From NCBI RefSeq assembly GCF_019263705.2, contig NZ_JADQDK010000001.1:2914001-2978000 (forward strand): a stretch of DNA of 64,000 nucleotides, given 5' to 3'. Each line of letters begins with the position of its first letter. Position 1 is the first letter of the stretch. The stretch comes from Pseudonocardia abyssalis (lineage in GTDB: Bacteria; Actinomycetota; Actinomycetes; Mycobacteriales; Pseudonocardiaceae). The translations under genes and the position numbers were made by a program. Below the pieces are notes generated by a model that was given only the letters and a program-made list of their open reading frames with translations, did no database searches and was not told the DNA's origin. Below, in pieces: positions 1-64,000 of the stretch.

Positions 1-933
1 GGTCTCACCCGGGAAGCCCACGATGATGTCGGTGGTGATCGCGGCGTCCGGGAGCGAGGCGCGCACCTCGTCGATGATCGACAGGTACCGCGACGAGCGG
101 TACGAACGGCGCATCCGGCGCAGGACGTCGTCGGACCCGGACTGCAGCGGCATGTGCAGCTGCGGGCACACGTTCGGCGTCTCGGCCATCGCGGCGATGA
201 CGTCGGAGGTGAAGTCCCGTGGGTGCGGGGAGGTGAAGCGGACGCGCTCCAGGCCGTCGATCGACCCGCACGCACGCAACAGCTTCGCGAACGCCTGGCG
301 GTCGCCGAACTCCACGCCGTAGGCGTTGACGTTCTGGCCGAGCAGCGTCACCTCGAGCACACCGTCGGCGGCCAGTGCCCGGACCTCGGCGAGGACGTCA
401 CCGGGGCGGCGGTCCTTCTCGGTGCCGCGCAGCGCGGGCACGATGCAGAACGTGCAGGTGTTGTTGCAGCCCACCGAGATCGACACCCAGCCGGCGTAGG
501 TCGACTCGCGCCGCGCCGGCAGCGTCGACGGGAAGACCTCCAGCGACTCGGCGATCTCCACCTGCGCGGCCTCGTTGTGCCGGGCGCGCTCCAGCAGGAC
601 CGGCAGGGCGTGCACGTTGTGGGTGCCGAACACGACGTCGACCCACGGCGCGCGGCGGACGATCTCGGCGCGGTCCTTCTGGGCCAGGCAGCCGCCGACG
701 GCGATCTGCATGCCCGGGCGCTCGCGCTTGACCGGCGCGAGGTGGCTGAGATTGCCGTAGAGGCGGTTGTCGGCGTTCTCCCGCACCGCGCAGGTGTTGA
801 ACACGACCACGTCGGCGGCGTCGTCGGTGGCGGAGCGGATGTAGCCGGCCTCCTCCAGGAGCCCGGCCATGCGCTCGGAGTCGTGGACGTTCATCTGGCA
901 CCCGTAGGTGCGGACCGTGTAGCTGCGACTCAC
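1..933 (-). CDS. miaB: tRNA-2-methylthio-N6-dimethylallyladenosine synthase MiaB (partial, C-terminus outside window)
   Basis: Radical-SAM methylthiotransferase that converts i6A37 to ms2i6A37 in tRNAs reading UNN codons. The first 311 codons are visible. The N-terminal UPF0004 domain carries the three auxiliary-cluster cysteines (YGCQMN near residue 12, NTCAVRENA near 48, GCLAQKD near 82). The radical-SAM core begins with the CNNTCTFC motif near residue 155. The C-terminal TRAM domain lies beyond base 1. The GTG start at 933 gives the usual short leader before YGCQMN. The gene is divergent from the TAXI lipoprotein with only 32 bp between starts. Its paralogue RimO lies 53 kb away on the same strand; the GCQMN and NTCAVRENA signatures favour MiaB here. 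Confidence 0.95.
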
Positions 934-965
934 CTTCACAGGGTAGGCCCTGGCAGGATGCGTCC

Positions 966-1928
966 ATGGGGGCGGTGTCGCGGCGCACGGTGCTCACCGC
1001 GCTCGCCGCGGCCGGCGCGGCGGGTGCACTGCCGGGCTGCGCCGCCCCGTTCGCCCAGGCCCGGCTGCGGCTGGCCACCGGCTCGGCCCGCGGCGTGTAC
1101 TACCGCCTCGGCAGTGCGCTGGCCCGGTCGTGGCAGGCCGAGCTGGATCTGGTCCGTACGCCCGTCGTGCTCAACACCGCGGGCTCGCTGGAGAACGTCG
1201 CGCTGCTGGCCGACGGCGCGGCCGACGTCGTGTTCAGCCAGGTCGACGCGGCGGCGGAGCAGCTGGTCGGGACCACCGCCGACGACCCGGCGGCACCGCG
1301 AGCACTGGCCCGGATCTACGACGACGTGCTGCACGTCGTGGTGCCCGCGACCTCGGCGATCACGACGGTCTCCGGGCTGCGCGGAGCGCGGGTGTCGGTG
1401 GGTGCCGCCGACTCGGGCGTGTCCGTGGTGGCCCGGCGCCTGCTCGACGCGGCACAGCTGGGCACCTCGGACGTCCAGGGCGTGCAGCTCGGCCTCGACG
1501 ACTCCGTCGACGCGATGGCCGCGGGGACCATCGACGCGTTCTTCTGGTCCGGCGGGCTGCCGACCCCGGCCGTCGAGCAGCTGGCCGGCGTCCTGCCGAT
1601 CCGGCTGCTCGACCTCACCGACGACGGCGTGCTCGACGCCGTCCGCGACCGCTACCCGGTGTACGCCCCCGGCACCGTCCCCGCGCGGGGCTACGTCGGG
1701 ATCTCGACGCCGGTCACCACCATGCTCGTGCGCAACCTCCTGCTCGTCGCCGCATCGATGCCCGACGATCTCGCCCGGTCGCTCGTCGAGGTGCTGTTCA
1801 CCGAGCAGGAGCAGCTCGCCCAGGCCGGTCCCGCGGCGCTGACGATCGATCCGCGCGCCGCGATCGGCACCGATCCGGTGCTGCTGCATCCCGGCGCGGA
1901 GCAGTTCTACCGGGCCGAGCGGGGCTGA
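966..1928 (+). CDS. TAXI-family TRAP transporter solute-binding lipoprotein
   Basis: A 320-aa extracytoplasmic binding protein of the TAXI group (TRAP-associated extracytoplasmic immunogenic). A short n-region with SRRTVLT (twin arginine) is followed by a hydrophobic stretch and a lipobox ending in PGCA, so export by Tat or Sec and lipidation are likely. Family-typical blocks are the [13 protein letters not shown] segment near residue 36 and the NTAGSLEN and [10 protein letters not shown] segments after it. TAXI proteins normally work with a fused DctQM permease, but no TRAP permease gene is in this window, so the protein is an orphan here. Its end overlaps the convergent TetR gene by 22 bp. 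The ligand is unknown; glutamate is known for some relatives. Confidence 0.85.
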
Positions 1929-2620
1929 TCCGCGGCCCGCGCCTGTCGTTCGTCGATCTCGATCGTCATGTGGTGCATGGCGCCGGAGAACAGCGCGCCC
2001 GCGACGTCCTGCAACGGGTGCAGGTGCCCGAGCAGCTCCAGCACCACGAGCCCGTGCATCCGGGCCCGCAGCTCCAGGAAGAACGCCAGTGCGCCCGGCG
2101 GGAGCGGGATCGCCGGCAGGTCGACGCCCGCGATCGCCTCCGCACCCGGCGCGAGCGGGAGCGCGGCGAGCTCGGCCGGGGTCCAGCCGTCGAACACGAC
2201 CTCGGCGAACGGGGCCGCCAGCCGCAGGGCGGCCGCGCCGGTCTCGTTGCCGGGCAGCGGGGCGAAATCGGGCACCGGTGAGCCGTAGAGCAGCAGGAAC
2301 TCGGCGCTGTGCGCGAGGGCCCACTCCCGGAACGCCGCCGTCGCGGACCGGCGGCGGTCGGCGGGCGGAGCGCCGCGGGAGGCGTCGGCGGCGGCCTGCA
2401 CCGCATCGGCGAGTGCGTGGTGCGCGTCGGCCATCAGGGCCGTGAGCAGGGCGTCGCGGCTGTCGAAGTAGTGGTAGAGCGACTGCACCGTCATCCCGAC
2501 GTCGCGGGCGACCGCCCGCAGCGACAGCGCGCCCGGCCCGACCTCCGCGAGCCGGGCGACCGCCGACTCCTTGATCTCCCGGACCGTCTCGGCCCGTCGC
2601 CGCTCCCGTACCGCTGACAC
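1907..2620 (-). CDS. TetR/AcrR-family transcriptional regulator
   Basis: A 237-aa one-component repressor. The N-terminal helix-turn-helix spans about residues 12-58 (LSLRAVARDVGMTVQSLYHYF), followed by an all-helical C-terminal ligand/dimer domain of the WHG type. It is divergent from the membrane-protein pair at 2701-4016. The 80-bp gap holds two copies of a near-palindromic 12-mer in inverted orientation (see the regulatory entry), so autoregulation and control of the pair is the natural inference. The ligand cannot be read from the sequence. Confidence 0.9.
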   Translation of the reverse strand: MSAVRERRRAETVREIKESAVARLAEVGPGALSLRAVARDVGMTVQSLYHYFDSRDALLTALMADAHHALADAVQAAADASRGAPPADRRRSATAAFREWALAHSAEFLLLYGSPVPDFAPLPGNETGAAALRLAAPFAEVVFDGWTPAELAALPLAPGAEAIAGVDLPAIPLPPGALAFFLELRARMHGLVVLELLGHLHPLQDVAGALFSGAMHHMTIEIDERQARAADQPRSAR

Positions 2621-2633
2621 GTTCAGAACTCCT

Positions 2634-2690
2634 TGACACTGTTAGGCAGACGATCCACACTGACGCCGTTCACGAAGACTAACAGTGTCA
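2634..2690. promoter_or_regulatory. Twin TetR-type operator between divergent genes
   Basis: TGACACTGTTAG at 2634-2645 and its exact reverse complement CTAACAGTGTCA at 2679-2690 form a 12-bp perfect inverted repeat with a 33-bp spacer. Each arm is itself nearly palindromic (TnACAnTGTnA), the usual shape of a TetR dimer site. One site lies 14 bp from the TetR start and the other 10 bp from the start of the divergent membrane protein. Binding is inferred. Confidence 0.65.
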
Positions 2691-2700
2691 GGGGAACCTC

Positions 2701-3563
2701 ATGACCGCCGTCCTCACCGACGCCCGGCGCGGCCACCGCGGCCTGTACGGGTTCGCGATCGCCATGGCCGCGCTCACCGCCGTCCTCCTGGTGGCGGCGG
2801 TGCTCGACCAGCGCACGCTGCTCGGTGCGCCGCTGTGGTTCAAACCGCTCAAGTTCAGCGTCTCCCTGACCGCGTACTCCTTCACCCTCGCCTGGATGCT
2901 CGGCCAGCTCCGCGAGCCCGCCCTGCGGCGCGCGGGCTGGGCGATCGTGACCGCCGGGGCCGTCGAGATCCTGATCATCGTCGGCCAGGCCGCCCGCGGT
3001 GTGCGCAGCCACTTCAACGACGACACCCTCGGCGACGAACTGCTGTTCGTCCTGATGGGGGTGACGATCGTGGTGCTCTACATCGCGACGGTCGCCATCG
3101 CCCTGCGGTTCCTGCGCGAACCGGGACGCGACCGCGCCGCGGGTACGGCGATCCGGCTGGGGCTGGTCGTCGGGCTGATCGGGATGGGGGTCGGGTTCGT
3201 CATGTCGGCGATCGGGTCGCACGCGGTGGGCGTCCCCGACGGCGGGCCGGGTCTGCTCCTCGTCGGCTGGAGCACCACCGGCGGCGACCTGCGCGTCGGG
3301 CACTTCGTCGGCATGCACGCCCTGCAGGCCCTGCCGCTGCTCGCCGTGGCGCTCGCGGCGACCGGCCGGTTCACCGAGTCGACGCGGACCCGGATCGTCA
3401 CCGTCGCGGCGGTCGCCTACGGAGCGGTGGTGCTGCTGCTGACCTGGCAGGCCCTGCGCGGGCAGCCGCTGCTGGCCCCGGACGCGCTGACCCTGGGCGC
3501 GCTCGCCGTGGTCGTCCTGGGCGCCGCCGGTGCGCTGGTCATCGGTCGGGAGCGGGTGGCGGC

Positions 3564-3567
<4 letters not shown>
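2701..3567 (+). CDS. Uncharacterised polytopic membrane protein
   Basis: A 288-aa protein with about seven to eight hydrophobic segments, rich in Leu/Val/Ala, and no signal peptide distinct from the first membrane helix. Conserved-looking polar elements include LWFKPLKFSVS near residue 44, RSHFNDD near 102 and GHFVGMHALQ near 200; the histidines lie at membrane edges. I do not recognise the family with certainty. The stop overlaps the GTG start of the next, ABA4-like gene, so the two are translationally coupled and probably act together. The gene is transcribed away from the TetR gene, whose putative operator lies just upstream. Membrane-bound redox or lipid/isoprenoid chemistry is possible but unsupported. 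Confidence 0.75.
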
Positions 3568-4016
<449 letters not shown>

Positions 4017-4019
4017 ATG

Positions 4020-4070
4020 GCAGTAAAGCCACCTTGCCGCCACGAGATGGCGGCATGGTGGCTTTGCTGC
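4020..4070. terminator. Long palindrome / bidirectional terminator, copy 1 of a dispersed repeat
   Basis: Two 23-bp arms (4020-4042 and 4048-4070) are complementary at 21 positions, with a CGAGA loop. It sits exactly between two convergent stops (4016 and 4078), so it can terminate both transcripts. The core AAAGCCACnTTGCnGCC recurs at 16474-16520. Confidence 0.75.
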
Positions 4071-4077
4071 AACCTGG

Positions 4078-5454
4078 TCAGGCCCGCGGCAACCGCGCCA
4101 CCACCCGCAGCCCACCCCCGTCGGGCAGCTCCAGCAGCAACCGCCCTCCCCCGAGCTCGACGGTCCGGGCCGCGATCGCCAGCCCCAGCCCGGAGCCCTC
4201 GGTGTTGATCTGGCCGGGGCTGCGCCAGAAGCGGTCGGTGGCGCGGTCCAGCTCGTCGGCCGCGAGCCCCGGGCCGGTGTCGTGCACCGCGATCTCGACG
4301 TGGCCGCCGTGCACCGCCGTCCGCACCGTCACCGTGCCCCCGGCCGGGGTGAACTTCACGGCGTTGTCGAGCACGGCGTCGAGCACCGTCTCGACCGCCC
4401 CCGGCGGCCCCAACGCCCGCAGCCCGCGGGCCCCCTCGCGCACGAGGTCCAGGCCGCTGTGCTCGGCGAGCGGGCGCCAGGCCTCCAGCCGGTCGTCGAC
4501 GCCGTCGTCGACCGCGATCGGGACCAGCGGCACCGTGCGCTCGGCGCGCGCGAGCGCCAGCAGGCCGTCGAGCAGGGTGGACAGGCGCTCGGCCTCCTCC
4601 AGCGCGGCGACGTGGTCCTCCGCCGCGTCGGCGTCGACGCGGCCGTGCAGGTTCGACAGCCGCAGGCTCAGCGCGGTGAGCGGGTTGCGGAGCTGGTGGC
4701 TCGCATCGGCGACGAACGCGCGCTGCGCCGAGTAGGCCTGCGTCACCTGCTCGGCCATGCGGTCGAACGACGCGGAGAGCCGGCGCAGCTCGGGCGGGCC
4801 GGAGTTGTCCGACACCGGATCGGGGCGGGCACCGGCGAGCACCGCGGCGGCGACGCGCCCGGTGCCCTCGTCGAGCCGCCGCACCGGACGCAGGATCCAG
4901 CGCACCACCGGCAGCGCGACGAGCACCCCGAACCCGAGCGCGACCAGCGCGGCCACCGCGACCAGCGACCACGTCCGCAGCTCGTCGGCCCGCACCGCCG
5001 CCGTCGAGGAGATCGTGACGACCACCCCCCGGACCTCGGTGTCGGCGAGCACCGGTTCGGCCAGCACCAGCGGGCGGTCGTCCCACGGCATGAGCAGCGG
5101 GTACGGCTTGGAGGGTTGGCGGGCCAGCGCCAGCGTGACCCGCTCGCGGGCGTCCTCGTCGAGGACCGGGACGGGCGTGCGCGAGGCGACGACCGTGTCT
5201 CCGGTGGTGTCGAGGACGAGCACCGCGTCGCCGTAGATCTCGTCGTAGCGGCGCAGCGCGGCGGCGAGCTGGGAGGTGTCGGCCTCGGTGAGCGGGCGCT
5301 CCGCCGAGGACGCGTAGTAGATGGTGTCGATGAGCCGGTTGGTGAACAGGCCCTGCTGCGACGCCGCCGCGTTCGCCAGCGCCAGCGGCACCCCCAGGCC
5401 CACGGCGAGCAGCCCCACCACGAACACCATGATCACCAGCAGTCGGGCGCCCAC
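4078..5454 (-). CDS. HAMP-domain sensor histidine kinase
   Basis: A 458-aa membrane sensor kinase of the OmpR/EnvZ class. A first membrane helix (about residues 5-28), an extracytoplasmic sensor region to about 155 and a second helix (about 161-187) precede HAMP. The dimerisation/phosphoacceptor motif follows (FVADASHQLRNPL, His near 253). The ATPase domain has an N box (DNAVKFTP), G1 (DTGPGL) and G2 (GSGLGLAIA). The GTG start lies 3 bp after the stop of the response-regulator gene, so the two are co-transcribed. The signal is unknown; the sensor region has no recognisable fold by eye. Confidence 0.93.
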   Translation of the reverse strand: MGARLLVIMVFVVGLLAVGLGVPLALANAAASQQGLFTNRLIDTIYYASSAERPLTEADTSQLAAALRRYDEIYGDAVLVLDTTGDTVVASRTPVPVLDEDARERVTLALARQPSKPYPLLMPWDDRPLVLAEPVLADTEVRGVVVTISSTAAVRADELRTWSLVAVAALVALGFGVLVALPVVRWILRPVRRLDEGTGRVAAAVLAGARPDPVSDNSGPPELRRLSASFDRMAEQVTQAYSAQRAFVADASHQLRNPLTALSLRLSNLHGRVDADAAEDHVAALEEAERLSTLLDGLLALARAERTVPLVPIAVDDGVDDRLEAWRPLAEHSGLDLVREGARGLRALGPPGAVETVLDAVLDNAVKFTPAGGTVTVRTAVHGGHVEIAVHDTGPGLAADELDRATDRFWRSPGQINTEGSGLGLAIAARTVELGGGRLLLELPDGGGLRVVARLPRA

Positions 5455-5457
5455 CTC

Positions 5458-6135
5458 TCACTCCGTCCCGGGGACTCCGAGGCGGTACCCGACGCCCCGG
5501 ACGGTCTGCACCAGCTCCGGGCGGCCGAGCTTCGTGCGCAGCGTCGCCACGTGCACGTCGAGGGTGCGGTTGGCGCCCGCCCAGGTCCGGCCCCACACCT
5601 CGGCGACGATCTTGTTCCGCGTGCACACCGCCCCGCCCGAGCTCGCGAGCAGCGCGAGGACCTGGAACTCCTTGCGCGTGAGCGTCACAGGCCGGTCCCC
5701 GACGGTGACGGTGTGCCGGGTCAGATCGACGCGCACGCCGTCGACCTCCACGACGTCGGCGACCCCCTCGGCGGTCGCCTCCACCCGCCGACGCCGGTAC
5801 ACCGCGTGCACCCGCGCCACGAGCTCGCCGATGTCGTAGGGCTTGACGAGGTAGTCGTCGGCGCCGGAGTGCAGGCCGAGGATCCGGTCGTCGACCTCCC
5901 CGCGCGCCGAGACCACGATCACCGGCACCTCGCTGACGGCCCGGATCGCGCGGCAGACGTCCACGCCGTCGATGTCGGGGAGGCCGAGGTCGAGCAGCAC
6001 GACGTCGACACCCGTGAGCGCGTCGACGGCCCCGCGGCCGTGCGAGAGCCGGGTCGTGGTGATGCCGTGGCGGTGCAGCGCCGGGCGCAGCGCCGCCGCG
6101 ATCCGGTCGTCGTCCTCCACCAGCAGGATGTGCAC
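5458..6135 (-). CDS. OmpR/PhoB-family response regulator
   Basis: A 225-aa two-domain regulator. The receiver domain has the acidic pocket (EDDD at 7-10), the phosphoacceptor Asp49 ([13 protein letters not shown]) and Lys near 101 (YLVKPYD). A winged-helix DNA-binding domain follows, with [17 protein letters not shown] and the recognition helix near [15 protein letters not shown]. It is the first gene of a two-gene operon with the histidine kinase downstream, and is divergent from the glutamate-type ABC transporter operon 112 bp away. Regulation of that transporter by this pair is possible but untested. Confidence 0.93.
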
Positions 6136-6179
6136 GCGGTCAGTCTCCCCGAGATCTCGTTATCGCAGCGAAACCCTAT

Positions 6180-6247
6180 GGGTGCCTCAAGATGCTGGAC
6201 TGTGGTGTCCGATTCGCCCTAGCGTCCCGCCATGCTCGGAGGCACCC
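6180..6247 (+). promoter_or_regulatory. Leader with inverted repeat that can pair with the gluA Shine-Dalgarno
   Basis: GGGTGCCTC (6180-6188) is perfectly complementary to GAGGCACCC (6239-6247). The second arm covers most of the GGAGG ribosome-binding site (6238-6242) just before the GTG start at 6248. A transcript starting upstream of 6180 could hide its own ribosome-binding site. Whether the mRNA starts that far upstream is unknown. Confidence 0.4.
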
Positions 6248-6991
6248 GTGAGTGACACCCCCATGATCCGCATGGCGTCCGTCGACAAGCACTTCGGCGA
6301 TCTGCACGTCCTGCGCGACATCAACCTCGACGTCGAGCCGGGGCAGGTGGTGGTGGTACTCGGACCGTCCGGTTCCGGCAAGTCGACGCTCTGCCGCACG
6401 ATCAACCGGCTGGAGCCGATCGACTCGGGCACCATCCAGGTCGACGGCACCGACCTGCCCGCCGAGGGCAAGGCGCTGGCCGGGCTGCGCGCCGACGTCG
6501 GCATGGTGTTCCAGAGCTTCAACCTGTTCGCGCACAAGACGATCCTCGAGAACGTCACGCTCGCGCCGCTGAAGGTGCGCAAGGCGAACAAGGGCGAGGC
6601 CGAGAAGAACGGCCTGGCCCTGCTGGAGCGCGTCGGCATCGCCAACCAGAAGGACAAGTACCCCGCCCAGCTCTCCGGCGGCCAGCAGCAGCGCGCGGCG
6701 ATCGCCCGCGCACTGGCGATGAAGCCGAAGGTCATGCTGTTCGACGAGCCCACCTCCGCGCTCGACCCGGAGATGGTCAACGAGGTCCTCGACGTCATGA
6801 CGACGCTGGCCTCGGAGGGCATGACCATGCTCGTGGTCACCCACGAGATGGGCTTCGCCCGCAAGGCCGCGCACCGCGTCGTGTTCATGTCCGACGGCGA
6901 GATCGTCGAGGACGCTAAGCCGGAGGCGTTCTTCTCCAGCCCCACCTCGGACCGTGCCAAGGACTTCCTCGGCAAGATCCTCTCCCACTAG
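6248..6991 (+). CDS. gluA: Glutamate/polar amino-acid ABC transporter ATP-binding protein
   Basis: A 247-aa ABC ATPase of the polar amino-acid (GlnQ/GluA) group. It has Walker A GPSGSGKS (39-46), a Q-loop MVFQSFNLF, the signature LSGGQQQR, Walker [12 protein letters not shown] and a switch histidine in VVTHEMGF. The GTG start is chosen because GGAGG lies 5 bp upstream and the family N-terminus (short leader before VDKHFG) fits. Further upstream in-frame codons would add unrelated sequence. It is the first gene of gluABCD, and energises uptake of glutamate or a similar acidic or polar amino acid together with the following three genes. Confidence 0.93.
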
Positions 6992-7022
6992 CTCCGCCCC
7001 CGACGGAAGGACCCGCCCCACC

Positions 7023-7919
7023 ATGCGCCTCTCCACTCTCACGAAGGTCGCGGCCGTCGTCGCGGCCGTCGTCCTCACGGCGACCGCCTGCGGCGAGCAG
7101 GCCGAGCTCGGTGGCTCCACCGGCGACGGCCCGGCCGTCGCGGAGGACGCCACCTTCGAGGCCGGCACCACGATGGCCCGCCTCAACGAGGCCGGCGCAC
7201 TGCGTGTCGGAACGAAGTTCGACCAGCCGCTGTTCGGCCTGCGCGGCCTCGACGGCAACCCGGTCGGCTTCGACGTCGAGATCGCCAAGATCATCGCGGC
7301 CAAGCTGGGCATCCCGCCGGAGGGCATCACCTTCACCGAGACGCCGTCGCGCATCCGCGAGGACGTCATCGCGAACGACCAGGTCGACATCGTCGCGGCC
7401 ACCTACACGATCAACGACGCCCGCAAGGAGCGCATCTCCTTCGCCGGCCCGTACTACGTCGCCGGTCAGGACCTGATGGTCGCCGCGGACAACACCACGA
7501 TCACCGGCCCCGACGCCCTGCGCGCGGCCAACGCCCGCGTCTGCTCCGTCACCGGCTCCACGCCGGCGAAGACCATCGAGCAGTACGTCGACCCGGCCAA
7601 CATCGTGCTGTTCGACGTCTACACCGCCTGTGCCGACGCCCTGCGCAACGGCCAGGTCGACGCCGTCACCACCGACAACGTCATCCTGCTCGGCCTGATC
7701 GACTCGAGCCAGGGTGCGTTCAAGCTGGTCGACGCGCCGTTCACCGAGGAGCCCTACGGCATCGGCATCACCAAGGGCGACGTCGCGTTCTGCGAGTTCA
7801 TCAACACGACGCTGACCGAGGCCGTCGCCGACGGCTCGTACGCCGCGGCGTGGGAGTCCACGGTCGGCGGGGTGCAGCCGGAGGTTCCGGAGCTCCCGAC
7901 GGCCGACGCCTGCAGCTGA
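7023..7919 (+). CDS. gluB: Glutamate-type ABC transporter substrate-binding lipoprotein
   Basis: A 298-aa class F periplasmic-type binding protein (SBP_bac_3). It has a signal peptide with a lipobox ending TATAC at residue 23 and a mature region starting with a short Gly/Ser linker. Family landmarks are RVGTKFDQPLFG, GFDVEIAKIIAAKLG, the DIVAATYTIN segment and FAGPYYVAGQ. It captures the amino acid outside the membrane and delivers it to the GluCD channel. It lies 31 bp after gluA, with a purine-rich site (GGAAGGA) before the ATG. Substrate specificity for glutamate is inferred from operon layout and overall similarity to actinobacterial GluB. Confidence 0.92.
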   Translation: MRLSTLTKVAAVVAAVVLTATACGEQAELGGSTGDGPAVAEDATFEAGTTMARLNEAGALRVGTKFDQPLFGLRGLDGNPVGFDVEIAKIIAAKLGIPPEGITFTETPSRIREDVIANDQVDIVAATYTINDARKERISFAGPYYVAGQDLMVAADNTTITGPDALRAANARVCSVTGSTPAKTIEQYVDPANIVLFDVYTACADALRNGQVDAVTTDNVILLGLIDSSQGAFKLVDAPFTEEPYGIGITKGDVAFCEFINTTLTEAVADGSYAAAWESTVGGVQPEVPELPTADACS

Positions 7920-7983
7920 CGCCCGTCCCCCCGGTGCGCGGCCGTCTCGGCGGCCGCGCACCGTCGTCTGTCCGGAGGCACAC

Positions 7984-8649
7984 ATGGACGCCCTGATCGC
8001 GGAGTTCCCGCGGTTCCTCGCGGGGTTCGTCGGTACCCTGCGCATCTGCCTGTTCGCGGCCATCGGCGCCCTGGTGATCGGCACCGTGCTCGCGGCGTTC
8101 CGGGTGTCCCCGGTACCGCCGCTGCGCTGGGTCGGGACCGCGTGGGTCACGGTCTTCCGCAACTCCCCGCTGGTCGTCGTGCTGTTCCTCTTCGCGTTCG
8201 CGCTGCCGGAGGTCGGGATCGACTTCCCGCTGTTCGAGAACAACGCATTCTTCTGGCCCGGCGTCACCGGACTGGCCTTCTACACCGCGGCGTTCGTCTG
8301 CGAGGCGGTGCGCTCGGGCATCAACTCGGTCCCGCCCGGCCAGGCCGAGGCCGCCCGCGCGGTCGGGCTGACGTTCACCCAGACCCTCAACGCGGTCGTG
8401 CTGCCGCAGGCGCTGCGCACGGTCGTGCCGCCGCTGGGCAGCGTCATCATCGCCATGATCAAGAACTCGGCGATCGTCGGCGCGGTCGGCGTGACCGGCG
8501 AGCTGTTCTCCGTCGACGCCAGCCTCACCGCGATCGGCTACTCCGCGACGTCCAGCCTCACCGGCGTCGCGATCGCGTACCTGGTGATCACCATCCCGGC
8601 CGGCATCCTGCTCGGCGTCATCGAGCGGAAGATCGAGGTGAAGCGATGA
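7984..8649 (+). CDS. gluC: Glutamate-type ABC transporter permease subunit 1
   Basis: A 221-aa integral membrane permease of the HisMQ/GlnP type with five or so helices. It carries the cytoplasmic EAA-like loop (EAARAVGLTFTQTLNAVVLPQA) that docks on the ATPase. GGAGG lies 5 bp before the ATG. The stop overlaps the ATG of gluD (ATGA), so the two channel subunits are coupled. It forms the heterodimeric channel with gluD. Confidence 0.93.
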   Translation: MDALIAEFPRFLAGFVGTLRICLFAAIGALVIGTVLAAFRVSPVPPLRWVGTAWVTVFRNSPLVVVLFLFAFALPEVGIDFPLFENNAFFWPGVTGLAFYTAAFVCEAVRSGINSVPPGQAEAARAVGLTFTQTLNAVVLPQALRTVVPPLGSVIIAMIKNSAIVGAVGVTGELFSVDASLTAIGYSATSSLTGVAIAYLVITIPAGILLGVIERKIEVKR

Positions 8650-9548
8650 CCTCCGTGCTGTTCGACGCCCCGGGGCCCCGGGCCCGGCGCAACACGCTGA
8701 TCGGCACCCTGATCGCGGCCGTGCTGATCCTCGGGGTGGTGGCTCTCGCGCTGCTCCAGCTCTCGGGCAGCGGTCAGCTCGACGGCGCGAAGTGGGGGCC
8801 GCTGTTCAACCCGGCCAACCCGTACTTCGTCGCCGTGTGGAGCGCGCTCGGCGTAGGCCTGGGCCTCACGCTCACCGCCGCGGCGCTGACGCTGGTGTTC
8901 TCGCTGCTGATCGGCACCCTGCTCGTGGTGACCCGGTTGTCCACCACCCGGGTCTTCCGCTGGCTGGTGGTCGGGTTCATCGAGCTGCTGCGTGGGCTGC
9001 CCGTCGTCATCACGATCTTCATCGCGGCCCGGGTGCTGCCCGAGATCGGGATCGCGCTGCCCCCGCTGTGGTACCTGGTCGTCGGGCTCACCGCCTACAA
9101 CTGCGTGATCATCGCCGAGATCCTGCGCTCCGGCGTGGCCGCGATCCCCCGCGGCCAGACCGAGGCCGCCTACGCGGTGGGCCTGAGCAAGCTGCAGACG
9201 CTGCGCATCATCCTGCTGCCGCAGGCGTTCCGGATCATGCTGCCCGCGCTGATCAGCCAGCTCGTCGTGATCGTGAAGGACACCTCGCTCGGGTTCGTGA
9301 TCTTCAACTTCTCCGAGTTCGTGCGCACCGCCCGCATCGTCATCCAGTTCTTCGCCGGCAGCGAGGGCGTCAACCTGACGCTGCAGATGTTCGTCGCCGT
9401 GGCGATCGTCTTCATCCTCATCAACTTCGGGCTCGGCAAGCTGGCCGAGTACGTGCAGCGCCGGTCCGGGCGGGCCCGGAAGACCGCTGCGGCACCGATC
9501 CTGAAGGTCGGGGCCGGGGTCGGCGAAGGCGGCACGGGCGGGTTGTGA
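8646..9548 (+). CDS. gluD: Glutamate-type ABC transporter permease subunit 2
   Basis: A 300-aa permease, second half of the GluCD channel. An N-terminal hydrophobic helix and extracytoplasmic loop precede the standard permease core. The EAA loop reads EAAYAVGLSKLQTLRIILLPQA. The C-terminus is a basic tail followed by a Gly-rich end. It is longer than GluC because of the N-terminal extension, as is usual for GluD. It is the last gene of the operon, and the 138 bp that follow hold the promoter region of an unrelated secreted-protein gene. Confidence 0.93.
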   Translation: MTSVLFDAPGPRARRNTLIGTLIAAVLILGVVALALLQLSGSGQLDGAKWGPLFNPANPYFVAVWSALGVGLGLTLTAAALTLVFSLLIGTLLVVTRLSTTRVFRWLVVGFIELLRGLPVVITIFIAARVLPEIGIALPPLWYLVVGLTAYNCVIIAEILRSGVAAIPRGQTEAAYAVGLSKLQTLRIILLPQAFRIMLPALISQLVVIVKDTSLGFVIFNFSEFVRTARIVIQFFAGSEGVNLTLQMFVAVAIVFILINFGLGKLAEYVQRRSGRARKTAAAPILKVGAGVGEGGTGGL

Positions 9549-9686
9549 GCCTCGTTCGACTCCCCCGATCAAGCTCTCCTCAAATCACCTGCACTATCGG
9601 GTGACAAGGGGCGTTCGGCATTTCTCGGCTGATTATTCTCGAGCTTGCAGAAGATCACGGGAACTCGACCGGGGAGCGTGTAACCG

Positions 9687-10133
9687 ATGAAGAAGACCGC
9701 CACATTGATGTCTGCCTTCGCTATCACTGGCGCGGTGGTTCTGGCCACCGGCATCATGGGGGCCGGGGTCGCGCAGGCAGCCACCACCACGGCCACCTTC
9801 CAGCTCAAGAGCGCCAACGAGTCCATGTGCCGCGGCACCCTCACGCTGACCGTCACGTCGACGACAGCGACCTCGCGTTCTCAGATCGACTGCTACGGAT
9901 CGCCCTACCGGACGAGTTCCCTCGCCGCCCAGGCACATCTCTACCCGGCCGGTCAGCGCAATTTCGACTGGGTCGACAACGGATGTCTCGACTGCAGTTT
10001 CGCGCAGGCCATCAAGCAGGTCCCGGCGCAGTCCGGAGCGACCTACTGCGGTGTCGCGGGAGCAACCGGGTCGTCCAACGTCGACCGTCCGTGGAACGGC
10101 AGTTCCGTCGAAGTCTGCTTGCGCGCACCCTGA
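9687..10133 (+). CDS. Small secreted Cys-rich protein of unknown function
   Basis: A 148-aa protein with a clear Sec signal peptide (MKKTATL start, hydrophobic core, cleavage near VAQAA at about residue 31). The mature part of about 117 aa has six cysteines (MCRG, IDCYG, NGCLDCS, YCGV, EVCLR), suggesting three disulfides, and many Ser/Thr/Gly. I do not recognise the family. The coding sequence and its 140-bp upstream region are noticeably less GC-rich than the neighbours (TTG, TCT, GCT, ATT and GTT are used), hinting at transfer or relaxed codon bias. It is followed by a hairpin and the convergent peptidase gene. An inhibitor, effector or surface protein is possible. Confidence 0.75.
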   Translation: MKKTATLMSAFAITGAVVLATGIMGAGVAQAATTTATFQLKSANESMCRGTLTLTVTSTTATSRSQIDCYGSPYRTSSLAAQAHLYPAGQRNFDWVDNGCLDCSFAQAIKQVPAQSGATYCGVAGATGSSNVDRPWNGSSVEVCLRAP

Positions 10134-10134
10134 T

Positions 10135-10156
10135 CCGGCCGCTTCGCGACGGCCGG
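10135..10156. terminator. Hairpin terminator between convergent genes
   Basis: CCGGCCG (10135-10141) and CGGCCGG (10150-10156) form a perfect 7-bp stem with an 8-nt loop, placed between stops at 10133 and 10169. Confidence 0.6.
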
Positions 10157-10168
10157 GCAGGACCGGCG

Positions 10169-12112
10169 TCAGAGGTTCTCGATCTCCACCGGCTCGATGC
10201 CCTCGTCCGCGGGCAGGTCGAAGCCGAGGACCTGGGCGTAGAAGCTCAGCTCGGCGTCCAGTGCGCGGCGGATGTTCTCCGCGCGCCGGAAGCCGTGCTG
10301 CTCGCCGTCGAAGAGCAGATAGGCGACCGGGACGCCCTTGGCCCGGAGGGCGTCGACGATCATCTCCGACTGCGCGGGCGGCACGATCGCGTCCTCCGCG
10401 CCCTGCAGCACGATCAGCGGGGCGGAGAACTGCGTGAGCTGGTGGATCGGCGAGCGCTCGACGTAGGTGTCGCGGTCCTGCGGGTACGGCCCGACGAGGC
10501 GGTCGAGGTAGCGGCTCTCGAACTTGTGCGTGTCGCGGGCGAGTGCCTCCAGGTCGGCGACGCCGAAGTGGTCGGCCCCCGCCGCGAACGGCGACTCCGC
10601 CCTGGCCAGCGCGGAGAGCACCGTGAACCCGCCCGCCGAGCCGCCGCGGATGAGCAGGCGCGCGGGGTCGGCGCGGCCGGTGTCGGCGAGGCGGCGGGCC
10701 ACGGCGAGGCAGTCGGCGACTTCGATCACGCCCCACTGCCCGAGCAGCTCCTCGCGGTAGGCGCGGCCGTAACCGGTGGAGCCGCCGTGGTCGACGCTGA
10801 CGACGGCGAACCCGCGGCTCGTCCAGTACTGGGTGGCCGGAGAGAACGACGACGACGCCGCGGCGGTCGGCCCGCCGTGGATGACGACGACCAGCGGCGG
10901 CGCGTCGCCCTCGGGACCGGTGTGGGTGGCGCTGGCCGGGGCGAAGTACAGGGCGTGGGCGGTGCGGGGCTCCCCCGCGGCGTCGACCGACGGGAACGTC
11001 AGGTGCTCGGCCACCGCGACGCCCGCCGGGTCCAGGCCCAGGTCGCGCGGCGCGCACAGCGTGACGACGGCGGCGTCGGAGTCGGGCCCGGGCGGGGTGA
11101 CCCGGTAGACGCCCGGCTCCGCGGTCGGCGTCCCGGCGACGACGACGGCCGAGCCGCCCGCCGAGCGCACCGCGCCGACCTCGCAGAACGGCAGGTCCAG
11201 GTCGGCGATCAGGCCGCCGGTGCCGCGGACGGCGAGCGCGTCGGAGCCGGCGCGGCGACGGGCGAACACCACCGAGCCGTCGGCCAGCACGGCGTAGCGC
11301 GAGCCGGCCAGGCGCCACTCCGGCACCCCGACCTCGGCGTCGATCCGCACGATCGGCTCGATGTCGGAGCCGGGCAGCCAGCGGTAGAGGTTCCACCAGT
11401 CGGTGCGGTCGGAGACGAACCACAGCGAGCCGTCGGGCATCCACGACGGCTCCGACACCGACTCCCACGGCCCGCCCGCGACCACCGTCTCCTCCCCCGT
11501 CGCCAGGTCGCGCACGACGAGCTCGACGGCGTCCCACGGCATCGACGGGTGGTTCCACTGCAGCCAGGCCAGCGTCGTGCCATCGGGATCCAGGCGGGGT
11601 GCGGCGACGAAGTCGGGTCCGGTGACCAGCACCTCCGGCTCGTCGGTCGGCGCATGGGCGGCGAGGCGGACGATCTCGTTGCGCGGTTCCCCGTCGCCGT
11701 GGCGCTCCCGGACGCAGACGATCACGTCGCCGTGCACGTCCCCGTCGGCGTAGCGGTCGCCCCGCTCGACCGCGGGGGCCGGCGTCAGCGCCTGCACCGC
11801 ACCGTCCGCCAGCCGGTACAGCCGCTGGTCGGCCCATTCGGTGAACCAGACGACGCCGTCGAGCACCCACCAGGCGCCGCCGCCGTACTCGTGCACCCCG
11901 GTGCGGGCGTTCGAGCCGTCGGGCAGCAGGTCGGTGACGGCCCCGTCGGCCGCGCGGCGGACCAGCTGGGTGCGGCCGCCGTCGGCGGGCCGGGCCTCGG
12001 ACCAGTACACCTCGGCCCCGTCGACGCGGACCTCGGCGAGCGACACGGCCGCGGCGACGACGAGCTCGGAGGTGATCGGGGTGGGCCAGGATCCGAACGG
12101 GGCGATCGTCAC
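10169..12112 (-). CDS. S9-family prolyl oligopeptidase (dipeptidyl aminopeptidase/acylaminoacyl-peptidase type)
   Basis: A 647-aa serine peptidase. The N-terminal two thirds form a beta-propeller-like domain (repeated blades such as RLDPDGTTLAWLQWNHP and PSWMPDGSLWFVSDRTD). The C-terminal alpha/beta-hydrolase domain has the oxyanion/HGGP element (VVIHGGPT), the nucleophile GGSAGG, the acid Asp in GAEDAIVPP and the catalytic His in GEQHGF. No signal peptide is visible, so it is probably cytosolic and trims short peptides. Start ATG at 12112. It lies 10 bp downstream of the small CxxC protein that ends the redox operon, so read-through from that operon is possible. Confidence 0.92.
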   Translation of the reverse strand: MTIAPFGSWPTPITSELVVAAAVSLAEVRVDGAEVYWSEARPADGGRTQLVRRAADGAVTDLLPDGSNARTGVHEYGGGAWWVLDGVVWFTEWADQRLYRLADGAVQALTPAPAVERGDRYADGDVHGDVIVCVRERHGDGEPRNEIVRLAAHAPTDEPEVLVTGPDFVAAPRLDPDGTTLAWLQWNHPSMPWDAVELVVRDLATGEETVVAGGPWESVSEPSWMPDGSLWFVSDRTDWWNLYRWLPGSDIEPIVRIDAEVGVPEWRLAGSRYAVLADGSVVFARRRAGSDALAVRGTGGLIADLDLPFCEVGAVRSAGGSAVVVAGTPTAEPGVYRVTPPGPDSDAAVVTLCAPRDLGLDPAGVAVAEHLTFPSVDAAGEPRTAHALYFAPASATHTGPEGDAPPLVVVIHGGPTAAASSSFSPATQYWTSRGFAVVSVDHGGSTGYGRAYREELLGQWGVIEVADCLAVARRLADTGRADPARLLIRGGSAGGFTVLSALARAESPFAAGADHFGVADLEALARDTHKFESRYLDRLVGPYPQDRDTYVERSPIHQLTQFSAPLIVLQGAEDAIVPPAQSEMIVDALRAKGVPVAYLLFDGEQHGFRRAENIRRALDAELSFYAQVLGFDLPADEGIEPVEIENL

Positions 12113-12122
12113 GGACCCAACG

Positions 12123-12437
12123 CTAGTGTCTGGCGGTCCGGAAAGCGCTCCACAGCAGCGCCACGGCCTCCCGCGCCGCCCCGGGGCGAACGACGGGCAG
12201 CACGCCGACCGCGCCGGTCAGCCCCGGCCACCAGCGGATCGACCCGTCGCGGCGGACCGTGCCCAGCGCGGGCGTCGCGCAGCGGCGCACGGCGGCCGGG
12301 ACGGAGGCCGGGAGCTCCGGGTCGCGGCAGGTGCGCACCGTGACGGGCACGCGCAGCAGCTCGGGTAGCTCGCGCGCGATCTCCGAGCAGCTCGGGCAGG
12401 ACACGTCGTAGACGGCGACGACCGAGACCGTTCTCAC
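12123..12437 (-). CDS. Small thioredoxin-like CxxC protein (last gene of redox operon)
   Basis: A 104-aa cytosolic-looking protein with a CPSC motif close to the N-terminus (VYDVSCPSCSEIAREL) and two later cysteines (RTCRDPEL, RRCATPALG). The ATPALG segment resembles the cis-Pro region of thioredoxin folds (a small TlpA/glutaredoxin-like domain). The GTG start at 12437 overlaps the TGA of the upstream membrane protein (GTGA), so it is translationally coupled and reading depends on ribosomes reaching the end of that interrupted gene. It probably exchanges electrons with the membrane and exported partners of the same operon. No exact family is recognised. Confidence 0.75.
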   Translation of the reverse strand: MRTVSVVAVYDVSCPSCSEIARELPELLRVPVTVRTCRDPELPASVPAAVRRCATPALGTVRRDGSIRWWPGLTGAVGVLPVVRPGAAREAVALLWSAFRTARH

Positions 12438-13147
12438 GCCCCCAGCATGACAACGACCAGCGACCCGACGACCGTCAGGGCCAGCAGCGGGCGGACCCGG
12501 CGCTCCGCCCCCGTCCACACCTCGGTCCAGCCCCCGTCGGAGCTCCAGGCGTTCGACAGCAGCGGCATCGCGAGGCGCCCCAGCGCGAACCCGCCCGCCA
12601 CGGCGAACGCCGCCGGGAACGGGACGACCAGCACGACCGCGAGCAGCACCAGGTGCGGCAGCGCCGACGGCGAGTAGGTGCGCATCCCGGTGCCCATCTC
12701 GAACCCGAACTGCAGCGCCCCCCACTCGCGCAGGTGCTGCACGTCCTCCGGCACCAGCCGCGCGTTCTCCGGCACCGGGAACGACAGCAGACCGCACTCG
12801 CGCAGCAGCACCGCGAGCGCGGCGACGCCGAACAGTCCCCAGCGCACCGGGGCGGGCACGAGCGCCTGCGGGATCGCCCCGACGACGCCCGCGACGAACG
12901 CCACGAGCGCCGCACCGAGGAGCAGGCCGGCACCGAAGTACCGCACGACCGGGGAACCGCGCCAGACCGACGCGCTCAGCAGGAACGCCGAGTTGTGGCT
13001 TCAAGTGCTGCCGGAGTTGGCGAACCCGGCACCGGCGCCGGCCACCGCCGCGAGCAGGAACATCGCGGGGAGCCACGCGCCGAGCACGGCGAGCCCGAGC
13101 AGCACCACCGCGGTGGTGACCGGGTGCAGCGCGCTGCGCAGCGTCAT
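12434..13147 (-). pseudogene. Polytopic membrane protein with in-frame TGA at codon 49 (nonsense mutation or recoded codon)
   Basis: From the ATG at 13147 to the TGA at 12434 there are 238 codons in one frame, interrupted only by TGA at 13001-13003 (codon 49). The reading frame, high-GC third positions and membrane-protein character continue unchanged on both sides: FANSGST before and SHNSAFLLSASVW after. About five hydrophobic helices are present, with one Cys (RECGLL, codon 118). It resembles thiol-redox membrane proteins of the CcdA/MauF type only loosely. The ATG lies 8 bp after the Tat-protein gene and the true stop overlaps the CPSC-protein start. The options are a recent nonsense mutation (TGG Trp is one base away), selenocysteine insertion, read-through, or separate translation of the 170-aa 3' part from GTG 12946. 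Confidence 0.7.
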
Positions 13148-13155
13148 CGACGGGG

Positions 13156-13902
13156 TCAGCGCCCGGCCGGGAAGCGCGCGCCGAAGCCGGAGAGCAGACC
13201 CCCGCCGCTCTCGTCGTCGTCGGACCCGCTCCGCCCGCCGCCGGACTCCTCACCGCGGCCCGACCCGCCACCTCCGGACTCGTCCCCATGGCCGGACTGC
13301 TCACCGCGGCCGGACCCGGTGCCGCCCGAGGACTCCTCCGCGGGCTCGGGGGCCGGGGTGTTCGCGGGCGACCCGGCGGGCACCGGGCACGCGGCGATCG
13401 TGATGCCCCGGTACTCGGTGCCGTCGGCGTAGACGACCGACGTGGTCGCGTCGGAGCAGCGGTAGCCGTTCCAGCGCCAGGCGTTGCGGCCGTGGCAGCT
13501 CTGGGTGACCCGCGTCGACTCGAAGGCGTCGGGCCCGTCCTTGTAGCTGCCCTCGCGGTGGTAGCCGTCGGAGCAGGGGAACCCGCCGCGGCGCCAGCCT
13601 CCGTAGCAGAGCGCGGTGCCGGTCGAGGGCCAGTTGTCGGCCTCCTCGCGGTAGCTCTCCGGCTTGCAGCCCATGTGCTCGGACATGTCGTCGCCCTCGG
13701 TGCTCGGCTGCGCCGCGGCGGCCTCGCGCCGGGCCAGGTACCAGTCCAGCGGCACCAGCGCGGCGGCGGCCGCGGCGATGACGAGGCCGCGCAGCACCGT
13801 GCGGCGGCTGGGACGGACGGAGCGGATGTGGGCGACGACCGCACTGGGCGTCGCGCCCACGGGCGGCTGCGCCGCCGTGGGGATCTCGTCGAGCCGCGTC
13901 AT
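13156..13902 (-). CDS. Tat-exported Cys-rich protein with Gly/Ser/Glu-rich tail
   Basis: A 248-aa protein. A 30-aa cytosolic leader precedes a twin-arginine motif (PSRRTVLRG) and a hydrophobic helix of about 20 residues, typical of Tat export of a folded, often cofactor-bearing protein. The central domain (about residues 75-175) has six cysteines (MGCKP, LCYGG, FPCSDG, QSCHGR, YRCSDA, AACPVP) and is rich in aromatic residues, with Trp in CYGGWRRGG and NAWRWNG. The last 75 residues are a low-complexity Gly/Ser/Glu/Arg tail. The Tat signal, disulfides and exposed Trp residues next to thioredoxin-like and membrane genes recall the light chain of methylamine dehydrogenase (MauA), whose cofactor is made from two Trp. 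I cannot confirm homology. ATG overlaps the previous stop (ATGA). Confidence 0.75.
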   Translation of the reverse strand: MTRLDEIPTAAQPPVGATPSAVVAHIRSVRPSRRTVLRGLVIAAAAAALVPLDWYLARREAAAAQPSTEGDDMSEHMGCKPESYREEADNWPSTGTALCYGGWRRGGFPCSDGYHREGSYKDGPDAFESTRVTQSCHGRNAWRWNGYRCSDATTSVVYADGTEYRGITIAACPVPAGSPANTPAPEPAEESSGGTGSGRGEQSGHGDESGGGGSGRGEESGGGRSGSDDDESGGGLLSGFGARFPAGR

Positions 13903-14393
13903 GCCCGGGCCACCTCGTGTTCCGCGATCAGGTCGAGCAGCAGGCCGCGGACGTCGGTGTCGGCGTAGACGAAGCGGCGATGGGTCACGACGCCGCGGGC
14001 GTCGAGGGCGAGCACGGTCGGCGAGTAGCCCTCGAACAGGGCGGCGCGGACGTCGTGGTCGACGACGAGCTCCGCGAGGCTCTCGCCGAAGCCGGCCCGG
14101 TCGGCCACCGCGGCGAACCGGACACCCGGGCGACTGACCTCACCGAGGAGGGCGTGGACCTCGTGGCACTGGCTGCAGTCGGCGTCGATCACGGCGACGA
14201 TCGCGCCGCTCTCCCCCGGACGGGGCCGGACCGCGGCGGGCGCCGGACGACCGACGACCGGCGCGTAGCCCGACAGCTCGGCGGCGGGGCCGGACTCCAG
14301 CGCCCGCACCCGGGCGTACACGGCGACGAGGGCGACCAGGGCGAACAGGGCGACGAGCAGCGCGAGCAGCGCGACGGCGAGGGGCAGCGTCAT
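13899..14393 (-). CDS. Membrane-anchored thioredoxin-like protein (MauD/TlpA-like)
   Basis: A 164-aa protein with one N-terminal membrane helix (about residues 2-30) and a short linker. A thioredoxin-like domain follows, with the active-site motif DADCSQCHEVHALL near residue 83 and a strand that looks like the cis-Pro element (GYSPTVLALDARG). The topology places the CSQC site outside the cytoplasm, where it could reduce or isomerise disulfides of the Tat-exported partner encoded next (overlap ATGA). MauD, an accessory protein for methylamine dehydrogenase maturation, has this architecture. The ATG at 14393 shares one base with the preceding stop (TGATG). Confidence 0.8.
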   Translation of the reverse strand: MTLPLAVALLALLVALFALVALVAVYARVRALESGPAAELSGYAPVVGRPAPAAVRPRPGESGAIVAVIDADCSQCHEVHALLGEVSRPGVRFAAVADRAGFGESLAELVVDHDVRAALFEGYSPTVLALDARGVVTHRRFVYADTDVRGLLLDLIAEHEVARA

Positions 14394-15139
14394 CAGGCCG
14401 TCCACCGTCCGGTCAGCGCGCCGAGCGCGTCGACGACCTGGTCCTCACTCATCGACGTGGCCGCGCGGCCGGACTCCGGGCCGAGCAGCACCAGGTCCAT
14501 CGCGAGGCTCTCGCCGGCGAGGATGAACCGCCACCGGTGCGGGCTGTCGGCGGCGAGCGTCGTGGCCCGGTCGTCGAGCAGCCGCCCGGCCCGCCACAGC
14601 TCGCCGCCGCCCACGGGGAGGCCCGACCACTCCGGCAGGCTCGGCAGGACGTCGACGGAGCGGCGGACGATCAGCGTCGCCGCCTCGCTCTGCCCGATCA
14701 GGGCGACGTCGGGCTGCGACACCAGCATCGGCGACGCCGCCGTCAGCGCCGCGCCGCGCGGGCCGTCCTCGTAGCGGAAGGAGGTGAGCATCGTGCTGAC
14801 GCCCATGAGGTCCGGGGCGGGGCCGCCGAACCAGGTGGTGGCCTCGTGGTGCGGGCCCGCGAGGACGAGCGCGGACTCGGAGCGGTCGGGCGCCTCGTAG
14901 ACGACGGCGTCGTAGCCGCGCATCGGCTGCACGCGCTCGGTCGCGCCGGGCAGGACGTGCGTCGGGATCACGCGGTGCTGGCCGAGCGGGGCGAGGAAGA
15001 ACTGCCGCGACAGGTACGGGCCGGAGAAGCGGGTGGTGCCGAACCACCGGAAGTCACCGAACGCGTCGGGGACCTCGAGGTCCACCGGTGCGCCCGAGGG
15101 GGCGACCAGTGAGACCGCCCGGGTGGTCGAAGCCACCAT
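14393..15139 (-). CDS. Uncharacterised protein, first gene of the redox operon
   Basis: A 248-aa, apparently soluble protein without signal peptide, membrane helix or Cys residues. Notable blocks are FGDFRWFGTTRFSGPYLSRQ near residue 30, GPHHEATTWFGG near 110 and ESLAMDLVLLG near 205. I do not recognise the family. It is followed without a gap by the membrane thioredoxin-like gene, so it belongs to the same transcription unit and probably assists the same exported protein. A perfect 7-bp inverted repeat (GGGAGCC...GGCTCCC, 15162-15179) lies 23 bp upstream of its ATG and may be an operator. Confidence 0.75.
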   Translation of the reverse strand: MVASTTRAVSLVAPSGAPVDLEVPDAFGDFRWFGTTRFSGPYLSRQFFLAPLGQHRVIPTHVLPGATERVQPMRGYDAVVYEAPDRSESALVLAGPHHEATTWFGGPAPDLMGVSTMLTSFRYEDGPRGAALTAASPMLVSQPDVALIGQSEAATLIVRRSVDVLPSLPEWSGLPVGGGELWRAGRLLDDRATTLAADSPHRWRFILAGESLAMDLVLLGPESGRAATSMSEDQVVDALGALTGRWTA

Positions 15140-15161
15140 CGTCGTCCTCCAGGTGCGTCGC

Positions 15162-15179
15162 GGGAGCCGGTCGGCTCCC
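15162..15179. promoter_or_regulatory. Inverted repeat upstream of redox operon
   Basis: GGGAGCC-ggtc-GGCTCCC, perfect 7-bp arms, located 23 bp before the first gene of the redox operon in a 161-bp divergent intergenic region. It could be an operator or a 5'-leader hairpin; the sequence cannot tell. Confidence 0.4.
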
Positions 15180-15300
15180 ACCCGTCCAACGAGGACACGG
15201 CGGCGACGTGACGCGGCCGCTCGGGTCAGGAGCTGCGCCGATCGGGTGGTCACGGGGGTAGCGTGGCCCGCGCCCGCACCGCCGCCGCGAAAGGTCCGAG

Positions 15301-15579
15301 ATGACCGAACCGACCCCGCCCCAGGAGCCGATCGACGCCGAGATCGTCCCGGCCGAGGAGATTGCGCCGGTCGCGGCCCCGCGTCCCGATTACGACGAAC
15401 ACGGCGTTCCGAGCTTCGACTACGTCCGTGACCGGATCGAGGGCCGGCACGCTGCGTCACAGGGAGCGACCGAGCTGGCCGACGCCACCCCGGAGGGCCG
15501 CAGCGTCGAGGAGCAGTTCACCGAGCGTGAGCGCGCCGCGAAGGCGAAGCTCGACGAGATCCGGCGCTCGCTCGGTTAA
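15301..15579 (+). CDS. Small acidic hypothetical protein
   Basis: A 92-aa, acidic, probably cytosolic protein. The first 28 residues are Pro/Glu-rich and likely disordered. A conserved-looking core (DYDEHGVPSFDYVRDRIEGR, residues 30-49) and a C-terminal amphipathic helix (SVEEQFTERERAAKAKLDEI) follow. I do not recognise the family. It is divergent from the redox operon and convergent with the ketopantoate-reductase-like gene. The two convergent genes share the palindromic stop tetramer TTAA (15576-15579). Confidence 0.65.
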   Translation: MTEPTPPQEPIDAEIVPAEEIAPVAAPRPDYDEHGVPSFDYVRDRIEGRHAASQGATELADATPEGRSVEEQFTERERAAKAKLDEIRRSLG

Positions 15580-16451
15580 CCGGGCCCGACCGCGGCCGTG
15601 AGTGCGAGGAGCATCCGGCTCGCGGGTACGTCGATGCCGTGCCGCCCGGCCAGGCGCACGACCGCGCCGGTGAGACCGTCGGCCTCCAGCGGCCGCCCGG
15701 CGAGGCGGTCCTGCAGCATCGAGCTCGTCGAGCCGGCGGGCAGGTCCTGCAGCCAGCGCAGCGTGTCCTCGGCGGCGTCGTCGGGGAGGTCGGCCCCCTC
15801 GGCGCGTCCCACCGCCGCGGTCTCGCGCAGTGCGGCCAGCGCCAGCTCCGCGACGGCGGGCTCGCGGAGCACCTCGACCCGGCGCGTCGTCAGTGCGGTG
15901 ATCGGGTTGGCCGCCACGTTCGTCAGCAGCTTGCGCCAGGCCGCACTGCGGAGGTCGGGGACCATCTCCACCCGCAGCCACGTGGGCGAGAACAGCTCCG
16001 CCGCGGTGCGACCGGCCGGGTCGTCGGCGAGCACCAGTTCCCGCTCGGTGCGCCGGGCCCGGACCTCACCGGGGCCCGTCCGCTCGGCGTTGACGTAGAC
16101 GAGCGCCGGCGCCACGCGGTTCTGCAGCGCGTCCGGCACACGGTCGGCGTGGTCGACGCCGTTCTGCGCGGCGACGATCACCGTGTCCGGGCCGGTCAGT
16201 GCGTGCAGCCACGGCCACACCGACCCCGTCTGGTGGATCTTCGTGGCGAGCACGACGTGGTCGACGGGGCGGGCCTCGGCGGGATCGGTCGCGACCGGGA
16301 TCCGGTGGGTGCGGGTGCCGTGGTCGTCGTCGGTGAGGGTGACGGCGTCCAGCGGGGAGCGGGCGCACAGCACGACGTCGACACCGGCCTCGACGAGCGC
16401 GACGGCCAGGGTGCACCCGACGGCCCCGGCACCGACGACCGCCACGGTCAC
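15576..16451 (-). CDS. Ketopantoate reductase family (ApbA/PanE) oxidoreductase
   Basis: A 291-aa NAD(P)-dependent reductase. The N-terminal Rossmann motif GAGAVGC occupies residues 7-13. The ApbA-type block VLATKIHQT and the substrate segment AAQNGVDH follow. The C-terminal helical domain has the family motif WRKLLTNVAANPITAL with the catalytic Lys. It could make pantoate for coenzyme A, but PanE paralogues act on various 2-oxo acids, so panE is not assigned. The GTG start at 16451 gives the expected start immediately before the Rossmann strand. It lies downstream of sdhB beyond a long palindrome that should separate the transcripts. Confidence 0.88.
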   Translation of the reverse strand: MTVAVVGAGAVGCTLAVALVEAGVDVVLCARSPLDAVTLTDDDHGTRTHRIPVATDPAEARPVDHVVLATKIHQTGSVWPWLHALTGPDTVIVAAQNGVDHADRVPDALQNRVAPALVYVNAERTGPGEVRARRTERELVLADDPAGRTAAELFSPTWLRVEMVPDLRSAAWRKLLTNVAANPITALTTRRVEVLREPAVAELALAALRETAAVGRAEGADLPDDAAEDTLRWLQDLPAGSTSSMLQDRLAGRPLEADGLTGAVVRLAGRHGIDVPASRMLLALTAAVGPG

Positions 16452-16473
16452 GGCTCCCCCTCCCCCGGACAAC

Positions 16474-16520
16474 AGCAAAGCCACTTTGCTGCCGTGTGAC
16501 GGCGGCAAAGTGGCTCTACT
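16474..16520. terminator. Long palindrome / terminator, copy 2 of the dispersed repeat
   Basis: 22-bp arms (16474-16495 and 16499-16520) are complementary at 19 positions around a GTG loop, 21 bp downstream of the sdhB stop on the minus strand. The 17-bp core AAAGCCACTTTGCTGCC matches the copy at 4020-4070 at 15 positions. Confidence 0.7.
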
Positions 16521-16541
16521 GCCACTTCCTCGGACGTGACG

Positions 16542-17297
16542 CTACGACTCGCCCCGCTTGAAGATCTTGCTACCGAGCCACACCAGCGGGTCGTACTTGC
16601 GGTCCACGACGCGCTCCTTGAGTGGGATCAGCGCGTTGTCGGTGATCTTGATGTGCTCGGGGCAGACCTCGGTGCAGCACTTGGTGATGTTGCACATCCC
16701 GAGGCCGTGCTCCTCCTGCGCCGCCTTCTGCCGGTCGGCGGCGTCGAGCGGGTGCATGTCGAGCTCGGCGATCCGCATGAGGTAGCGGGGGCCGGCGAAG
16801 GCCTCCTTGTTCTCCTCGTGGTCCCGCACGACGTGGCAGGTGTTCTGGCACAGGTAGCACTCGATGCACTTGCGGAACTCCTGGCTCCGCTCGACGTCGA
16901 CCTGCGCCATCCGGTAGTCACCCGGCTCGATGCCCTCGGGCGGCGCGAAGGACGGGATCTCGCGCGCCTTGGTGTAGTTGAACGACACGTCGGTGACGAG
17001 GTCGCGGATCACCGGGAACGTCCGCAGCGGCGTGACGGTGATGACCTCGTCCTCGCCGAACGTCGACATGCGGGTCATGCACGCCAGGCGCGGCTTGCCG
17101 TTGATCTCGACGCTGCAGGAGCCGCACTTGCCGGCCTTGCAGTTCCAGCGGACGGCCATGTCCTGGGCCTGGGTGGCCTGGAGGCGGTGGATGATGTCGA
17201 GGACGACCTCGCCCTCGTTCACCTCCACCGGGTAGTCGACGAGCTCGCCCTTCTCGTCGTCGCCGCGCCAGACGCGGAAGTGCTGGTCGTGGGTCAT
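16542..17297 (-). CDS. sdhB: Succinate dehydrogenase iron-sulfur subunit (Sdh1 type)
   Basis: A 251-aa electron-transfer subunit that carries electrons from the flavoprotein to menaquinone. The N-terminal ferredoxin domain has the [2Fe-2S] ligands in NCKAGKCGSCS plus a fourth Cys in RLACMTR. The C-terminal domain has CIECYLCQNTCHV and CNITKCCTEVCPEH for the [4Fe-4S] and [3Fe-4S] clusters. The ATG overlaps the stop of sdhA (ATGA). The sequence type (RVWRGD start, KIFKRG end) matches the mycobacterial Sdh1 (Rv0247c-like) complex and differs from the second SdhB at 20208. Confidence 0.93.
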   Translation of the reverse strand: MTHDQHFRVWRGDDEKGELVDYPVEVNEGEVVLDIIHRLQATQAQDMAVRWNCKAGKCGSCSVEINGKPRLACMTRMSTFGEDEVITVTPLRTFPVIRDLVTDVSFNYTKAREIPSFAPPEGIEPGDYRMAQVDVERSQEFRKCIECYLCQNTCHVVRDHEENKEAFAGPRYLMRIAELDMHPLDAADRQKAAQEEHGLGMCNITKCCTEVCPEHIKITDNALIPLKERVVDRKYDPLVWLGSKIFKRGES

Positions 17298-19225
17298 GCC
17301 TTCTCCCCCTTGTCGGCCGCCGAATCAGCGCGGTGGCCGCCCAGCTCTTCGCCGGTGTAGTACTTCTTCAGCTCGTCGAGCTCGAACAGGTCGAACAGCT
17401 CCGGCCGCATCGGGACCTGCTCCTTGCGGACCAGCTCCACGTTGTCCTCGCCCAGCGCGCTCAGCTGCAGCAGGACGTGGCGCCAGTCGGAGTCCATCAC
17501 CGGGTAGTCGTCGCGGGTGTGCCCGCCGCGGCTCTCCTGGCGCTCCAGCGCCGCCTTCGCGACGCACAGCGACACGAGCAGCATGTTGCGCAGGTCCAGC
17601 GCGAGGTGCCAGCCGGGGTTGAACACCCGGGCGCCCTCGACGCTGACGGTCCGCGTGCGCGTCGCGATGTCCTCCAGCGCCTTGAGCGCCAGCTCCATCT
17701 CGTCGGCCTTGCGGATGATGCCGACCAGGTCGTTCATCGTCTTCTGCAGTTCCTGGTGCACGACGAACGGGTTCTCCCCGCCCTCCGTGGCGTTGGAGAA
17801 CGGCAGCAGCGCGCGCTGCTCGGCCTCGGCGACGTCGTCGACGAGCACCGCGGGACGCTCCCCACCGAGTGCGTCGACGTACTCCGACGCCCCGGCGCCT
17901 GCGCGACGACCGAAGACCAGCAGGTCCGACAGCGAGTTGCCGCCGAGCCGGTTGGAGCCGTGCATGCCGCCGGAGCACTCCCCGGCCGAGAACAGGCCCG
18001 GGACGATCGACATCGCTGTGTCCGGGTCGACCTCGACGCCGCCCATCACGTAGTGGCAGGTCGGCCCGACCTCCATCGGCTCCGCGGTGATGTCGACGTC
18101 GGCCAGCTCCTTGAACTGGTGGTACATCGACGGCAGGCGCTTGAGGATCTCCTCCTTCGAGCGCCGCGAGGCGATGTCCAGGAACACGCCGCCGTGCGGG
18201 GTGCCGCGCCCGGCCTTGACCTCGGAGTTGATCGCGCGCGCGACCTCGTCGCGGGGCAGCAGCTCCGGGGGGCGCCGGTTGTTGTCCGGGTCGTCGTACC
18301 AGCGGTCGCCCTCCTCGGGCGTCGTGGCGTACTGCTCCTTGAACACGTCCGGGATGTAGTCGAACATGAACCGCTTGCCGTCGGAGTTCTTGAGGATGCC
18401 GCCGTCGCCGCGCACCGACTCCGTGACCAGGATCCCCTTCACCGAGGGCGGCCAGACCATGCCCGTGGGGTGGAACTGCAGGAACTCCATGTTGATCAGC
18501 GTGGCGCCGGCGCGCAGGGCCAGCGCGTGGCCGTCGCCGGTGTACTCCCAGGAGTTCGACGTGACCTGGTAGCTCTTGCCGACCCCGCCCGTGGCCAGCA
18601 CGACGGCCGGGGCGTCGAAGCGGACGAACTGCCCCGTCGACCGGTAGTAGGCGAACGCGCCCGCGATCTTCCCGTCGGCCTTGAACAGCTCGGTGATCGT
18701 GCACTCGTGGAAGACCCGGATGTTCGACTCGTAGTCGCCGGTCTCGGCGAAGTCCTCCTGCTGCAGCGACACGATCTTCTGCTGCAGGGTGCGGATCAGC
18801 TCCAGCCCGGTGCGGTCGCCGACGTGCGCGAGCCGCGGGTAGGTGTGCCCGCCGAAGTTGCGCTGGCTGATCTTGCCGTCGGGGGTGCGGTCGAACAGTG
18901 CGCCGTAGGTCTCCAGCTCCCAGACGCGGTCCGGCGCCTCCTTGGCGTGCAGCTCGGCCATCCGCCAGTTGTTGAGGAACTTCCCGCCGCGCATGGTGTC
19001 GCGGTAGTGGACCATCCAGTTGTCGTTGCTGTTGACGTTGCCCATGGCCGCGGCGCAGCCGCCCTCGGCCATCACCGTGTGGGCCTTGCCGAACAGCGAC
19101 TTGGAGATGATCGCGGTGCGCTTGCCCTGGGCGCGGGCCTCGATGGCCGCGCGCAGCCCGGCGCCGCCGGCGCCGATCACCACGACGTCGTACTCGTGCC
19201 GTTCGATGTTCTCGCTCGAGGTCAT
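17294..19225 (-). CDS. sdhA: Succinate dehydrogenase flavoprotein subunit (Sdh1 type)
   Basis: A 643-aa FAD-containing subunit that oxidises succinate to fumarate. The dinucleotide fold GAGGAGL lies at residues 18-24. The His of SLFGKAHTVMAEGG (His49) is the expected covalent FAD attachment site. Substrate-site elements include QFHPTGM and the NRLGGNSLSDLLVFGRRAG region. The ATG is 5 bp after the stop of the membrane-anchor gene. It is of the Rv0248c type. Distinct from the second flavoprotein (20960-22903), which belongs to the B-type family. Confidence 0.95.
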   Translation of the reverse strand: MTSSENIERHEYDVVVIGAGGAGLRAAIEARAQGKRTAIISKSLFGKAHTVMAEGGCAAAMGNVNSNDNWMVHYRDTMRGGKFLNNWRMAELHAKEAPDRVWELETYGALFDRTPDGKISQRNFGGHTYPRLAHVGDRTGLELIRTLQQKIVSLQQEDFAETGDYESNIRVFHECTITELFKADGKIAGAFAYYRSTGQFVRFDAPAVVLATGGVGKSYQVTSNSWEYTGDGHALALRAGATLINMEFLQFHPTGMVWPPSVKGILVTESVRGDGGILKNSDGKRFMFDYIPDVFKEQYATTPEEGDRWYDDPDNNRRPPELLPRDEVARAINSEVKAGRGTPHGGVFLDIASRRSKEEILKRLPSMYHQFKELADVDITAEPMEVGPTCHYVMGGVEVDPDTAMSIVPGLFSAGECSGGMHGSNRLGGNSLSDLLVFGRRAGAGASEYVDALGGERPAVLVDDVAEAEQRALLPFSNATEGGENPFVVHQELQKTMNDLVGIIRKADEMELALKALEDIATRTRTVSVEGARVFNPGWHLALDLRNMLLVSLCVAKAALERQESRGGHTRDDYPVMDSDWRHVLLQLSALGEDNVELVRKEQVPMRPELFDLFELDELKKYYTGEELGGHRADSAADKGEKA

Positions 19226-19230
19226 GTCGG

Positions 19231-20016
19231 TCACCCCACGATCCGCAGGTCGGAGATCCAGCCGGCCGCGAGGGCCATGACGTAGAAGTCCGTGATGGCC
19301 AGCGTCGCCAGCGTGAGCCAGGCGAGCTGCATGTGCTTGGCGTTGAGCTTGGACACGAACACCCAGCTCTTGTAGCGCGCCGGGTGCTTCGAGAAGTTGT
19401 TGATCCGCCCGCCGACGATGCTGCGGCAGGAGTGGCACGAGATCGTGTACGCCCACAGCGCGATCACGTTGAGCAGCAGGATGATGTTGCCCAGGCCGAT
19501 GCCGGTGCGGAACGACAGGATCGCGTCGTAGGTGTTGATCAGCGAGATGATCGCCGCGGCGTAGAAGAAGTAGCGGTGCAGGTTCTGCCCGAGCAGCGGG
19601 AACCGCGTCTCGCCGGTGTACTTCTTGTGCGGCTCGGCCACGGCGCACGCGGGCGGCGACAGCCAGAACGCGCGGTAGTAGGCCTTGCGGTAGTAGTAGC
19701 AGGTGAGCCGGAACAGCAGCAGGAACGGCAGCGTCAGCGACGCATACGGCAACCACCACACGTCGGGGAGGAACTGCCCGAAGTGCGACGCCTCCGGCAC
19801 GCAGCCCACCGAGAAGCACGGGGAGTAGAACGGGGTCAGGTACTCGTACTCGCCGACCCAGTAGTTGTCCTGCTGGAAGGCGCGGACGGTCGCGTAGGCG
19901 ACCCAGGCCGCGAGCCCGGCGAAGTTGAGCAGTGGCGGGAGCCACCAGCGGTCGGTGCGCAGCGTCCTGGCCGAGATCTGAGCCCGGCCCGTGGACGCGT
20001 CTGTGGTGGATGACAC
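19231..20016 (-). CDS. Succinate dehydrogenase membrane-anchor subunit (Sdh1 type)
   Basis: A 261-aa membrane protein with about five helices, encoded directly upstream of sdhA and sdhB in the order of the mycobacterial Rv0249c-Rv0247c complex. It contains a Cys-rich extracytoplasmic loop (PCFSVGCVPEASHFGQ) and a YYYRKAYYRAFW segment. It also has histidines suitable for haem or quinone sites (LLGQNLHRYFF, ISCHSCRSI). It anchors SdhAB and passes electrons to menaquinone. The GTG start at 20016 is a judgement: it leaves a 29-residue cytosolic N-terminus before RWWLPPLLNFAG, and no strong Shine-Dalgarno is seen. Confidence 0.85.
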   Translation of the reverse strand: MSSTTDASTGRAQISARTLRTDRWWLPPLLNFAGLAAWVAYATVRAFQQDNYWVGEYEYLTPFYSPCFSVGCVPEASHFGQFLPDVWWLPYASLTLPFLLLFRLTCYYYRKAYYRAFWLSPPACAVAEPHKKYTGETRFPLLGQNLHRYFFYAAAIISLINTYDAILSFRTGIGLGNIILLLNVIALWAYTISCHSCRSIVGGRINNFSKHPARYKSWVFVSKLNAKHMQLAWLTLATLAITDFYVMALAAGWISDLRIVG

Positions 20017-20142
20017 GTCAGTGGGTCCTCGTCTTCCGCGATTGAAACTGGGCCGGAGCGTACGACGTAACGCTCGCCACTTCGGTGACGGGTCGGGAAC
20101 GAACGAGGTGGTAGAGACGGGACTCACACCTGGCGCGCCGGG

Positions 20143-20199
20143 CCCGGACACGCCGAGCGGCCCGGCCTCCTCGGGGGTCGGGCGATCGGTGTGTCCGGG
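20143..20199. terminator. Stem-loop between the two SDH operons
   Basis: CCCGGACACGCCGA (20143-20156) pairs with TCGGTGTGTCCGGG (20186-20199) at 13 of 14 positions, 9 bp downstream of the second sdhB stop on the minus strand. It probably ends the sdhCAB transcript before the Sdh1 operon, whose promoter must lie between about 20017 and 20140. Confidence 0.6.
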
Positions 20200-20207
20200 T
20201 GCCGGGG

Positions 20208-20959
20208 TCAGGCCGAGCGGCGGCTCCCGGTCGTGGCGTGCAGGTAGTCGCGGTTGAGTTGGGAGATCACGTCGAGCGGGATCTCCTTCGGGCACGAGAC
20301 CGTGCACGCGCCGGTGTTGGTGCAGCCGCCGAATCCCTCGGCGTCGTGCTGCTCGACCATCCGCACCACGCGGGAGTCGCGCTCGGGCTGGCCCTGGGGC
20401 AGCTCGCCGAGGTGGGTGATCTTCGCGCCGAGGAACAGCGACGCCGACCCGTTCGGGCACGCCGCCACGCAGGCGCCGCAGCCGATGCAGGCCGCCGCGG
20501 TGAACGCGCGCTCGGAGTTCGGCTTGGGCACGGGGGTGGCGTGCGCGTCGGGCGCGGAGCCGGTCGGGGCACTGATGAAGCCGCCGGCCTGGATGACGCG
20601 GTCGAACGCGCTGCGGTCGACGATCAGGTCCTTGACCACGGGGAACGCCGCCGCCCGCCACGGCTCGACGAAGATCGTCTCGCCGTCGCGGAAGTGCCGC
20701 AGGTGCAGCTGGCAGGCCGTGGTGGCCTTCTGCGGGCCGTGCGGCTCACCGTTGATCACCATCGAGCAGGAGCCGCAGATGCCCTCGCGGCAGTCGTGAT
20801 CGAACGCCACCGGCTCGTCGCCGGAGAGGATGAGCTTCTCGTTGAGCACGTCGAGGAGCTCGAGGAACGACATGTCCTCGTCGGCGTCGTCGACCTGGTA
20901 CCCGACGATCTTCCCCTTGTCCCCGGGCGCGTCCTGGCGCCAGATCTTGAGGGTGAGCT

Positions 20960-20963
<4 letters not shown>
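20208..20963 (-). CDS. sdhB: Succinate dehydrogenase/fumarate reductase iron-sulfur subunit (B-type complex)
   Basis: A 251-aa iron-sulfur subunit. The [2Fe-2S] domain has [10 protein letters not shown] and a later Cys in TTACQLH. The C-terminal domain has [12 protein letters not shown] and [15 protein letters not shown]. The GTG start overlaps the TGA of sdhA (GTGA). This subunit belongs with the long-form flavoprotein and single five-helix cytochrome b upstream, the B-type arrangement of Bacillus, Corynebacterium and Streptomyces, which uses menaquinone. It is the second, clearly non-orthologous SdhB in the window. Confidence 0.93.
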
Positions 20964-22903
<1,940 letters not shown>

Positions 22904-22905
22904 GC

Positions 22906-23619
22906 TCAACCCACCAATCCGAAGGTGATCGACAGCGGGACGGCCAGGAACCCGACACCCAGCGCGATCGCCACGACGTTCGCCGTCGCCTTGACCGCGG
23001 CCATGCTGCCGCGCGTGCGGCCCAGCGACTGCAACGCGCTCCAGAGGCCGTGCCTCAGGTGCAGGGTCACGGCGAGGATCGAGACGACGTAGAACACCGT
23101 CACGTACCAGCGCTCGGGCGCGAAGTCGGCCACGAGGTTGGCGTAGACGTCGCCCTGCACGCCGTTCGGGTTCAGCGTGCCCGTCGTCAGGTCGAGGATG
23201 TGGTAGACGATGAACAGCGCGACGATCACGCCGCCCCAGCGCATCGTGCGCGTGGCGTAGGAGCCCGCCACCCTGCTCTTGTGCGCGTACTTCACGGGGC
23301 GGGCCTTCGCCGCCCGCCGGGCGAGCATCGTCGCGGCCACGATGTGGCCGATCACGGCGGCCAGCAGCGCGATCCGCACGATCCACAGCACGGTCTGCTC
23401 CGGGAGCGCGGGCTCACCGACGACGCGCAGCCACTCCGCGTAGAGGTCCAGCGACTCGGCCCCGAGGAAGATCTTCAGGTTGCCGATCATGTGCGCGACG
23501 AGGTAGAGGAACATGACCGCGCCGGAGACGGCCATCACGTACTTGAGCTGCACGGACGACGGCCGCGGAGCACGTCGGGTCGGCGCACCGCCGTTCGCGC
23601 GCAGAGCCAGGGACACCAT
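22906..23619 (-). CDS. sdhC: Succinate dehydrogenase cytochrome b subunit (B-type complex)
   Basis: A 237-aa membrane subunit with five helices. Histidines in [35 protein letters not shown] and TLHLRHGLW are the usual two-haem ligands of B-type (dihaem) succinate:menaquinone oxidoreductases. The ATG at 23619 ([10 protein letters not shown]) is chosen because the first membrane helix then starts at a normal distance. An upstream ATG at 23673 would add 18 residues. It is the first gene of sdhCAB, divergent from a LysR gene across a 631-bp gap. Confidence 0.93.
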
Positions 23620-24250
23620 GCGCGCCAGCGTGACTACCGGCCCCGGGGGTCGTCCAATGCATCGGTCGGCCATGATCGGTGCTCTGTCGCTATACCTGGC
23701 CCATCGCCCCAGGTCAGCGGATGACCAAGGGTCGACTCACGTGCCTGGCTTCACTCCGGCGGCCGGGCGCCTCTGCCGTGGCCGAGTCGTCGCGGTCACG
23801 GTTCGTGAGCGGCTCGGGGCTCACGCGGGGATGGGGGCACGGGGCACGGCTGGTGGACGCGCACCGCCGTTCCGCGCGGCGAGACGCGGCTCGTGAGACG
23901 CGGTCCGCGTGGCCGCCGCCCTGTTCGCCCGGACCGCGCCGGGGTACTGCTGGTCCTCGCGTCGGATCCGTCGCGCTGCCGGTGCGACGGCCCGCGTGGT
24001 GATGAACCGCGAGGCACGCGGGCGTCGCGGCTGGATCTTCCACAACCGGCCCCGCCGGGCCCCGGACGGTGGACGGAGGGGTGCGGCCGGTCCAGGCGGG
24101 GCGGGGCCGCACTCGGCACCTGCGCCGCGGCTCGTCCCGCGCGAGATGGAGGTCAGGGGTGAGCGGGACCGTTCACCCCTCATCGCGTCGATCTCGTCGG
24201 CGAGGACGACCCGTCGGGCATCGGCGGCAGCTCGGTGATGCTCGTACGCT
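23620..24250. other. Long divergent intergenic region between sdhC and LysR gene
   Basis: 631 bp without a convincing gene. The open frames here have scrambled, Arg/Pro-rich translations and no ribosome-binding sites. It must contain the sdhCAB and LysR promoters. The only clear structure is an inverted repeat AGGGGTGA (24155-24162) / TCACCCCT (24173-24180), about 75 bp upstream of the LysR start, which may be a regulator site or a leader hairpin. Confidence 0.5.
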
Positions 24251-25213
24251 ATGCCGGTGACGTTGACACAGCTCGCCTACCTGGTGGCTCTGGCCGACTC
24301 GCGCAGCTTCACCCGGGCCGCCGATGCGGTGGGGGTGGCCCAGCCGACGCTGTCGCGGCAGCTGCGGGTGCTGGAGGACGAGCTGGGGGCGCCGCTGGTG
24401 CAGCGCGGGGGGCGCGAGGGCGTCACGCTCACCCCCGCGGGCGAGGTCGTGTTGCCGCTGGCCCGGCGGATGCTGGCCGACGCCGACCGCGCCCGCACCG
24501 GCGTCGCGGAGCTGATCGGGCTGCAGCGCGGGCGGGTGCGGGTCGGCGCCACGCCGTCACTGTGCATCGGCGTGCTCGCCGACGTGCTCCGCGTCTTCCA
24601 CGAGCAGTACCCCGACGTGCGGCTGGAGCTCGTGGAGAGCGGGTCGCAGCCGCTGGTGCGCTCGCTCGTGCGCGGTGAGCTCGACGTGGCTCTCGTGATC
24701 GTCCCGAGTGACGGCGTCGACCCGGCGCTGCACACCACCCCGGTCCTGCGGGAGCGGCTCTCGGTGGCCTCCCCCGCCTCGGAGCGGGCGCCCTCACCGC
24801 GCGGGTCCCTGACCGTCCACGAACTGGCCCGCCGCCCGCTCGTCGTCCCGCGGCAGGGTTACGACGTGCGCGAATCGGTCCTGCGGGCCTACGCCGAGGC
24901 CGGTGAGACCCCTCGGTTCGCCGTGGAGGGCGGGGAGATGGACGCGGTACTGCGGCTCGTCGAGGCCGGGACCGGCGTAGCGGTGGTGCCGGACCTGGTG
25001 TTCGCCGGCCGCCCGCGGCTGCGCCGGACCGTCCTCACTCCCCCGCTCTACCGCACCGTCGCACTCGCCCGCCGCGCCGACCTCGATCCCACCCACGCGA
25101 TGCAGGCGTTCCGCGACACGCTGCTGTCGTTCCTGGCCGAGCTGTCGGCCGGGGACGGGCTGCCCGGGGACGTGCAGGTGCTGCGGCGCCCTGATCAGCT
25201 CCGACCTGATTAG
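24251..25213 (+). CDS. LysR-family transcriptional regulator, divergent from sdhCAB
   Basis: A 320-aa LysR-type regulator. The N-terminal winged HTH occupies residues 4-63 (LAYLVALADSRSFTRAADAVGVAQPTL is split here as LAYLVALADSRSF and TRAADAVGVAQPTLSRQL). A periplasmic-binding-like effector domain follows from about residue 92 (VRVGATPSLCIGVLADVL). The gene is divergent from the B-type succinate dehydrogenase operon. In Streptomyces a LysR gene has the same position next to an sdh operon, so it may control sdhCAB in response to a carboxylate. ATG versus a later GTG start cannot be separated, and the ATG gives the full HTH. Confidence 0.9.
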   Translation: MPVTLTQLAYLVALADSRSFTRAADAVGVAQPTLSRQLRVLEDELGAPLVQRGGREGVTLTPAGEVVLPLARRMLADADRARTGVAELIGLQRGRVRVGATPSLCIGVLADVLRVFHEQYPDVRLELVESGSQPLVRSLVRGELDVALVIVPSDGVDPALHTTPVLRERLSVASPASERAPSPRGSLTVHELARRPLVVPRQGYDVRESVLRAYAEAGETPRFAVEGGEMDAVLRLVEAGTGVAVVPDLVFAGRPRLRRTVLTPPLYRTVALARRADLDPTHAMQAFRDTLLSFLAELSAGDGLPGDVQVLRRPDQLRPD

Positions 25214-25221
25214 CTCCTCCC

Positions 25222-25944
25222 ATGGCCGACGTGCACTTCTACTTCGATCCCGTGTGCCCCTTCGCGTGGATGACCAGCAAGTGGGTGCGGCAGGTCCAGG
25301 CCGCCCGCGACTACTCCGTCGAATGGCGGTTCATCTCGCTGCGGCTGCTCAACGCCCACATCGACTACGCCACCCACTTCCCGCCGGAGTACGAGGCCGG
25401 CCACACCGCCGGTCTGCGCCTGCTGCGCGTGGCCGCCGCCACCCGCGCGGAGCACGGCCACGAGGCCGTCGACCGGCTCTACGCCGCGCTGGGGGCGGCG
25501 ATCTTCGACCGCGATCCGGTGCCGGACGAGGCCACCTACCACGGCCACCGGGGCACGGCGGAGTTCGTCGCGCCTGTGCTCGCCGGCATCGGGCTGCCCG
25601 CCGGTCTCGTCGACGCCCTCGACGACACGGCGTGGGACGCACAGATCCAGGCCGAGACCGACCAGGCGCTGACCCTCACCGGCAAGGACGTCGGCACCCC
25701 GATCCTGCAGTTCGAGCCGCCGGACGGGGTGGCGTTCTTCGGCCCGGTGATCAGCCGCCTCCCGGCCCCGGACGAGGCCGCGGAGCTGTGGGACCACGTC
25801 ATCGCCCTGGCCCGGTTCCCCGGGTTCGCCGAGCTCAAGCGGAGCCTGCGCGAACTCCCCCGCCTCCGCTCACTCGGCGTCGCCGACGACGAGGTCGGGG
25901 TGCAGCAGGACTGGCACGGCGGGAGCCGCCGCCGGAAGCGGTAG
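25222..25944 (+). CDS. DsbA-family thiol oxidoreductase, Rv2466c (mycothiol-dependent nitroreductase)-like, monothiol active site
   Basis: A 240-aa thioredoxin-fold protein with a helical insertion. The N-terminal FYFDPVCPFAWMTSKW, the GKDVGTPILQF cis-Pro region and FFGPVISRLP near residue 175 match the Rv2466c family, which uses mycothiol to reduce nitro compounds and disulfides. The family usually has CPWC; here the motif is CPFA, so the resolving Cys is replaced by Ala. A monothiol, mycothiol-mixed-disulfide mechanism would be required. The last 25 residues, ending in a basic run, are extra. ATG is 8 bp after the LysR stop; co-transcription is likely. Confidence 0.88.
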   Translation: MADVHFYFDPVCPFAWMTSKWVRQVQAARDYSVEWRFISLRLLNAHIDYATHFPPEYEAGHTAGLRLLRVAAATRAEHGHEAVDRLYAALGAAIFDRDPVPDEATYHGHRGTAEFVAPVLAGIGLPAGLVDALDDTAWDAQIQAETDQALTLTGKDVGTPILQFEPPDGVAFFGPVISRLPAPDEAAELWDHVIALARFPGFAELKRSLRELPRLRSLGVADDEVGVQQDWHGGSRRRKR

Positions 25945-26032
25945 GCAGAGCAGAAGCGGTAGGCAGAGCAGTGGTGACGCGCGCTGCGTAGGCCTCGCGC
26001 GCTGCGTAGGCCTCGCACGCTGCGTGGGCCTC
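25935..26032. repeat. Two adjoining 18-bp tandem repeats
   Basis: GAAGCGGTAGGCAGAGCA occurs twice in tandem (25935-25952, 25953-25970). Then GCGCGCTGCGTAGGCCTC occurs as two exact copies and one with two changes (25979-26032). The first copy overlaps the end of the DsbA-like gene. The tract lies between that gene and the convergent recX, and is probably produced by replication slippage. Confidence 0.85.
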
Positions 26033-26096
26033 GCGCTCCCGGGGCCGCGCGGGACCCGGGCCGGCGCGCGGAACCGGCGAGTCCGGTCGCGGCGGG

Positions 26097-27242
26097 TCAG
26101 TCGTCGGCGGGGCCGAGTTCGTCGATCTCGGCCCCGTGGGCTGCGAGGGCCTCCCGCACCACCCGGTAGGCGATGCCGCCGCCGTAGCCCTTGCGGGCGA
26201 GCATGCCGACGAGCCGGTTGACCGCCTTCTTCCGCTGTTCCGGGGTGTCGGCGGGGACGGTGCGCAGTTTGCGGTCGACCAGCTCACGGGCGCGCTGCTC
26301 CTCGGACTCGGGGTCGACCTCCTCCAGCGCCTCCCCCGCCACCTCGTCGTCGACGCCCTTGCGGCGCAGCTCCATCGCGATCGCGCGCCGGGACAGGCCG
26401 CGGTGGTTGTGCCGGGAGCGGACGTACTGCCCGGCGAACGCGGCGTCGTCGATGAGACCGACCTCGTCGAACCGGCTCAGCACCGACTCGGAGGCGTCGT
26501 CGGGCACACCGCGCTGCTTCAGCGCCTGCGCCAGCTCGTGGCGGGTGCGAGCGCGGTCGGTAAGCAGCCGCAGACAGATCTCGCGGGCCGCGGCCAGCGG
26601 ATCGGCGTCCGGGTCGATCTGCTTGGGACCCCGGCCTCGGCGCGGCTTCTCGGCCGCCTCCATACCCCGGGTCGGTCCGGCGTCGGTCGACGGGGCCCCG
26701 GAACCGGGGACCTCCGAACCGGCCGCTTCCGGGTCGGCGGCCCCCGCGGGGGCGGACCGGCCGCGCCGGGACCTCCGCGAGCCGAAGCCCGATCCCGGAG
26801 TGCCCGACGTCTCCCGCCGCGCAGGCGACCCACCGCCGCGGGACAGCGACCCGCTGCGGCCGCCCTCCCCGAACTGCGCCGTGCGGGGTGCGGCCGAGGA
26901 TCCGGACGAGACATGCAGCCCGGCCACCGGGGCCGCGGGGGCGGCGTCGAGCGACCCGCCGAAGCGCGCCACGGCAGCCGCTCCCCCGGCCGGGATACCG
27001 GCGGGGTCGTCGGTCGAGCCCTCGGCCGGATCACCGCCGGTCGGGTCGCCGCCGGCCGGGCAGCTGTGGGCGGGACCGTCGGCCGCGGGTCGGTCGGCCG
27101 GGTCGGCCGCCGCACCGAGCCCGACGAAGGCCGTGACCGCCGCCGTCGGCCCCTCCTCGGCGCCGATGACATCGAACCGGGCCTCCGGGGCCGGCGCGGA
27201 CTCCGCACCGACCTCGTCGAACCGGGCGACCCGACCGCTCAC
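26097..27242 (-). CDS. recX: Regulatory protein RecX with long disordered N-terminal extension
   Basis: RecX binds the RecA filament and limits its activity. The C-terminal 170 residues form the expected three-helix-repeat core (AREICLRLLTDRARTRHELA, FAGQYVRSRHNHRGLSRRAI, VNRLVGMLARKGYGGGIAYR). The total is 381 aa, about twice the family length: some 205 N-terminal residues are Ala/Gly/Pro/Ser-rich with recurring short motifs (ARFDEVGAES, ARFDVIGAEE, VARFGG, AQFGEG). GTG at 27242 is 2 bp after the recA stop, which supports this long start and co-transcription. An internal start (for example near MEAAEKPRRG) would give a conventional RecX, so the extension's expression is unproven. Confidence 0.85.
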   Translation of the reverse strand: MSGRVARFDEVGAESAPAPEARFDVIGAEEGPTAAVTAFVGLGAAADPADRPAADGPAHSCPAGGDPTGGDPAEGSTDDPAGIPAGGAAAVARFGGSLDAAPAAPVAGLHVSSGSSAAPRTAQFGEGGRSGSLSRGGGSPARRETSGTPGSGFGSRRSRRGRSAPAGAADPEAAGSEVPGSGAPSTDAGPTRGMEAAEKPRRGRGPKQIDPDADPLAAAREICLRLLTDRARTRHELAQALKQRGVPDDASESVLSRFDEVGLIDDAAFAGQYVRSRHNHRGLSRRAIAMELRRKGVDDEVAGEALEEVDPESEEQRARELVDRKLRTVPADTPEQRKKAVNRLVGMLARKGYGGGIAYRVVREALAAHGAEIDELGPADD

Positions 27243-27244
27243 GA

Positions 27245-28282
27245 TCAGAAGTCGACCGGAGCGGGGACGGCGGAGTCGGCGTCGACCACGGCACCGATAC
27301 CGAGCTTCTCCTTGATGCGCTTCTCGATCTCGTTGGCGACGTCGGGGTTGTCGCGCAGGAACTTGCGGGCGTTCTCCTTGCCCTGCCCGAGCTGGTCGCC
27401 CTCGTAGGTGTACCAGGCACCGGACTTGCGCACGAGACCCTGCTCGACGCCCACGTCGACCAGCGAGCCCTCCCGGCTGATGCCGAGGCCGTAGAGGATG
27501 TCGAACTCCGCCTGCTTGAACGGCGGGGCCACCTTGTTCTTCACGACCTTGACGCGGGTGCGGTTGCCGACCGAGTCGGAGCCGTCCTTGAGCGTCTCGA
27601 TGCGGCGGATGTCGAGGCGGACCGACGCGTAGAACTTGAGCGCCTTGCCACCGGTCGTGGTCTCCGGCGAGCCGAACATGACGCCGATCTTCTCGCGCAG
27701 CTGGTTGATGAAGATCATCGTGGTGCCCGAGTTGCTGAGCGCACCGGTGATCTTGCGCAGGGCCTGGCTCATCAGGCGGGCCTGCAGACCGACGTGGCTG
27801 TCGCCCATCTCGCCCTCGATCTCGGCGCGGGGCACGAGCGCCGCCACCGAGTCGACGACGATGAGGTCGAGCGCACCGGACCGGATCAGCATGTCGGCGA
27901 TCTCGAGCGCCTGCTCCCCCGTGTCGGGCTGGGAGACGAGCAGGTTGTCGGTGTCGACACCCAGCGCCTTCGCGTACTCCGGGTCGAGCGCGTGCTCGGC
28001 GTCGATGAACGCCACGATGCCGCCCGCCGCCTGGGCGTTGGCCACCGCGTGCAGGGCGACCGTGGTCTTTCCGCTGGACTCCGGGCCGTAGATCTCCACG
28101 ACGCGGCCGCGGGGCAGACCGCCCACGCCGAGCGCGACGTCGAGGGCGATCGATCCCGTGGGGATGATGCCCACCGGCGGGCGGGTGTCGTCGCCGAGGC
28201 GCATCACCGAGCCCTTGCCGTGGTTCTTCTCGATCTGGGCGAGGGCGAGTTCGAGCGCCTTCTCGCGGTCGGGTGCGATCAT
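27245..28282 (-). CDS. recA: Recombinase RecA
   Basis: A 345-aa DNA recombinase and LexA co-protease. Landmarks are the N-terminal helix ([19 protein letters not shown]), Walker [10 protein letters not shown], Walker B ([12 protein letters not shown]), the DNA-binding loop 1 region ([14 protein letters not shown]) and loop 2 ([17 protein letters not shown]). No intein is present. ATG at 28282 gives the standard length; an in-frame ATG 5 codons upstream (MWSPAM) also exists. It is preceded by a LexA box and a RecA-NDp-type promoter and followed by recX. Confidence 0.97.
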
Positions 28283-28343
28283 CGCCGGGCTCCACATCGT
28301 GGTCGTGTCGAACGTCTGAGGTGCGTTCGAGGTGTCTGGATCG

Positions 28344-28366
28344 ACCGTAGGGCCGACCACCGACAA
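28344..28366 (-). promoter_or_regulatory. LexA-independent DNA-damage promoter (RecA-NDp / PafBC type) of recA
   Basis: On the minus strand TTGTCGGTG (28366-28358) is followed after exactly 8 bp by TACGGT (28349-28344). This matches the consensus TTGTCRGTG-N8-TANNNT described for mycobacterial LexA-independent damage promoters, which respond to PafBC. It lies about 62-84 bp upstream of the recA start. Confidence 0.8.
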
Positions 28367-28424
28367 TCTGCGGGCGAGGTCCGGAACTGTGGACGGCCAC
28401 CACGCGATGTGGACAACACACTAG

Positions 28425-28438
28425 CGAACACCTGTTCG
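28425..28438 (-). promoter_or_regulatory. LexA (SOS) box upstream of recA
   Basis: CGAAC-acct-GTTCG is a perfect actinobacterial LexA palindrome (CGAAC-N4-GTTCG), about 145 bp upstream of the recA ATG. It lies upstream of the RecA-NDp element, so a second, LexA-repressed promoter probably starts here. Confidence 0.85.
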
Positions 28439-28489
28439 ACTCCGACGCTGACACGCCGGACGGCCGGGATCGCGCGCCGGACGGCCGGG

Positions 28490-28684
28490 CTACTGCCGCG
28501 CCGGCGGCACGTCGTACGCCGCGCAGACCGCTCGCCACACCTCACGGGCGTCGTAGCCGTGCTCCAGCGCCTGCTCCACCGTGCGGCCGCCGAGCTCGGC
28601 GAACACGTGGTCGTGGGCGAGCGACGCCGCCCGCACGGCGCCGAACTCGCCCTCCATCAGCTCTCGGAACTGGGTCAGGCGCAC
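28490..28684 (-). CDS. DUF3046 small protein
   Basis: A 64-aa protein of the DUF3046 family, typically encoded just upstream of recA in actinobacteria. The conserved signature RLTQFRELMEGEFG at the N-terminus and the GYDAREVWRAVCAAYDVP end fit the family. Function is unknown; it is not itself next to the recA LexA box promoter but ends 52 bp upstream of it. GTG at 28684 is chosen because RLTQF follows immediately. Divergent from the CoA transferase by 25 bp. Confidence 0.88.
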   Translation of the reverse strand: MRLTQFRELMEGEFGAVRAASLAHDHVFAELGGRTVEQALEHGYDAREVWRAVCAAYDVPPARQ

Positions 28685-28709
28685 GCGGACCAGATTAACC
28701 TCCGGCACC

Positions 28710-29978
28710 ATGACGACCCCGCTCCACCAGGTCTGGCAGGCGCTGGACGGCGCGCCGGAGGACCTCGACCGGCTCACCGTGACCGGCCCACCTGCGCCGC
28801 TGCGCTCGAGGTTCGCCGTCACCGACGCCGGGATCGCCGCCGTGGGGGCGAGCCTGCTGGCCGCCACCGACCGGCCCGTCGGCCTCGACACCCGCGCACT
28901 CGCGATCGCCCTGCGCAGCGAGCGGTACGTGCTCCGCGGCGGGCGGTCCGCGGGGTCGGTGTTCGATCCGCTCTCCGCGTTCCACCGCACCGCCGACGGC
29001 TGGCTGCGGCTGCACGCGAACTACCCGTGGCACCGGGCCGCGGCACTGCGCGTGCTCGGCTGCACCGTCGAGCAGGCCCCCGCCGCGATCGCGGAGCGCA
29101 CGGGCGTCGAGCTGGAGACGGCGCTGCACGAGGCGGGCGGCGTGGCTGCGGCGGTGCGCACACCGGAGCAGTGGCGAGAGCAGACCGGGACGACGCCGCC
29201 GCTGGTCGAGCAGCACGTCGTCGGCGACGCGGCGCCGCGGCCCGTCCGCAGGCCGCGGGTGGTCGACCTGACCCGCGTCATCGCCGGTCCCGTCGCCACC
29301 CGCACCCTCGCCCTGCACGGCGCCGACGTCCTGCGGCTCGATCGTCCGGACCGCCCGGAGCTCCCGCTGCAGGCCGCCGACACGCTGCCGGGCAAGCGCT
29401 CCGCGCTGCTCGACCTGCACGACGCGGCCCGCCGCGAAGAGCTGTTGGCCGGCGCGGACGTGGTGGTCACGGGCTACCGCCCCGGTGCGCTGGACGCCTT
29501 CGGGCTGTCCCCGCAGGCGCTCGCGGAGCGGCACCCGGGCCTGGTCGTGGTCACCCTGTCCGCGTGGGGCGAGCAGGGTCCGTGGGGCGCGCGCCGCGGG
29601 TTCGACTCGCTGGTGCAGGCGGCGTGCGGGATCGCCGTCGAGGAGGGGTCGGCCGACGCGCCGGGCACACTGCCCGCCCAGGCACTGGACCACGCCACCG
29701 GTTACCTCGGCGCCGCGGCCGCCCTGCTCGCACTGGCCACCCAGCGCCGCAACGGGGGCACGCGGCACGTGCGCCTCTCGCTCGTCGGCACGGCCACCTG
29801 GCTGCAGAGCCTGCCGCGGACCGCAGCGGCGGACACCCCCGACGTCGACCCGACCCCGTACCTCCAGGAGATCGGCGACCTCACCCTCGCCGCCCCGCCC
29901 GGCACCGTCGACGGCAGGCCGCTGCGCTGGTCCGGGCCCGCCCCGTCGTTCGGGACGGCCGAACCGCGCTGGCGGTAG
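28710..29978 (+). CDS. CaiB/BaiF (class III) CoA-transferase family protein
   Basis: A 422-aa class III CoA transferase-like protein. The region from about residue 185 carries the typical Rossmann-like segment (PRVVDLTRVIAGPVATRTLALHG is split: VVDLTRVIAGP, RTLALHGADVLRLDRP), DLHDAARREELL and the VTLSAWGEQGPWGARRGFDSL block. The usual catalytic Asp region reads ALDHATGYLGAAAALLAL. It is shorter than two-domain family members and starts with an unusual Ala-rich N-terminal domain. It transfers CoA between carboxylic acids; the substrate is unknown. The family also includes racemases. Confidence 0.85.
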   Translation: MTTPLHQVWQALDGAPEDLDRLTVTGPPAPLRSRFAVTDAGIAAVGASLLAATDRPVGLDTRALAIALRSERYVLRGGRSAGSVFDPLSAFHRTADGWLRLHANYPWHRAAALRVLGCTVEQAPAAIAERTGVELETALHEAGGVAAAVRTPEQWREQTGTTPPLVEQHVVGDAAPRPVRRPRVVDLTRVIAGPVATRTLALHGADVLRLDRPDRPELPLQAADTLPGKRSALLDLHDAARREELLAGADVVVTGYRPGALDAFGLSPQALAERHPGLVVVTLSAWGEQGPWGARRGFDSLVQAACGIAVEEGSADAPGTLPAQALDHATGYLGAAAALLALATQRRNGGTRHVRLSLVGTATWLQSLPRTAAADTPDVDPTPYLQEIGDLTLAAPPGTVDGRPLRWSGPAPSFGTAEPRWR

Positions 29979-29988
29979 CCTCGTCGAT

Positions 29989-30111
29989 ATGGACTATTCG
30001 GGCGATCCCACCGGCTTCTCGTCGCCGCTCGGGCAGCTCGTCGTGCTGATGATGCTGCTGACGTCGCTGACGCTGCTGCTGCGCTGGTGGTGGCAGAACC
30101 GCCGCCGCTAG
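29989..30111 (+). CDS. Putative 40-aa single-span membrane protein
   Basis: Short gene starting 10 bp after the CoA-transferase stop. It encodes an acidic nine-residue start, one hydrophobic helix (LGQLVVLMMLLTSLTLLL) and a Trp/Arg end (RWWWQNRRR), the classic layout of a small membrane peptide with an inside C-terminus. There is no obvious Shine-Dalgarno. It shares the palindromic stop tetramer CTAG (30108-30111) with the convergent hemerythrin gene. Moderate confidence because of size. Confidence 0.5.
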   Translation: MDYSGDPTGFSSPLGQLVVLMMLLTSLTLLLRWWWQNRRR

Positions 30112-30611
30112 GAGGTGTGCTCCTCCATGTACTCCTCGGCGCCGGTGTCGGAGTAGTCGAGCCCGGCCCCGTGTGCGTGCTCGCGCTTGAACGCGGCGAA
30201 CTTCTCCCCGACCTGGTTACGGACCTCGAGCGTGGCCTTCTCCAGGAACGGCGCCAGGTCGTCGCGCTCCTCCTCGACCAGGTGGTGGTCGTTGGCCTCC
30301 TGCGCGTCCTTGATCCCGGCCCACCACTCGTCGCTGCCGAGCTCGGCGGCCGCGGCGCGCCGGATGCCCGTGCGGATGTCGTCGTGGTCGCCGACGGCGT
30401 CCTCGGTCTCGTCCTCCATGTCCTCGACGCGCTTGAGCAGCTGCGGGTAGAAGAACTTCTCCTCGGCCGTGGCGTGCACCTCCAGCTCCGCGGCCAGCGG
30501 GACCCAGATCGCGGCGGCCGCGGTCGCGTCGTCGCGCAGCTTCTCCAGCTCGGCGAAGCGGGCGCGGAAGGACTCGTGGTCGTCGAGGATGAGGCGGATG
30601 ACGTCGGGCAT
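30108..30611 (-). CDS. Hemerythrin-domain (HHE) protein
   Basis: A 167-aa four-helix protein with the metal-ligand pattern of the HHE cation-binding family: DDHESF near residue 11, EVHATAEEKFFYPQL near 47-57 (His and Glu), GDHDDI near 77 and DHHLVEEERDDL near 110. It binds a di-iron centre that may sense or carry O2/NO or protect against oxidative stress. Start ATG at 30611; a GGGAG lies a few bases upstream. It stands alone downstream of the TetR gene start region, with 57 bp separating it from the TetR stop. Confidence 0.88.
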   Translation of the reverse strand: MPDVIRLILDDHESFRARFAELEKLRDDATAAAAIWVPLAAELEVHATAEEKFFYPQLLKRVEDMEDETEDAVGDHDDIRTGIRRAAAAELGSDEWWAGIKDAQEANDHHLVEEERDDLAPFLEKATLEVRNQVGEKFAAFKREHAHGAGLDYSDTGAEEYMEEHTS

Positions 30612-30667
30612 GGTGGTGGACTCCCTGTCGGTTCGGTCGCGGCTACGTTCCCCGGACGGGGCGGTGG

Positions 30668-31213
30668 TCAAACCTCGAGCAACGACCGCGCGGCCTCCCG
30701 GGCCCGCACCACGGCGTCGGGCTGCCCGCCCGCGGTGACCATGACGGTGGCGCCCTCGTAGAGCAGGTGCACCTGCGCGCCGAGCCGGGCGTCGCCGACC
30801 AGGCCGACGAACAGCTCCCGCATCCACTCCTTCTCCGCCCGGACGACGGCCACCCCGGGGTGGTCGGTGCCGCCGATCTCGGCGTAGGCGTTGACGAACG
30901 CGCAGCCGCGGTCCTGGTGGTCGAGCCACGCGTCGAGCGCGTCGAACACGGCGAGGACGGACCCGTCGCCCCGCGTGTGCTCGGCCAGGAAGGCCTGCCA
31001 CGTGCGGGCGCGGCGCCGCAGGTACAGCGCGACGAGCGCGTCCTTCGAGCCGAAGCGGTCGTAGAGGGTCTTCTTCGTCGTACCGGCGCTCTCGGCGATG
31101 AGGTCGACGCCGACGGCGCGGATCCCGTGCCGGTAGAACAGCTCCGACGCGGCGACGACGAGTCGCTCCCCCGCGGCGGTGAGCGGGGGTCCGGGATCGA
31201 GCAGGTCGAGCAC
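30668..31213 (-). CDS. TetR-family regulator, divergent from EamA transporter
   Basis: A 181-aa repressor. HTH at about residues 30-55 (IRAVGVDLIAESAGTTKKTLYDRFGSKDALV in family-typical form; key part GTTKKTLYDRFGS), with a short C-terminal domain containing CAFVNAYAEIGG, typical of the YcdC/TetR_C group. GTG at 31213 has AAGGAG just upstream. Divergent from an EamA-type transporter with 63 bp between starts, suggesting it represses that transporter. Confidence 0.88.
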   Translation of the reverse strand: MLDLLDPGPPLTAAGERLVVAASELFYRHGIRAVGVDLIAESAGTTKKTLYDRFGSKDALVALYLRRRARTWQAFLAEHTRGDGSVLAVFDALDAWLDHQDRGCAFVNAYAEIGGTDHPGVAVVRAEKEWMRELFVGLVGDARLGAQVHLLYEGATVMVTAGGQPDAVVRAREAARSLLEV

Positions 31214-31246
31214 GGAGTGCTCCTTCCAGCGGAGGGACACTGCGAG

Positions 31247-31266
31247 TATACCGACCGGTGTGGTTA
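31247..31266. promoter_or_regulatory. Candidate TetR operator
   Basis: TATACCGACCGGTGTGGTTA contains a CCGG-centred imperfect palindrome (ACCGACC/GGTGTGGT with a one-base offset), between the divergent TetR and EamA starts. The form resembles known TetR-family sites but symmetry is incomplete. Confidence 0.35.
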
Positions 31267-31276
31267 CGTCGAACCC

Positions 31277-32233
31277 ATGACGGACAGAAGGGTCGACGGC
31301 CTCGCGGCTGCCGCACTGGTGGTGCTGTGGAGCTCGGGCTTCGTCGGAGCCGAGCTGGGCACCCGGACGGCGCCCGCGGTGACGCTCCTGGCGTGGCGGT
31401 ACGTGATCGCGGCGCTGCTGCTGGGGCTGGTGGCCGCGGCACTGCGCCGCCCGACCCCGCCCGGCGCGTGGCGGCGGCAGGCCGGGCTGGGGGTGCTGGT
31501 GCAGGTCCTCTACCTCGGCGGGATCGTGACCGGGGTCGGGCTCGGGGTCCCGGCCGGGACCGCGGCGCTGATCGCGGCGGTGCAGCCGCTGCTCGTCGCG
31601 GTCGTCGGCGGCCCGCTGCTGGGCGAGCGGACGACGGGGCGCCAGCGCGCCGGGCTGGCGCTCGGGCTGGTCGGCGTCGTCTGGGTCGTCGCGGGTGACG
31701 TGGGGGGCGGTACCGCGCCGAACTGGGCGTACCTGCTGCCCGTCGGCGGGATGCTCGCGCTCACCGCGGGCACGGTGCTGCAGCGCCGGATGCGCGCCCC
31801 GGAGACGCCGCTGCAGTCGCTGACGATGCAGACGGCGGTCGCGGCCGCCCTGTTCGTCGCGGCCGCCCTGTTCGTCGCGGCCACCGCGGGCACCGGGGAC
31901 CTCGTACCGCCCGCGGACGCCGCGTTCTGGTGGGCCGTCGCCTGGGTGGTCCTGCTGTCGTCGTTCGGCGGGTACGGGGCCTACCTGGTCGTGCTGCGCC
32001 GCAGCGGCGCACTGCGGGTGAGCACCCTGCTCTACCTGACGCCGCCGGTCACCGCGGTGTGGGCGTACCTGATGTTCGGGGAGGTCCCCGGGGCTCTGGC
32101 GTGGCCCGGCGCGGTGGCCTGCGCGGTCGGCGTCGCACTGGTGCTCCCGCGGCGACCGCAGGAAAGTGTCGGACCCCCGGCGCATGATGGTGCCCATGAC
32201 CGCGCTCGACGGGTTCTCCCCCGCCACCCGTGA
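31277..32233 (+). CDS. EamA/DMT-superfamily transporter
   Basis: A 318-aa protein of ten hydrophobic helices in two EamA repeats (first VVLWSSGFVGAELGTR, second ending LLYLTPPVTAVWAYLMFGE), the drug/metabolite exporter fold. A 36-bp stretch near residue 190 is an exact 18-bp tandem duplication (31841-31876) that doubles AALFVA within a helix. The C-terminus runs 38 bp into the lhr start, coupling the two genes. Efflux of an unknown metabolite, probably controlled by the divergent TetR regulator. Confidence 0.88.
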   Translation: MTDRRVDGLAAAALVVLWSSGFVGAELGTRTAPAVTLLAWRYVIAALLLGLVAAALRRPTPPGAWRRQAGLGVLVQVLYLGGIVTGVGLGVPAGTAALIAAVQPLLVAVVGGPLLGERTTGRQRAGLALGLVGVVWVVAGDVGGGTAPNWAYLLPVGGMLALTAGTVLQRRMRAPETPLQSLTMQTAVAAALFVAAALFVAATAGTGDLVPPADAAFWWAVAWVVLLSSFGGYGAYLVVLRRSGALRVSTLLYLTPPVTAVWAYLMFGEVPGALAWPGAVACAVGVALVLPRRPQESVGPPAHDGAHDRARRVLPRHP

Positions 32234-35200
32234 CTGGTTCACGGGGGCCTTCGCCGCGCCCACCGCAGCCCAGGAGGGCGCGTGGAACGCCGCGCAGGCC
32301 GGGCGGCACGCGCTCGTCGTCGCGCCCACGGGCTCGGGCAAGACGCTGGCGGCGTTCCTGTGGGCGCTCGACCGGTTGGCGTCCTCGCCGGTGCCCGACG
32401 AGCCCAAGCACCGGTGCCGCGTGCTGTACGTCTCGCCCCTGAAGGCGCTGGCGGTCGACGTGCAGCGCAACCTGCGCTCGCCGCTCACCGGCATCCGGCA
32501 GGCGGCGCAGCGGCTGGGCCACGCGGTCCCGGACGTCACGGTCGGGATGCGCACCGGCGACACCCCGGCCGACGAGCGGCGCTCCTTCATGCGCACCCCG
32601 CCCGACGTGCTGGTCACCACGCCGGAGTCGCTGTTCCTGATCCTCACCTCGGCGGCGCGGGAGTCGCTCAAGGGGGTGGAGACCGTGATCCTCGACGAGG
32701 TGCACGCGGTCGCCGGCACCAAGCGCGGCGCGCACCTGGCGCTGTCGCTGGAGCGGCTCGACGAGCTGCTGGCGCAGCCCGCGCAGCGCATCGGGCTCTC
32801 GGCCACCGTGCGTCCGCTCGACGAGGTGTCCACGTTCCTCGCGGGCGCGCGGCCGGTGGAGATCGTGCAGCCCGCGATCCCGAAGACGATCCAGGTCACG
32901 GTCGAGGTCCCGGTACCCGATCTCGCCGCCCTCGACGCTCGGCCGGCGCCGGGCAGCTCCGACGAGGAGGTCATCGGGTCGGCGGCGGGCACGGCGCAGA
33001 AGCCGTCGATCTGGCCCGCGGTGGAGCGGCGGCTGCTGGAGCTGGTGCGGTCGCACCGGTCCACCATCGTGTTCTCCAACTCCCGGCGTCTGGCCGAGCG
33101 GCTGACCTCGCGGCTCAACGAGCTGGCTGCGGAGGAGGCCGAGGGGGCGCAGGACCTCGACGATCCGGACGCGGCCTTCCCCGCCGAGGCCGTCGGGCAG
33201 TCCGGGATCGGCGGCGGGGCTCCGCCCACGGTCGCGAAGGCGCACCACGGGTCGATGTCGCGCGAGCAGCGCACGCTCGTGGAGGAGGAGCTCAAGGCCG
33301 GGCTGCTGCCGTGCGTGGTGGCCACCTCGAGCCTGGAGCTCGGCATCGACATGGGCGCGGTCGACCTCGTGGTGCAGGTGGAGGCACCCCCGAGCGTGGC
33401 GTCGGGGCTGCAGCGCGTCGGGCGGGCGGGGCACCAGGTGGGAGCGATCTCCACCGGCGTCGTGTTCCCGAAGTTCCGCGGCGACCTCGTGTCCTGCGCG
33501 GTCGTGGCCGAGCGGATGAGCTCCGGGCAGATCGAGTCGATGCGCTACCCGCGCAACCCGCTCGACGTCCTGGCGCAGCAGATCGTGGCGATGGTCGCGC
33601 TGGAGCCGTGGGCGCTCGACGACCTCACGCGGGTCGTCCGCCGCGCCGCCCCGTTCGCCGCGCTGCCCGACTCCGCCCTGCACTCGGTGCTCGACATGCT
33701 GGCCGGCCGCTACCCGTCGGAGGAGTTCGGGGAGCTGCGCGCCCGCATCACCTGGGACCGCGTCACCGACACGCTGCAGGGGCGCCCGGGCGCGCAGCGG
33801 CTCGCCGTCACCTCGGGCGGCACGATCCCCGACCGCGGGCTGTTCACCGTGATGACGCCGGGCGGGGCCGACGGCGCCGGGTCGCGGGTCGGCGAGCTCG
33901 ACGAGGAGATGGTCTACGAGTCCCGGGTGGGCGACACGTTCCTGCTCGGCACGTCGAGCTGGCGGGTCGAGGACATCACCCACGACCGCGTGATCGTCAC
34001 GCCCGCACCGGGCGTGCCGGCGCGGATGCCGTTCTGGAAGGGCGAGTCGATCGGCCGCCCGCTGGAGCTCGGACGCGCAGTGGGGGCGTTCGTGCGGGAG
34101 ATGTCGGCCCTGCCCGACGCCGACGCGCGGGAACGGGCCACCGCCGCCGGGCTCGACACGTGGGCGATCGACAACCTGCTCGCCTACCTGCACGAGCAGC
34201 GCGACGCCACGCGGCACGTCCCGAGCGACCGCACGATCCTCGTCGAGCGCTTCCGCGACGAGCTGGGCGACTGGCGGCTCGTCGTGCACTCGCCGTTCGG
34301 CCGCCAGGTCAACGGCCCGTGGGCGCTCGCGATCACCGCCCGGATGCGCGAGCGGCGCGGCGTCGAGTGCCAGGCCTCCGCCGGTGACGACGGGATCGTG
34401 CTGCGCCTGCCCGACGCCGTCGACGAGTCCGGCACCGAGGTCGTGCCCACCGCCGAGGACGTGCTGCTCGACCCCGCGGAGGTGGAGCAGATCGTCGTCG
34501 CGGAGCTGGGCGGGTCCTCGCTCTACGCGTCGCGGTTCCGGGAGTGCGCGGCGCGCTCGCTGCTGCTCCCCCGCCGCGACCCGAAGCGCCGCGCGCCGCT
34601 GTGGCAACAGCGGCAGAAGTCGGCGCAGCTCCTGGCGGTGGCGGGGCGCTACGAGCAGTTCCCGGTCACGCTCGAGGCGATGCGCGAGTGCGTGCAGGAC
34701 GTCTACGACCTGCCGGGGCTGCGCTCGCTGATGGCCGACGTGCAGGGTCGCAAGGTCCAGGTCGTCGAGGTGGCCACGCCGGCGCCGTCGCCGTTCGCGC
34801 GGAGCCTGCTGTTCGGCTACGTCGGGATGTTCCTCTACGAGGCCGACGCCCCGCTGGCGGAGCGCCGCGCCGCCGCGCTGTCGCTCGACTCCACGCTGCT
34901 CGCGGAGCTGCTGGGCTCCGAGGCGATCCGGGAGCTGCTCGACCCCGAGGTGCTGGCCGAGGTCGAGGCGTCCCTGCAGCGACTCGCCGGGGACCGCCAC
35001 GCCCGCGACGCGGAGGGGGCGGCCGACCTGCTGCGCTTCCTCGGCGACCTGACCACGGCCGAGGCCGCGGCCCGCGGGGTCGCCGTCGAGTGGCTGCAGG
35101 GGCTCGAGTCCGCGCGCCGGGCGATCCGGGTGCGCATCGGCGGCGAGGAGCGCTGGCTCGCCATCGAGGACGCCGGGCGCGTGCGCGACGCACTCGGCGC

Positions 35201-36830
35201 GGCCCTGCCCGTCGGGGTGCCGGAGGCGTTCACCGAGCCGGTCACCGACCCGCTGGGCGATCTCGTGCTCCGCTACGCCCGCACCCACGGCCCGTTCGCG
35301 TCCGCCGACTGCGCCGCGCGGTTCGGGCTGGGCGTCGCCGTCGTGGCCGGGGTGCTCGACCGCCTGGTCGGGTCGGGCCGGGTGGTCCGCGGGGAGCTGC
35401 GGCCCGGCGCGGAGGGCATCGAGTACTGCGACGCCGAGGTGCTGCGGCGCCTGCGGCGCGGGTCGCTGGCGCGGCTGCGGGCCGAGGTCGAACCGGTGGA
35501 GCAGCGGGCACTGGGCCGGTTCCTGCCTGCGTGGCAGGGCGTGCGCACGGGAGCGGAGGACGGCCGCCGCGGCCGGATGCGCCGCGCCCCGGGCGCGGAG
35601 GACGTCCTCGGCGTGGTGGAGCAGCTGGCCGGCGCACCGCTGCCGGCGAGCGCGCTCGAGTCGCTGATCCTGCCCGCGCGGCTGCCCGGCTACACCCCGG
35701 CCCTGCTCGACGAGCTCACCGCGGCCGGCGAGGTCACGTGGACCGGGTGCGGCCCCCTGGCCGGCAACGACGGCTGGCTCGCCGTCGCACCCGCCGACGT
35801 CGCCGACCTGCTGCTCCCCGAGCCCGAGACCGACCTCGCCGACGCCCCGCTGCACCGGGCCGTGCTCGGCGCCCTCGACGGCGGCGGTGCGCTGTTCTTC
35901 CGCGAGCTGGCCGAGCGGGCCGGGCGCGCGCTCGTCGCCGACGGGGAGCCGAGCCCGGGCGACGACGCCGTGGTCGCGGCGATCTGGGACCTCGTCTGGG
36001 CCGGGCTGCTCACCAACGACACCCTCGGCCCGCTGCGGGCCCGGCTCTCCGGTGGGAAGGGTGGCGCGCACCGCACGAAGCGCACGGCTTCGCGCGGGCG
36101 GTACGCGCAGCTCCGGGCCGGGCGGCCCTCCATGCCGAGCCGCGGTGGACCGCCGTCGGTGGGCGGGCGGTGGGCACTCGGGGTCGCGCGGGAGCCCGAC
36201 GCCACCCGCCGGGCGCACGCCCGTGCGGAGGCGTTCCTGGAGCGGCACGGTGTGCTCACCCGCGGGGCGCTGGGCACCGAGCGGGTGGTCGGCGGGTTCG
36301 CGGCGGTCTACCGGGTGCTGCGGGCGATGGAGGACTCCGGGCGCGCGCGCCGCGGCTACGTGGTCGAGGGGCTCGGGGCGGCGCAGTTCGCGGTGCCCGG
36401 GGCGATCGACCGGCTGCGGGCGATGTCGCGGCCCGACGGCGCCGTGAGCGAGGAGGGCGGCCTGTCCCGCGTGGTCCTCGCCGCGGCCGACCCGGCCCAG
36501 CCCTACGGCGCGGCCCTGCCCTGGCCCGCCACCGTCGGCGAGACGAAGCACCGACCGGGCCGCAAGGCGGGCGCGCTCGTCGTGTTGGTGGAGGGGGCGC
36601 CCGCACTGTACGTCGAGCGGGGCGGGAGGTCGCTGCTGTCGTTCACCACCGAACCCACCGAGCTGACGGCCGCTGCGCAGGCACTGGCCGGGGCGGTACA
36701 CGAGGGATGGCTCGGCTCGCTGGCGGTGGAGAAGGCCGACGGTGTCGGGTCGCTGGGCTCGGAGCTGGCCGACGTGCTCACCGAGGCCGGGTTCCGTGTC
36801 ACCCCGAAGGGCCTGCGCCTGCGCGCCTGA
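32196..36830 (+). CDS. lhr: Lhr-family ATP-dependent helicase
   Basis: A 1544-aa superfamily 2 3'-5' helicase for DNA repair. The N-terminal core has motif I (APTGSGKTL), the DEVH box (ILDEVHAVAG), motif III (LSATVRP) and motif VI (LQRVGRAGHQ). The Lhr winged-helix and beta-barrel domains follow, then the long Lhr C-terminal domain of several winged helices in the last 650 residues. Length matches actinobacterial Lhr (about 1500 aa). The start could be ATG 32184 or 32196, both inside the transporter gene. In mycobacteria lhr neighbours a nei gene; here a Nei-type glycosylase lies 13 kb away. Confidence 0.95.
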   Translation: MTALDGFSPATRDWFTGAFAAPTAAQEGAWNAAQAGRHALVVAPTGSGKTLAAFLWALDRLASSPVPDEPKHRCRVLYVSPLKALAVDVQRNLRSPLTGIRQAAQRLGHAVPDVTVGMRTGDTPADERRSFMRTPPDVLVTTPESLFLILTSAARESLKGVETVILDEVHAVAGTKRGAHLALSLERLDELLAQPAQRIGLSATVRPLDEVSTFLAGARPVEIVQPAIPKTIQVTVEVPVPDLAALDARPAPGSSDEEVIGSAAGTAQKPSIWPAVERRLLELVRSHRSTIVFSNSRRLAERLTSRLNELAAEEAEGAQDLDDPDAAFPAEAVGQSGIGGGAPPTVAKAHHGSMSREQRTLVEEELKAGLLPCVVATSSLELGIDMGAVDLVVQVEAPPSVASGLQRVGRAGHQVGAISTGVVFPKFRGDLVSCAVVAERMSSGQIESMRYPRNPLDVLAQQIVAMVALEPWALDDLTRVVRRAAPFAALPDSALHSVLDMLAGRYPSEEFGELRARITWDRVTDTLQGRPGAQRLAVTSGGTIPDRGLFTVMTPGGADGAGSRVGELDEEMVYESRVGDTFLLGTSSWRVEDITHDRVIVTPAPGVPARMPFWKGESIGRPLELGRAVGAFVREMSALPDADARERATAAGLDTWAIDNLLAYLHEQRDATRHVPSDRTILVERFRDELGDWRLVVHSPFGRQVNGPWALAITARMRERRGVECQASAGDDGIVLRLPDAVDESGTEVVPTAEDVLLDPAEVEQIVVAELGGSSLYASRFRECAARSLLLPRRDPKRRAPLWQQRQKSAQLLAVAGRYEQFPVTLEAMRECVQDVYDLPGLRSLMADVQGRKVQVVEVATPAPSPFARSLLFGYVGMFLYEADAPLAERRAAALSLDSTLLAELLGSEAIRELLDPEVLAEVEASLQRLAGDRHARDAEGAADLLRFLGDLTTAEAAARGVAVEWLQGLESARRAIRVRIGGEERWLAIEDAGRVRDALGAALPVGVPEAFTEPVTDPLGDLVLRYARTHGPFASADCAARFGLGVAVVAGVLDRLVGSGRVVRGELRPGAEGIEYCDAEVLRRLRRGSLARLRAEVEPVEQRALGRFLPAWQGVRTGAEDGRRGRMRRAPGAEDVLGVVEQLAGAPLPASALESLILPARLPGYTPALLDELTAAGEVTWTGCGPLAGNDGWLAVAPADVADLLLPEPETDLADAPLHRAVLGALDGGGALFFRELAERAGRALVADGEPSPGDDAVVAAIWDLVWAGLLTNDTLGPLRARLSGGKGGAHRTKRTASRGRYAQLRAGRPSMPSRGGPPSVGGRWALGVAREPDATRRAHARAEAFLERHGVLTRGALGTERVVGGFAAVYRVLRAMEDSGRARRGYVVEGLGAAQFAVPGAIDRLRAMSRPDGAVSEEGGLSRVVLAAADPAQPYGAALPWPATVGETKHRPGRKAGALVVLVEGAPALYVERGGRSLLSFTTEPTELTAAAQALAGAVHEGWLGSLAVEKADGVGSLGSELADVLTEAGFRVTPKGLRLRA

Positions 36831-36908
36831 CCGGCGGCCGAGCGCGGGGACCCCTCCCGCCCGGCGTGCGACACACTCTGCACCGACACGGCCTGACGAG
36901 GAGGCGGT

Positions 36909-37508
36909 ATGCGGCGCGGTCCCGGTGAGGAGACCCCGGCGGAGCGGCGGCGGCGGCGCGAGGAGGAGGAGCGGCACAGGCGCCAGGAGGAGGCCCGCAA
37001 GCGGCGGGAGGACGTGGGCGACGCCCTCGACGGGGCGGCGGACGTCGGGGAGGCCGGGTCGGGGTTCGAGGTGCCGGTCGGTGGCGGCCGCGGCAGCGGC
37101 CGCACCTCCGGTGGGCGTGCCGACGGGACCAGCAGCTGGGGTTGTGACGGCTGGGGCGGCGGCGGGGGCTCCCGCGGGTCGGGCTCGTCGGGGATCTCCG
37201 GCTCGTCCGGGGGCCGTTCCGGCGGCAGCGGGTGCGACGGGTGCGACGGGTGCGACTGCAACCTGACGCTGCTCTCGCTGACCCGGCTCTCGACCCTGCT
37301 CCTGCTGGCCGCCGCGGTGCTACCCGACATCGGCGGGGGTGCGGTGGTCCGCCTGATCCGGTTCTACCGCCGCCGGCTCACCAGCCTCACGCCCCGCTGC
37401 CCGTCGACGCCGAGCTGCAGCGCCTACGCACTGGCCGTCGTCGAGGAGCGGGGCGTGCGCCGCGGGTTGGTGCTGGCGGCGCGGCGCGTCCGGGAGTGCG
37501 GCCGGTAG
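36909..37508 (+). CDS. yidD: YidD-type membrane protein insertion efficiency factor with long N-terminal extension
   Basis: The last 60 residues are a full YidD domain (VVRLIRFYRRRLTSLTPRCP followed by STPSCSAYALAVVE), with the two cysteines of the family. YidD assists YidC in inserting membrane proteins and is usually 70-100 aa. Here 199 aa are predicted: a charged coiled segment (residues 8-35, Glu/Arg), a Gly/Ser low-complexity region and CDGCDGCDCN, then a membrane helix before the domain. GAGGAGG precedes the ATG at 36909, which supports the long start. It is far from the usual rnpA-yidC location, so it may be a paralogue. Confidence 0.8.
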   Translation: MRRGPGEETPAERRRRREEEERHRRQEEARKRREDVGDALDGAADVGEAGSGFEVPVGGGRGSGRTSGGRADGTSSWGCDGWGGGGGSRGSGSSGISGSSGGRSGGSGCDGCDGCDCNLTLLSLTRLSTLLLLAAAVLPDIGGGAVVRLIRFYRRRLTSLTPRCPSTPSCSAYALAVVEERGVRRGLVLAARRVRECGR

Positions 37509-37511
37509 GGG

Positions 37512-38282
37512 TCAGTAGTGGTCCGGCGACCCCAGCAGCCGCCCGACGACCAGGTCGACGTACCCCTCGACGACGTCGTCGAGGTCCAGCTCGCGGTCGG
37601 CCTGGAACCAGTGCGAGACGCCGTTGAGCATGTCGCAGATGGCGAACGCGGCGAGCCGGGCGTCCGGCACCGCGAACTCCCCGGCGGCCATCCCGGCGGC
37701 GACGCAGTCGCGGACGCGACGCTGGTACCAGCGTCGGTGGTCGTCGATCACCGCGCGGTGCTCGGGGCTCAGCGCCGCCATCTCGTGCAGCCCGACGATG
37801 TGCTCGACCCGGCGCCGGTCCAGGTGCTGCAGGTGGGCGCGGACGAGCGCGGCGAGGCGGTGCGAGGGGGTGCCGGGCGCGTCCAGCAGGGGGAGGGTGA
37901 GGGCGTTGGGCTCCTCGGTGACGGTCAGGCAGACCGCGTAGAGGATCTCCTCCTTCGACGCGAAGTGGTGGTAGAGACTCGCGCCGCGGATGCCGACGGC
38001 CTCGGCGACCTCGCGCATCCCGACCGCGGCGTAGCCCTGGTCGGCGAAGATCCGCGCGGCGGCGGTGACGATCTCCGCACGTCGCGCGGCCCGCCGCGCA
38101 CGCGGACCGGGCCCCGGCTCCCGGGACGTGGCCGGGCCGGACCGCGACTCGGCCGGACCGGGCCGGGCCGGGACCGAAACCGGGACCGGGACGGACCGGG
38201 ACGCGGTCCGCACGGTTGCGGCGGGCGGCCCGTCCGCGGCGGGCGACGCCGGCAGGTCCGGGTCAGACCCCGGCGCCGTCAT
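37512..38282 (-). CDS. TetR-family regulator of the monooxygenase/acyl-CoA ligase cluster
   Basis: A 256-aa repressor with a 65-residue low-complexity N-terminus (Pro/Arg/Ser-rich) before the HTH (FADQGYAAVGMREVAEAVG and IRGASLYHHFASKEEIL, about residues 80-122) and a C-terminal TetR domain. ATG overlaps the ligase stop (ATGA), making it the third gene of the nitroreductase-ligase-TetR operon. The palindromes GCCTAAC/GTTAGGC near 40446-40529 are its probable sites. A later start close to the HTH would give the usual length; the overlap supports the long form. Confidence 0.88.
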   Translation of the reverse strand: MTAPGSDPDLPASPAADGPPAATVRTASRSVPVPVSVPARPGPAESRSGPATSREPGPGPRARRAARRAEIVTAAARIFADQGYAAVGMREVAEAVGIRGASLYHHFASKEEILYAVCLTVTEEPNALTLPLLDAPGTPSHRLAALVRAHLQHLDRRRVEHIVGLHEMAALSPEHRAVIDDHRRWYQRRVRDCVAAGMAAGEFAVPDARLAAFAICDMLNGVSHWFQADRELDLDDVVEGYVDLVVGRLLGSPDHY

Positions 38283-39790
38283 CGGCGCAGCTCCCGTTTC
38301 AGCACTTTGCCCTGGACGTCGACCGGCAGCTCGGTGACCAGGTGCACGGCCTTGGGCGCCTTGAACCCCGCCATCCGCTCCCGGCAGAACGCGATGAGCG
38401 CGGCCGGATCGGGCTCGGTGCCCGGCTTCGGCACGACGAACGCGGTGACGGCCTCGGACCAGTACGGGTCCGGCAGCCCGACGACCGCCGCGCGCAGCAC
38501 GTCGGGGTGGGCGTGCAGCTCCCGCTCCACCTCCTGCGACGACACGTTCATCCCACCCGACTTGATCATGTCGGTGAGCCGGTCGTGGAAGAACAGGTTG
38601 CCCTCGGCGTCGACGCGCACGATGTCGCCGGTGTGCAGCCAGCCCGACGCCAGCGCGGCCTCGGTGCGCTCCGGGTCGTCGTGGTAGCCGAGCATCACCG
38701 ACGGCGACCGGCAGATCAGCTCGCCGACCTCGGCGTCGTTCCCCTCGGCGTCGACGACGCGGACCTCCAGGTGCGAGACCGGCTTCCCGATCCACGACGG
38801 GTCGCCGCCGCCGGGGATGTCGTCGATCGTCGCGAACCAGCCGACCGTGCCCAGCTGCGAGAGCTCCGACTGGCCCCAGTAGGTGCCCCACCGCACGTCC
38901 GGGGCGGCCGTCGACCAGGCCGAGACGGCGGCCGGCGCGATCTGCCCGCCGTAGGTCATCGCCCGGCGCACGCTGCCGACGGCGTCCGGCCCGAACCCGT
39001 CGGCGGAGGCCAGCGCGAGGTAGAACGTGGGTGTCTGGGCGATCACCGTGATCCGCTCGCGCTCGACGATCTCCAGACTCGACGCCGGGTCGACCGTCGC
39101 GGGCAGGACGAGCGTGGCCCCCATCAACGTCAACGTCGTCATCGAGCCGAGCCCGGCGATCGTCGAGAACGGCATGACGAACAACCACGTGTCCTCGGGC
39201 CCGGTCTGCAGCCCCCAGCTCCACGCGGGCGCGGTGGAGATCAGGTAGTTGCGGTGCGGGATGAGCACGCCCTTGGGCGCGGCCTCGGTGCCGCTGGTGT
39301 AGACGATCATCGCGACGTCGTGCTCGTCGACGTCGGCGTCGGGCTCCCCCGGCTCCAGCAGGGCGAGCGCGGCGTCGAGATCGGCGCCGAAGAGGGTGGC
39401 GTCGGGCAGCAGCGGCGCGAACTCCGCCGCCGCGAACACCGCCCTCGGTCGCGCACTGTCCAGCTGCCGGGCGATCTCGCGCTCCCCGAACATGACGTTG
39501 ACGACGGTGAGCGCGGCGCCGATCTTGAGCGCGCCGTAGTAGAGCGCGATGACGTCGACGCCGTTGCGCGCCATCACCGCGACGACGTCCCCCCGCACCA
39601 CCGACGCCGCGAGCAGCAGCCGGGCGAAGCGGTTCGCGCGGTCGTCGAGCTGGGCGTAGGTCGTCTCCACCCGATCCGGGGCGTAGGCGACCACGGCCAC
39701 CTTGTCACCGCGGGTGCGGGCGTGGCGGCGGAGCTGGTCGCCCAGCGTGGCCCGGCCGATCGCGGCGCGGTGCTGCGGGGCGAGCGTCAC
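38279..39790 (-). CDS. Acyl-CoA/AMP-dependent ligase (FadD-like)
   Basis: A 503-aa adenylate-forming enzyme that activates a carboxylic acid to its CoA thioester. It has the P-loop-like AMP motif IVYTSGTEAAPKGVL, the GTYWGQSELSQ region (A5), the hinge/ATP motif GWLHTGDIVRVDAEG and the C-terminal catalytic Lys in DVQGKVLKREL. GTG at 39790 overlaps the preceding stop (GTGA). Within this cluster it may activate acids released after Baeyer-Villiger oxidation and ester hydrolysis. The substrate is unknown. Confidence 0.9.
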   Translation of the reverse strand: MTLAPQHRAAIGRATLGDQLRRHARTRGDKVAVVAYAPDRVETTYAQLDDRANRFARLLLAASVVRGDVVAVMARNGVDVIALYYGALKIGAALTVVNVMFGEREIARQLDSARPRAVFAAAEFAPLLPDATLFGADLDAALALLEPGEPDADVDEHDVAMIVYTSGTEAAPKGVLIPHRNYLISTAPAWSWGLQTGPEDTWLFVMPFSTIAGLGSMTTLTLMGATLVLPATVDPASSLEIVERERITVIAQTPTFYLALASADGFGPDAVGSVRRAMTYGGQIAPAAVSAWSTAAPDVRWGTYWGQSELSQLGTVGWFATIDDIPGGGDPSWIGKPVSHLEVRVVDAEGNDAEVGELICRSPSVMLGYHDDPERTEAALASGWLHTGDIVRVDAEGNLFFHDRLTDMIKSGGMNVSSQEVERELHAHPDVLRAAVVGLPDPYWSEAVTAFVVPKPGTEPDPAALIAFCRERMAGFKAPKAVHLVTELPVDVQGKVLKRELRR

Positions 39791-40428
39791 GACGCGAACA
39801 GGGGCCGGTCGAACGACTCCGCGTACACGATGTCCTCGACGGGCATCCGTGCCAGCTTCGTCGGGAACGGCCGCTCCGGGTAGCCGATCGCGATGTGACC
39901 TGCGGTGATGAACCCCTCCGGGATCGACAGCAGCTCGCGCACGGCGGGCTCGGTGATGCACAGCAGCGTGGTGAACGCGGTGCCGACGCCCTCGTTGCGC
40001 AGCGCGAGGCACAGGTTCTGCACCGTCGGGTAGATCGAGCCGCCGCCGACGACCGAGAGCCGGTCGAGCCCGGTGTCGGTGGGGTGCAGGCCGTCGAGCT
40101 CGGCGCACGCGACGACGATCGCGGGCACGGTCGCCAGGTTCTCGGCGAAGTGGTCGGCGTCCAGGACGGTCTTCGGGAGCGCACCGACGTTGACCTCGCC
40201 GCTGGCGATGCCGTCGAAGTAGGCCTTCCACAACGGCAGGTAGAGGTCGGCGAGCGCCTGCTTGGTGGCCGTCTCGCGGACCACCACCCAGCGGACGGGT
40301 TGGCGATTGCCGCCCTGCGGACCGAACCGGGCGGCGTCGAACGCGCGGTGCAGCACCTCGTCGGGCACGGGCTCGGGGCGGAAGTACCGGCAGGTGCCGG
40401 TCGTTCGCATGACCTCGGTCAGCTCCAT
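39787..40428 (-). CDS. Nitroreductase-family flavoprotein
   Basis: A 213-aa FMN-binding protein of the nitroreductase/BluB superfamily. It has the N-terminal TTGTCRYFRPEPVPD segment with RYF in place of the common RRF motif, GPQGGNRQPVRWVVV (FMN site), a middle GGGSIYPTVQNLCLALRNEGVG helix typical of the family and a C-terminal HIAIGYPERPFP. Probably an NAD(P)H-dependent reductase of enones or nitro groups. First gene of the minus-strand operon, divergent from the monooxygenase. Confidence 0.88.
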   Translation of the reverse strand: MELTEVMRTTGTCRYFRPEPVPDEVLHRAFDAARFGPQGGNRQPVRWVVVRETATKQALADLYLPLWKAYFDGIASGEVNVGALPKTVLDADHFAENLATVPAIVVACAELDGLHPTDTGLDRLSVVGGGSIYPTVQNLCLALRNEGVGTAFTTLLCITEPAVRELLSIPEGFITAGHIAIGYPERPFPTKLARMPVEDIVYAESFDRPLFAS

Positions 40429-40445
40429 TGCCGCTCCTGTCCGTC

Positions 40446-40529
40446 GTTAGGCGTAGCCCCCGCAGAATCGAGCTGACAGGGCCCGTAGTCAAGAGTCCTG
40501 GTGTCGAAATCGCCTAACCGCCGTTAGGC
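40446..40529. promoter_or_regulatory. Palindromic operator(s) between monooxygenase and nitroreductase operons
   Basis: GCCTAAC-cgcc-GTTAGGC (40512-40529) is a perfect 7-bp inverted repeat ending 9 bp before the monooxygenase ATG. A further GTTAGGC half-site with partial symmetry lies at 40446-40452, 18 bp upstream of the nitroreductase start. The size fits a TetR dimer site; the TetR gene at 37512 is the obvious candidate. Confidence 0.7.
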
Positions 40530-40538
40530 TGCCGGACC

Positions 40539-42428
40539 ATGGAGCTGACGGAACCGACCCCCGGGCACGCGCCAGGGCGGGACGAGCTGGCCCGGGCGAT
40601 GGACCACGCCAACCTCCCGACCCTGGTCGCGGTGCTCCACCAGCTCACCGGCGACGCGCGCTGGCTGGCCGACCCGTACCGGCCCACCCGCAGCCGCGGC
40701 ATGGACGATCACGACGACGGTGGGTTCACCGAGGACGTGCGGCGCGAGCTGTGCGCCGCGGCCGTCGACGCGGTGCTGGCCTGGTCCGACGGCCGCCCGC
40801 CCGCGGTGCCCGCCCCCACCGGCGACGCGCTGCTCGACCTGATGAGCCTCGCCGTCGGCGAGGAGGTCCCGCCGGAGTACGAGCCGATGGCCGCACTCGA
40901 CATGGGGTTCCGCGCGCCCACGCCGGTCCCGGCCGCGTCCCGTGCGTTCCGGGTCGTCGTCATCGGGGCCGGGGTGTCCGGGATGCTCGCCGCGATCGGG
41001 CTGCGCGAGGCCGGGATCGACCACGTCGTGCTGGAGAAGAACGACGACGTCGGCGGCACCTGGCTGGAGAACCGCTACCCCGGCGCGGGTGTCGACACCC
41101 CCAGCCACCTGTACTCGTACTCGTTCGCGCCGCGGCAGTGGACGACCCACTTCGGCAAGCGCGACGAGGTGCTCGGCTACCTGCGCGAGATCGCCGACCG
41201 ACACGACCTGCGGCGCGTCATCCGGTTCGGCACCGAGGTCGTCTCCGCGGTCTACGGCGACCAACGCTGGACGGTCACGACGGCCGACGGCGAGACGACC
41301 ACCGCCGACGCCGTGATCACCGCGATCGGCGTGCTCAACCGCCCGAAGGTCCCCGACCTGCCGGGCACCTTCGACGGGCCGGTCGTCCACTCCGCGCGCT
41401 GGCCCGACGACCTCGACGTCACCGGCAAGCGCGTCGCGATCGTCGGCACCGGGGCCAGCGCGATGCAGATCGTGCCCGCGATCGCGGAGCGGGCGGGGCA
41501 CGTCACGGTGTTCCAGCGCTCGCCGCAGTGGGCCGCGCCCAACGACGTCTACTTCGCCGAGGTCGACGCCGCGAAGAAGCTGCTGCTCGAGCACGTGCCG
41601 TTCTACCGGCGCTGGTACCGCACCCGGCTGGCCTGGAACGTCAACGACCGCGTGCACCCGGCGCTGCAGGTCGATCCGGAGTGGGAGCACCCGGAGCGCT
41701 CCGTCAACGCCGCGAACGACGCCCACCGGCGCTTCTTCACCCGCTACCTGGAGTCGCAGCTGGCCGGCCGAGAGGATCTGCTGGCCAAGGCCCTGCCCGA
41801 CTACCCGCCGTTCGGCAAGCGGATGCTGCTCGACAACGGCTGGTTCGCCGCGCTGCGCCGCGACGACGTCGACCTGGTCACCGAGCCCGTCACCGCGTTC
41901 ACCCCCGCCGGGGTCCGGGCCGCCGACGGCACCGAGCACGACGCCGACGTCGTCGTCCTGTGCACCGGGTTCGAGGCGCACCTGCAGCTCCCGTTCGACG
42001 TCCGCGGCCGTGACGGCGTGTCGATCCGCGACCTGTGGGGCGACGACGACCCGGACGCCTACCTCGGCGTCGCGGTCGCCGGGTTCCCCAACCTGTTCCT
42101 CACCAACGGGCCCGGCACGGCGCTCGGCCACGGCGGCAGCCAGTTCACCGTCATCGAGTGCCAGATGCGGTTCATCCTCGACGCGCTGGGCACGATGGCG
42201 GCGAACGGGATCGGCGCGGTCGAGGTGCGGCCGGAGGCCCACGCCGACTACGCCGCCCGCCAGGACGCCGCCCACGAACAGATGATCTGGACCCACCCCG
42301 GCATGCGGAACTGGTACCGCAATCCGGCCGGTCGGGTCGTCACGACGCTGCCGTGGCGGATCGTCGACTACTGGACGATGACGCGGCAGGTCGACTGGGC
42401 CGACTTCGTCACCGAGCCGGCCGGGTAG
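40539..42428 (+). CDS. FAD-dependent Baeyer-Villiger monooxygenase (HAPMO-like, with N-terminal extension)
   Basis: A 629-aa flavoprotein monooxygenase that inserts oxygen next to a ketone. Two Rossmann motifs are seen: FAD (VVIGAGVSGM, about residue 144) and NADPH (AIVGTGASAM, about 304). Between them is the type I BVMO fingerprint FDGPVVHSARWP, matching FxGxxxHxxxWP exactly. The DVGGTWLENRYPGAGVD block is diagnostic. The 135-residue N-terminal extension resembles 4-hydroxyacetophenone monooxygenase and its relatives. It is divergent from the nitroreductase/ligase/TetR operon, suggesting catabolism of an aryl, alicyclic or steroid-like ketone. Confidence 0.92.
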   Translation: MELTEPTPGHAPGRDELARAMDHANLPTLVAVLHQLTGDARWLADPYRPTRSRGMDDHDDGGFTEDVRRELCAAAVDAVLAWSDGRPPAVPAPTGDALLDLMSLAVGEEVPPEYEPMAALDMGFRAPTPVPAASRAFRVVVIGAGVSGMLAAIGLREAGIDHVVLEKNDDVGGTWLENRYPGAGVDTPSHLYSYSFAPRQWTTHFGKRDEVLGYLREIADRHDLRRVIRFGTEVVSAVYGDQRWTVTTADGETTTADAVITAIGVLNRPKVPDLPGTFDGPVVHSARWPDDLDVTGKRVAIVGTGASAMQIVPAIAERAGHVTVFQRSPQWAAPNDVYFAEVDAAKKLLLEHVPFYRRWYRTRLAWNVNDRVHPALQVDPEWEHPERSVNAANDAHRRFFTRYLESQLAGREDLLAKALPDYPPFGKRMLLDNGWFAALRRDDVDLVTEPVTAFTPAGVRAADGTEHDADVVVLCTGFEAHLQLPFDVRGRDGVSIRDLWGDDDPDAYLGVAVAGFPNLFLTNGPGTALGHGGSQFTVIECQMRFILDALGTMAANGIGAVEVRPEAHADYAARQDAAHEQMIWTHPGMRNWYRNPAGRVVTTLPWRIVDYWTMTRQVDWADFVTEPAG

Positions 42429-42439
42429 CTTCCTCTCCC

Positions 42440-43585
42440 GTGACGTCACCCTCGACGGACCGTCGCCCGGCTCCCCCACCGATCGACCCGGCCGCGCTGG
42501 GGCGGGTGGTGGTCGTCGCCGCCCACCCGGACGACGGGGTGCTCGCCGTCGGCGGGCTGCTGCGCGCGGTGCTGGACACCGGCGGACAGGTGGAGCTCGT
42601 CGTCGCCACCGGGGCGGGGCCCGACGGGCTCGACCGTGCGCTGGCGGCGATCGGCCTGGGCGGGGTACCGGTGCACCGCCTCGGGCTGGGCGGCGACGGG
42701 CTCACCGCGGCACTGGTCCCGCTCCTGCGCGACGCCGACACCTACCTCGCCCCGTGGACCGGCGACCCGCATCCCGACCAGGCCGCCACCGGGCGGGCCG
42801 CGGCGGACGCGGCCCCCGTCACCGCGTTCGGCTTCGGCTACCCCGCCGGCACCTGGGAGCGGATGGCGGCCGACGACCCGGGCGTCCCGTGGGAGCACGC
42901 CTACACCCATCCCCTCGACGCCGACGTGCGCGCGGCCAAGCGCCGGGCCCGGGCCTGCCTCGGTGCGGTGGCGGTCCGGGAGGCGGGCACGGAGGTCGTG
43001 TTCCGGTACCCCCGCTCGTCCGGAGCTCCGCGCGCGCGGTTCGACGAGTTGTACGCCCGCGGCGTCGGCGACCCCTGGGAGACCCGCACGGCCTGGTACG
43101 AGCGCCGCAAACGCGCGATGGTGCTGGCCTGCCTGCCCGCGGAGCGCTACCGGCACGCCGCGGAGCCCGCGTGCGGCACCGGCGCCCTGACCGGTGACCT
43201 CGCCGCGCGCTGCGACCGGATCAGCGCATCGGACTTCGCCGACTCCGCCGTCGCGCAGACGACCGCGGCGGTGCCCGGCCACGTCGACGTCGCCCGGCTC
43301 ACCCTGCCCGACCCCGCCGCCCTCCCGGCGGGGATCGACCTCGCGGTGCTCTCCGAGGTCCTCTACTACCTCTCCGACGACGACCTCGCCGCCGTCGTCG
43401 ACCGGCTCGCGGCGGCCCTCGAGCTGGGCGGGGACGTCGTGCTGGTGCACTGGGACGGCTGGCCCGCGGAGGCCCCGCGCGACGGGGCGGCGGCCCACCG
43501 CGTGCTGCTGGAGGACCCGCGCTTCGAGCTCCTGGTCTCCGTGGTCGACGAGGAGTTCCTGCTGCACGTGCTGCGGCGCTGGTGA
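42440..43585 (+). CDS. Fusion of PIG-L/LmbE-type deacetylase and NodS-like methyltransferase
   Basis: A 381-aa two-domain protein. Residues 25-210 form a PIG-L/LmbE-like Zn-dependent N-deacetylase (VVVAAHPDDGVLAVGGLL; the usual AHPDDE is AHPDDG here, and the distal ligand segment is DPHPDQAATG). Residues 215-381 are a NodS-like SAM methyltransferase (WETRTAWYERRKRAMVLACLP, motif I HAAEPACGTGALTGDLA, LAVLSEVLYYLSDDDL). The two activities often sit in separate adjacent genes in actinobacteria. The loss of the motif Glu could affect metal chemistry. GTG at 42440 lies 11 bp after the monooxygenase stop; the stop abuts the convergent yidC stop with no gap. Confidence 0.85.
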   Translation: MTSPSTDRRPAPPPIDPAALGRVVVVAAHPDDGVLAVGGLLRAVLDTGGQVELVVATGAGPDGLDRALAAIGLGGVPVHRLGLGGDGLTAALVPLLRDADTYLAPWTGDPHPDQAATGRAAADAAPVTAFGFGYPAGTWERMAADDPGVPWEHAYTHPLDADVRAAKRRARACLGAVAVREAGTEVVFRYPRSSGAPRARFDELYARGVGDPWETRTAWYERRKRAMVLACLPAERYRHAAEPACGTGALTGDLAARCDRISASDFADSAVAQTTAAVPGHVDVARLTLPDPAALPAGIDLAVLSEVLYYLSDDDLAAVVDRLAAALELGGDVVLVHWDGWPAEAPRDGAAAHRVLLEDPRFELLVSVVDEEFLLHVLRRW

Positions 43586-44518
43586 TCAGCGGCGCCTGCG
43601 GCTGGGCCTGTGGCCCGAGGAGTTCCTGCGGGGCTTCGTCGGCTTCGACCCGGGGATCCTGGCCGGGGCGGCGGCCACCGCGACGGGCACCGGATTCGGC
43701 AGCGCCTTCAGCAGGGGCGCGACGGGTCCGAGGCGGCTGAACACGATCCGCTGCTGCACCAGCGTCCACACGTTGTTCGTCAGCCAGTACAGCAGGATCG
43801 CGACGGGGAACGGGAAGAACAGGCCGCCGACCAGCGCCCCGAGCGGGAAGATCCACGGCGTCGCGCGCATGATCGACGCGGCGGGCCCGGTGGGGGTCGT
43901 CTGCTGGGCGAGCGAGTGGCGCGCGGTGAAGTGCGTGGCGACGGCCGCGATCACCATCAGCGGCAGGGCGACGGCCGCGACCTCCCACCGGTCGACGTGC
44001 GCGCCGAAGGAGTCGAGCAGGTCCTGCGGCATCGACAGGTACGACGACAGCGGCGCGCCGAACAGCCGGGCCTGCAGGAACGAGCGCACGTCGTCGGGCG
44101 GGAAGACGTAGTTGGCGATCGTCGAGTTCTGCTCGAACGTCAGCCCGGGCCGGTTGAACCCGTGCAGGACGTGCAGCAGGCCGATGAACACGGGGATCTG
44201 CAGCAGCGCGGGCAGGCAGCCGCCGACGACGCTCACCCCGTGCTCGCGCTGGAGCTCCTGGGTGGCGCGGGCCAGTGCGGCGCGGTCGTCGCCGTGGCGC
44301 TCCTTGAGCAGCGCGACCTGCGGGGCGAGCGCGCGCATCGCGCGGCCGGACCGCACCGACGCGAGGAACGGTCTGATCATGACGGCGCGCAGGGTGAGCA
44401 CGAGGAACACCACCGACAGCGCCCAGCCCAGGCCGCTGGTGGGGCCGAGCAGGAACGCGAACAGCTGGTGCCACACCCACATGACGGCGGACACGGTGTA
44501 GTAGACGGGATCGAGCAC
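43586..44518 (-). CDS. YidC/Oxa1-family membrane insertase paralogue
   Basis: A 310-aa membrane insertase with five to six helices. The N-terminal membrane anchor is short, as in Gram-positive YidC. The conserved hydrophilic groove Arg lies in LTLRAVMIRPF, and GCLPALLQIPVFIGLLHVL and LYWLTNNVWTLVQQR are family hallmarks. The C-terminus is a basic tail (GHRPSRRRR) that may contact the ribosome. GTG start at 44518. It lies outside the standard rnpA-yidD-yidC locus and beside a DUF6412-like gene, so it is probably the accessory YidC found in many actinobacteria. Confidence 0.92.
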   Translation of the reverse strand: MLDPVYYTVSAVMWVWHQLFAFLLGPTSGLGWALSVVFLVLTLRAVMIRPFLASVRSGRAMRALAPQVALLKERHGDDRAALARATQELQREHGVSVVGGCLPALLQIPVFIGLLHVLHGFNRPGLTFEQNSTIANYVFPPDDVRSFLQARLFGAPLSSYLSMPQDLLDSFGAHVDRWEVAAVALPLMVIAAVATHFTARHSLAQQTTPTGPAASIMRATPWIFPLGALVGGLFFPFPVAILLYWLTNNVWTLVQQRIVFSRLGPVAPLLKALPNPVPVAVAAAPARIPGSKPTKPRRNSSGHRPSRRRR

Positions 44519-44574
44519 GGTGGGACACTCCGGAGGCAGCCGGGACGAGGGACACGTGTCCGGCGGGAGCGTCG

Positions 44575-44892
44575 CTACACCGCCGGTGACGTCTCCGACG
44601 GGGCTCGGGAGCGGGTGTGCCCGGCGGCGTCCGGGTCGTGCTGGCGGGGCGCGGCGCGGCGGGCGATCGCGCGGCGGCGGTCGCGGGCGGCGGCGGCCGG
44701 CCCGGGGACGTCGACCGACGGGCCGGGCTGCGCGACGCCCCAGACGAGCAGCAGCGCGCCGACGGCCCCGATCAGCAGCGACCCGGTCTCGGCGGGGCCC
44801 GCGTCGAGCAGGCCGGCGTCGACGAGCACGGCCCCGAACAGCGCGGAGACGAGCAGGACGAACCCGCTCACCCGCGCCCAGAAGCCGTGCAT
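44575..44892 (-). CDS. Small membrane protein, DUF6412-like
   Basis: A 105-aa protein with two membrane helices (about residues 5-28 and 36-55) and a basic cytosolic C-terminus containing a DPDAAGHTRSRAP end that resembles DUF6412 proteins, which commonly adjoin accessory YidC genes in actinobacteria. The ATG at 44892 is followed by HGFWARVSGF. It ends 56 bp upstream of the yidC paralogue start on the same strand and is probably co-transcribed. Function unknown; a YidC partner or client is plausible. Confidence 0.7.
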   Translation of the reverse strand: MHGFWARVSGFVLLVSALFGAVLVDAGLLDAGPAETGSLLIGAVGALLLVWGVAQPGPSVDVPGPAAAARDRRRAIARRAAPRQHDPDAAGHTRSRAPSETSPAV

Positions 44893-44970
44893 GGGATTCA
44901 CGGTACCGGCTGTGCCGGTGACCGGCGGAAACCGCTGGCCCCCGTCCAGCGGGGCGGGCAGCGTGACCCC

Positions 44971-45687
44971 GTGCTCACCGTGTTCGACGCCCGCACCCTC
45001 CTCCCGCCCGAGCGCCCCGGGCCGCTGATCCACGCCCACGCCGCGGCCACCGGCGTCGGGCGGATCCGGGTGGACCGCTGGCCGGGCCCGCGGGCGGTGC
45101 ACGTCGAGCTGCCCGGCGGCAACCACGCGCTCGCCGGGGATCCCGACGCCCTCACCGCCGACGACCTGCGCGGCGTCACCGGCCTCGTCGACGCGGCCCC
45201 GGAGTGGGCCCCGCTGCTCGGCGCGCCCGCCGCATGGCCCCGCCTGTTCGCCGAGCTGCCGCCCGGCGTGCCCGTCCCCCGCTCCACCGCCCGGCTCCTC
45301 GGACCGGCCGACGCCGGAGCACTCGCCGCGCTCGACCCGGGGTGCGCGTGGATCCACGAGACATGGGGCGGGCCGGCCCGGCTCGCCGCGGCGGGCGTCG
45401 CGCGGGCGGTGGTGCACGACGGGCGGGTGGTGTCGGTGGCCGTCCCGTTCTACGTCGGCGCGCACCACGAGGACGTCGGCGTCGTCACCGACCCGGCGCA
45501 CCGCGGCGCGGGCCTGTCCACGGCGTGCGCCGCCGCGCTCGTGCACGACATCCGGGCCCGGGGCCGGATCCCGAGCTGGACGACCTCGCCGCCGAACCGC
45601 GCGAGCCGCGCCGTCGCCGCCCGGCTCGGTTTCGTCACCGCGGGCGAGGGTGTGCTGTGGGCCGTGGGGGTGCCGGTGCCGGACTGA
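44971..45687 (+). CDS. GNAT-family N-acetyltransferase
   Basis: A 238-aa protein with a GNAT acetyl-CoA-binding core in its C-terminal half: VHDGRVVSVAVPFYVG (beta 4), EDVGVVTDPAHRGAGLSTACAAAL (motif A, with RGAGLS as the pyrophosphate loop) and NRASRAVAARLGFV (motif B). The N-terminal half is a divergent domain of the type found in the larger GNAT group PF12746. The GTG start at 44971 is the first that leaves the DARTLLPPERPG segment complete. The substrate is unknown. Divergent from the DUF6412-like gene. Confidence 0.85.
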   Translation: MLTVFDARTLLPPERPGPLIHAHAAATGVGRIRVDRWPGPRAVHVELPGGNHALAGDPDALTADDLRGVTGLVDAAPEWAPLLGAPAAWPRLFAELPPGVPVPRSTARLLGPADAGALAALDPGCAWIHETWGGPARLAAAGVARAVVHDGRVVSVAVPFYVGAHHEDVGVVTDPAHRGAGLSTACAAALVHDIRARGRIPSWTTSPPNRASRAVAARLGFVTAGEGVLWAVGVPVPD

Positions 45688-45703
45688 CCGTTCGCGCGCC
45701 GGG

Positions 45704-45741
45704 CCGGGTCCCGCGCGGGCCCGGGGAACGCGCGGGACCGG
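45704..45741. terminator. Hairpin terminator between convergent genes
   Basis: CCGGGTCCCGCGCG (45704-45717) pairs with CGCGCGGGACCGG (45729-45741) with one bulged G, between the stops of the GNAT gene (45687) and the response regulator (45743). It probably serves both directions. Confidence 0.65.
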
Positions 45742-45742
45742 T

Positions 45743-46378
45743 TCAGCGCGGGTCGGTCGGGAGGAGCCCGCGCTGGTAGGCGGCGGCCACCGCGGACGCG
45801 CGGTCGCGCACCTCGAGCTTCGCGTAGACGTGCAGCAGGTGCGTCTTCACCGTCGCCTCGCTGATGAACAGCGCCCGGGCCGTCTCGCGGTTCGTCGACC
45901 CGTCCGCGACGAACCGCAGGACCTCCATCTCCCGCGCGCTCAAGGTCTCGGTGGAGGGGGTCCGGACCTGCCCCATCAGCCGTCCGGCTACCGCGGGCGA
46001 CAGCACCGCCTCGCCCCGGTGGGCGGCGCGGACCGCGCGCAGCAGCTCGTCGCGCGGGGTGTCCTTGAGCAGGTACCCGGTGGCGCCGGCCTCGATCGCG
46101 GGCAGGACGTCGCGGTCGGCGTCGAACGTGGTGAGCACGAGCACGCGGGTGGCGGGAGCCGCGCGGCGCAGTGCCCGGATCGCGTCGACGCCGTCCATCA
46201 CCGGCATCCGCAGGTCCATGAGCACGACGTCGACGCCCGTGCCGGACTCCACCCGCGCGAGCGCCTCGGCCCCGTGCCCCGCCTCACCCACGACGGACAT
46301 GTCGGCCTCGCCGTCGATGACGCCGCGCAGCCCGTCGCGGACGACGGGGTGGTCGTCGACGATCAGCACCCGGATCAC
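45743..46378 (-). CDS. NarL/LuxR-family response regulator
   Basis: A 211-aa regulator. The receiver has DDH at residues 8-10, phosphoacceptor Asp55 (VDVVLMDLRMPVMDG) and Lys near 105 (YLLKDTP). The LuxR-type HTH follows (LSAREMEVLRFVADGSTNRE and ISEATVKTHLLHVYAKL). GTG at 46378 overlaps the kinase stop (GTGA). It is the last gene of the ABC ATPase-permease-kinase-regulator operon and probably autoregulates it, as similar bacteriocin- or lipid-stress-sensing modules do. Confidence 0.93.
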   Translation of the reverse strand: MIRVLIVDDHPVVRDGLRGVIDGEADMSVVGEAGHGAEALARVESGTGVDVVLMDLRMPVMDGVDAIRALRRAAPATRVLVLTTFDADRDVLPAIEAGATGYLLKDTPRDELLRAVRAAHRGEAVLSPAVAGRLMGQVRTPSTETLSAREMEVLRFVADGSTNRETARALFISEATVKTHLLHVYAKLEVRDRASAVAAAYQRGLLPTDPR

Positions 46379-47670
46379 GTGCCCTCCTCCTGCACCGGGA
46401 TGGCCGGCACGCTCGCGCTCACCGCGGTGCCCTCCCCCGGCGTGCTCTCGATCTCCAGCATGCCCGACACCCGGCGCACCCGCTGCTCCATCGCCCCCAT
46501 CCCGAAGCCCGACCCCTCCGACGGGCCGGTGACGGCGGCGGGATCGAAGCCGCACCCGTCGTCGACGACGTCGAGGACCACCACGTCGTCCATGTAGGAC
46601 AGGGTGATGCCCGCGCGGGTCGCGCCCGCGTGCCGCCCCACGTTGGCCAGCGCCTCCTGCGCCACGCGGAACAGCGCGACCTCGATGTCGGGCAGCAGCG
46701 CCCGCGGCTCGCCGGTGACCTCGACCCGGACGTCGACGCCCGCCGTCTCCGCCCACGCCTTCGCCATGTCGGCCACGGCATCGGGCAGCTGCGCGTCCGC
46801 GAGCCGGCCGGGAGCCAGCGCGGCGACCGAGCGGCGGGCCTCCGTCAGGCTCTCGCGGGCCAGCGCGGCGGCGGTGGCGAGGTGGCGGGTGTGGGCGTCG
46901 CCCCCGGCCGCGCCCGCCGCCTCCAGCTGCGTGACGACGCCCGTCAGCCCCTGGGCGATCGTGTCGTGGATCTCCCGCGCCATCCGCGCCCGCTCGTCGG
47001 AGATCCCGGCCTCGCGGGCCTGGGTGAGCAGGCGGGCGTGCAGCTCGGCGTTCTCCTCGAGGGTCTCCGCCAGGCGGCGGTTGGTCTCGTGGAGCTCCTC
47101 GATGACCTCCCCGCGCCGCAGCGACTGGTCCACCGTCAGCGAGTTCATGTAGGTGAACAGGCTCGCGAACCCGGCGTTGAGGACCGCGACGAGCGCCCAG
47201 CCGGCCAGCACCACGGGGGTGAGTTCCACGAACGGGCCGCCGAGCTGCCCGTACGCCGCGAGCACCCCGACCGCCGAGATCCCGACGAAGCGCCACCGGC
47301 CGCGCAGGTACTCCCAGGAGTGCGCGTACCCGGCCAGTGCCGAGAACGCGAAGAACGGCGATCTCACCACCAGCACGGCCATCAGCACGACGAACCCGGC
47401 CACGTAGACGGCGCCCAGCGCGGGGCGGCTCGCCGGCTCCCCCCGGTGGCAGGCCCCGCCCTCGCCCTCGACCCCGCGCAGCGGTCCGAACGTGAACACC
47501 GCCGACCACGCGACCGCCGCGGCCACCCACCCGGCCGTCACCAGCCACTGCACCGGCGTCGCCGTGACGACCAGTGGGGTCAGCGCGGCGCCGATCGCGA
47601 GACCGACGTAGGGCACGTAGCGGCCGACGGCCGCGTCGATGCGGCCGTAGCGCTGCTCGCCTACTCCCAC
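46375..47670 (-). CDS. NarL-type sensor histidine kinase
   Basis: A 431-aa kinase. Six or so membrane helices occupy the N-terminal 185 residues without a large external domain, a layout typical of intramembrane sensing of lipids or antimicrobial peptides. A coiled linker (LHETNRRLAETLEENAELH) leads to the HisKA_3 phosphoacceptor RARMAREIHDTIAQGL and an HATPase domain with DVVDDGCGFD and GSGFGMGAMEQR. GTG at 47670 overlaps the permease stop by 10 bp. Co-transcribed with the exporter genes upstream and the regulator downstream. Confidence 0.92.
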   Translation of the reverse strand: MGVGEQRYGRIDAAVGRYVPYVGLAIGAALTPLVVTATPVQWLVTAGWVAAAVAWSAVFTFGPLRGVEGEGGACHRGEPASRPALGAVYVAGFVVLMAVLVVRSPFFAFSALAGYAHSWEYLRGRWRFVGISAVGVLAAYGQLGGPFVELTPVVLAGWALVAVLNAGFASLFTYMNSLTVDQSLRRGEVIEELHETNRRLAETLEENAELHARLLTQAREAGISDERARMAREIHDTIAQGLTGVVTQLEAAGAAGGDAHTRHLATAAALARESLTEARRSVAALAPGRLADAQLPDAVADMAKAWAETAGVDVRVEVTGEPRALLPDIEVALFRVAQEALANVGRHAGATRAGITLSYMDDVVVLDVVDDGCGFDPAAVTGPSEGSGFGMGAMEQRVRRVSGMLEIESTPGEGTAVSASVPAIPVQEEGT

Positions 47671-48386
47671 CGGAAGAACCTAGCCGCCAGCGCCGTGCAC
47701 ACCAGCGCGATCAGCGCCATCACCGCGAGCCGCAGCGGGTCGGGCCCCGCACCCGTCCACGCGTCCGCGAACGCCCCGATCCCCGGTGGCACGAACTCCC
47801 CGATCGTGACGACGGACGTGGGCAGCAGGAACTTCGGCAGGTACACCCCCGCGAAGAACTGGGTGAGCATGAACAGCACGGTGCCGATCGTGGTCGCGGT
47901 ACGGGCCTTCGGCGCGAACGCGGCCACGACGAGGCCCAGGGAGAACACGGCCGCGGTGCCGAGCACGAGCGCCACGGCGAACGCGAACGGGTGGCGCGGC
48001 GCGGGTACGTCGAGCACGACGACGGCGACCACCACCATCAGCAGCGCGCCCAGCACCGCGGCCGCCATGTTGATCAGCAGCTGCGCCACGAGGACGGCCA
48101 CCGGCCGGACCGGGGTCACCGCGAGGCGGCGCAGGATCCCCTTCTCGCGGTAGGTCGCGAGCCCGACCGGGAACCCCTGGACCCCCAGCACGGCGATGCT
48201 CACCGCGAGCAGCGACGGAGCGAAGTACTCGGTGAACCGCAGTCCGCCGAAGACCTCGGCGGGCTCACGCAGAGCCGGGACCGCGCCGAGCGCGGCCAGG
48301 ACGAGCGACGGCAGCACGATCCCGAACAGGGCGTTCATCGGGTCGCGGGCGAAGAGCCTCAGCTCCGTGCGGACGAGGGTGATCAT
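47661..48386 (-). CDS. ABC-2 type exporter permease
   Basis: A 241-aa membrane permease with six helices of the ABC-2 family. The N-terminal ITLVRTELRLFARDPMNALFGIVLP is typical, with a first cytoplasmic coupling region, and YREKGILRRLAVTPVRP is the conserved ABC-2 loop that contacts the ATPase. The ATG overlaps the ATPase stop (ATGA). Together with the ATPase it probably exports a drug, peptide or lipid, or detects it for the adjacent two-component system. Confidence 0.92.
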   Translation of the reverse strand: MITLVRTELRLFARDPMNALFGIVLPSLVLAALGAVPALREPAEVFGGLRFTEYFAPSLLAVSIAVLGVQGFPVGLATYREKGILRRLAVTPVRPVAVLVAQLLINMAAAVLGALLMVVVAVVVLDVPAPRHPFAFAVALVLGTAAVFSLGLVVAAFAPKARTATTIGTVLFMLTQFFAGVYLPKFLLPTSVVTIGEFVPPGIGAFADAWTGAGPDPLRLAVMALIALVCTALAARFFRWE

Positions 48387-49288
48387 GCCGGTTCCTTGCT
48401 GGTCAGGGCCACGAAGGCGTCGTCGAGGTCGGGGTGGTCGAGCCACAGGTCGGCCGCGACGACCCGGTGGGCGGCCAGCGCCGAGGTGACGGCCGCGAGC
48501 AGGTCGCCGCTGCCCCTCACCTCGACGCGTTCCCCGCGCCGGACCAGGGACTCGACGCCGGGCAGGTCGGTGAGCAGCGCGTCGTCGAACGGGGCCGTCG
48601 GCCGGAACCGCAGCCGCTGGCCGCCCGGCAGGGCCGCCACCAGACCGGCCGGGGTGTCGAGCGCGACGACGCGTCCGGCGTCGAGCACGGCGAGGCGGTC
48701 GCAGAGCCGCCGCGCCTCCTCCATGAAGTGGGTGACCAGCACGACCGTCACGCCGGCGTCGCGGATCTGCTCGACCGCGGCCCAGGTGTCGCGCCGGGCC
48801 TGCGGGTCGAGCCCGGTCGTCAGTTCGTCGAGGACGGCGATGCGCGGGTTCCCGACCAGCGCGAGCACGATCGACAGCCGTTGCCGCTGCCCGCCGGACA
48901 GGTGCGCGTAGGCCGTGCGGCGCTTGGCGGCCAGGCCCCAGCGGTCGATCAGCTCGTCCGGGTCGGCCGGTGCCGGGTAGAAGGACGCGAACAGCTCGAC
49001 GGCCTCCCGCACCCGCAGGCGGTCGGGCAGCTCACCCGCCTGGAGCTGGACGCCGATCACCTCGTGCAGCGCGGCGCGGTCGCGCTGCGGATCGAGCCCG
49101 AGCACCGAGACCGAGCCCGAGTCGGGGACGCGGAGTCCCGCGACGCACTCCACCGCCGTCGTCTTGCCCGCGCCGTTGGGCCCGAGCACTCCGAAGATCT
49201 CCCCCTCCTCGACGGAGAACGAGACGTCGTGCAGGGCGGTGTGGTCACGGTAGCGCTTGTGCAGGTCCCGGACCTCGATGACGGCCAT
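48383..49288 (-). CDS. ABC exporter ATP-binding protein (DrrA-like)
   Basis: A 301-aa ABC ATPase of the drug-resistance (DrrA/CcmA) group. It has Walker A GPNGAGKTT, the Q-loop VIGVQLQAGEL, the signature LSGGQRQRLS, Walker B IAVLDELTTGLDP and the H-loop VTHFMEEA, then a C-terminal extension of about 80 residues (DUF4162-like). It is the first gene of a four-gene operon. The 131-bp region upstream, shared with the divergent nei gene, holds a perfect 18-bp palindrome. Confidence 0.93.
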   Translation of the reverse strand: MAVIEVRDLHKRYRDHTALHDVSFSVEEGEIFGVLGPNGAGKTTAVECVAGLRVPDSGSVSVLGLDPQRDRAALHEVIGVQLQAGELPDRLRVREAVELFASFYPAPADPDELIDRWGLAAKRRTAYAHLSGGQRQRLSIVLALVGNPRIAVLDELTTGLDPQARRDTWAAVEQIRDAGVTVVLVTHFMEEARRLCDRLAVLDAGRVVALDTPAGLVAALPGGQRLRFRPTAPFDDALLTDLPGVESLVRRGERVEVRGSGDLLAAVTSALAAHRVVAADLWLDHPDLDDAFVALTSKEPA

Positions 49289-49331
49289 GACCCCATGGTC
49301 GGGCGCGGCGGCCCGCGCCGGATCGACCGCG

Positions 49332-49368
49332 GGGCGGGACCCCGTCCACCGATCGGTGGACCCCGCCC
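49332..49368. promoter_or_regulatory. Perfect 18-bp palindrome nested in a longer inverted repeat
   Basis: GTCCACCGATCGGTGGAC (49344-49361) is a perfect palindrome, flanked by GGGCGGG (49332-49338) and CCCGCCC (49362-49368), which add an outer stem. It lies 56 bp upstream of the ABC ATPase start and 59 bp upstream of nei. It is a candidate site for the operon's own NarL-type regulator. Confidence 0.6.
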
Positions 49369-49419
49369 CCGGGCCGTTGCGGACGGGCGGGAGCGGGTGG
49401 CTGCGGATAGGTTCGGGCG

Positions 49420-50247
49420 ATGCCCGAGGGTGACACCGTCTACCTCGCCGGGAAGCGCCTGCGCACCGCGCTCACCGGCCACGAACTCGTGCGCGGGGAG
49501 CTGCGGCACCCGCGGCTGGTCGAGCACGACCTGGCCGGGCGCACCGTCACCGGCGTCGCGTCGGTGGGCAAGCACCTGTTCACCCGCTTCGACGACGGGC
49601 GCAGCCTGCACAGCCACTTCCGGATGGACGGATCGTGGCACCTCTACCGGCCGGGCATGTCCTGGCAGCGCCCGGCGCACGAGGCCCGCGCGGTGCTCGC
49701 GACCGCGGAGCGCGTCGCCGTCGGGTTCGCCCTGCACGACATGGAGCTGCTCCCCACCGCGGACGAGTCACGGCTGGTCGGGCACCTCGGCCCCGACCTG
49801 CTCGACCCCGAGTGGTCCGACGCCCACGCCGCCGAGGCCCTGCGCCGGTTCACCGCCCGCGGCGCGTCGGAGGTCGGGTCGGTGCTGCTGGAGCAGCGCG
49901 TCATGGCCGGGGTGGGGAACCTCTACAAGACCGAGGTCTGCTTCCTGCGCGGGATCTCCCCGTGGACGCTCACCCGCGACGTCGACGACCCGGCCGCGGT
50001 CATCGCGCTGTCGCGCGAGCTGCTGCTGCGCAACGCCGACCGCCCCGAGCAGTCCACGACCGGGGAGCTCGGCCGCGCGCAGCACTGGGTGTTCGAGCGG
50101 GGCGGGCAGCGCTGCCGGCGCTGCGGCACCCGGATCCTGGTCGCCGAGCAGGGCGAGAGCGTCTACGCCCGCATCGCCTACTGGTGCCCGACCTGCCAGC
50201 CCGGCCCCGCCCCGGCCCCCACCCGCCGCCCGGCCCGCCGACGCTGA
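49420..50247 (+). CDS. nei: Fpg/Nei-family DNA glycosylase (endonuclease VIII type)
   Basis: A 275-aa base-excision repair enzyme with AP-lyase activity. The N-terminus is MPEGDTV (Pro2 nucleophile, Glu3; the GDTV form fits Nei rather than Fpg). A Lys in GKHLFTRF follows, and the H2TH region has GVGNLYKTEVCF. A C-terminal zinc finger (CRRCGTR...CPTC) is present. A Pro/Arg-rich tail closes the protein. Divergent from the ABC operon. In mycobacteria a nei gene adjoins lhr; here they are separated. Confidence 0.92.
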   Translation: MPEGDTVYLAGKRLRTALTGHELVRGELRHPRLVEHDLAGRTVTGVASVGKHLFTRFDDGRSLHSHFRMDGSWHLYRPGMSWQRPAHEARAVLATAERVAVGFALHDMELLPTADESRLVGHLGPDLLDPEWSDAHAAEALRRFTARGASEVGSVLLEQRVMAGVGNLYKTEVCFLRGISPWTLTRDVDDPAAVIALSRELLLRNADRPEQSTTGELGRAQHWVFERGGQRCRRCGTRILVAEQGESVYARIAYWCPTCQPGPAPAPTRRPARRR

Positions 50248-50272
50248 CCCCGCCGACCCGCCGGACAGCGAC

Positions 50273-50353
50273 GGCAAACTCGCCGGGCGGCGGCGGCAAA
50301 CTCGCCGGGCGGCGGCGGCAAACTCGCCGGGCGGCGGCGGCAAACTCGCCGGG
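50273..50353. repeat. 22-bp tandem repeat (about 3.7 copies)
   Basis: The unit GGCAAACTCGCCGGGCGGCGGC starts at 50273, 50295, 50317 and 50339 (last copy partial, 15 bp). All copies are identical where complete. Each contains the imperfect palindrome GGCAAACTCGCC. The tract sits between nei and the terminator hairpin. Confidence 0.9.
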
Positions 50354-50372
50354 GTGGGGACGGGACCGACGC

Positions 50373-50409
50373 GACGGCGCCCCTCCCCGGGTCGGGGAGG
50401 GGCGCCGTC
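50373..50409. terminator. Strong hairpin terminator between nei and pspA
   Basis: Perfect 17-bp arms GACGGCGCCCCTCCCCG (50373-50389) and its complement (50393-50409) with a GGT loop, further extended by GACGC/GCGTC after a short bulge. It lies between convergent stops at 50247 and 50421. Confidence 0.85.
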
Positions 50410-50420
50410 GGGCGTCCGGA

Positions 50421-51227
50421 TCAGGCGGTGCCGGGCTGCTGCTGCTTGCCGAGCTGGGGGGTGGCGGCCGGGGTCGGGGCCGCGGTGACCTCGCCCGCGA
50501 CCGGGGTGCCGTGCAGCGACGCCCGGATCTGCTCCAGGCGGCTCGCCCCGGCCATGTCGGCCGTGGACGCCTGGACCTCCATCATCCGGCCCTGCACCGA
50601 GTTCTGGGCCAGCTCGCCCGCACCGAGCGCGTTGGCGTAGCGGCGCTCGATCTTCTCCCGGACCTCCTCCAGCGAGGGGGTGTTGCCCGGGGCGGCGAGC
50701 TCGCTCATCTGCCGCAGCGACGCCGCGGCCTGCTCCTGCATCTTCGCCTGCTCGAGCTGGCTGAGCAGCTTCGTGCGCTCGGCGATCTTCTGCTGCAGCA
50801 TCATCGCGTTGCGCTCGACGGCCTGCTTCGCCTGGCCCGCGGCCTGGATCGACTGGTCGTGCAGCGTCTTCATGTCCTCGACCGACTGCTCCGCGGTGAC
50901 GAGCTGCGTGGCGAACGCCTGCGCCGACTGCTCGTACTGCCCGGCCTTGACCTCGTCACCGGAGGCACGGGCCTGGTCGGCGAGCACGAGCGCCTGCCGG
51001 GCGGAGGCCTGCAGCTTCTCGATGTCGCCGAGCTGGCGGTTGAGCTTCATCTCCAGCTGGCGCTGGTTGCCGATGACGGCGGCGGCCTGCTGCGACAGGG
51101 CCTGGTGCTGGCGCTGGGCGTCCTCGATGGCCTGCTGGATCTGGACCTTCGGGTCGGCGTACTCGTCGACCTTCGACGAGAACAGCGCCATGAGGTACTT
51201 CCAGGACTTCACGAACGGGTTGGCCAT
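50421..51227 (-). CDS. pspA: PspA/IM30-family phage shock protein
   Basis: A 268-aa coiled-coil protein of the ESCRT-III-like PspA family that protects the inner membrane under envelope stress. The N-terminal amphipathic helix [20 protein letters not shown] is followed by long heptad-rich helices (residues 25-190, such as [19 protein letters not shown] and [17 protein letters not shown]) and a flexible Pro/Ala/Gln-rich tail. It lies 178 bp downstream of clgR on the same strand, the arrangement of the mycobacterial clgR-pspA (Rv2745c-Rv2744c) stress operon. Confidence 0.95.
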
Positions 51228-51405
51228 CTCTTCCGCTACCTCCGGGTGCCGTGTACGCGCTGTCCGATCCGGCCGCCGGTGCGCTCCTGCGCCCCATCGT
51301 GGCACTGCACACCGCCCGGCTTCCACCGGACGCCGACGATATCGGGGAAGATCCCGACCTCGACGTCGGGGCGGTCCCCGAGATCCAGGTTAGCGCCCCC
51401 GGGGA

Positions 51406-51795
51406 TCAGGCGGCGGCGCGCGCGACCGGCTGCGGGAGCGTGATCGGCGCTGTGACCGGCGCCAGCGGCATCCCGACGGGTGCGGCGGGCTCGTCGACCC
51501 CGGCGATGCGCAGGTCGGTGTGGCGCAGCCCGACGGGGCGGCGCGACGGGCCCGCGACCTCGAACGCGGCGGCGGCGAGGACCTCCGCGGCGTCGCCGAG
51601 GAGGTCGGACAGCGAGAGGTCGAGGGCCTCGCAGATCGCGGCGAGGAGTTCGCTGGAGGCTTCCTTGCGCCCGCGCTCGACCTCGGACAGGTACCCCAGG
51701 CTGACCCGCGCGCGCCGGGAGACCTCGCGCAGCGTGCGCCGCCGGTCCGTCCGGGCCCGGCGGAGGCTGCCACCGATCGCCTCTCGCATCAGCAC
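51406..51795 (-). CDS. clgR: ClgR-type Cro/C1 transcriptional regulator
   Basis: A 129-aa activator with an N-terminal Cro/C1 HTH (residues 7-62; [20 protein letters not shown] followed by [21 protein letters not shown], the ClgR signature) and an Ala/Pro-rich tail. ClgR activates clp protease, htrA and psp genes and is itself a Clp substrate. The C-terminal Ala-Ala end (VARAAA) could be such a degron. It lies between pgsA and pspA as in mycobacteria. The start could also be the ATG two codons downstream. Confidence 0.93.
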
Positions 51796-51914
51796 GGCAT
51801 CCTCCGATCGACGACCACACGGGCGGCCGGGGTCCGGCCGTGGGTCAACCGTACCGAGTTCCCCGCGGATGCGCCCCGGACCGACCGGCCGGGTCGCGTC
51901 CGCCCACGGCGAAC

Positions 51915-51932
51915 ACGCGCCCGGGTGCGCGT
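51915..51932. promoter_or_regulatory. GC-rich inverted repeat between pgsA and clgR
   Basis: ACGCGC-ccgggt-GCGCGT, perfect 6-bp arms, directly after the pgsA stop (51934) and about 120 bp upstream of clgR. It may be a weak terminator or a CGC-spacer-GCG-like ClgR site; the spacing differs from the published N5. Confidence 0.35.
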
Positions 51933-51933
51933 C

Positions 51934-52527
51934 TCAGGTGGTGGACGCCGACCGCAGGCGCGCGGCGCGCAGGACGTAGTCGAGGCCGGTGACGACGGTG
52001 AGCACGACGGCGGCCGCGAGCACCGCCACGCGGACGACGTCGACCGTCGCCGACGCCCCGAGCAGCTCGGTCAGCGGCAGCAGGTAGAGCCCGATCGCGA
52101 GCGTCTGCAGGGCGGTCTTGGCCTTGCCGCCGCGGCTGGCCGGGATGACGCCGTGTCGCAGCACCAGCAGCCGCAGCAACGTGACGCCCAGCTCCCGCCC
52201 CATGATCACGACGGTGACCCACCACGGGACGATCCCGAGCACCGACAGCCCGATCAGCGCCGAGCCGGTGAGGGCCTTGTCCGCGATCGGGTCGGCGATC
52301 GTGCCGAACGTGGTGACCAGCCCGCGGCGGCGCGCGATGTCGCCGTCGAGGCTGTCGGTGATCGAGGCGAGGGCGAACACGCCGAACGCCGTGAGCCGCC
52401 AGGTGACGCTCAGGCCGTCGGCGGTGAGCAGTGCGGCGAGGAAGACCGGGACGAGCAGCAGCCGGATGCCGGTGAGGACGTTGGCGATGTTGAGCACCGG
52501 CGGCGGACCCGTCGGCCGGGAGGTCAC
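51934..52527 (-). CDS. pgsA: CDP-alcohol phosphatidyltransferase (PgsA-type)
   Basis: A 197-aa membrane enzyme, most likely CDP-diacylglycerol-glycerol-3-phosphate 3-phosphatidyltransferase making phosphatidylglycerol phosphate. Four to six helices carry the CDP-alcohol motif D(x)2DG(x)2AR(x)8G(x)3D(x)3D, seen here as [20 protein letters not shown] followed by ADPIADK. The GTG start overlaps the rimO stop (GTGA). Position between rimO and clgR corresponds to pgsA3 of mycobacteria. Confidence 0.93.
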
Positions 52528-53957
52528 CCCGCGCTCCCCGCACGGGCGAGGTTGCTGCGCGGGATGTGCTCCCCCGCCGAGACGACCAGGTCGGCGCCCT
52601 CGGTGCCGACGACGACCGCCTTCACCAGGTCGCCCACCGCGAGCCCGGATCCCCGCTCGAACACGCACTCGCCGTCGACGTCGGGCGCCTGGTGCGCCGC
52701 GCGGCCGGTGCACTCGAAGTCGGCGTCCTCGGCCACCTCGACCAGCACCTCGACCTCGGTGCCGATCCGGTCCTCGGCGCGCTGGTCGATCAGCTCGTCG
52801 GCGAGCGAGGAGATCCGCGAGACGCGCTCGGCGATCACCTCGGCCGCGACCTTGCCGTCGAGGGACACCGCCTCCGTGCCGTCCTCGTCGGAGTAGCCGA
52901 AGATGCCGATCGCGTCGAGCCGCGCCTCGGACAGGAACGCCTCCAGCTCGGCGAACTCCTCGTCGGTCTCGCCGGGGAACCCGACGATGAAGTTGCTGCG
53001 GATCCCGGCCTCCGGCGCGAGAGCGCGGATCCGGGCGATCAGGTCGAGGAAGTCGGCGCGCGAGCCGAACCGGCGCATGCGGCGCAGCAGGGTGGGCGCG
53101 GCGTGCTGGAAGGACAGGTCGAAGTACGGCGCGACGCCGGGCGTCGAGGCGATGACCTCGATGAGGTCGGGCCGCATCTCGGCGGGCTGCAGGTAGCTGG
53201 CCCGGACGCGGTCGATCCCGGGCACCTGCGTCAGCCGCGGCAGCAGCCGGACCAGCGCGCGGGTGCCGCCGGGCAGGTCCTTGCCGTAGGACGTGGAGTT
53301 CTCGCTGACGAGGTACAGCTCGCGCACACCCTCCATCCCGAGCCACGCGGCCTCGGCGACGACGTCGTCCGGCGGCCGGGAGACGAACGATCCGCGGAAG
53401 GACGGGATCGCGCAGAACGTGCAGCGGCGGTCGCAGCCCGAGGCCAGCTTGAGGTTCGCGACCGGGCCGTCGGTCAGCCGGGCGCGCGGGATCCAGGCGT
53501 GGCCGGGCACCTCGACCGACGCCGACGCGGCGGGCCGCTCGACGGGCGAGATCGGCAGCAGCGTGCGGCGGTCGACCGGCACGTGCGGCGCGGGGGCGTG
53601 GCCGCCCAGGATGTCGCCGAGGCGGGCGGCCAGGTCGGGGTAGGCGTCGAAGCCGAGCACCGCGTCGGCCTCGGGGAGCTGGTCGGCGAGCTCCTTGCCG
53701 TAGCGCTCGGCCAGGCACCCGACGGCGACGACCTTCGCGCCGTCGGCGGCGTCGGAGGCGGCCAGCAGCGTGTCGATGGAGTCCTTCTTCGCCTGCTCGA
53801 CGAACCCGCAGGTGTTGACCAGGATCACGTCCGCGCCGTCGTCGGCGTCGACCAGTTCCCACCCGCTGTCGGTCAGCCGACCGGCGATCTCCTCCGAGTC
53901 GACCTCGTTGCGGGCACAGCCCAGGGTGAGCAGGGCGGCACGACGCGGGGCGGACAC
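52524..53957 (-). CDS. rimO: Ribosomal protein S12 methylthiotransferase RimO
   Basis: A 477-aa radical-SAM enzyme that thiomethylates an Asp of ribosomal protein S12. The UPF0004 domain has cysteines in [28 protein letters not shown] and [11 protein letters not shown]. The SAM cluster motif is [17 protein letters not shown]. The C-terminal TRAM-like domain ends at the [12 protein letters not shown] segment. The [10 protein letters not shown] and [11 protein letters not shown] signatures mark RimO rather than MiaB. It is the first gene of the rimO-pgsA unit and divergent from the acetyltransferase by 45 bp. Confidence 0.96.
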
Positions 53958-54002
53958 TCCCCCAGCCTACGGCGGCGCCCGCGCCGCCTACGCTCACCCG
54001 TC

Positions 54003-54500
54003 ATGACGGCCGTTCTCGTGAGGCGGGCGCGCACGTCCGACGTCTCGACGATCAAGCACCTGGTCGACGCGTACGCGGGGCGCGTGCTGCTGGCGAAGGA
54101 GATCATCACCCTCTACGAGTCGGTGCCGGAGTTCCTCGTCGCCGAGGTGGACGGCCAGGTCGTCGGCTGCGGCGCACTGCACGTGCTGTGGGAGGACCTC
54201 GGCGAGATCCGCACGGTCGCGGTGCACCCGCGGGTGCTGGGCCGGGGTGTCGGGCACGCGCTGGTCCGCGCCCTGATCGACGGGGCTCGCGAGCTGGGCC
54301 TGGAGCGGCTGTTCGTGCTGACCTTCGAGAAGCAGTTCTTCTCGCGGCACGGGTTCGCCGAGATCGACGGCACGCCCGTCGAGCCCGACGTGTTCGCCGC
54401 GATGCTGCGCTCCTACGACGCCGGCGTCGCGGAGTTCCTCGATCTCGCGCACGTCAAGCCGAACACGCTGGGCAACGTGCGGATGCTGCTGCGGCTGTAG
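54003..54500 (+). CDS. argA: Amino-acid N-acetyltransferase (ArgA/Rv2747-like)
   Basis: A 165-aa stand-alone GNAT enzyme matching the short actinobacterial N-acetylglutamate synthase (Rv2747), which starts arginine synthesis by acetylating glutamate or glutamine. It has RRARTSDVSTIKHLVDAYAG at the N-terminus and the acetyl-CoA loop HPRVLGRGVGHAL. FVLTFEKQFFSRHGFAEI is the family hallmark. In mycobacteria the gene also lies near ftsK, rimO and pgsA, which supports the call. Confidence 0.88.
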   Translation: MTAVLVRRARTSDVSTIKHLVDAYAGRVLLAKEIITLYESVPEFLVAEVDGQVVGCGALHVLWEDLGEIRTVAVHPRVLGRGVGHALVRALIDGARELGLERLFVLTFEKQFFSRHGFAEIDGTPVEPDVFAAMLRSYDAGVAEFLDLAHVKPNTLGNVRMLLRL

Positions 54501-54511
54501 CCTCGGTCGGC

Positions 54512-55363
54512 ATGGAGACGGCGTGGGAGCGCCCGGCGCCCGGCCTGCGGGAGTGGGTGGGGGCCTACACGGGCTACCGCACCGATCCCGGGCCGCCGTC
54601 GGTCCACCAGGGCGTGCCGTCGGCGCACCTGACGTTCATCCTCTGCCTCGACGGCAAGGTCGAGATGCTGGCCAACCCCGATCCCGCCCGGCCGCCCGGG
54701 GCGTTCGACGCGCTGGTCGCCGGGCTGCACGACGCCCCGGCGCAGATCGCCTCCGGCGCGGCGCAGACGGGGCTGCAGCTGCGGCTGACCTGGCGCGGGA
54801 CCCGGGCCCTGTTCGGCGTGCCGGCCGGGGAGCTCGCCGGCGACACCGTCGACCTCGCCGCCCTGCTCGGCCGCCGCACCGGGCCGCTGCTGGAACGGCT
54901 GGCCGACGCCGGTACGTGGGCGGAGCGGTTCGCCCGCCTGGACACCGCGCTGGCCGGGCTGGTGGGCGACACCGACGGGGTGCGCCCCGAGGTCGGGTAC
55001 GCCTGGGACCGCCTGCAGGAGACCGGTGGCGCGCTGCGCATCGCCGACCTCGCCCGCGAGGTCGGCTGGAGCCGCCGCCACCTCGCCGACCAGCTGCGCC
55101 GCGAGACCGGGCTGGCCCCCAAGGCCGCCGCGCGGGTCATCCGCTTCGAGCGCGCGTGCGACCGCCTGCGCTTCACCGCGGACCCCCTGGCGACGGTGGC
55201 GGCCGACTGCGGCTACGTCGACCAGGCCCACCTGTCCCGCGACTTCCGCGACCTCGCCGGGCAGACGGCGACGCAGTGGCTCGGGGAACGCGCCGCCACC
55301 GCGCACACCGGGTCCGCTTTCTCCACGACTCCGGGCCGCGCCCGGGGCAGCATCGGGCCATGA
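54512..55363 (+). CDS. AraC-family transcriptional regulator
   Basis: A 283-aa regulator. An N-terminal domain of about 170 residues (DUF6597-like, with VGAYTGYRTDPGPPSVHQG and HLTFILCLDG) precedes two C-terminal HTH motifs (LRIADLAREVGWSRRHLADQ and LATVAADCGYVDQAHLSRDF). The stop overlaps the ATG of the VOC gene (ATGA), so the pair forms a small operon. This regulator plus glyoxalase-like pairing is common in actinobacteria; the ligand is unknown. Confidence 0.9.
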   Translation: METAWERPAPGLREWVGAYTGYRTDPGPPSVHQGVPSAHLTFILCLDGKVEMLANPDPARPPGAFDALVAGLHDAPAQIASGAAQTGLQLRLTWRGTRALFGVPAGELAGDTVDLAALLGRRTGPLLERLADAGTWAERFARLDTALAGLVGDTDGVRPEVGYAWDRLQETGGALRIADLAREVGWSRRHLADQLRRETGLAPKAAARVIRFERACDRLRFTADPLATVAADCGYVDQAHLSRDFRDLAGQTATQWLGERAATAHTGSAFSTTPGRARGSIGP

Positions 55364-55737
55364 CCTCCGTACCGTCCGTCTGGCCCACCTTCGTCTGCCG
55401 CGACGCCGCCGCCGAGCTCCGGTTCCTCGTCGAGGCGTTCGGGTTCGCCGAGCGCGCCGTCCACCGGGACGGGAGCACGATCGAGCACGCCGAGCTGACC
55501 TGGGGCGACGGCGGGGTGATGGTCGGAACGCACCGTCCGGACGACCCGTGCGGCCAACCGCCCGGCGGCGCGTCGGTGCACGTCGTGGTGACCGCCCCGG
55601 ACGCCCTCTACGACCGCGCCGTCGCCGCGGGGGCGACGGTGCTGCGCCCGATCGAGGACACCGACTACGGCAGCAGGCAGTTCGTCGTCCGCGACCCCGA
55701 GGGCAACGTGTGGAGCTTCGGCACCTGGTACGAGTAG
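55360..55737 (+). CDS. Glyoxalase/bleomycin-resistance (VOC) family protein
   Basis: A 125-aa VOC-fold protein (VWPTFVCRDAAAELRFLVEAFGF at the N-terminus; DTDYGSRQFVVRDPEGNVWSFG at the C-terminus) of the PhnB-like group. His in IEHAELTWGDG and the Glu/Asp near the end could bind a metal. It may be an isomerase, dioxygenase or antibiotic-binding protein; no substrate can be read. It is translated from an ATGA overlap with the AraC gene. Confidence 0.88.
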   Translation: MTSVPSVWPTFVCRDAAAELRFLVEAFGFAERAVHRDGSTIEHAELTWGDGGVMVGTHRPDDPCGQPPGGASVHVVVTAPDALYDRAVAAGATVLRPIEDTDYGSRQFVVRDPEGNVWSFGTWYE

Positions 55738-55739
55738 GC

Positions 55740-56627
55740 CTACTGCTGCAGGATCCCCTGCACGTCGAGGGTGATCTCGATCGTCGATCCGACGACGGGA
55801 ACGCCGCGGGCGAGCATCTGCTGCCAGTTGACGGTGAAGTGCTCGCGGTGCAGCTGCGTGGTGGCCATGCAGCCGGCGCGCAGCCCGTTCCACTCCTGCA
55901 TGCCCAGGTACGTCGTGTCGAGCTGGACGTCGCTGGTCATGCCGTGCAAGGTCAGCTCGCCGTCGATCAGCCAGCGGTTGCCCCCCGCGCGGGCGAAGCG
56001 GTGGCTGGTGAAGTGCAGCTTCGGGAAGTTCTCGACGTCGAGGAAGTCGGCCGAGCGCAGGTGCGTGTCGCGCGCCTCGACGTTGGTGAACACGCTCGCT
56101 GCGTCGATCAGCACCTCGACGTGCGAGTCCTCGAAGTTCTCGGCGATCCGGACCTGACCGGAGAACTTCTGGAACTGTCCGTACACCCGCGACATCGCGA
56201 TGTGCCGGGCGACGAACCGCACCGCCGAGTGGTCGGGGTCGATCTCGTAGATGCCGGGGACCGGGGTCGTAAGCGTCTCGTCGGGCAGCAGCGTGAGCTG
56301 GCCGACCGCGTTGTGCGCGCCCCACTCGACGTTGGCCCGCTCGTGCAGGCTCTGGTAGCCGCCCGCCTCGGCGCGGATGCGGTAGTCACCGGGCTGCACG
56401 GCGTGCGCGAAGAAGCCGTACGCGTCGGTGTCGGAGTGCGCCACCCGCTTGCTGGACCGGTCGAACACCGAGATCTCGGCCCCGGCCAGCGGCTTGCCGT
56501 CGTTGTCGCGGACCTCCCCGGAGAGCAGCCCGCCGGTCAGCGGGATCGGCATGATGGCCTGTCGCGCACCACTCTGCTGCGTGCGTCCACCCCGTCGGCG
56601 CTTGCTCCAGAACATGGGGCCCAACAT
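55740..56627 (-). CDS. YceI-family protein fused to an N-terminal carboxypeptidase-regulatory-like domain
   Basis: A 295-aa two-domain protein. Residues 25-105 form a small beta-sandwich like the carboxypeptidase regulatory domain (GGLLSGEVRDNDGKPLAGAE, YGFFAHAVQPGDYRIRAEA). Residues 115-295 form a YceI lipocalin-like barrel that binds isoprenoid-like lipids (VPGIYEIDPDHSAVRFVARH, DFLDVENFPKLHFTSHRF). No signal peptide is evident, unlike exported YceI proteins; the N-terminus is basic (MFWSKRRRGG). Start is ATG 56627 or 56615. An inverted repeat GTCACTC/GAGTGAC lies 19 bp upstream. Confidence 0.88.
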   Translation of the reverse strand: MLGPMFWSKRRRGGRTQQSGARQAIMPIPLTGGLLSGEVRDNDGKPLAGAEISVFDRSSKRVAHSDTDAYGFFAHAVQPGDYRIRAEAGGYQSLHERANVEWGAHNAVGQLTLLPDETLTTPVPGIYEIDPDHSAVRFVARHIAMSRVYGQFQKFSGQVRIAENFEDSHVEVLIDAASVFTNVEARDTHLRSADFLDVENFPKLHFTSHRFARAGGNRWLIDGELTLHGMTSDVQLDTTYLGMQEWNGLRAGCMATTQLHREHFTVNWQQMLARGVPVVGSTIEITLDVQGILQQ

Positions 56628-56645
56628 AACAGATCAGCGACATTC

Positions 56646-56664
56646 GTCACTCTGGGTGAGTGAC
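56646..56664. promoter_or_regulatory. Inverted repeat between ftsK stop and yceI-like gene
   Basis: GTCACTC-tgggt-GAGTGAC, perfect 7-bp arms. It is 14 bp downstream of the ftsK stop and 19 bp upstream of the YceI start, so it may be a short terminator for ftsK or an operator for the YceI gene. Confidence 0.45.
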
Positions 56665-56677
56665 GATCGCGGCGTCG

Positions 56678-59218
56678 TCACTCGTGCGGCTCGTCGGGGT
56701 CCGCACCGCCGCCCCCGCGCATGAGCCAGATGACGCCGTCGAGCTCGTCGGGCTTGATCAGCACGTCGCGGGCCTTCGACCCCTCCGACGGCCCGACGAC
56801 CCCGCGCGTCTCCAGCAGGTCCATCAACCGGCCCGCCTTCGCGAACCCGACCCGCAGCTTGCGCTGCAGCATCGACGTCGACCCGAACTGCGAGGTGACG
56901 ATCAGCTCGGTGGCCTGGATGAGGACGTCGAGGTCGTCGCCGATCTCGGGGTCGACCTCCTTGGCCTCCCCGGCCTTCTGCGCCGTGACGCCCTCGAGGT
57001 AGGTCGGCTCGGCCTGGTCCTTGGTGAACGCCACGACCGCGGAGATCTCGTCGTCGTCGACGAACGCGCCCTGCATGCGGACCGGCTTGCTCATCCCCAT
57101 CGGCAGGTACAGCGCGTCGCCCATGCCGATCAGCTTCTCGGCGCCGGGCTGGTCGAGGATGACCCGCGAGTCCGTCAGCGACGACGTGGCGAACGCCAGG
57201 CGCGAGGGCACGTTCGTCTTGATCAGACCGGTGACGACGTCGACCGACGGGCGCTGCGTCGCGAGGACCAGGTGGATACCGGCGGCGCGCGCCTTCTGGG
57301 TGATCCGGACGACCGCGTCCTCGACGTCGCGCGGCGCGGTCATCATCAGGTCGGCCAGCTCGTCGACGATGCACAGGATGTAGGGGTAGGGCCGGTACAC
57401 GCGCTCGCTGCCCAGCGGGGCGGTGATGTCGCCCGAGCGCACCTTGCGGTTGAACTCGTCGACGTGGCGGACCTTGTTGACCTGCATGTCCTGGTAGCGC
57501 TGCTCCATCTCCTCCACCAGCCAGGCGAGTGCGGCCGCCGCCTTCTTGGGCTGGGTGATGATGGGCGTGATGAGGTGCGGGATGCCCTCGTAGGGCGTCA
57601 GTTCCACCATCTTGGGGTCGATGAGGATCATCCGGACCTCGTCCGGGGTGGCCCGGGACAGCAGCGAGACCAGCATCGAGTTGACGAAGCTCGACTTGCC
57701 GGAGCCCGTCGACCCCGCGACGAGCAGGTGCGGCATCTTCGCCAGGTTCGCGGTGAGGAAGTGGCCCTCGATGTCCTTGCCCAGCCCGACGACGAGCGGG
57801 TGCTGCTCGGCGCGCGCGGTGCCGGAGCGCAGGACGTCACCCAGGCGCACCATCTCGCGGTCGGTGTTGGGCACCTCGATGCCGACGGCCGACTTGCCCG
57901 GGATCGGCGCCAGGATCCGCACGTTGTCGGTCGCGACGGCGTAGGAGATGTTCTTCGTCAGCTGGGTGATCTTCTCGACCTTGACGGCCGGGCCGAGCTC
58001 GATCTCGTAGCGGGTGACGGTCGGGCCGCGGGTGAAGCCGGTGACCTGCGCGTCGATCGAGAACTGCTCCAGCACGCCGGTGATCCGCTCGATCATCGCG
58101 TCGTTGGCGCTGCTGCGGGTCTTGGGGACCGGGCCGGTCGGCAGGATGTCGGCGGGCGGCAGGACGTAGGGCGGCTCGCCCTCGCGGTCGTTCACGGTGA
58201 GGCGCAGCTGCTCCCCGACCGGGCCGTCCGGCTCGTCGACGACGGGTGGGGTGGCGACGATCGCGGTCGGCGGGCGGCGGCGGGTCGGCCGGGGCGGCGG
58301 CTCGTCCGCCGGCGGCTCGTCCGGGACCGGCACGACCTCCGCGTCGATGACGACGGGGTCCTCGCCCAGCTCGTCGCGCACCACGTCGGCGACCTTCGCC
58401 TGGCGCCGGCGCGACGGGCGGCGCAGCGGGGACGTCTCGGCCTCGATGACGGGGTCGGGGACGATCTCCCCGGAGTCGGACCCTGCGTCGGCCTCGTCGG
58501 CCTCGGGCTCGACGGCCCGGCCGAGCAGGCGCCGGACGCGGTCGGGCACCGCGCGGACGGGCGTGGCGGTGAGGACGAGGAATGCGTAGCCGGTGAGCAG
58601 GACGAGCACGGGGGCGGCGACCCAGGCGGTGAGGCCGGTCGCCAGCGGGGTGGCCGCGAGGTAGCCGACGGCCCCTCCCCCGGACGCCCAGGTCTCGGGC
58701 TCGACGGGCGAGCCGGACACCAGGTGCACCAGTCCGAGCCCGCCCAGAGCCAGCAGCAGCGACCCGACGGCGACGCGCGGGCGCGAGTCGGGCTGCGGCC
58801 CGGTGGCCACCAGCACGATGCCCGCGACGAGAAGGATCACCGGGAGCAGGTAGGCCCCGCGGCCGATGACCGAGCCGATCGCGCCGGAGAGCCACTGCCC
58901 GACCGGCCCGCCCGCACCGAACCACACGCCCGCCGCCGTGACGACGGCGAGCACGAGGAGGGCGACGCCGAGGCCGTCACGGCGGTGGGCGGGGTCGATC
59001 TCGCGGGTGCGCCCGACGGCCCGGCCGGTGGCACGGCCCAGGCGGGCCATGCCCCGGCCGGTCGCGTCGATGCCCTTGTCGAGCAGGTCGCGCCGCGGCG
59101 GCGGCTTGCGGGCCGCCGGCTTGCGTGCGGCGGGCTTGCGTGCGGCGGGCTTGCGTGCGGCGGGCTTGCGGGGGGACGACGCTCGCGCCGTGCTGCCGGT
59201 CGTCGTCCGTCCTGCCAT
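56678..59218 (-). CDS. ftsK: DNA translocase FtsK
   Basis: An 846-aa septal DNA pump that moves chromosome termini and loads XerCD. After a basic N-terminus with four tandem AARKP repeats, four membrane helices (about residues 80-240) are followed by a Pro/Glu/Asp-rich linker. The RecA-like motor has Walker A VAGSTGSGKSSF and Walker B (LCIVDELADLMM). A C-terminal gamma winged helix (RKLRVGFAKAGRLMDLLETRG) for KOPS recognition is present. The gene is the upstream neighbour of the YceI gene; pgsA/rimO nearby matches the conserved actinobacterial order. Confidence 0.96.
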   Translation of the reverse strand: MAGRTTTGSTARASSPRKPAARKPAARKPAARKPAARKPPPRRDLLDKGIDATGRGMARLGRATGRAVGRTREIDPAHRRDGLGVALLVLAVVTAAGVWFGAGGPVGQWLSGAIGSVIGRGAYLLPVILLVAGIVLVATGPQPDSRPRVAVGSLLLALGGLGLVHLVSGSPVEPETWASGGGAVGYLAATPLATGLTAWVAAPVLVLLTGYAFLVLTATPVRAVPDRVRRLLGRAVEPEADEADAGSDSGEIVPDPVIEAETSPLRRPSRRRQAKVADVVRDELGEDPVVIDAEVVPVPDEPPADEPPPRPTRRRPPTAIVATPPVVDEPDGPVGEQLRLTVNDREGEPPYVLPPADILPTGPVPKTRSSANDAMIERITGVLEQFSIDAQVTGFTRGPTVTRYEIELGPAVKVEKITQLTKNISYAVATDNVRILAPIPGKSAVGIEVPNTDREMVRLGDVLRSGTARAEQHPLVVGLGKDIEGHFLTANLAKMPHLLVAGSTGSGKSSFVNSMLVSLLSRATPDEVRMILIDPKMVELTPYEGIPHLITPIITQPKKAAAALAWLVEEMEQRYQDMQVNKVRHVDEFNRKVRSGDITAPLGSERVYRPYPYILCIVDELADLMMTAPRDVEDAVVRITQKARAAGIHLVLATQRPSVDVVTGLIKTNVPSRLAFATSSLTDSRVILDQPGAEKLIGMGDALYLPMGMSKPVRMQGAFVDDDEISAVVAFTKDQAEPTYLEGVTAQKAGEAKEVDPEIGDDLDVLIQATELIVTSQFGSTSMLQRKLRVGFAKAGRLMDLLETRGVVGPSEGSKARDVLIKPDELDGVIWLMRGGGGADPDEPHE
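59106..59165. repeat. 15-bp tandem repeat in ftsK coding the AARKP repeat
   Basis: TTGCGTGCGGCGGGC is repeated exactly at 59121, 59136 and 59151, preceded by a degenerate copy at 59106. It keeps the ftsK frame and encodes (on the minus strand) Ala-Arg-Lys-Pro-Ala pentads, a basic DNA- or lipid-contacting tail near the first membrane helix. Confidence 0.9.
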
Positions 59219-59279
59219 GGGCCCACGGTATCGGCCCGGGCCCCATGATCCGGTGACCGACGCACCTCCGCGGCCCGCT

Positions 59280-59302
59280 CGCTCCCGGTCACACCGGGAG
59301 CG
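59280..59302. terminator. Hairpin at the 3' end of the membrane-protein gene
   Basis: CGCTCCCGGT (59280-59289) and ACCGGGAGCG (59293-59302) pair perfectly around CAC. The hairpin includes the stop codon of the gene ending at 59289 and precedes ftsK by about 60 bp, so it should terminate the two-gene transcript. Confidence 0.6.
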
Positions 59303-61070
59303 GAGGGGTCACCGCCGTGAACGTGCCGCCGGGCAGCCACGTGTCGGTGGGGTGCCGGTGGTCCCCCGGCATGACCGAGACCTGCACCGCGGTGAAGATC
59401 CGGGGCCCGCTCTCCGGCCCGCCGCCCCACGCTGCGAGGCCCGCGGGAGACGCGAGCGCGGTGATGCCGCGCGCCCGCAGGTCGGCGACGTAGCGCTGCC
59501 CCTGCTCGGCCCGCGGGTCGAACACGAGTGCCGTGACGGCACCGGTCTGGCGCCCCAGTACCGGACCGGTGGCCAGCCACGGCGCCGTGTAGGTGCCGTG
59601 CACCGACGACAGACCCAGCGCCTCGTCGGTCAGTCGCGCGCCGGCGGTCTCCCAGCCGGCGACGACCAGGATCGCGCCGGTGGTGTCGATCGCGTCGGTC
59701 AGCGGCAGCCCGTGCTCGGCCGCGGCGGCCGTCACGACCCCGGCCGCCGCCGTCGAGCGGGGCGAGCCGTCGTCGATCACGTGCAGGGCGGGGGCGGCCC
59801 GCTGCGCCAGGAACCGCACCGTCGCGCGGAGGGTCGCGGCGTCGGAGTCGGTGAGCGCGGCGTCCGGACAGGCCCCGGGGAGCACTCCCCCGCCGACCAC
59901 CGCACCCAGCACCGCGCTGAGGCACTCGGGGCCGTCCGGGCCGGTCAGGCCGGCCACGAGAGCGGCCGGGGCGGGGTCGACCCCGGGCTGCAGCCGCAGC
60001 ACGGCCCGCCCGGTCCCGGCCGTGACGACGAGTTCCTCCGCACCAGCGGGGATGTCGACGACCGCCCACGAGCCGGGCGACCCGCTCCGGGTCCGCGTCG
60101 CGACACCGTCGACGGTGGCCCCGGCCGCGCCGACGTAGACGAGGTTGGGGCCCGGACGCTGCGGCACCACCGCGACGGGGACCGCGAGGTCGCCGAGCGC
60201 GACCGTGCGCAGCAGCGGCGCACCGCGGTCCGGGAGCGCGACCGCCGGCAGCGCGACGAGCGTGGTGAGGACGACGATCGCTGCGCCGCCCGCACCGACG
60301 GCCGCGGGGAGGACCCACCGGCCGGCGGCGGCCCGGGCGAGCACCCAGCCCAACGCGGCGGCCACGGTGAGCACCAGCCCGACCGCGAGGATGATCCCGT
60401 TCGCCGAGCGGAGGGTCGCGGCGTCGAGCCGGGATCCCGACTGCACCGCCCCGACCAGCGCCGACACCACGGCGGTGGCGATCGCGAGCACCGCGAGCGG
60501 GGTGCGGGCGCGCAGCTCGGCCCGCCGGTCGGCGGCACCGGCCACGGTGGCCGGGACGCCGAGCCCGAGCACCGCGGCGAGCACGGACACCGCGGGGGCG
60601 GGACCGATCGCGAGACCGGTCTCGACGACGACGAGCGCCGTCAGCAGCGCACCCGCGACCACCGTGACGGGCCGGGACGTGCGCGTGAGCAGCACTGCGA
60701 CCGCGACGACCGCGGCCGTGCGCGGCACCGCGGTGAGCGCACCCGTGCCGCCGCCGAGCCAGCCCAGGGCCAGCACGGCGACCGCGTACCCCGCGCCGGC
60801 CTCCGCGGCGATCGCCGTCCGGCGGGTGGGCGTGGCCGGGCCGCGCAGCAACGCGATCCCGGCCACCAGTGCCCCGGCCAGCAGACCGGTCACCCCGAGG
60901 GTGGCGGCCAGTGGCGCGGTCAGGAACGAGACCGCCGCGCCGCCGTCGACGTGATGGGGCGAGGCCGCACCCGTCAGCAGCGCCACGACCAGGGGAACGG
61001 CGCCCCGGAGGGCGGGCCCGGTCAGGCCCGCCCTCCGGTCGGTGACGCGGCCGTCAGCGGACGTCGCCAC
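59289..61070 (-). CDS. Large membrane protein of unknown function, coupled to the SBP56-like gene
   Basis: A 593-aa protein. About nine hydrophobic helices (residues 20-290) are followed by a soluble C-terminal region of about 300 residues that looks extracytoplasmic. That region has alternating strand/helix segments (AILVVAGWETAGARL, VTALVFDPRAEQGQRYVADL) reminiscent of a periplasmic-binding fold. An early external-looking loop has SPHHVDGG. It may belong to a poorly described family (DUF6239-like), which I cannot confirm. The GTG start overlaps the end of the SBP56-like gene by 17 bp, so the two are translationally coupled and probably cooperate at the membrane. Confidence 0.7.
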   Translation of the reverse strand: MATSADGRVTDRRAGLTGPALRGAVPLVVALLTGAASPHHVDGGAAVSFLTAPLAATLGVTGLLAGALVAGIALLRGPATPTRRTAIAAEAGAGYAVAVLALGWLGGGTGALTAVPRTAAVVAVAVLLTRTSRPVTVVAGALLTALVVVETGLAIGPAPAVSVLAAVLGLGVPATVAGAADRRAELRARTPLAVLAIATAVVSALVGAVQSGSRLDAATLRSANGIILAVGLVLTVAAALGWVLARAAAGRWVLPAAVGAGGAAIVVLTTLVALPAVALPDRGAPLLRTVALGDLAVPVAVVPQRPGPNLVYVGAAGATVDGVATRTRSGSPGSWAVVDIPAGAEELVVTAGTGRAVLRLQPGVDPAPAALVAGLTGPDGPECLSAVLGAVVGGGVLPGACPDAALTDSDAATLRATVRFLAQRAAPALHVIDDGSPRSTAAAGVVTAAAAEHGLPLTDAIDTTGAILVVAGWETAGARLTDEALGLSSVHGTYTAPWLATGPVLGRQTGAVTALVFDPRAEQGQRYVADLRARGITALASPAGLAAWGGGPESGPRIFTAVQVSVMPGDHRHPTDTWLPGGTFTAVTPPLPV

Positions 61071-62889
61071 CGGCCACCACGAAGATCATCGAGTGCGGCT
61101 TGGCGTTGCCGGTCTCGCCGTGCGGCCACTCGAGCCGGTTGAAGTCGACGCAGGTGCCGCCGCGGGCCTCGTCGCGGAAGTCCTCGTCGACCGTCATCAC
61201 GCCGTCCTCGACGTCGGCGATGCAGACCCGGTGGTTGCCGTCGATCCCGGTGCGCGCCACGAAGTAGTTCGAGTACGCGATCCGGTCGACGTCCGTGGTC
61301 TCGCTGTAGGTGCCGTCACCGTTGGCCACGTAGTTGTCCAGGGCGCCCCAGTGCGGGCCGCCGGACGTCGTGTCGGTCACCTCGAGCACGTCGACGAGAG
61401 CCGGGCAGTCGGCCTCCTCGCCGCCCTCGGCGACCTCGAGGATGGTGTCGATGGAGCAGTCCGGCGAGTCGCCGGCGGCGATCAGGGCCTGGATGTCCAG
61501 GGTGTAGATCATCTTGGTGGTGCCCTGGTCCTCGGGGAACTGCGCACCCGGGCCACGGCCGATGACGGCGTGGTAGAGGTACTTGTCGTCCAGCGAGGTC
61601 TGCACCCAGCCGCCGCCGTCGCATCCACCGCCCTCGATCACGTCGGGGTCGACGGACAGCGCCGCGGTCGTGTTGTCGAAGACCTCGCGCCACGCCGGCT
61701 CCGGCGCGGTGATGTCGGGGGCGTAGAAGATCGCGCCACCGCACATCGACTCGGCGAACGCACCCTTGTTCTCGGGCAGGTTCGTCACCGTCGTCTCCAT
61801 GATCGCCTGGTTCTCCTCGTGAGCCGGGTTGGTCTCACGACGGGGACCGTCGGGCAGCTTGGTGACGTTGCGGACCACCGGGTTGTTGCGGTCGCTGATG
61901 TCCCAGGTGCGGACGGTCGGGCGGCACAGCTTGTGGTCCGGCGCCTTCACCGGGTCCAGGATGATGTTGCGCGGCTCGCAGTAGTCACTGGTGACCATGG
62001 TGTCGAGGTCCTCGCGGACCTGGATGCCGTGCGGGTTCGCGCAGGTGGCCGTGGGCAGGGCCGGCAGGTTGTGGCAGTCCTCGGGGAACTCCGCGGTCGG
62101 CAGTGCCGCCGGGACCTCCGCGAGGGTGCGGCCCTGCTCGTCCAGGCGGACGACCGAGCCGGGGCTGCCCGCGAAGCCGTTGCCGACCCGGACCTCGCCG
62201 TTGGTGTACGTGCAGGGGCCGGGGACGTCCGGGCCGCCCATGTACGTGCCGTAGGCGGTGCCGTCCTGGAGTACCCAGTAGGCGTCGGGCACCGATCCGC
62301 AGGGGGTGTCGACCGGGTTGCTGACGCCCGAGAGCTCCAGCAGCGGGAGCTTGTCGGTGTCGAACACGTAGGTGATGTCGGAGAACAGGCCACCGGCGTA
62401 GATGTTGTCGCCCGCCGTGTGGATGTACTGCATGTGGTGCGGCTCGTTCTCCGGCAGCGGGCCGAGCGTCACGGTGTTGACGACCTTGCCGTAGGTCGCC
62501 GAGTCCGCGTCGGCGTCGATGACGGCGAGGAAGTCCTGACCCGGGAGGTCGGTCGGCAGCTCGGAGAGCTCCTTGACCGCGCCGACGGCCAGCGGGGTGT
62601 CGGCGATGTCCTGGCCCGAGGTGTCGGCGACGTTCTCGTCACCGGCCCAGACGACGATGTACTCCTTGCCCTCGTGGCCGGGTTCACCGACCGGGACGGC
62701 ACCGGGGATGTCGACGAGGTGGTTGGTCGCGGTGAACAGCGAGCCGACGCTGTCGTGGACCTCGGAGGTGATGGTGTGGATCGGGGAGTCGGCGGTGGCC
62801 TGGCCGGCCAGCGCGGTGCCACCCGCGAGCAGCGGTATGGCGACGGCGACGGCGGTGAGGCGTCGTCGCCGGGTGTTCAGGGGGGACAA
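61054..62889 (-). CDS. Secreted beta-propeller protein related to SBP56/methanethiol oxidase
   Basis: A 611-aa exported protein: signal peptide (RRRRLTAVAVAIPLLAGG, cleavage near TALAGQA) and a mature propeller-like part. Segments that recall selenium-binding protein 56/methanethiol oxidase are ENEPHHMQYIHT, CANPHGIQVREDLDTMVTSDY (His-rich, possible copper ligands), VRTWDISD and a C-terminal EWPHGETGNAKPHSMIF. About ten cysteines suggest disulfides. The start is TTG at 62889, supported by AGGAG 6 bp upstream; no ATG/GTG fits the signal peptide. Possible roles are oxidation of thiols such as methanethiol or another copper-dependent reaction outside the cell. Homology is by eye. Confidence 0.7.
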   Translation of the reverse strand: MSPLNTRRRRLTAVAVAIPLLAGGTALAGQATADSPIHTITSEVHDSVGSLFTATNHLVDIPGAVPVGEPGHEGKEYIVVWAGDENVADTSGQDIADTPLAVGAVKELSELPTDLPGQDFLAVIDADADSATYGKVVNTVTLGPLPENEPHHMQYIHTAGDNIYAGGLFSDITYVFDTDKLPLLELSGVSNPVDTPCGSVPDAYWVLQDGTAYGTYMGGPDVPGPCTYTNGEVRVGNGFAGSPGSVVRLDEQGRTLAEVPAALPTAEFPEDCHNLPALPTATCANPHGIQVREDLDTMVTSDYCEPRNIILDPVKAPDHKLCRPTVRTWDISDRNNPVVRNVTKLPDGPRRETNPAHEENQAIMETTVTNLPENKGAFAESMCGGAIFYAPDITAPEPAWREVFDNTTAALSVDPDVIEGGGCDGGGWVQTSLDDKYLYHAVIGRGPGAQFPEDQGTTKMIYTLDIQALIAAGDSPDCSIDTILEVAEGGEEADCPALVDVLEVTDTTSGGPHWGALDNYVANGDGTYSETTDVDRIAYSNYFVARTGIDGNHRVCIADVEDGVMTVDEDFRDEARGGTCVDFNRLEWPHGETGNAKPHSMIFVVAGGDVR

Positions 62890-63313
62890 GCGGTTCTCCT
62901 GGGGAGCGGGGAGCGAACGGGGAGCCGGCACGGCCGCGCGCGCGCAGGCGAGCGCCCCCGCACATGGCACGGGAGCGTCTCGGCGCCTGCTTCAGCACGC
63001 GGCCGGGCTACACCACTCGTCGAAGACGCCGGCGCGGCGGCCGGTCCAGAAGGGTTCGAGCACGGGCAACGGGGGCTCCGGGAGCGAGGGTGCGGTCGAC
63101 AGGGTCAGCGGGGAACGGACATCCCCGGACACAGTCCGTCGAAGGCGTTCTGGCGACGAGTCACCCAGAAGACCTCGAGGTCGACATTCAGCACATCCGA
63201 CCTAACGGACTGGGCCGTTCGGTGGATGCGACCTGAGGACCAACTGATCGTTTGCTGAGAGCCGTCTGAGAAACGTCCGGACAGTGCCGCCCGTCCGGAC
63301 CAGCGGTTCCCGG
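62890..63313. other. Promoter region of the SBP56-like gene
   Basis: 424 bp without a convincing gene, including a less GC-rich stretch around 63180-63275 where the promoter (minus strand) may lie. It contains the AGGAG ribosome-binding site for the TTG start and, at the far end, the lrp terminator. No riboswitch motif is recognised. Confidence 0.5.
63275..63300. terminator. Hairpin of two GTCCGGAC palindromes downstream of lrp
   Basis: GTCCGGAC at 63275-63282 and again at 63293-63300 can pair with each other (8 bp, 10-nt loop), 14 bp after the lrp stop on the minus strand. Confidence 0.5.
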
Positions 63314-63784
63314 TCAGCGGTACCGCGTCAGCACCATCCACGTGGTTGTCCGGACCGTCTCGCGCCAGCCCTGCACCCGGTCCAGCAGCGCGTCGAGCTG
63401 CCCGGCGGTCGGCGCGGTGACCAGCACGATGAGGTCGTACTCCCCCGTCACCGACTCGATCTCGACGAACTCCGGCAGCGCGGTGAGGCGGGCGACGTAC
63501 CCGGCGACGTCGGTCGTGCGCAGGACGATGCCGACGCGGGCGCGATGCGCGGTCGCGGCGCCGGGCAGGACGACGTCGGCGTGGTAGCCGCGCAGCACGC
63601 CGTCGCGCTCGAGGCGCTGGACCCGGGCGAGCACGGCGGTGCGGGACAGCCCGACCGCCCGGCCGAGGTCGGCCATCGTGGCCCGCGCATCGGCCTCCAG
63701 GAGGGCGAGCAGGCGGCGGTCCAGGTCGTCGGGCTGACGATCCGTCGGTGGCACGGACCACATCGTGGCACTTCGCCCGCTCAT
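63314..63784 (-). CDS. lrp: Lrp/AsnC-family regulator next to lysine aminotransferase
   Basis: A 156-aa (or 149-aa from ATG 63763) leucine-responsive type regulator. N-terminal HTH (DLDRRLLALLEADARATMAD and VGLSRTAVLARVQRLERDG), then the ligand-binding RAM domain (RVGIVLRTTDVAGYVARLTAL, SVTGEYDLIVLVTAP). It is divergent from the lysine 6-aminotransferase gene, as Rv3291c is from Rv3290c (lat) in mycobacteria, where Lrp responds to starvation. It therefore probably controls lat. Confidence 0.9.
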   Translation of the reverse strand: MSGRSATMWSVPPTDRQPDDLDRRLLALLEADARATMADLGRAVGLSRTAVLARVQRLERDGVLRGYHADVVLPGAATAHRARVGIVLRTTDVAGYVARLTALPEFVEIESVTGEYDLIVLVTAPTAGQLDALLDRVQGWRETVRTTTWMVLTRYR

Positions 63785-63835
63785 GCCGACGGTCGGTGTC
63801 GTGCCCCGTCAGGACCACCTCGGGACACTGGACGG

Positions 63836-64000
63836 ATGACTCCCGACGACGTCCACGAGACCCTGCGTCGACACCTGCTCGTCGACGGCTTCGACCTCGT
63901 CCTCGACACCCGCGCGTCCCGGGGGTCCTGGATCGTCGACGCCCGCGACGGCACCCGCTACCTCGACCTGTTCAGCTTCTTCGCCTCCGCGCCGCTGGGG
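63836..64000 (+). CDS. lat: L-lysine 6-transaminase (partial, N-terminus only)
   Basis: The first 55 codons of a PLP-dependent class III aminotransferase. MTPDDVHETLRRHLLVDGFD, then SRGSWIVDARDGTRYLDLFS and FFASAPLG, fit the N-terminus of lysine epsilon-aminotransferase. The enzyme converts lysine and 2-oxoglutarate to a semialdehyde that cyclises, on the way to 2-aminoadipate. The gene is divergent from lrp by 51 bp. There is no clear Shine-Dalgarno before the ATG, so a leaderless or very short leader transcript is possible. Confidence 0.88.
   Translation, partial: MTPDDVHETLRRHLLVDGFDLVLDTRASRGSWIVDARDGTRYLDLFSFFASAPLG

Follow-up and report, generated by a model that had tools for sequence, protein, structure and literature searches.

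Is the TGA triplet that interrupts a membrane-protein gene of Pseudonocardia abyssalis a selenocysteine (Sec) codon, an instance of some other recoding, or the trace of a recent nonsense mutation? In the window (the whole stretch of 64,000 nucleotides analysed here) the frame 12434-13147 of the minus strand contains a single TGA, at 13001-13003, which is codon 49 of 237, and is otherwise open. The original prediction of a frame that is intact except for this codon and coupled to both of its neighbours was confirmed: the stop of the upstream gene (13156-13158) is separated by an 8-nt gap from the ATG at 13147, and the 3' end of the gene overlaps the start of the next one as GTGA. The in-frame TGA is real and not a fresh mutation, and the gene almost certainly encodes a selenoprotein, the actual insertion of Sec being deduced from comparison of sequences. 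The features discussed below are the following:

14393..15139, minus strand: first gene of the conserved operon (tblastn matches in 62 of 86 loci; ATG start inferred)
13899..14405, minus strand: thioredoxin-like operon partner containing CSQC; its N-terminus is hydrophobic, a putative membrane anchor (tblastn matches in relatives)
13156..13902, minus strand: Cys-rich operon partner with a twin-arginine signal (tblastn matches in relatives)
12434..13147, minus strand: putative selenoprotein gene, predicted membrane protein (237 codons and stop, Sec at codon 49)
13001..13003, minus strand: UGA predicted to be read as selenocysteine, U49 (TGA in 103 of 110 loci; TAA, TAG or Cys in none)
12975..12992, minus strand: hairpin of the original prediction, accessory or incidental (89.5% of cells paired)
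12958..12974, minus strand: hairpin proposed as the bacterial SECIS element (loop GGUCU, 12964-12968, on a 6-bp stem)
12123..12437, minus strand: short thioredoxin-like operon partner with CPSC (weak Thioredoxin_4 match, E 0.097; tblastn matches in relatives)

Conservation of the TGA codon among relatives

The 188 residues that follow the TGA were used as a query against 62 Pseudonocardia genomes. A match was found in 32 of them, and in 22 of these 32 the open frame around it measures exactly 188 codons, i.e. there is a stop at the same place. A scan of genomes of named species retained 80 loci from 97 relatives, which together with 30 loci from the genus search make up a set of 110, with some genomes present in both parts. 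In this set, where the codon was tallied conditionally on the motif SGSx?[ST]xNSA, the column is occupied by TGA in 103 loci (79 of the 80 named and 24 of the 30 genus loci) and by TAA, TAG or a Cys codon in none. The remaining seven loci lack the motif: four are diverged Pseudonocardia homologues with neither stop nor motif (L025, L027, L029 and L030), two have a disturbed frame (L026 and L070), and one is matched only beyond the TGA column (L028). The 79 named loci with TGA represent seven orders in two classes and include 24 named genera, nine of the loci having no genus assigned by name. Throughout the 103 loci the residues S-4, G-3, S-2, N+3, S+4 and A+5 around the codon are invariant, A+5 being variable in some more divergent members from a sample of the class. 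In that class sample 17 family matches were found in 14 genomes, with TGA inside every one; several of these 14 genomes also occur in the named or genus set, so that the sets are not independent. Three genomes (G294, G262 and G154) carry two copies of the TGA-containing gene each.

The original prediction preferred a simpler explanation, mutation of TGG (Trp) to TGA, which is rejected by this distribution; Trp occupies the codon in a single one of 150 listed relatives, P0123, encoded on a metagenome contig of 921 bases. These relatives come from a search of 5.8 billion proteins that returned 424 relatives (best 120 of 424 listed) and from a search of the same database with a 45-row profile that returned 417 (best 120 of 417 listed). 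P0123 is the only full-length homologue among the relatives listed, i.e. the only one that spans the TGA column; in the other 149, with lengths of 153-188 aa, the motif is missing at this column. They include the shortened database version of the window's own protein (P0002). In the listed entries the family is represented only by shortened proteins named "hypothetical" or "DUF1772 domain-containing". A Cys form of the close family was found neither in the 110 loci nor among the relatives listed (best 120 of 417); a complete Cys form that was about as closely related would be expected to rank near the top, as P0123 did.

Co-occurrence with the selenocysteine machinery

The genome of P. abyssalis contains a complete Sec machinery: a tRNA-Sec at C1:3792551-3792642 (75.1 bits, cut-off 47) and, less than 10 kb from it, selD, selA and selB, all above the NCBIfam cut-offs (388, 388 and 270 bits for SelD, SelA and SelB, respectively). 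The earlier remark that the window holds no sel genes is true of the window and yet uninformative, since these genes sit elsewhere in the genome, where the search that the original prediction recommended found selA, selB, selD and tRNA-Sec. Both findings that it had named as speaking against Sec, a uniform Trp in homologues and missing sel genes, turned out to be the opposite of what is observed, and among the alternatives that it offered the selenocysteine reading is strongly supported.

Within the genus, tRNA-Sec was detected in 56 of 62 genomes and SelB (E<=1e-66) in 50 of 62; for the 24 TGA carriers the numbers at the same thresholds are 23 and 22, with both missing from G055 (72% complete) and SelB alone from G045 (89% complete, fragmented). 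Since Sec decoding is the rule in Pseudonocardia, the co-occurrence there carries little weight on its own. The class sample of 394 genomes provides a stronger test: tRNA-Sec is present in 14 of 14 TGA carriers versus 108 of 394 genomes overall (hypergeometric 7e-9, treating genomes as unrelated and thus ignoring kinship). We also tested 50 of the 62 named TGA loci from outside Pseudonocardia, each from a different genome, and found tRNA-Sec in 49 and SelB (E<=1e-64) in 45; the single carrier without tRNA-Sec, G087, possesses SelB. Loss of the codon was seen as well: G060, in which neither tRNA-Sec nor selB passed the thresholds, carries a homologue (L025) that lacks both the Sec codon and the motif, and in L027, L029 and L030 the Sec codon has been lost though their genomes have tRNA-Sec.

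The TGA gene and the decoding genes are also found close together. In six of the 14 class-sample carriers the TGA gene lies about 2-8 kb from tRNA-Sec, and in Streptomyces uncialis (L078) the two are located within the same 6.5 kb. In Phytoactinopolyspora (L155) a selA-selB-selD-tRNASec block (selA and selD assigned by Pfam, selB by the SelB search and the first operon gene by tblastn) adjoins the divergent operon, whose order is the first operon gene, the thioredoxin-like protein, the Tat protein and the TGA gene. In L157, L158 and L160 the operon is near genes that are selD-like as judged from their first residues, and in L157 and L158 a selA-like gene, judged likewise, and tRNA-Sec are nearby too.

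The FdhA-like gene of P. abyssalis (G000:C1:1759983-1761839, L128; 617 bits, below the family cut-off of 666) has one in-frame TGA, in the context SNNVDSCNRT-U-HAPS. In the other 13 class-sample carriers, by contrast with this genome, no TGA was found inside the FdhA-like matches (E<=1e-60; 13/13). Therefore, in those 13 carriers it may be the TGA gene rather than a Sec-containing formate dehydrogenase that maintains Sec decoding. The family thus offers a concrete substrate of Sec decoding where FdhA-like genes have no TGA, and it may help to explain the retention of the Sec machinery in many soil bacteria.

A candidate SECIS element downstream of the UGA

RNAalifold applied to 70 distinct sequences predicted one hairpin, in which columns 30-35, counted from the T of TGA, pair with columns 41-46; in the window 12974-12969 pairs with 12963-12958. 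This hairpin has six base pairs and a 5-nt loop, GGUCU, located 32 nt after the UGA, with a folding energy of -9.4 kcal/mol. In 68 aligned rows 99.5% of the 408 cells are paired, a value reached by none of 500 shuffles, while slid versions of the stem are only 29-52% paired. In 59 of the 68 rows the loop reads GGUCU; its second base is G in all 68, and the base that follows is U in 64 and G in four. Two of five covariation measures were not above the shuffles, namely pairs with two-sided changes (500/500) and further pair types (499/500). The one pair that changes on both sides (G-C in 33 rows, U-A in 19, U-G in 15, other in 1) joins codon 59 to the third base of Arg63, as GCG with CGC and as TCG with CGA or CGG; as the switch at base 31 is one event on the tree, this two-sided change is not counted as independent evidence. 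In the group with G, Arg63 is encoded by CGC in 31 of 31 rows, versus 147 of 388 for other Arg codons of the same genes, and in the group with U in 0 of 35 rows, versus 187 of 518. In the U group the third base of Arg63 has undergone at least 10 changes on the tree, never to C. A hairpin still forms in the divergent L143, which encodes VRPS under it in place of VWRG.

The apex GGUCUG is common to this hairpin, to that of the FdhA gene of the same genome (GGUCGUC-GGUCU-GACGGCC) and to E. coli fdhF. Sec-FdhA thus shares the in-frame UGA and, after it, a hairpin of this apex, although the protein is unrelated to the family described here. The element fits the bacterial SECIS model as published in PMC13188914. 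Judged by single-sequence folding energy the region is unremarkable (z -0.72 for 48 nt), which bears out the suspicion voiced in the original prediction that such hairpins are common at this GC content. The hairpin that it singled out, 12975-12992, does exist, directly 5' of the candidate element, and folded alone has a z of -2.83, but it is not the best supported one, with 89.5% of cells paired as opposed to 99.5%. The SECIS element is likely the hairpin 12958-12974, according to the pattern of pairing across relatives.

Alternative explanations of the in-frame UGA

A fresh TGG to TGA nonsense mutation, or a sequencing error, in a gene that is dying in this strain could appeal to the Trp at the column in the metagenomic P0123, but it is vanishingly improbable: 103 of the 110 loci, which stem from many assemblies, agree in having TGA at this column, 24 named genera are represented among them, and the protein sequence is conserved on both sides of the codon. 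Databases annotate the region differently, in accord with two proteins, a 48-codon leader that ends at the UGA and a protein of about 170 aa initiated from an internal GTG, and the 149 of 150 listed relatives that begin beyond the motif agree with this view. To such an arrangement we assign a small probability: neither TAA nor TAG takes the place of TGA in any of the 103 loci with the motif, residues on both sides of the codon are conserved, and the carriers have the Sec machinery, which a leader stop would not need. It is very improbable, too, that the UGA is read through in another way, by a near-cognate Trp or Cys tRNA or by programmed low-level read-through. The Trp of P0123 can be cited in its favour; against it, tRNA-Sec or SelB is present in 14 of 14 class-sample carriers and in all 50 of the named carriers tested, the only exception in the genus set (G055) is an incomplete genome, and the downstream hairpin both fits the SECIS model and has the apex seen in FdhA genes. 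We propose instead that SelB and Sec-tRNA(Sec) would insert selenocysteine at UGA49 in response to the hairpin with the loop GGUCU that lies 27-43 nt downstream of the UGA.

Operon neighbours and possible function

Genes for the CSQC, Tat Cys-rich and CPSC proteins were found by tblastn near the homologues in Pseudonocardia, Actinomadura, Micromonospora, Nonomuraea and others, if not at every locus. A Tat-signal Cys-rich gene, detected by regular expression, immediately precedes the TGA gene in 70 of the 79 named loci; in 26 aligned proteins Cys99, Cys110, Cys136, Cys149 and Cys172 as well as Trp142 and Trp144 are invariant. In L105 (1755-2672) this partner ends in peptidoglycan-binding domains according to Pfam, and hence presumably acts outside the cell. 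Peptidoglycan-binding repeats are likewise apparent by eye in the partners from L079 and L107. At the position of the CSQC protein, L158 has a gene with a weak match to Redoxin (22.1 bits, cut-off 26.6). Just downstream of the operon the window contains a large gene that looks peptidase-like (10169-12112, minus strand), which stands beside the operon in many Pseudonocardia loci.

The AlphaFold2 model of the protein, built with Cys at position 49, is all helical (pLDDT 93, pTM 0.91), and residue 49 falls at the beginning of the short helix 48-57, which comes after helix 29-46. Foldseek found no match to this model at E<=0.001; the hit at rank 2 is the NMR structure of CcdA (E 0.36). None of 45 family members matches the DsbD models of Pfam (DsbD_TM and DsbD_2) at E<=0.5, but DsbD_2 is reached by one of 44 members of a sister family described below (26.2 bits, cut-off 24.9). 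Sec49 is the sole conserved residue of Cys type, and all 45 members have Arg156. Pairing of U49 with Cys118, as envisaged in the original prediction, concerns the only encoded Cys of the protein, which is Cys in just 7 of 45 aligned relatives, so that such a pair is unlikely as a feature of the family. CcdA has a pair of Cys residues in its membrane domain. The family resembles CcdA/DsbD (PF02683, PF13386) in being small and polytopic and in its thioredoxin-like neighbours, but differs in having one conserved redox residue and no Cys pair; given the lack of a conserved second Cys and the invariant Arg156, we do not file it there.

We lean, by a little, towards a membrane thiol-redox carrier that serves the Tat-exported Cys-rich partner and would work like CcdA/DsbD. 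The product would cross the membrane several times, with Sec opening a short helix, and would most likely act as a transmembrane thiol-redox carrier in loose analogy to CcdA/DsbD; electrons would move between the CSQC and CPSC thioredoxin-like proteins and the Tat-exported Cys-rich protein, with both the partners and the direction suggested by the content of the operon. A selenoprotein of a different function, e.g. transport of sulfur or selenium compounds rather than electron transfer, has somewhat less than an even chance. It would agree with the absence of a confident fold or family match, and with Sec49 as the only conserved Cys-type residue next to an invariant Arg156, but less well with an operon whose products include an exported Cys-rich protein and two thioredoxin-like ones with CxxC, or with the sister-family member that reaches DsbD_2. 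Returning to the carrier, a broader and rather doubtful scenario may be considered, in which a nearly Sec-only membrane family maintains the Sec system in many actinomycetes that lack a Sec-formate dehydrogenase, and its lone Sec with the invariant Arg, in place of a second Cys, transfers electrons through the membrane for the maturation of an undescribed kind of exported Cys- and Trp-rich protein, some versions of which bind peptidoglycan.

Relationship to known selenoproteins

PMC13188914 catalogues 119 selenoprotein families, including TsoA/B/C/X/Y; no fit to the family described here was seen among them when families were compared by their descriptions. The Tso families resemble it in combining a Sec-UGA with a SECIS element (Table 1 of PMC13188914), and TsoB is presented there as rhodanese/DsbD fusion-like. 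In NCBIfam release 20, searched with three read-through members, no known selenoprotein family was matched; the best hit was a transporter model at E 0.21, i.e. at chance level. We found no published description of the family, the families of Haft and Tolstoy 2025 (mSystems) being compared via Table 1 of PMC13188914. As far as these searches reach, it is apparently an undescribed selenoprotein family, widespread in actinomycetes. The method of PMC12013277, as described there, may miss selenoproteins without Cys homologues.

In a survey from 2016 (PMC5029168), Amycolatopsis vancoresmycina DSM 44592 is listed among the "orphan SelD" organisms. The genome of A. vancoresmycina NRRL B-24208 (L059) contains the TGA gene, tRNA-Sec and SelB, a finding that bears on genomes so classed. 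PMC7176365 reports selenium-dependent formate oxidation and SelA, SelB and SelD proteins in the actinobacterium Actinomycetospora chiangmaiensis, which indicates that Sec decoding works in such bacteria. In environmental actinomycetes the operon would allow a role of Sec in thiol chemistry at the membrane to be tested directly.

A sister family with Cys or TGA

Six further, weak matches came out of the class search (L146-L151). The regions matched contain no stop, and upstream of five of them (all but L151) we found the motif TWSP-X-GxSML. X is TGA in L147, L148 and L150, whose genomes all have tRNA-Sec, and TGC in L146, with no tRNA-Sec match in the genome, and in L149, with tRNA-Sec present. 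Comparison of the sister family with the window's family by hhalign gave an E of 1.7e-15 over 155 columns. The Cys/Sec column of the sister family lies outside this alignment, and forced extension puts it three residues from the Sec49 column; the correspondence of the two as a Cys/Sec pair is thus suggestive, at the level of sequence alignment. The two families are homologous, and near its N-terminus the sister family, too, has a motif, in which Cys or TGA occurs; but this motif is another one, the hairpin is nearer to the UGA, and Cys forms are common: among the best 120 of 634 relatives of L149, 112 have the motif, with Cys in all 112, in four more the Cys sits in a variant of it, and another four begin only with the Met just past the column. 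The Cys forms L146 and L149 have a different fold in the hairpin region. L147, L148 and L150 appear to make up a second selenoprotein group, TWSP-U-GESML, with a 6-bp hairpin soon after the UGA in each of the three. The four relatives that start at a Met after the Cys/Sec column (P0189, P0191, P0199 and P0249) are possibly missed Sec forms.
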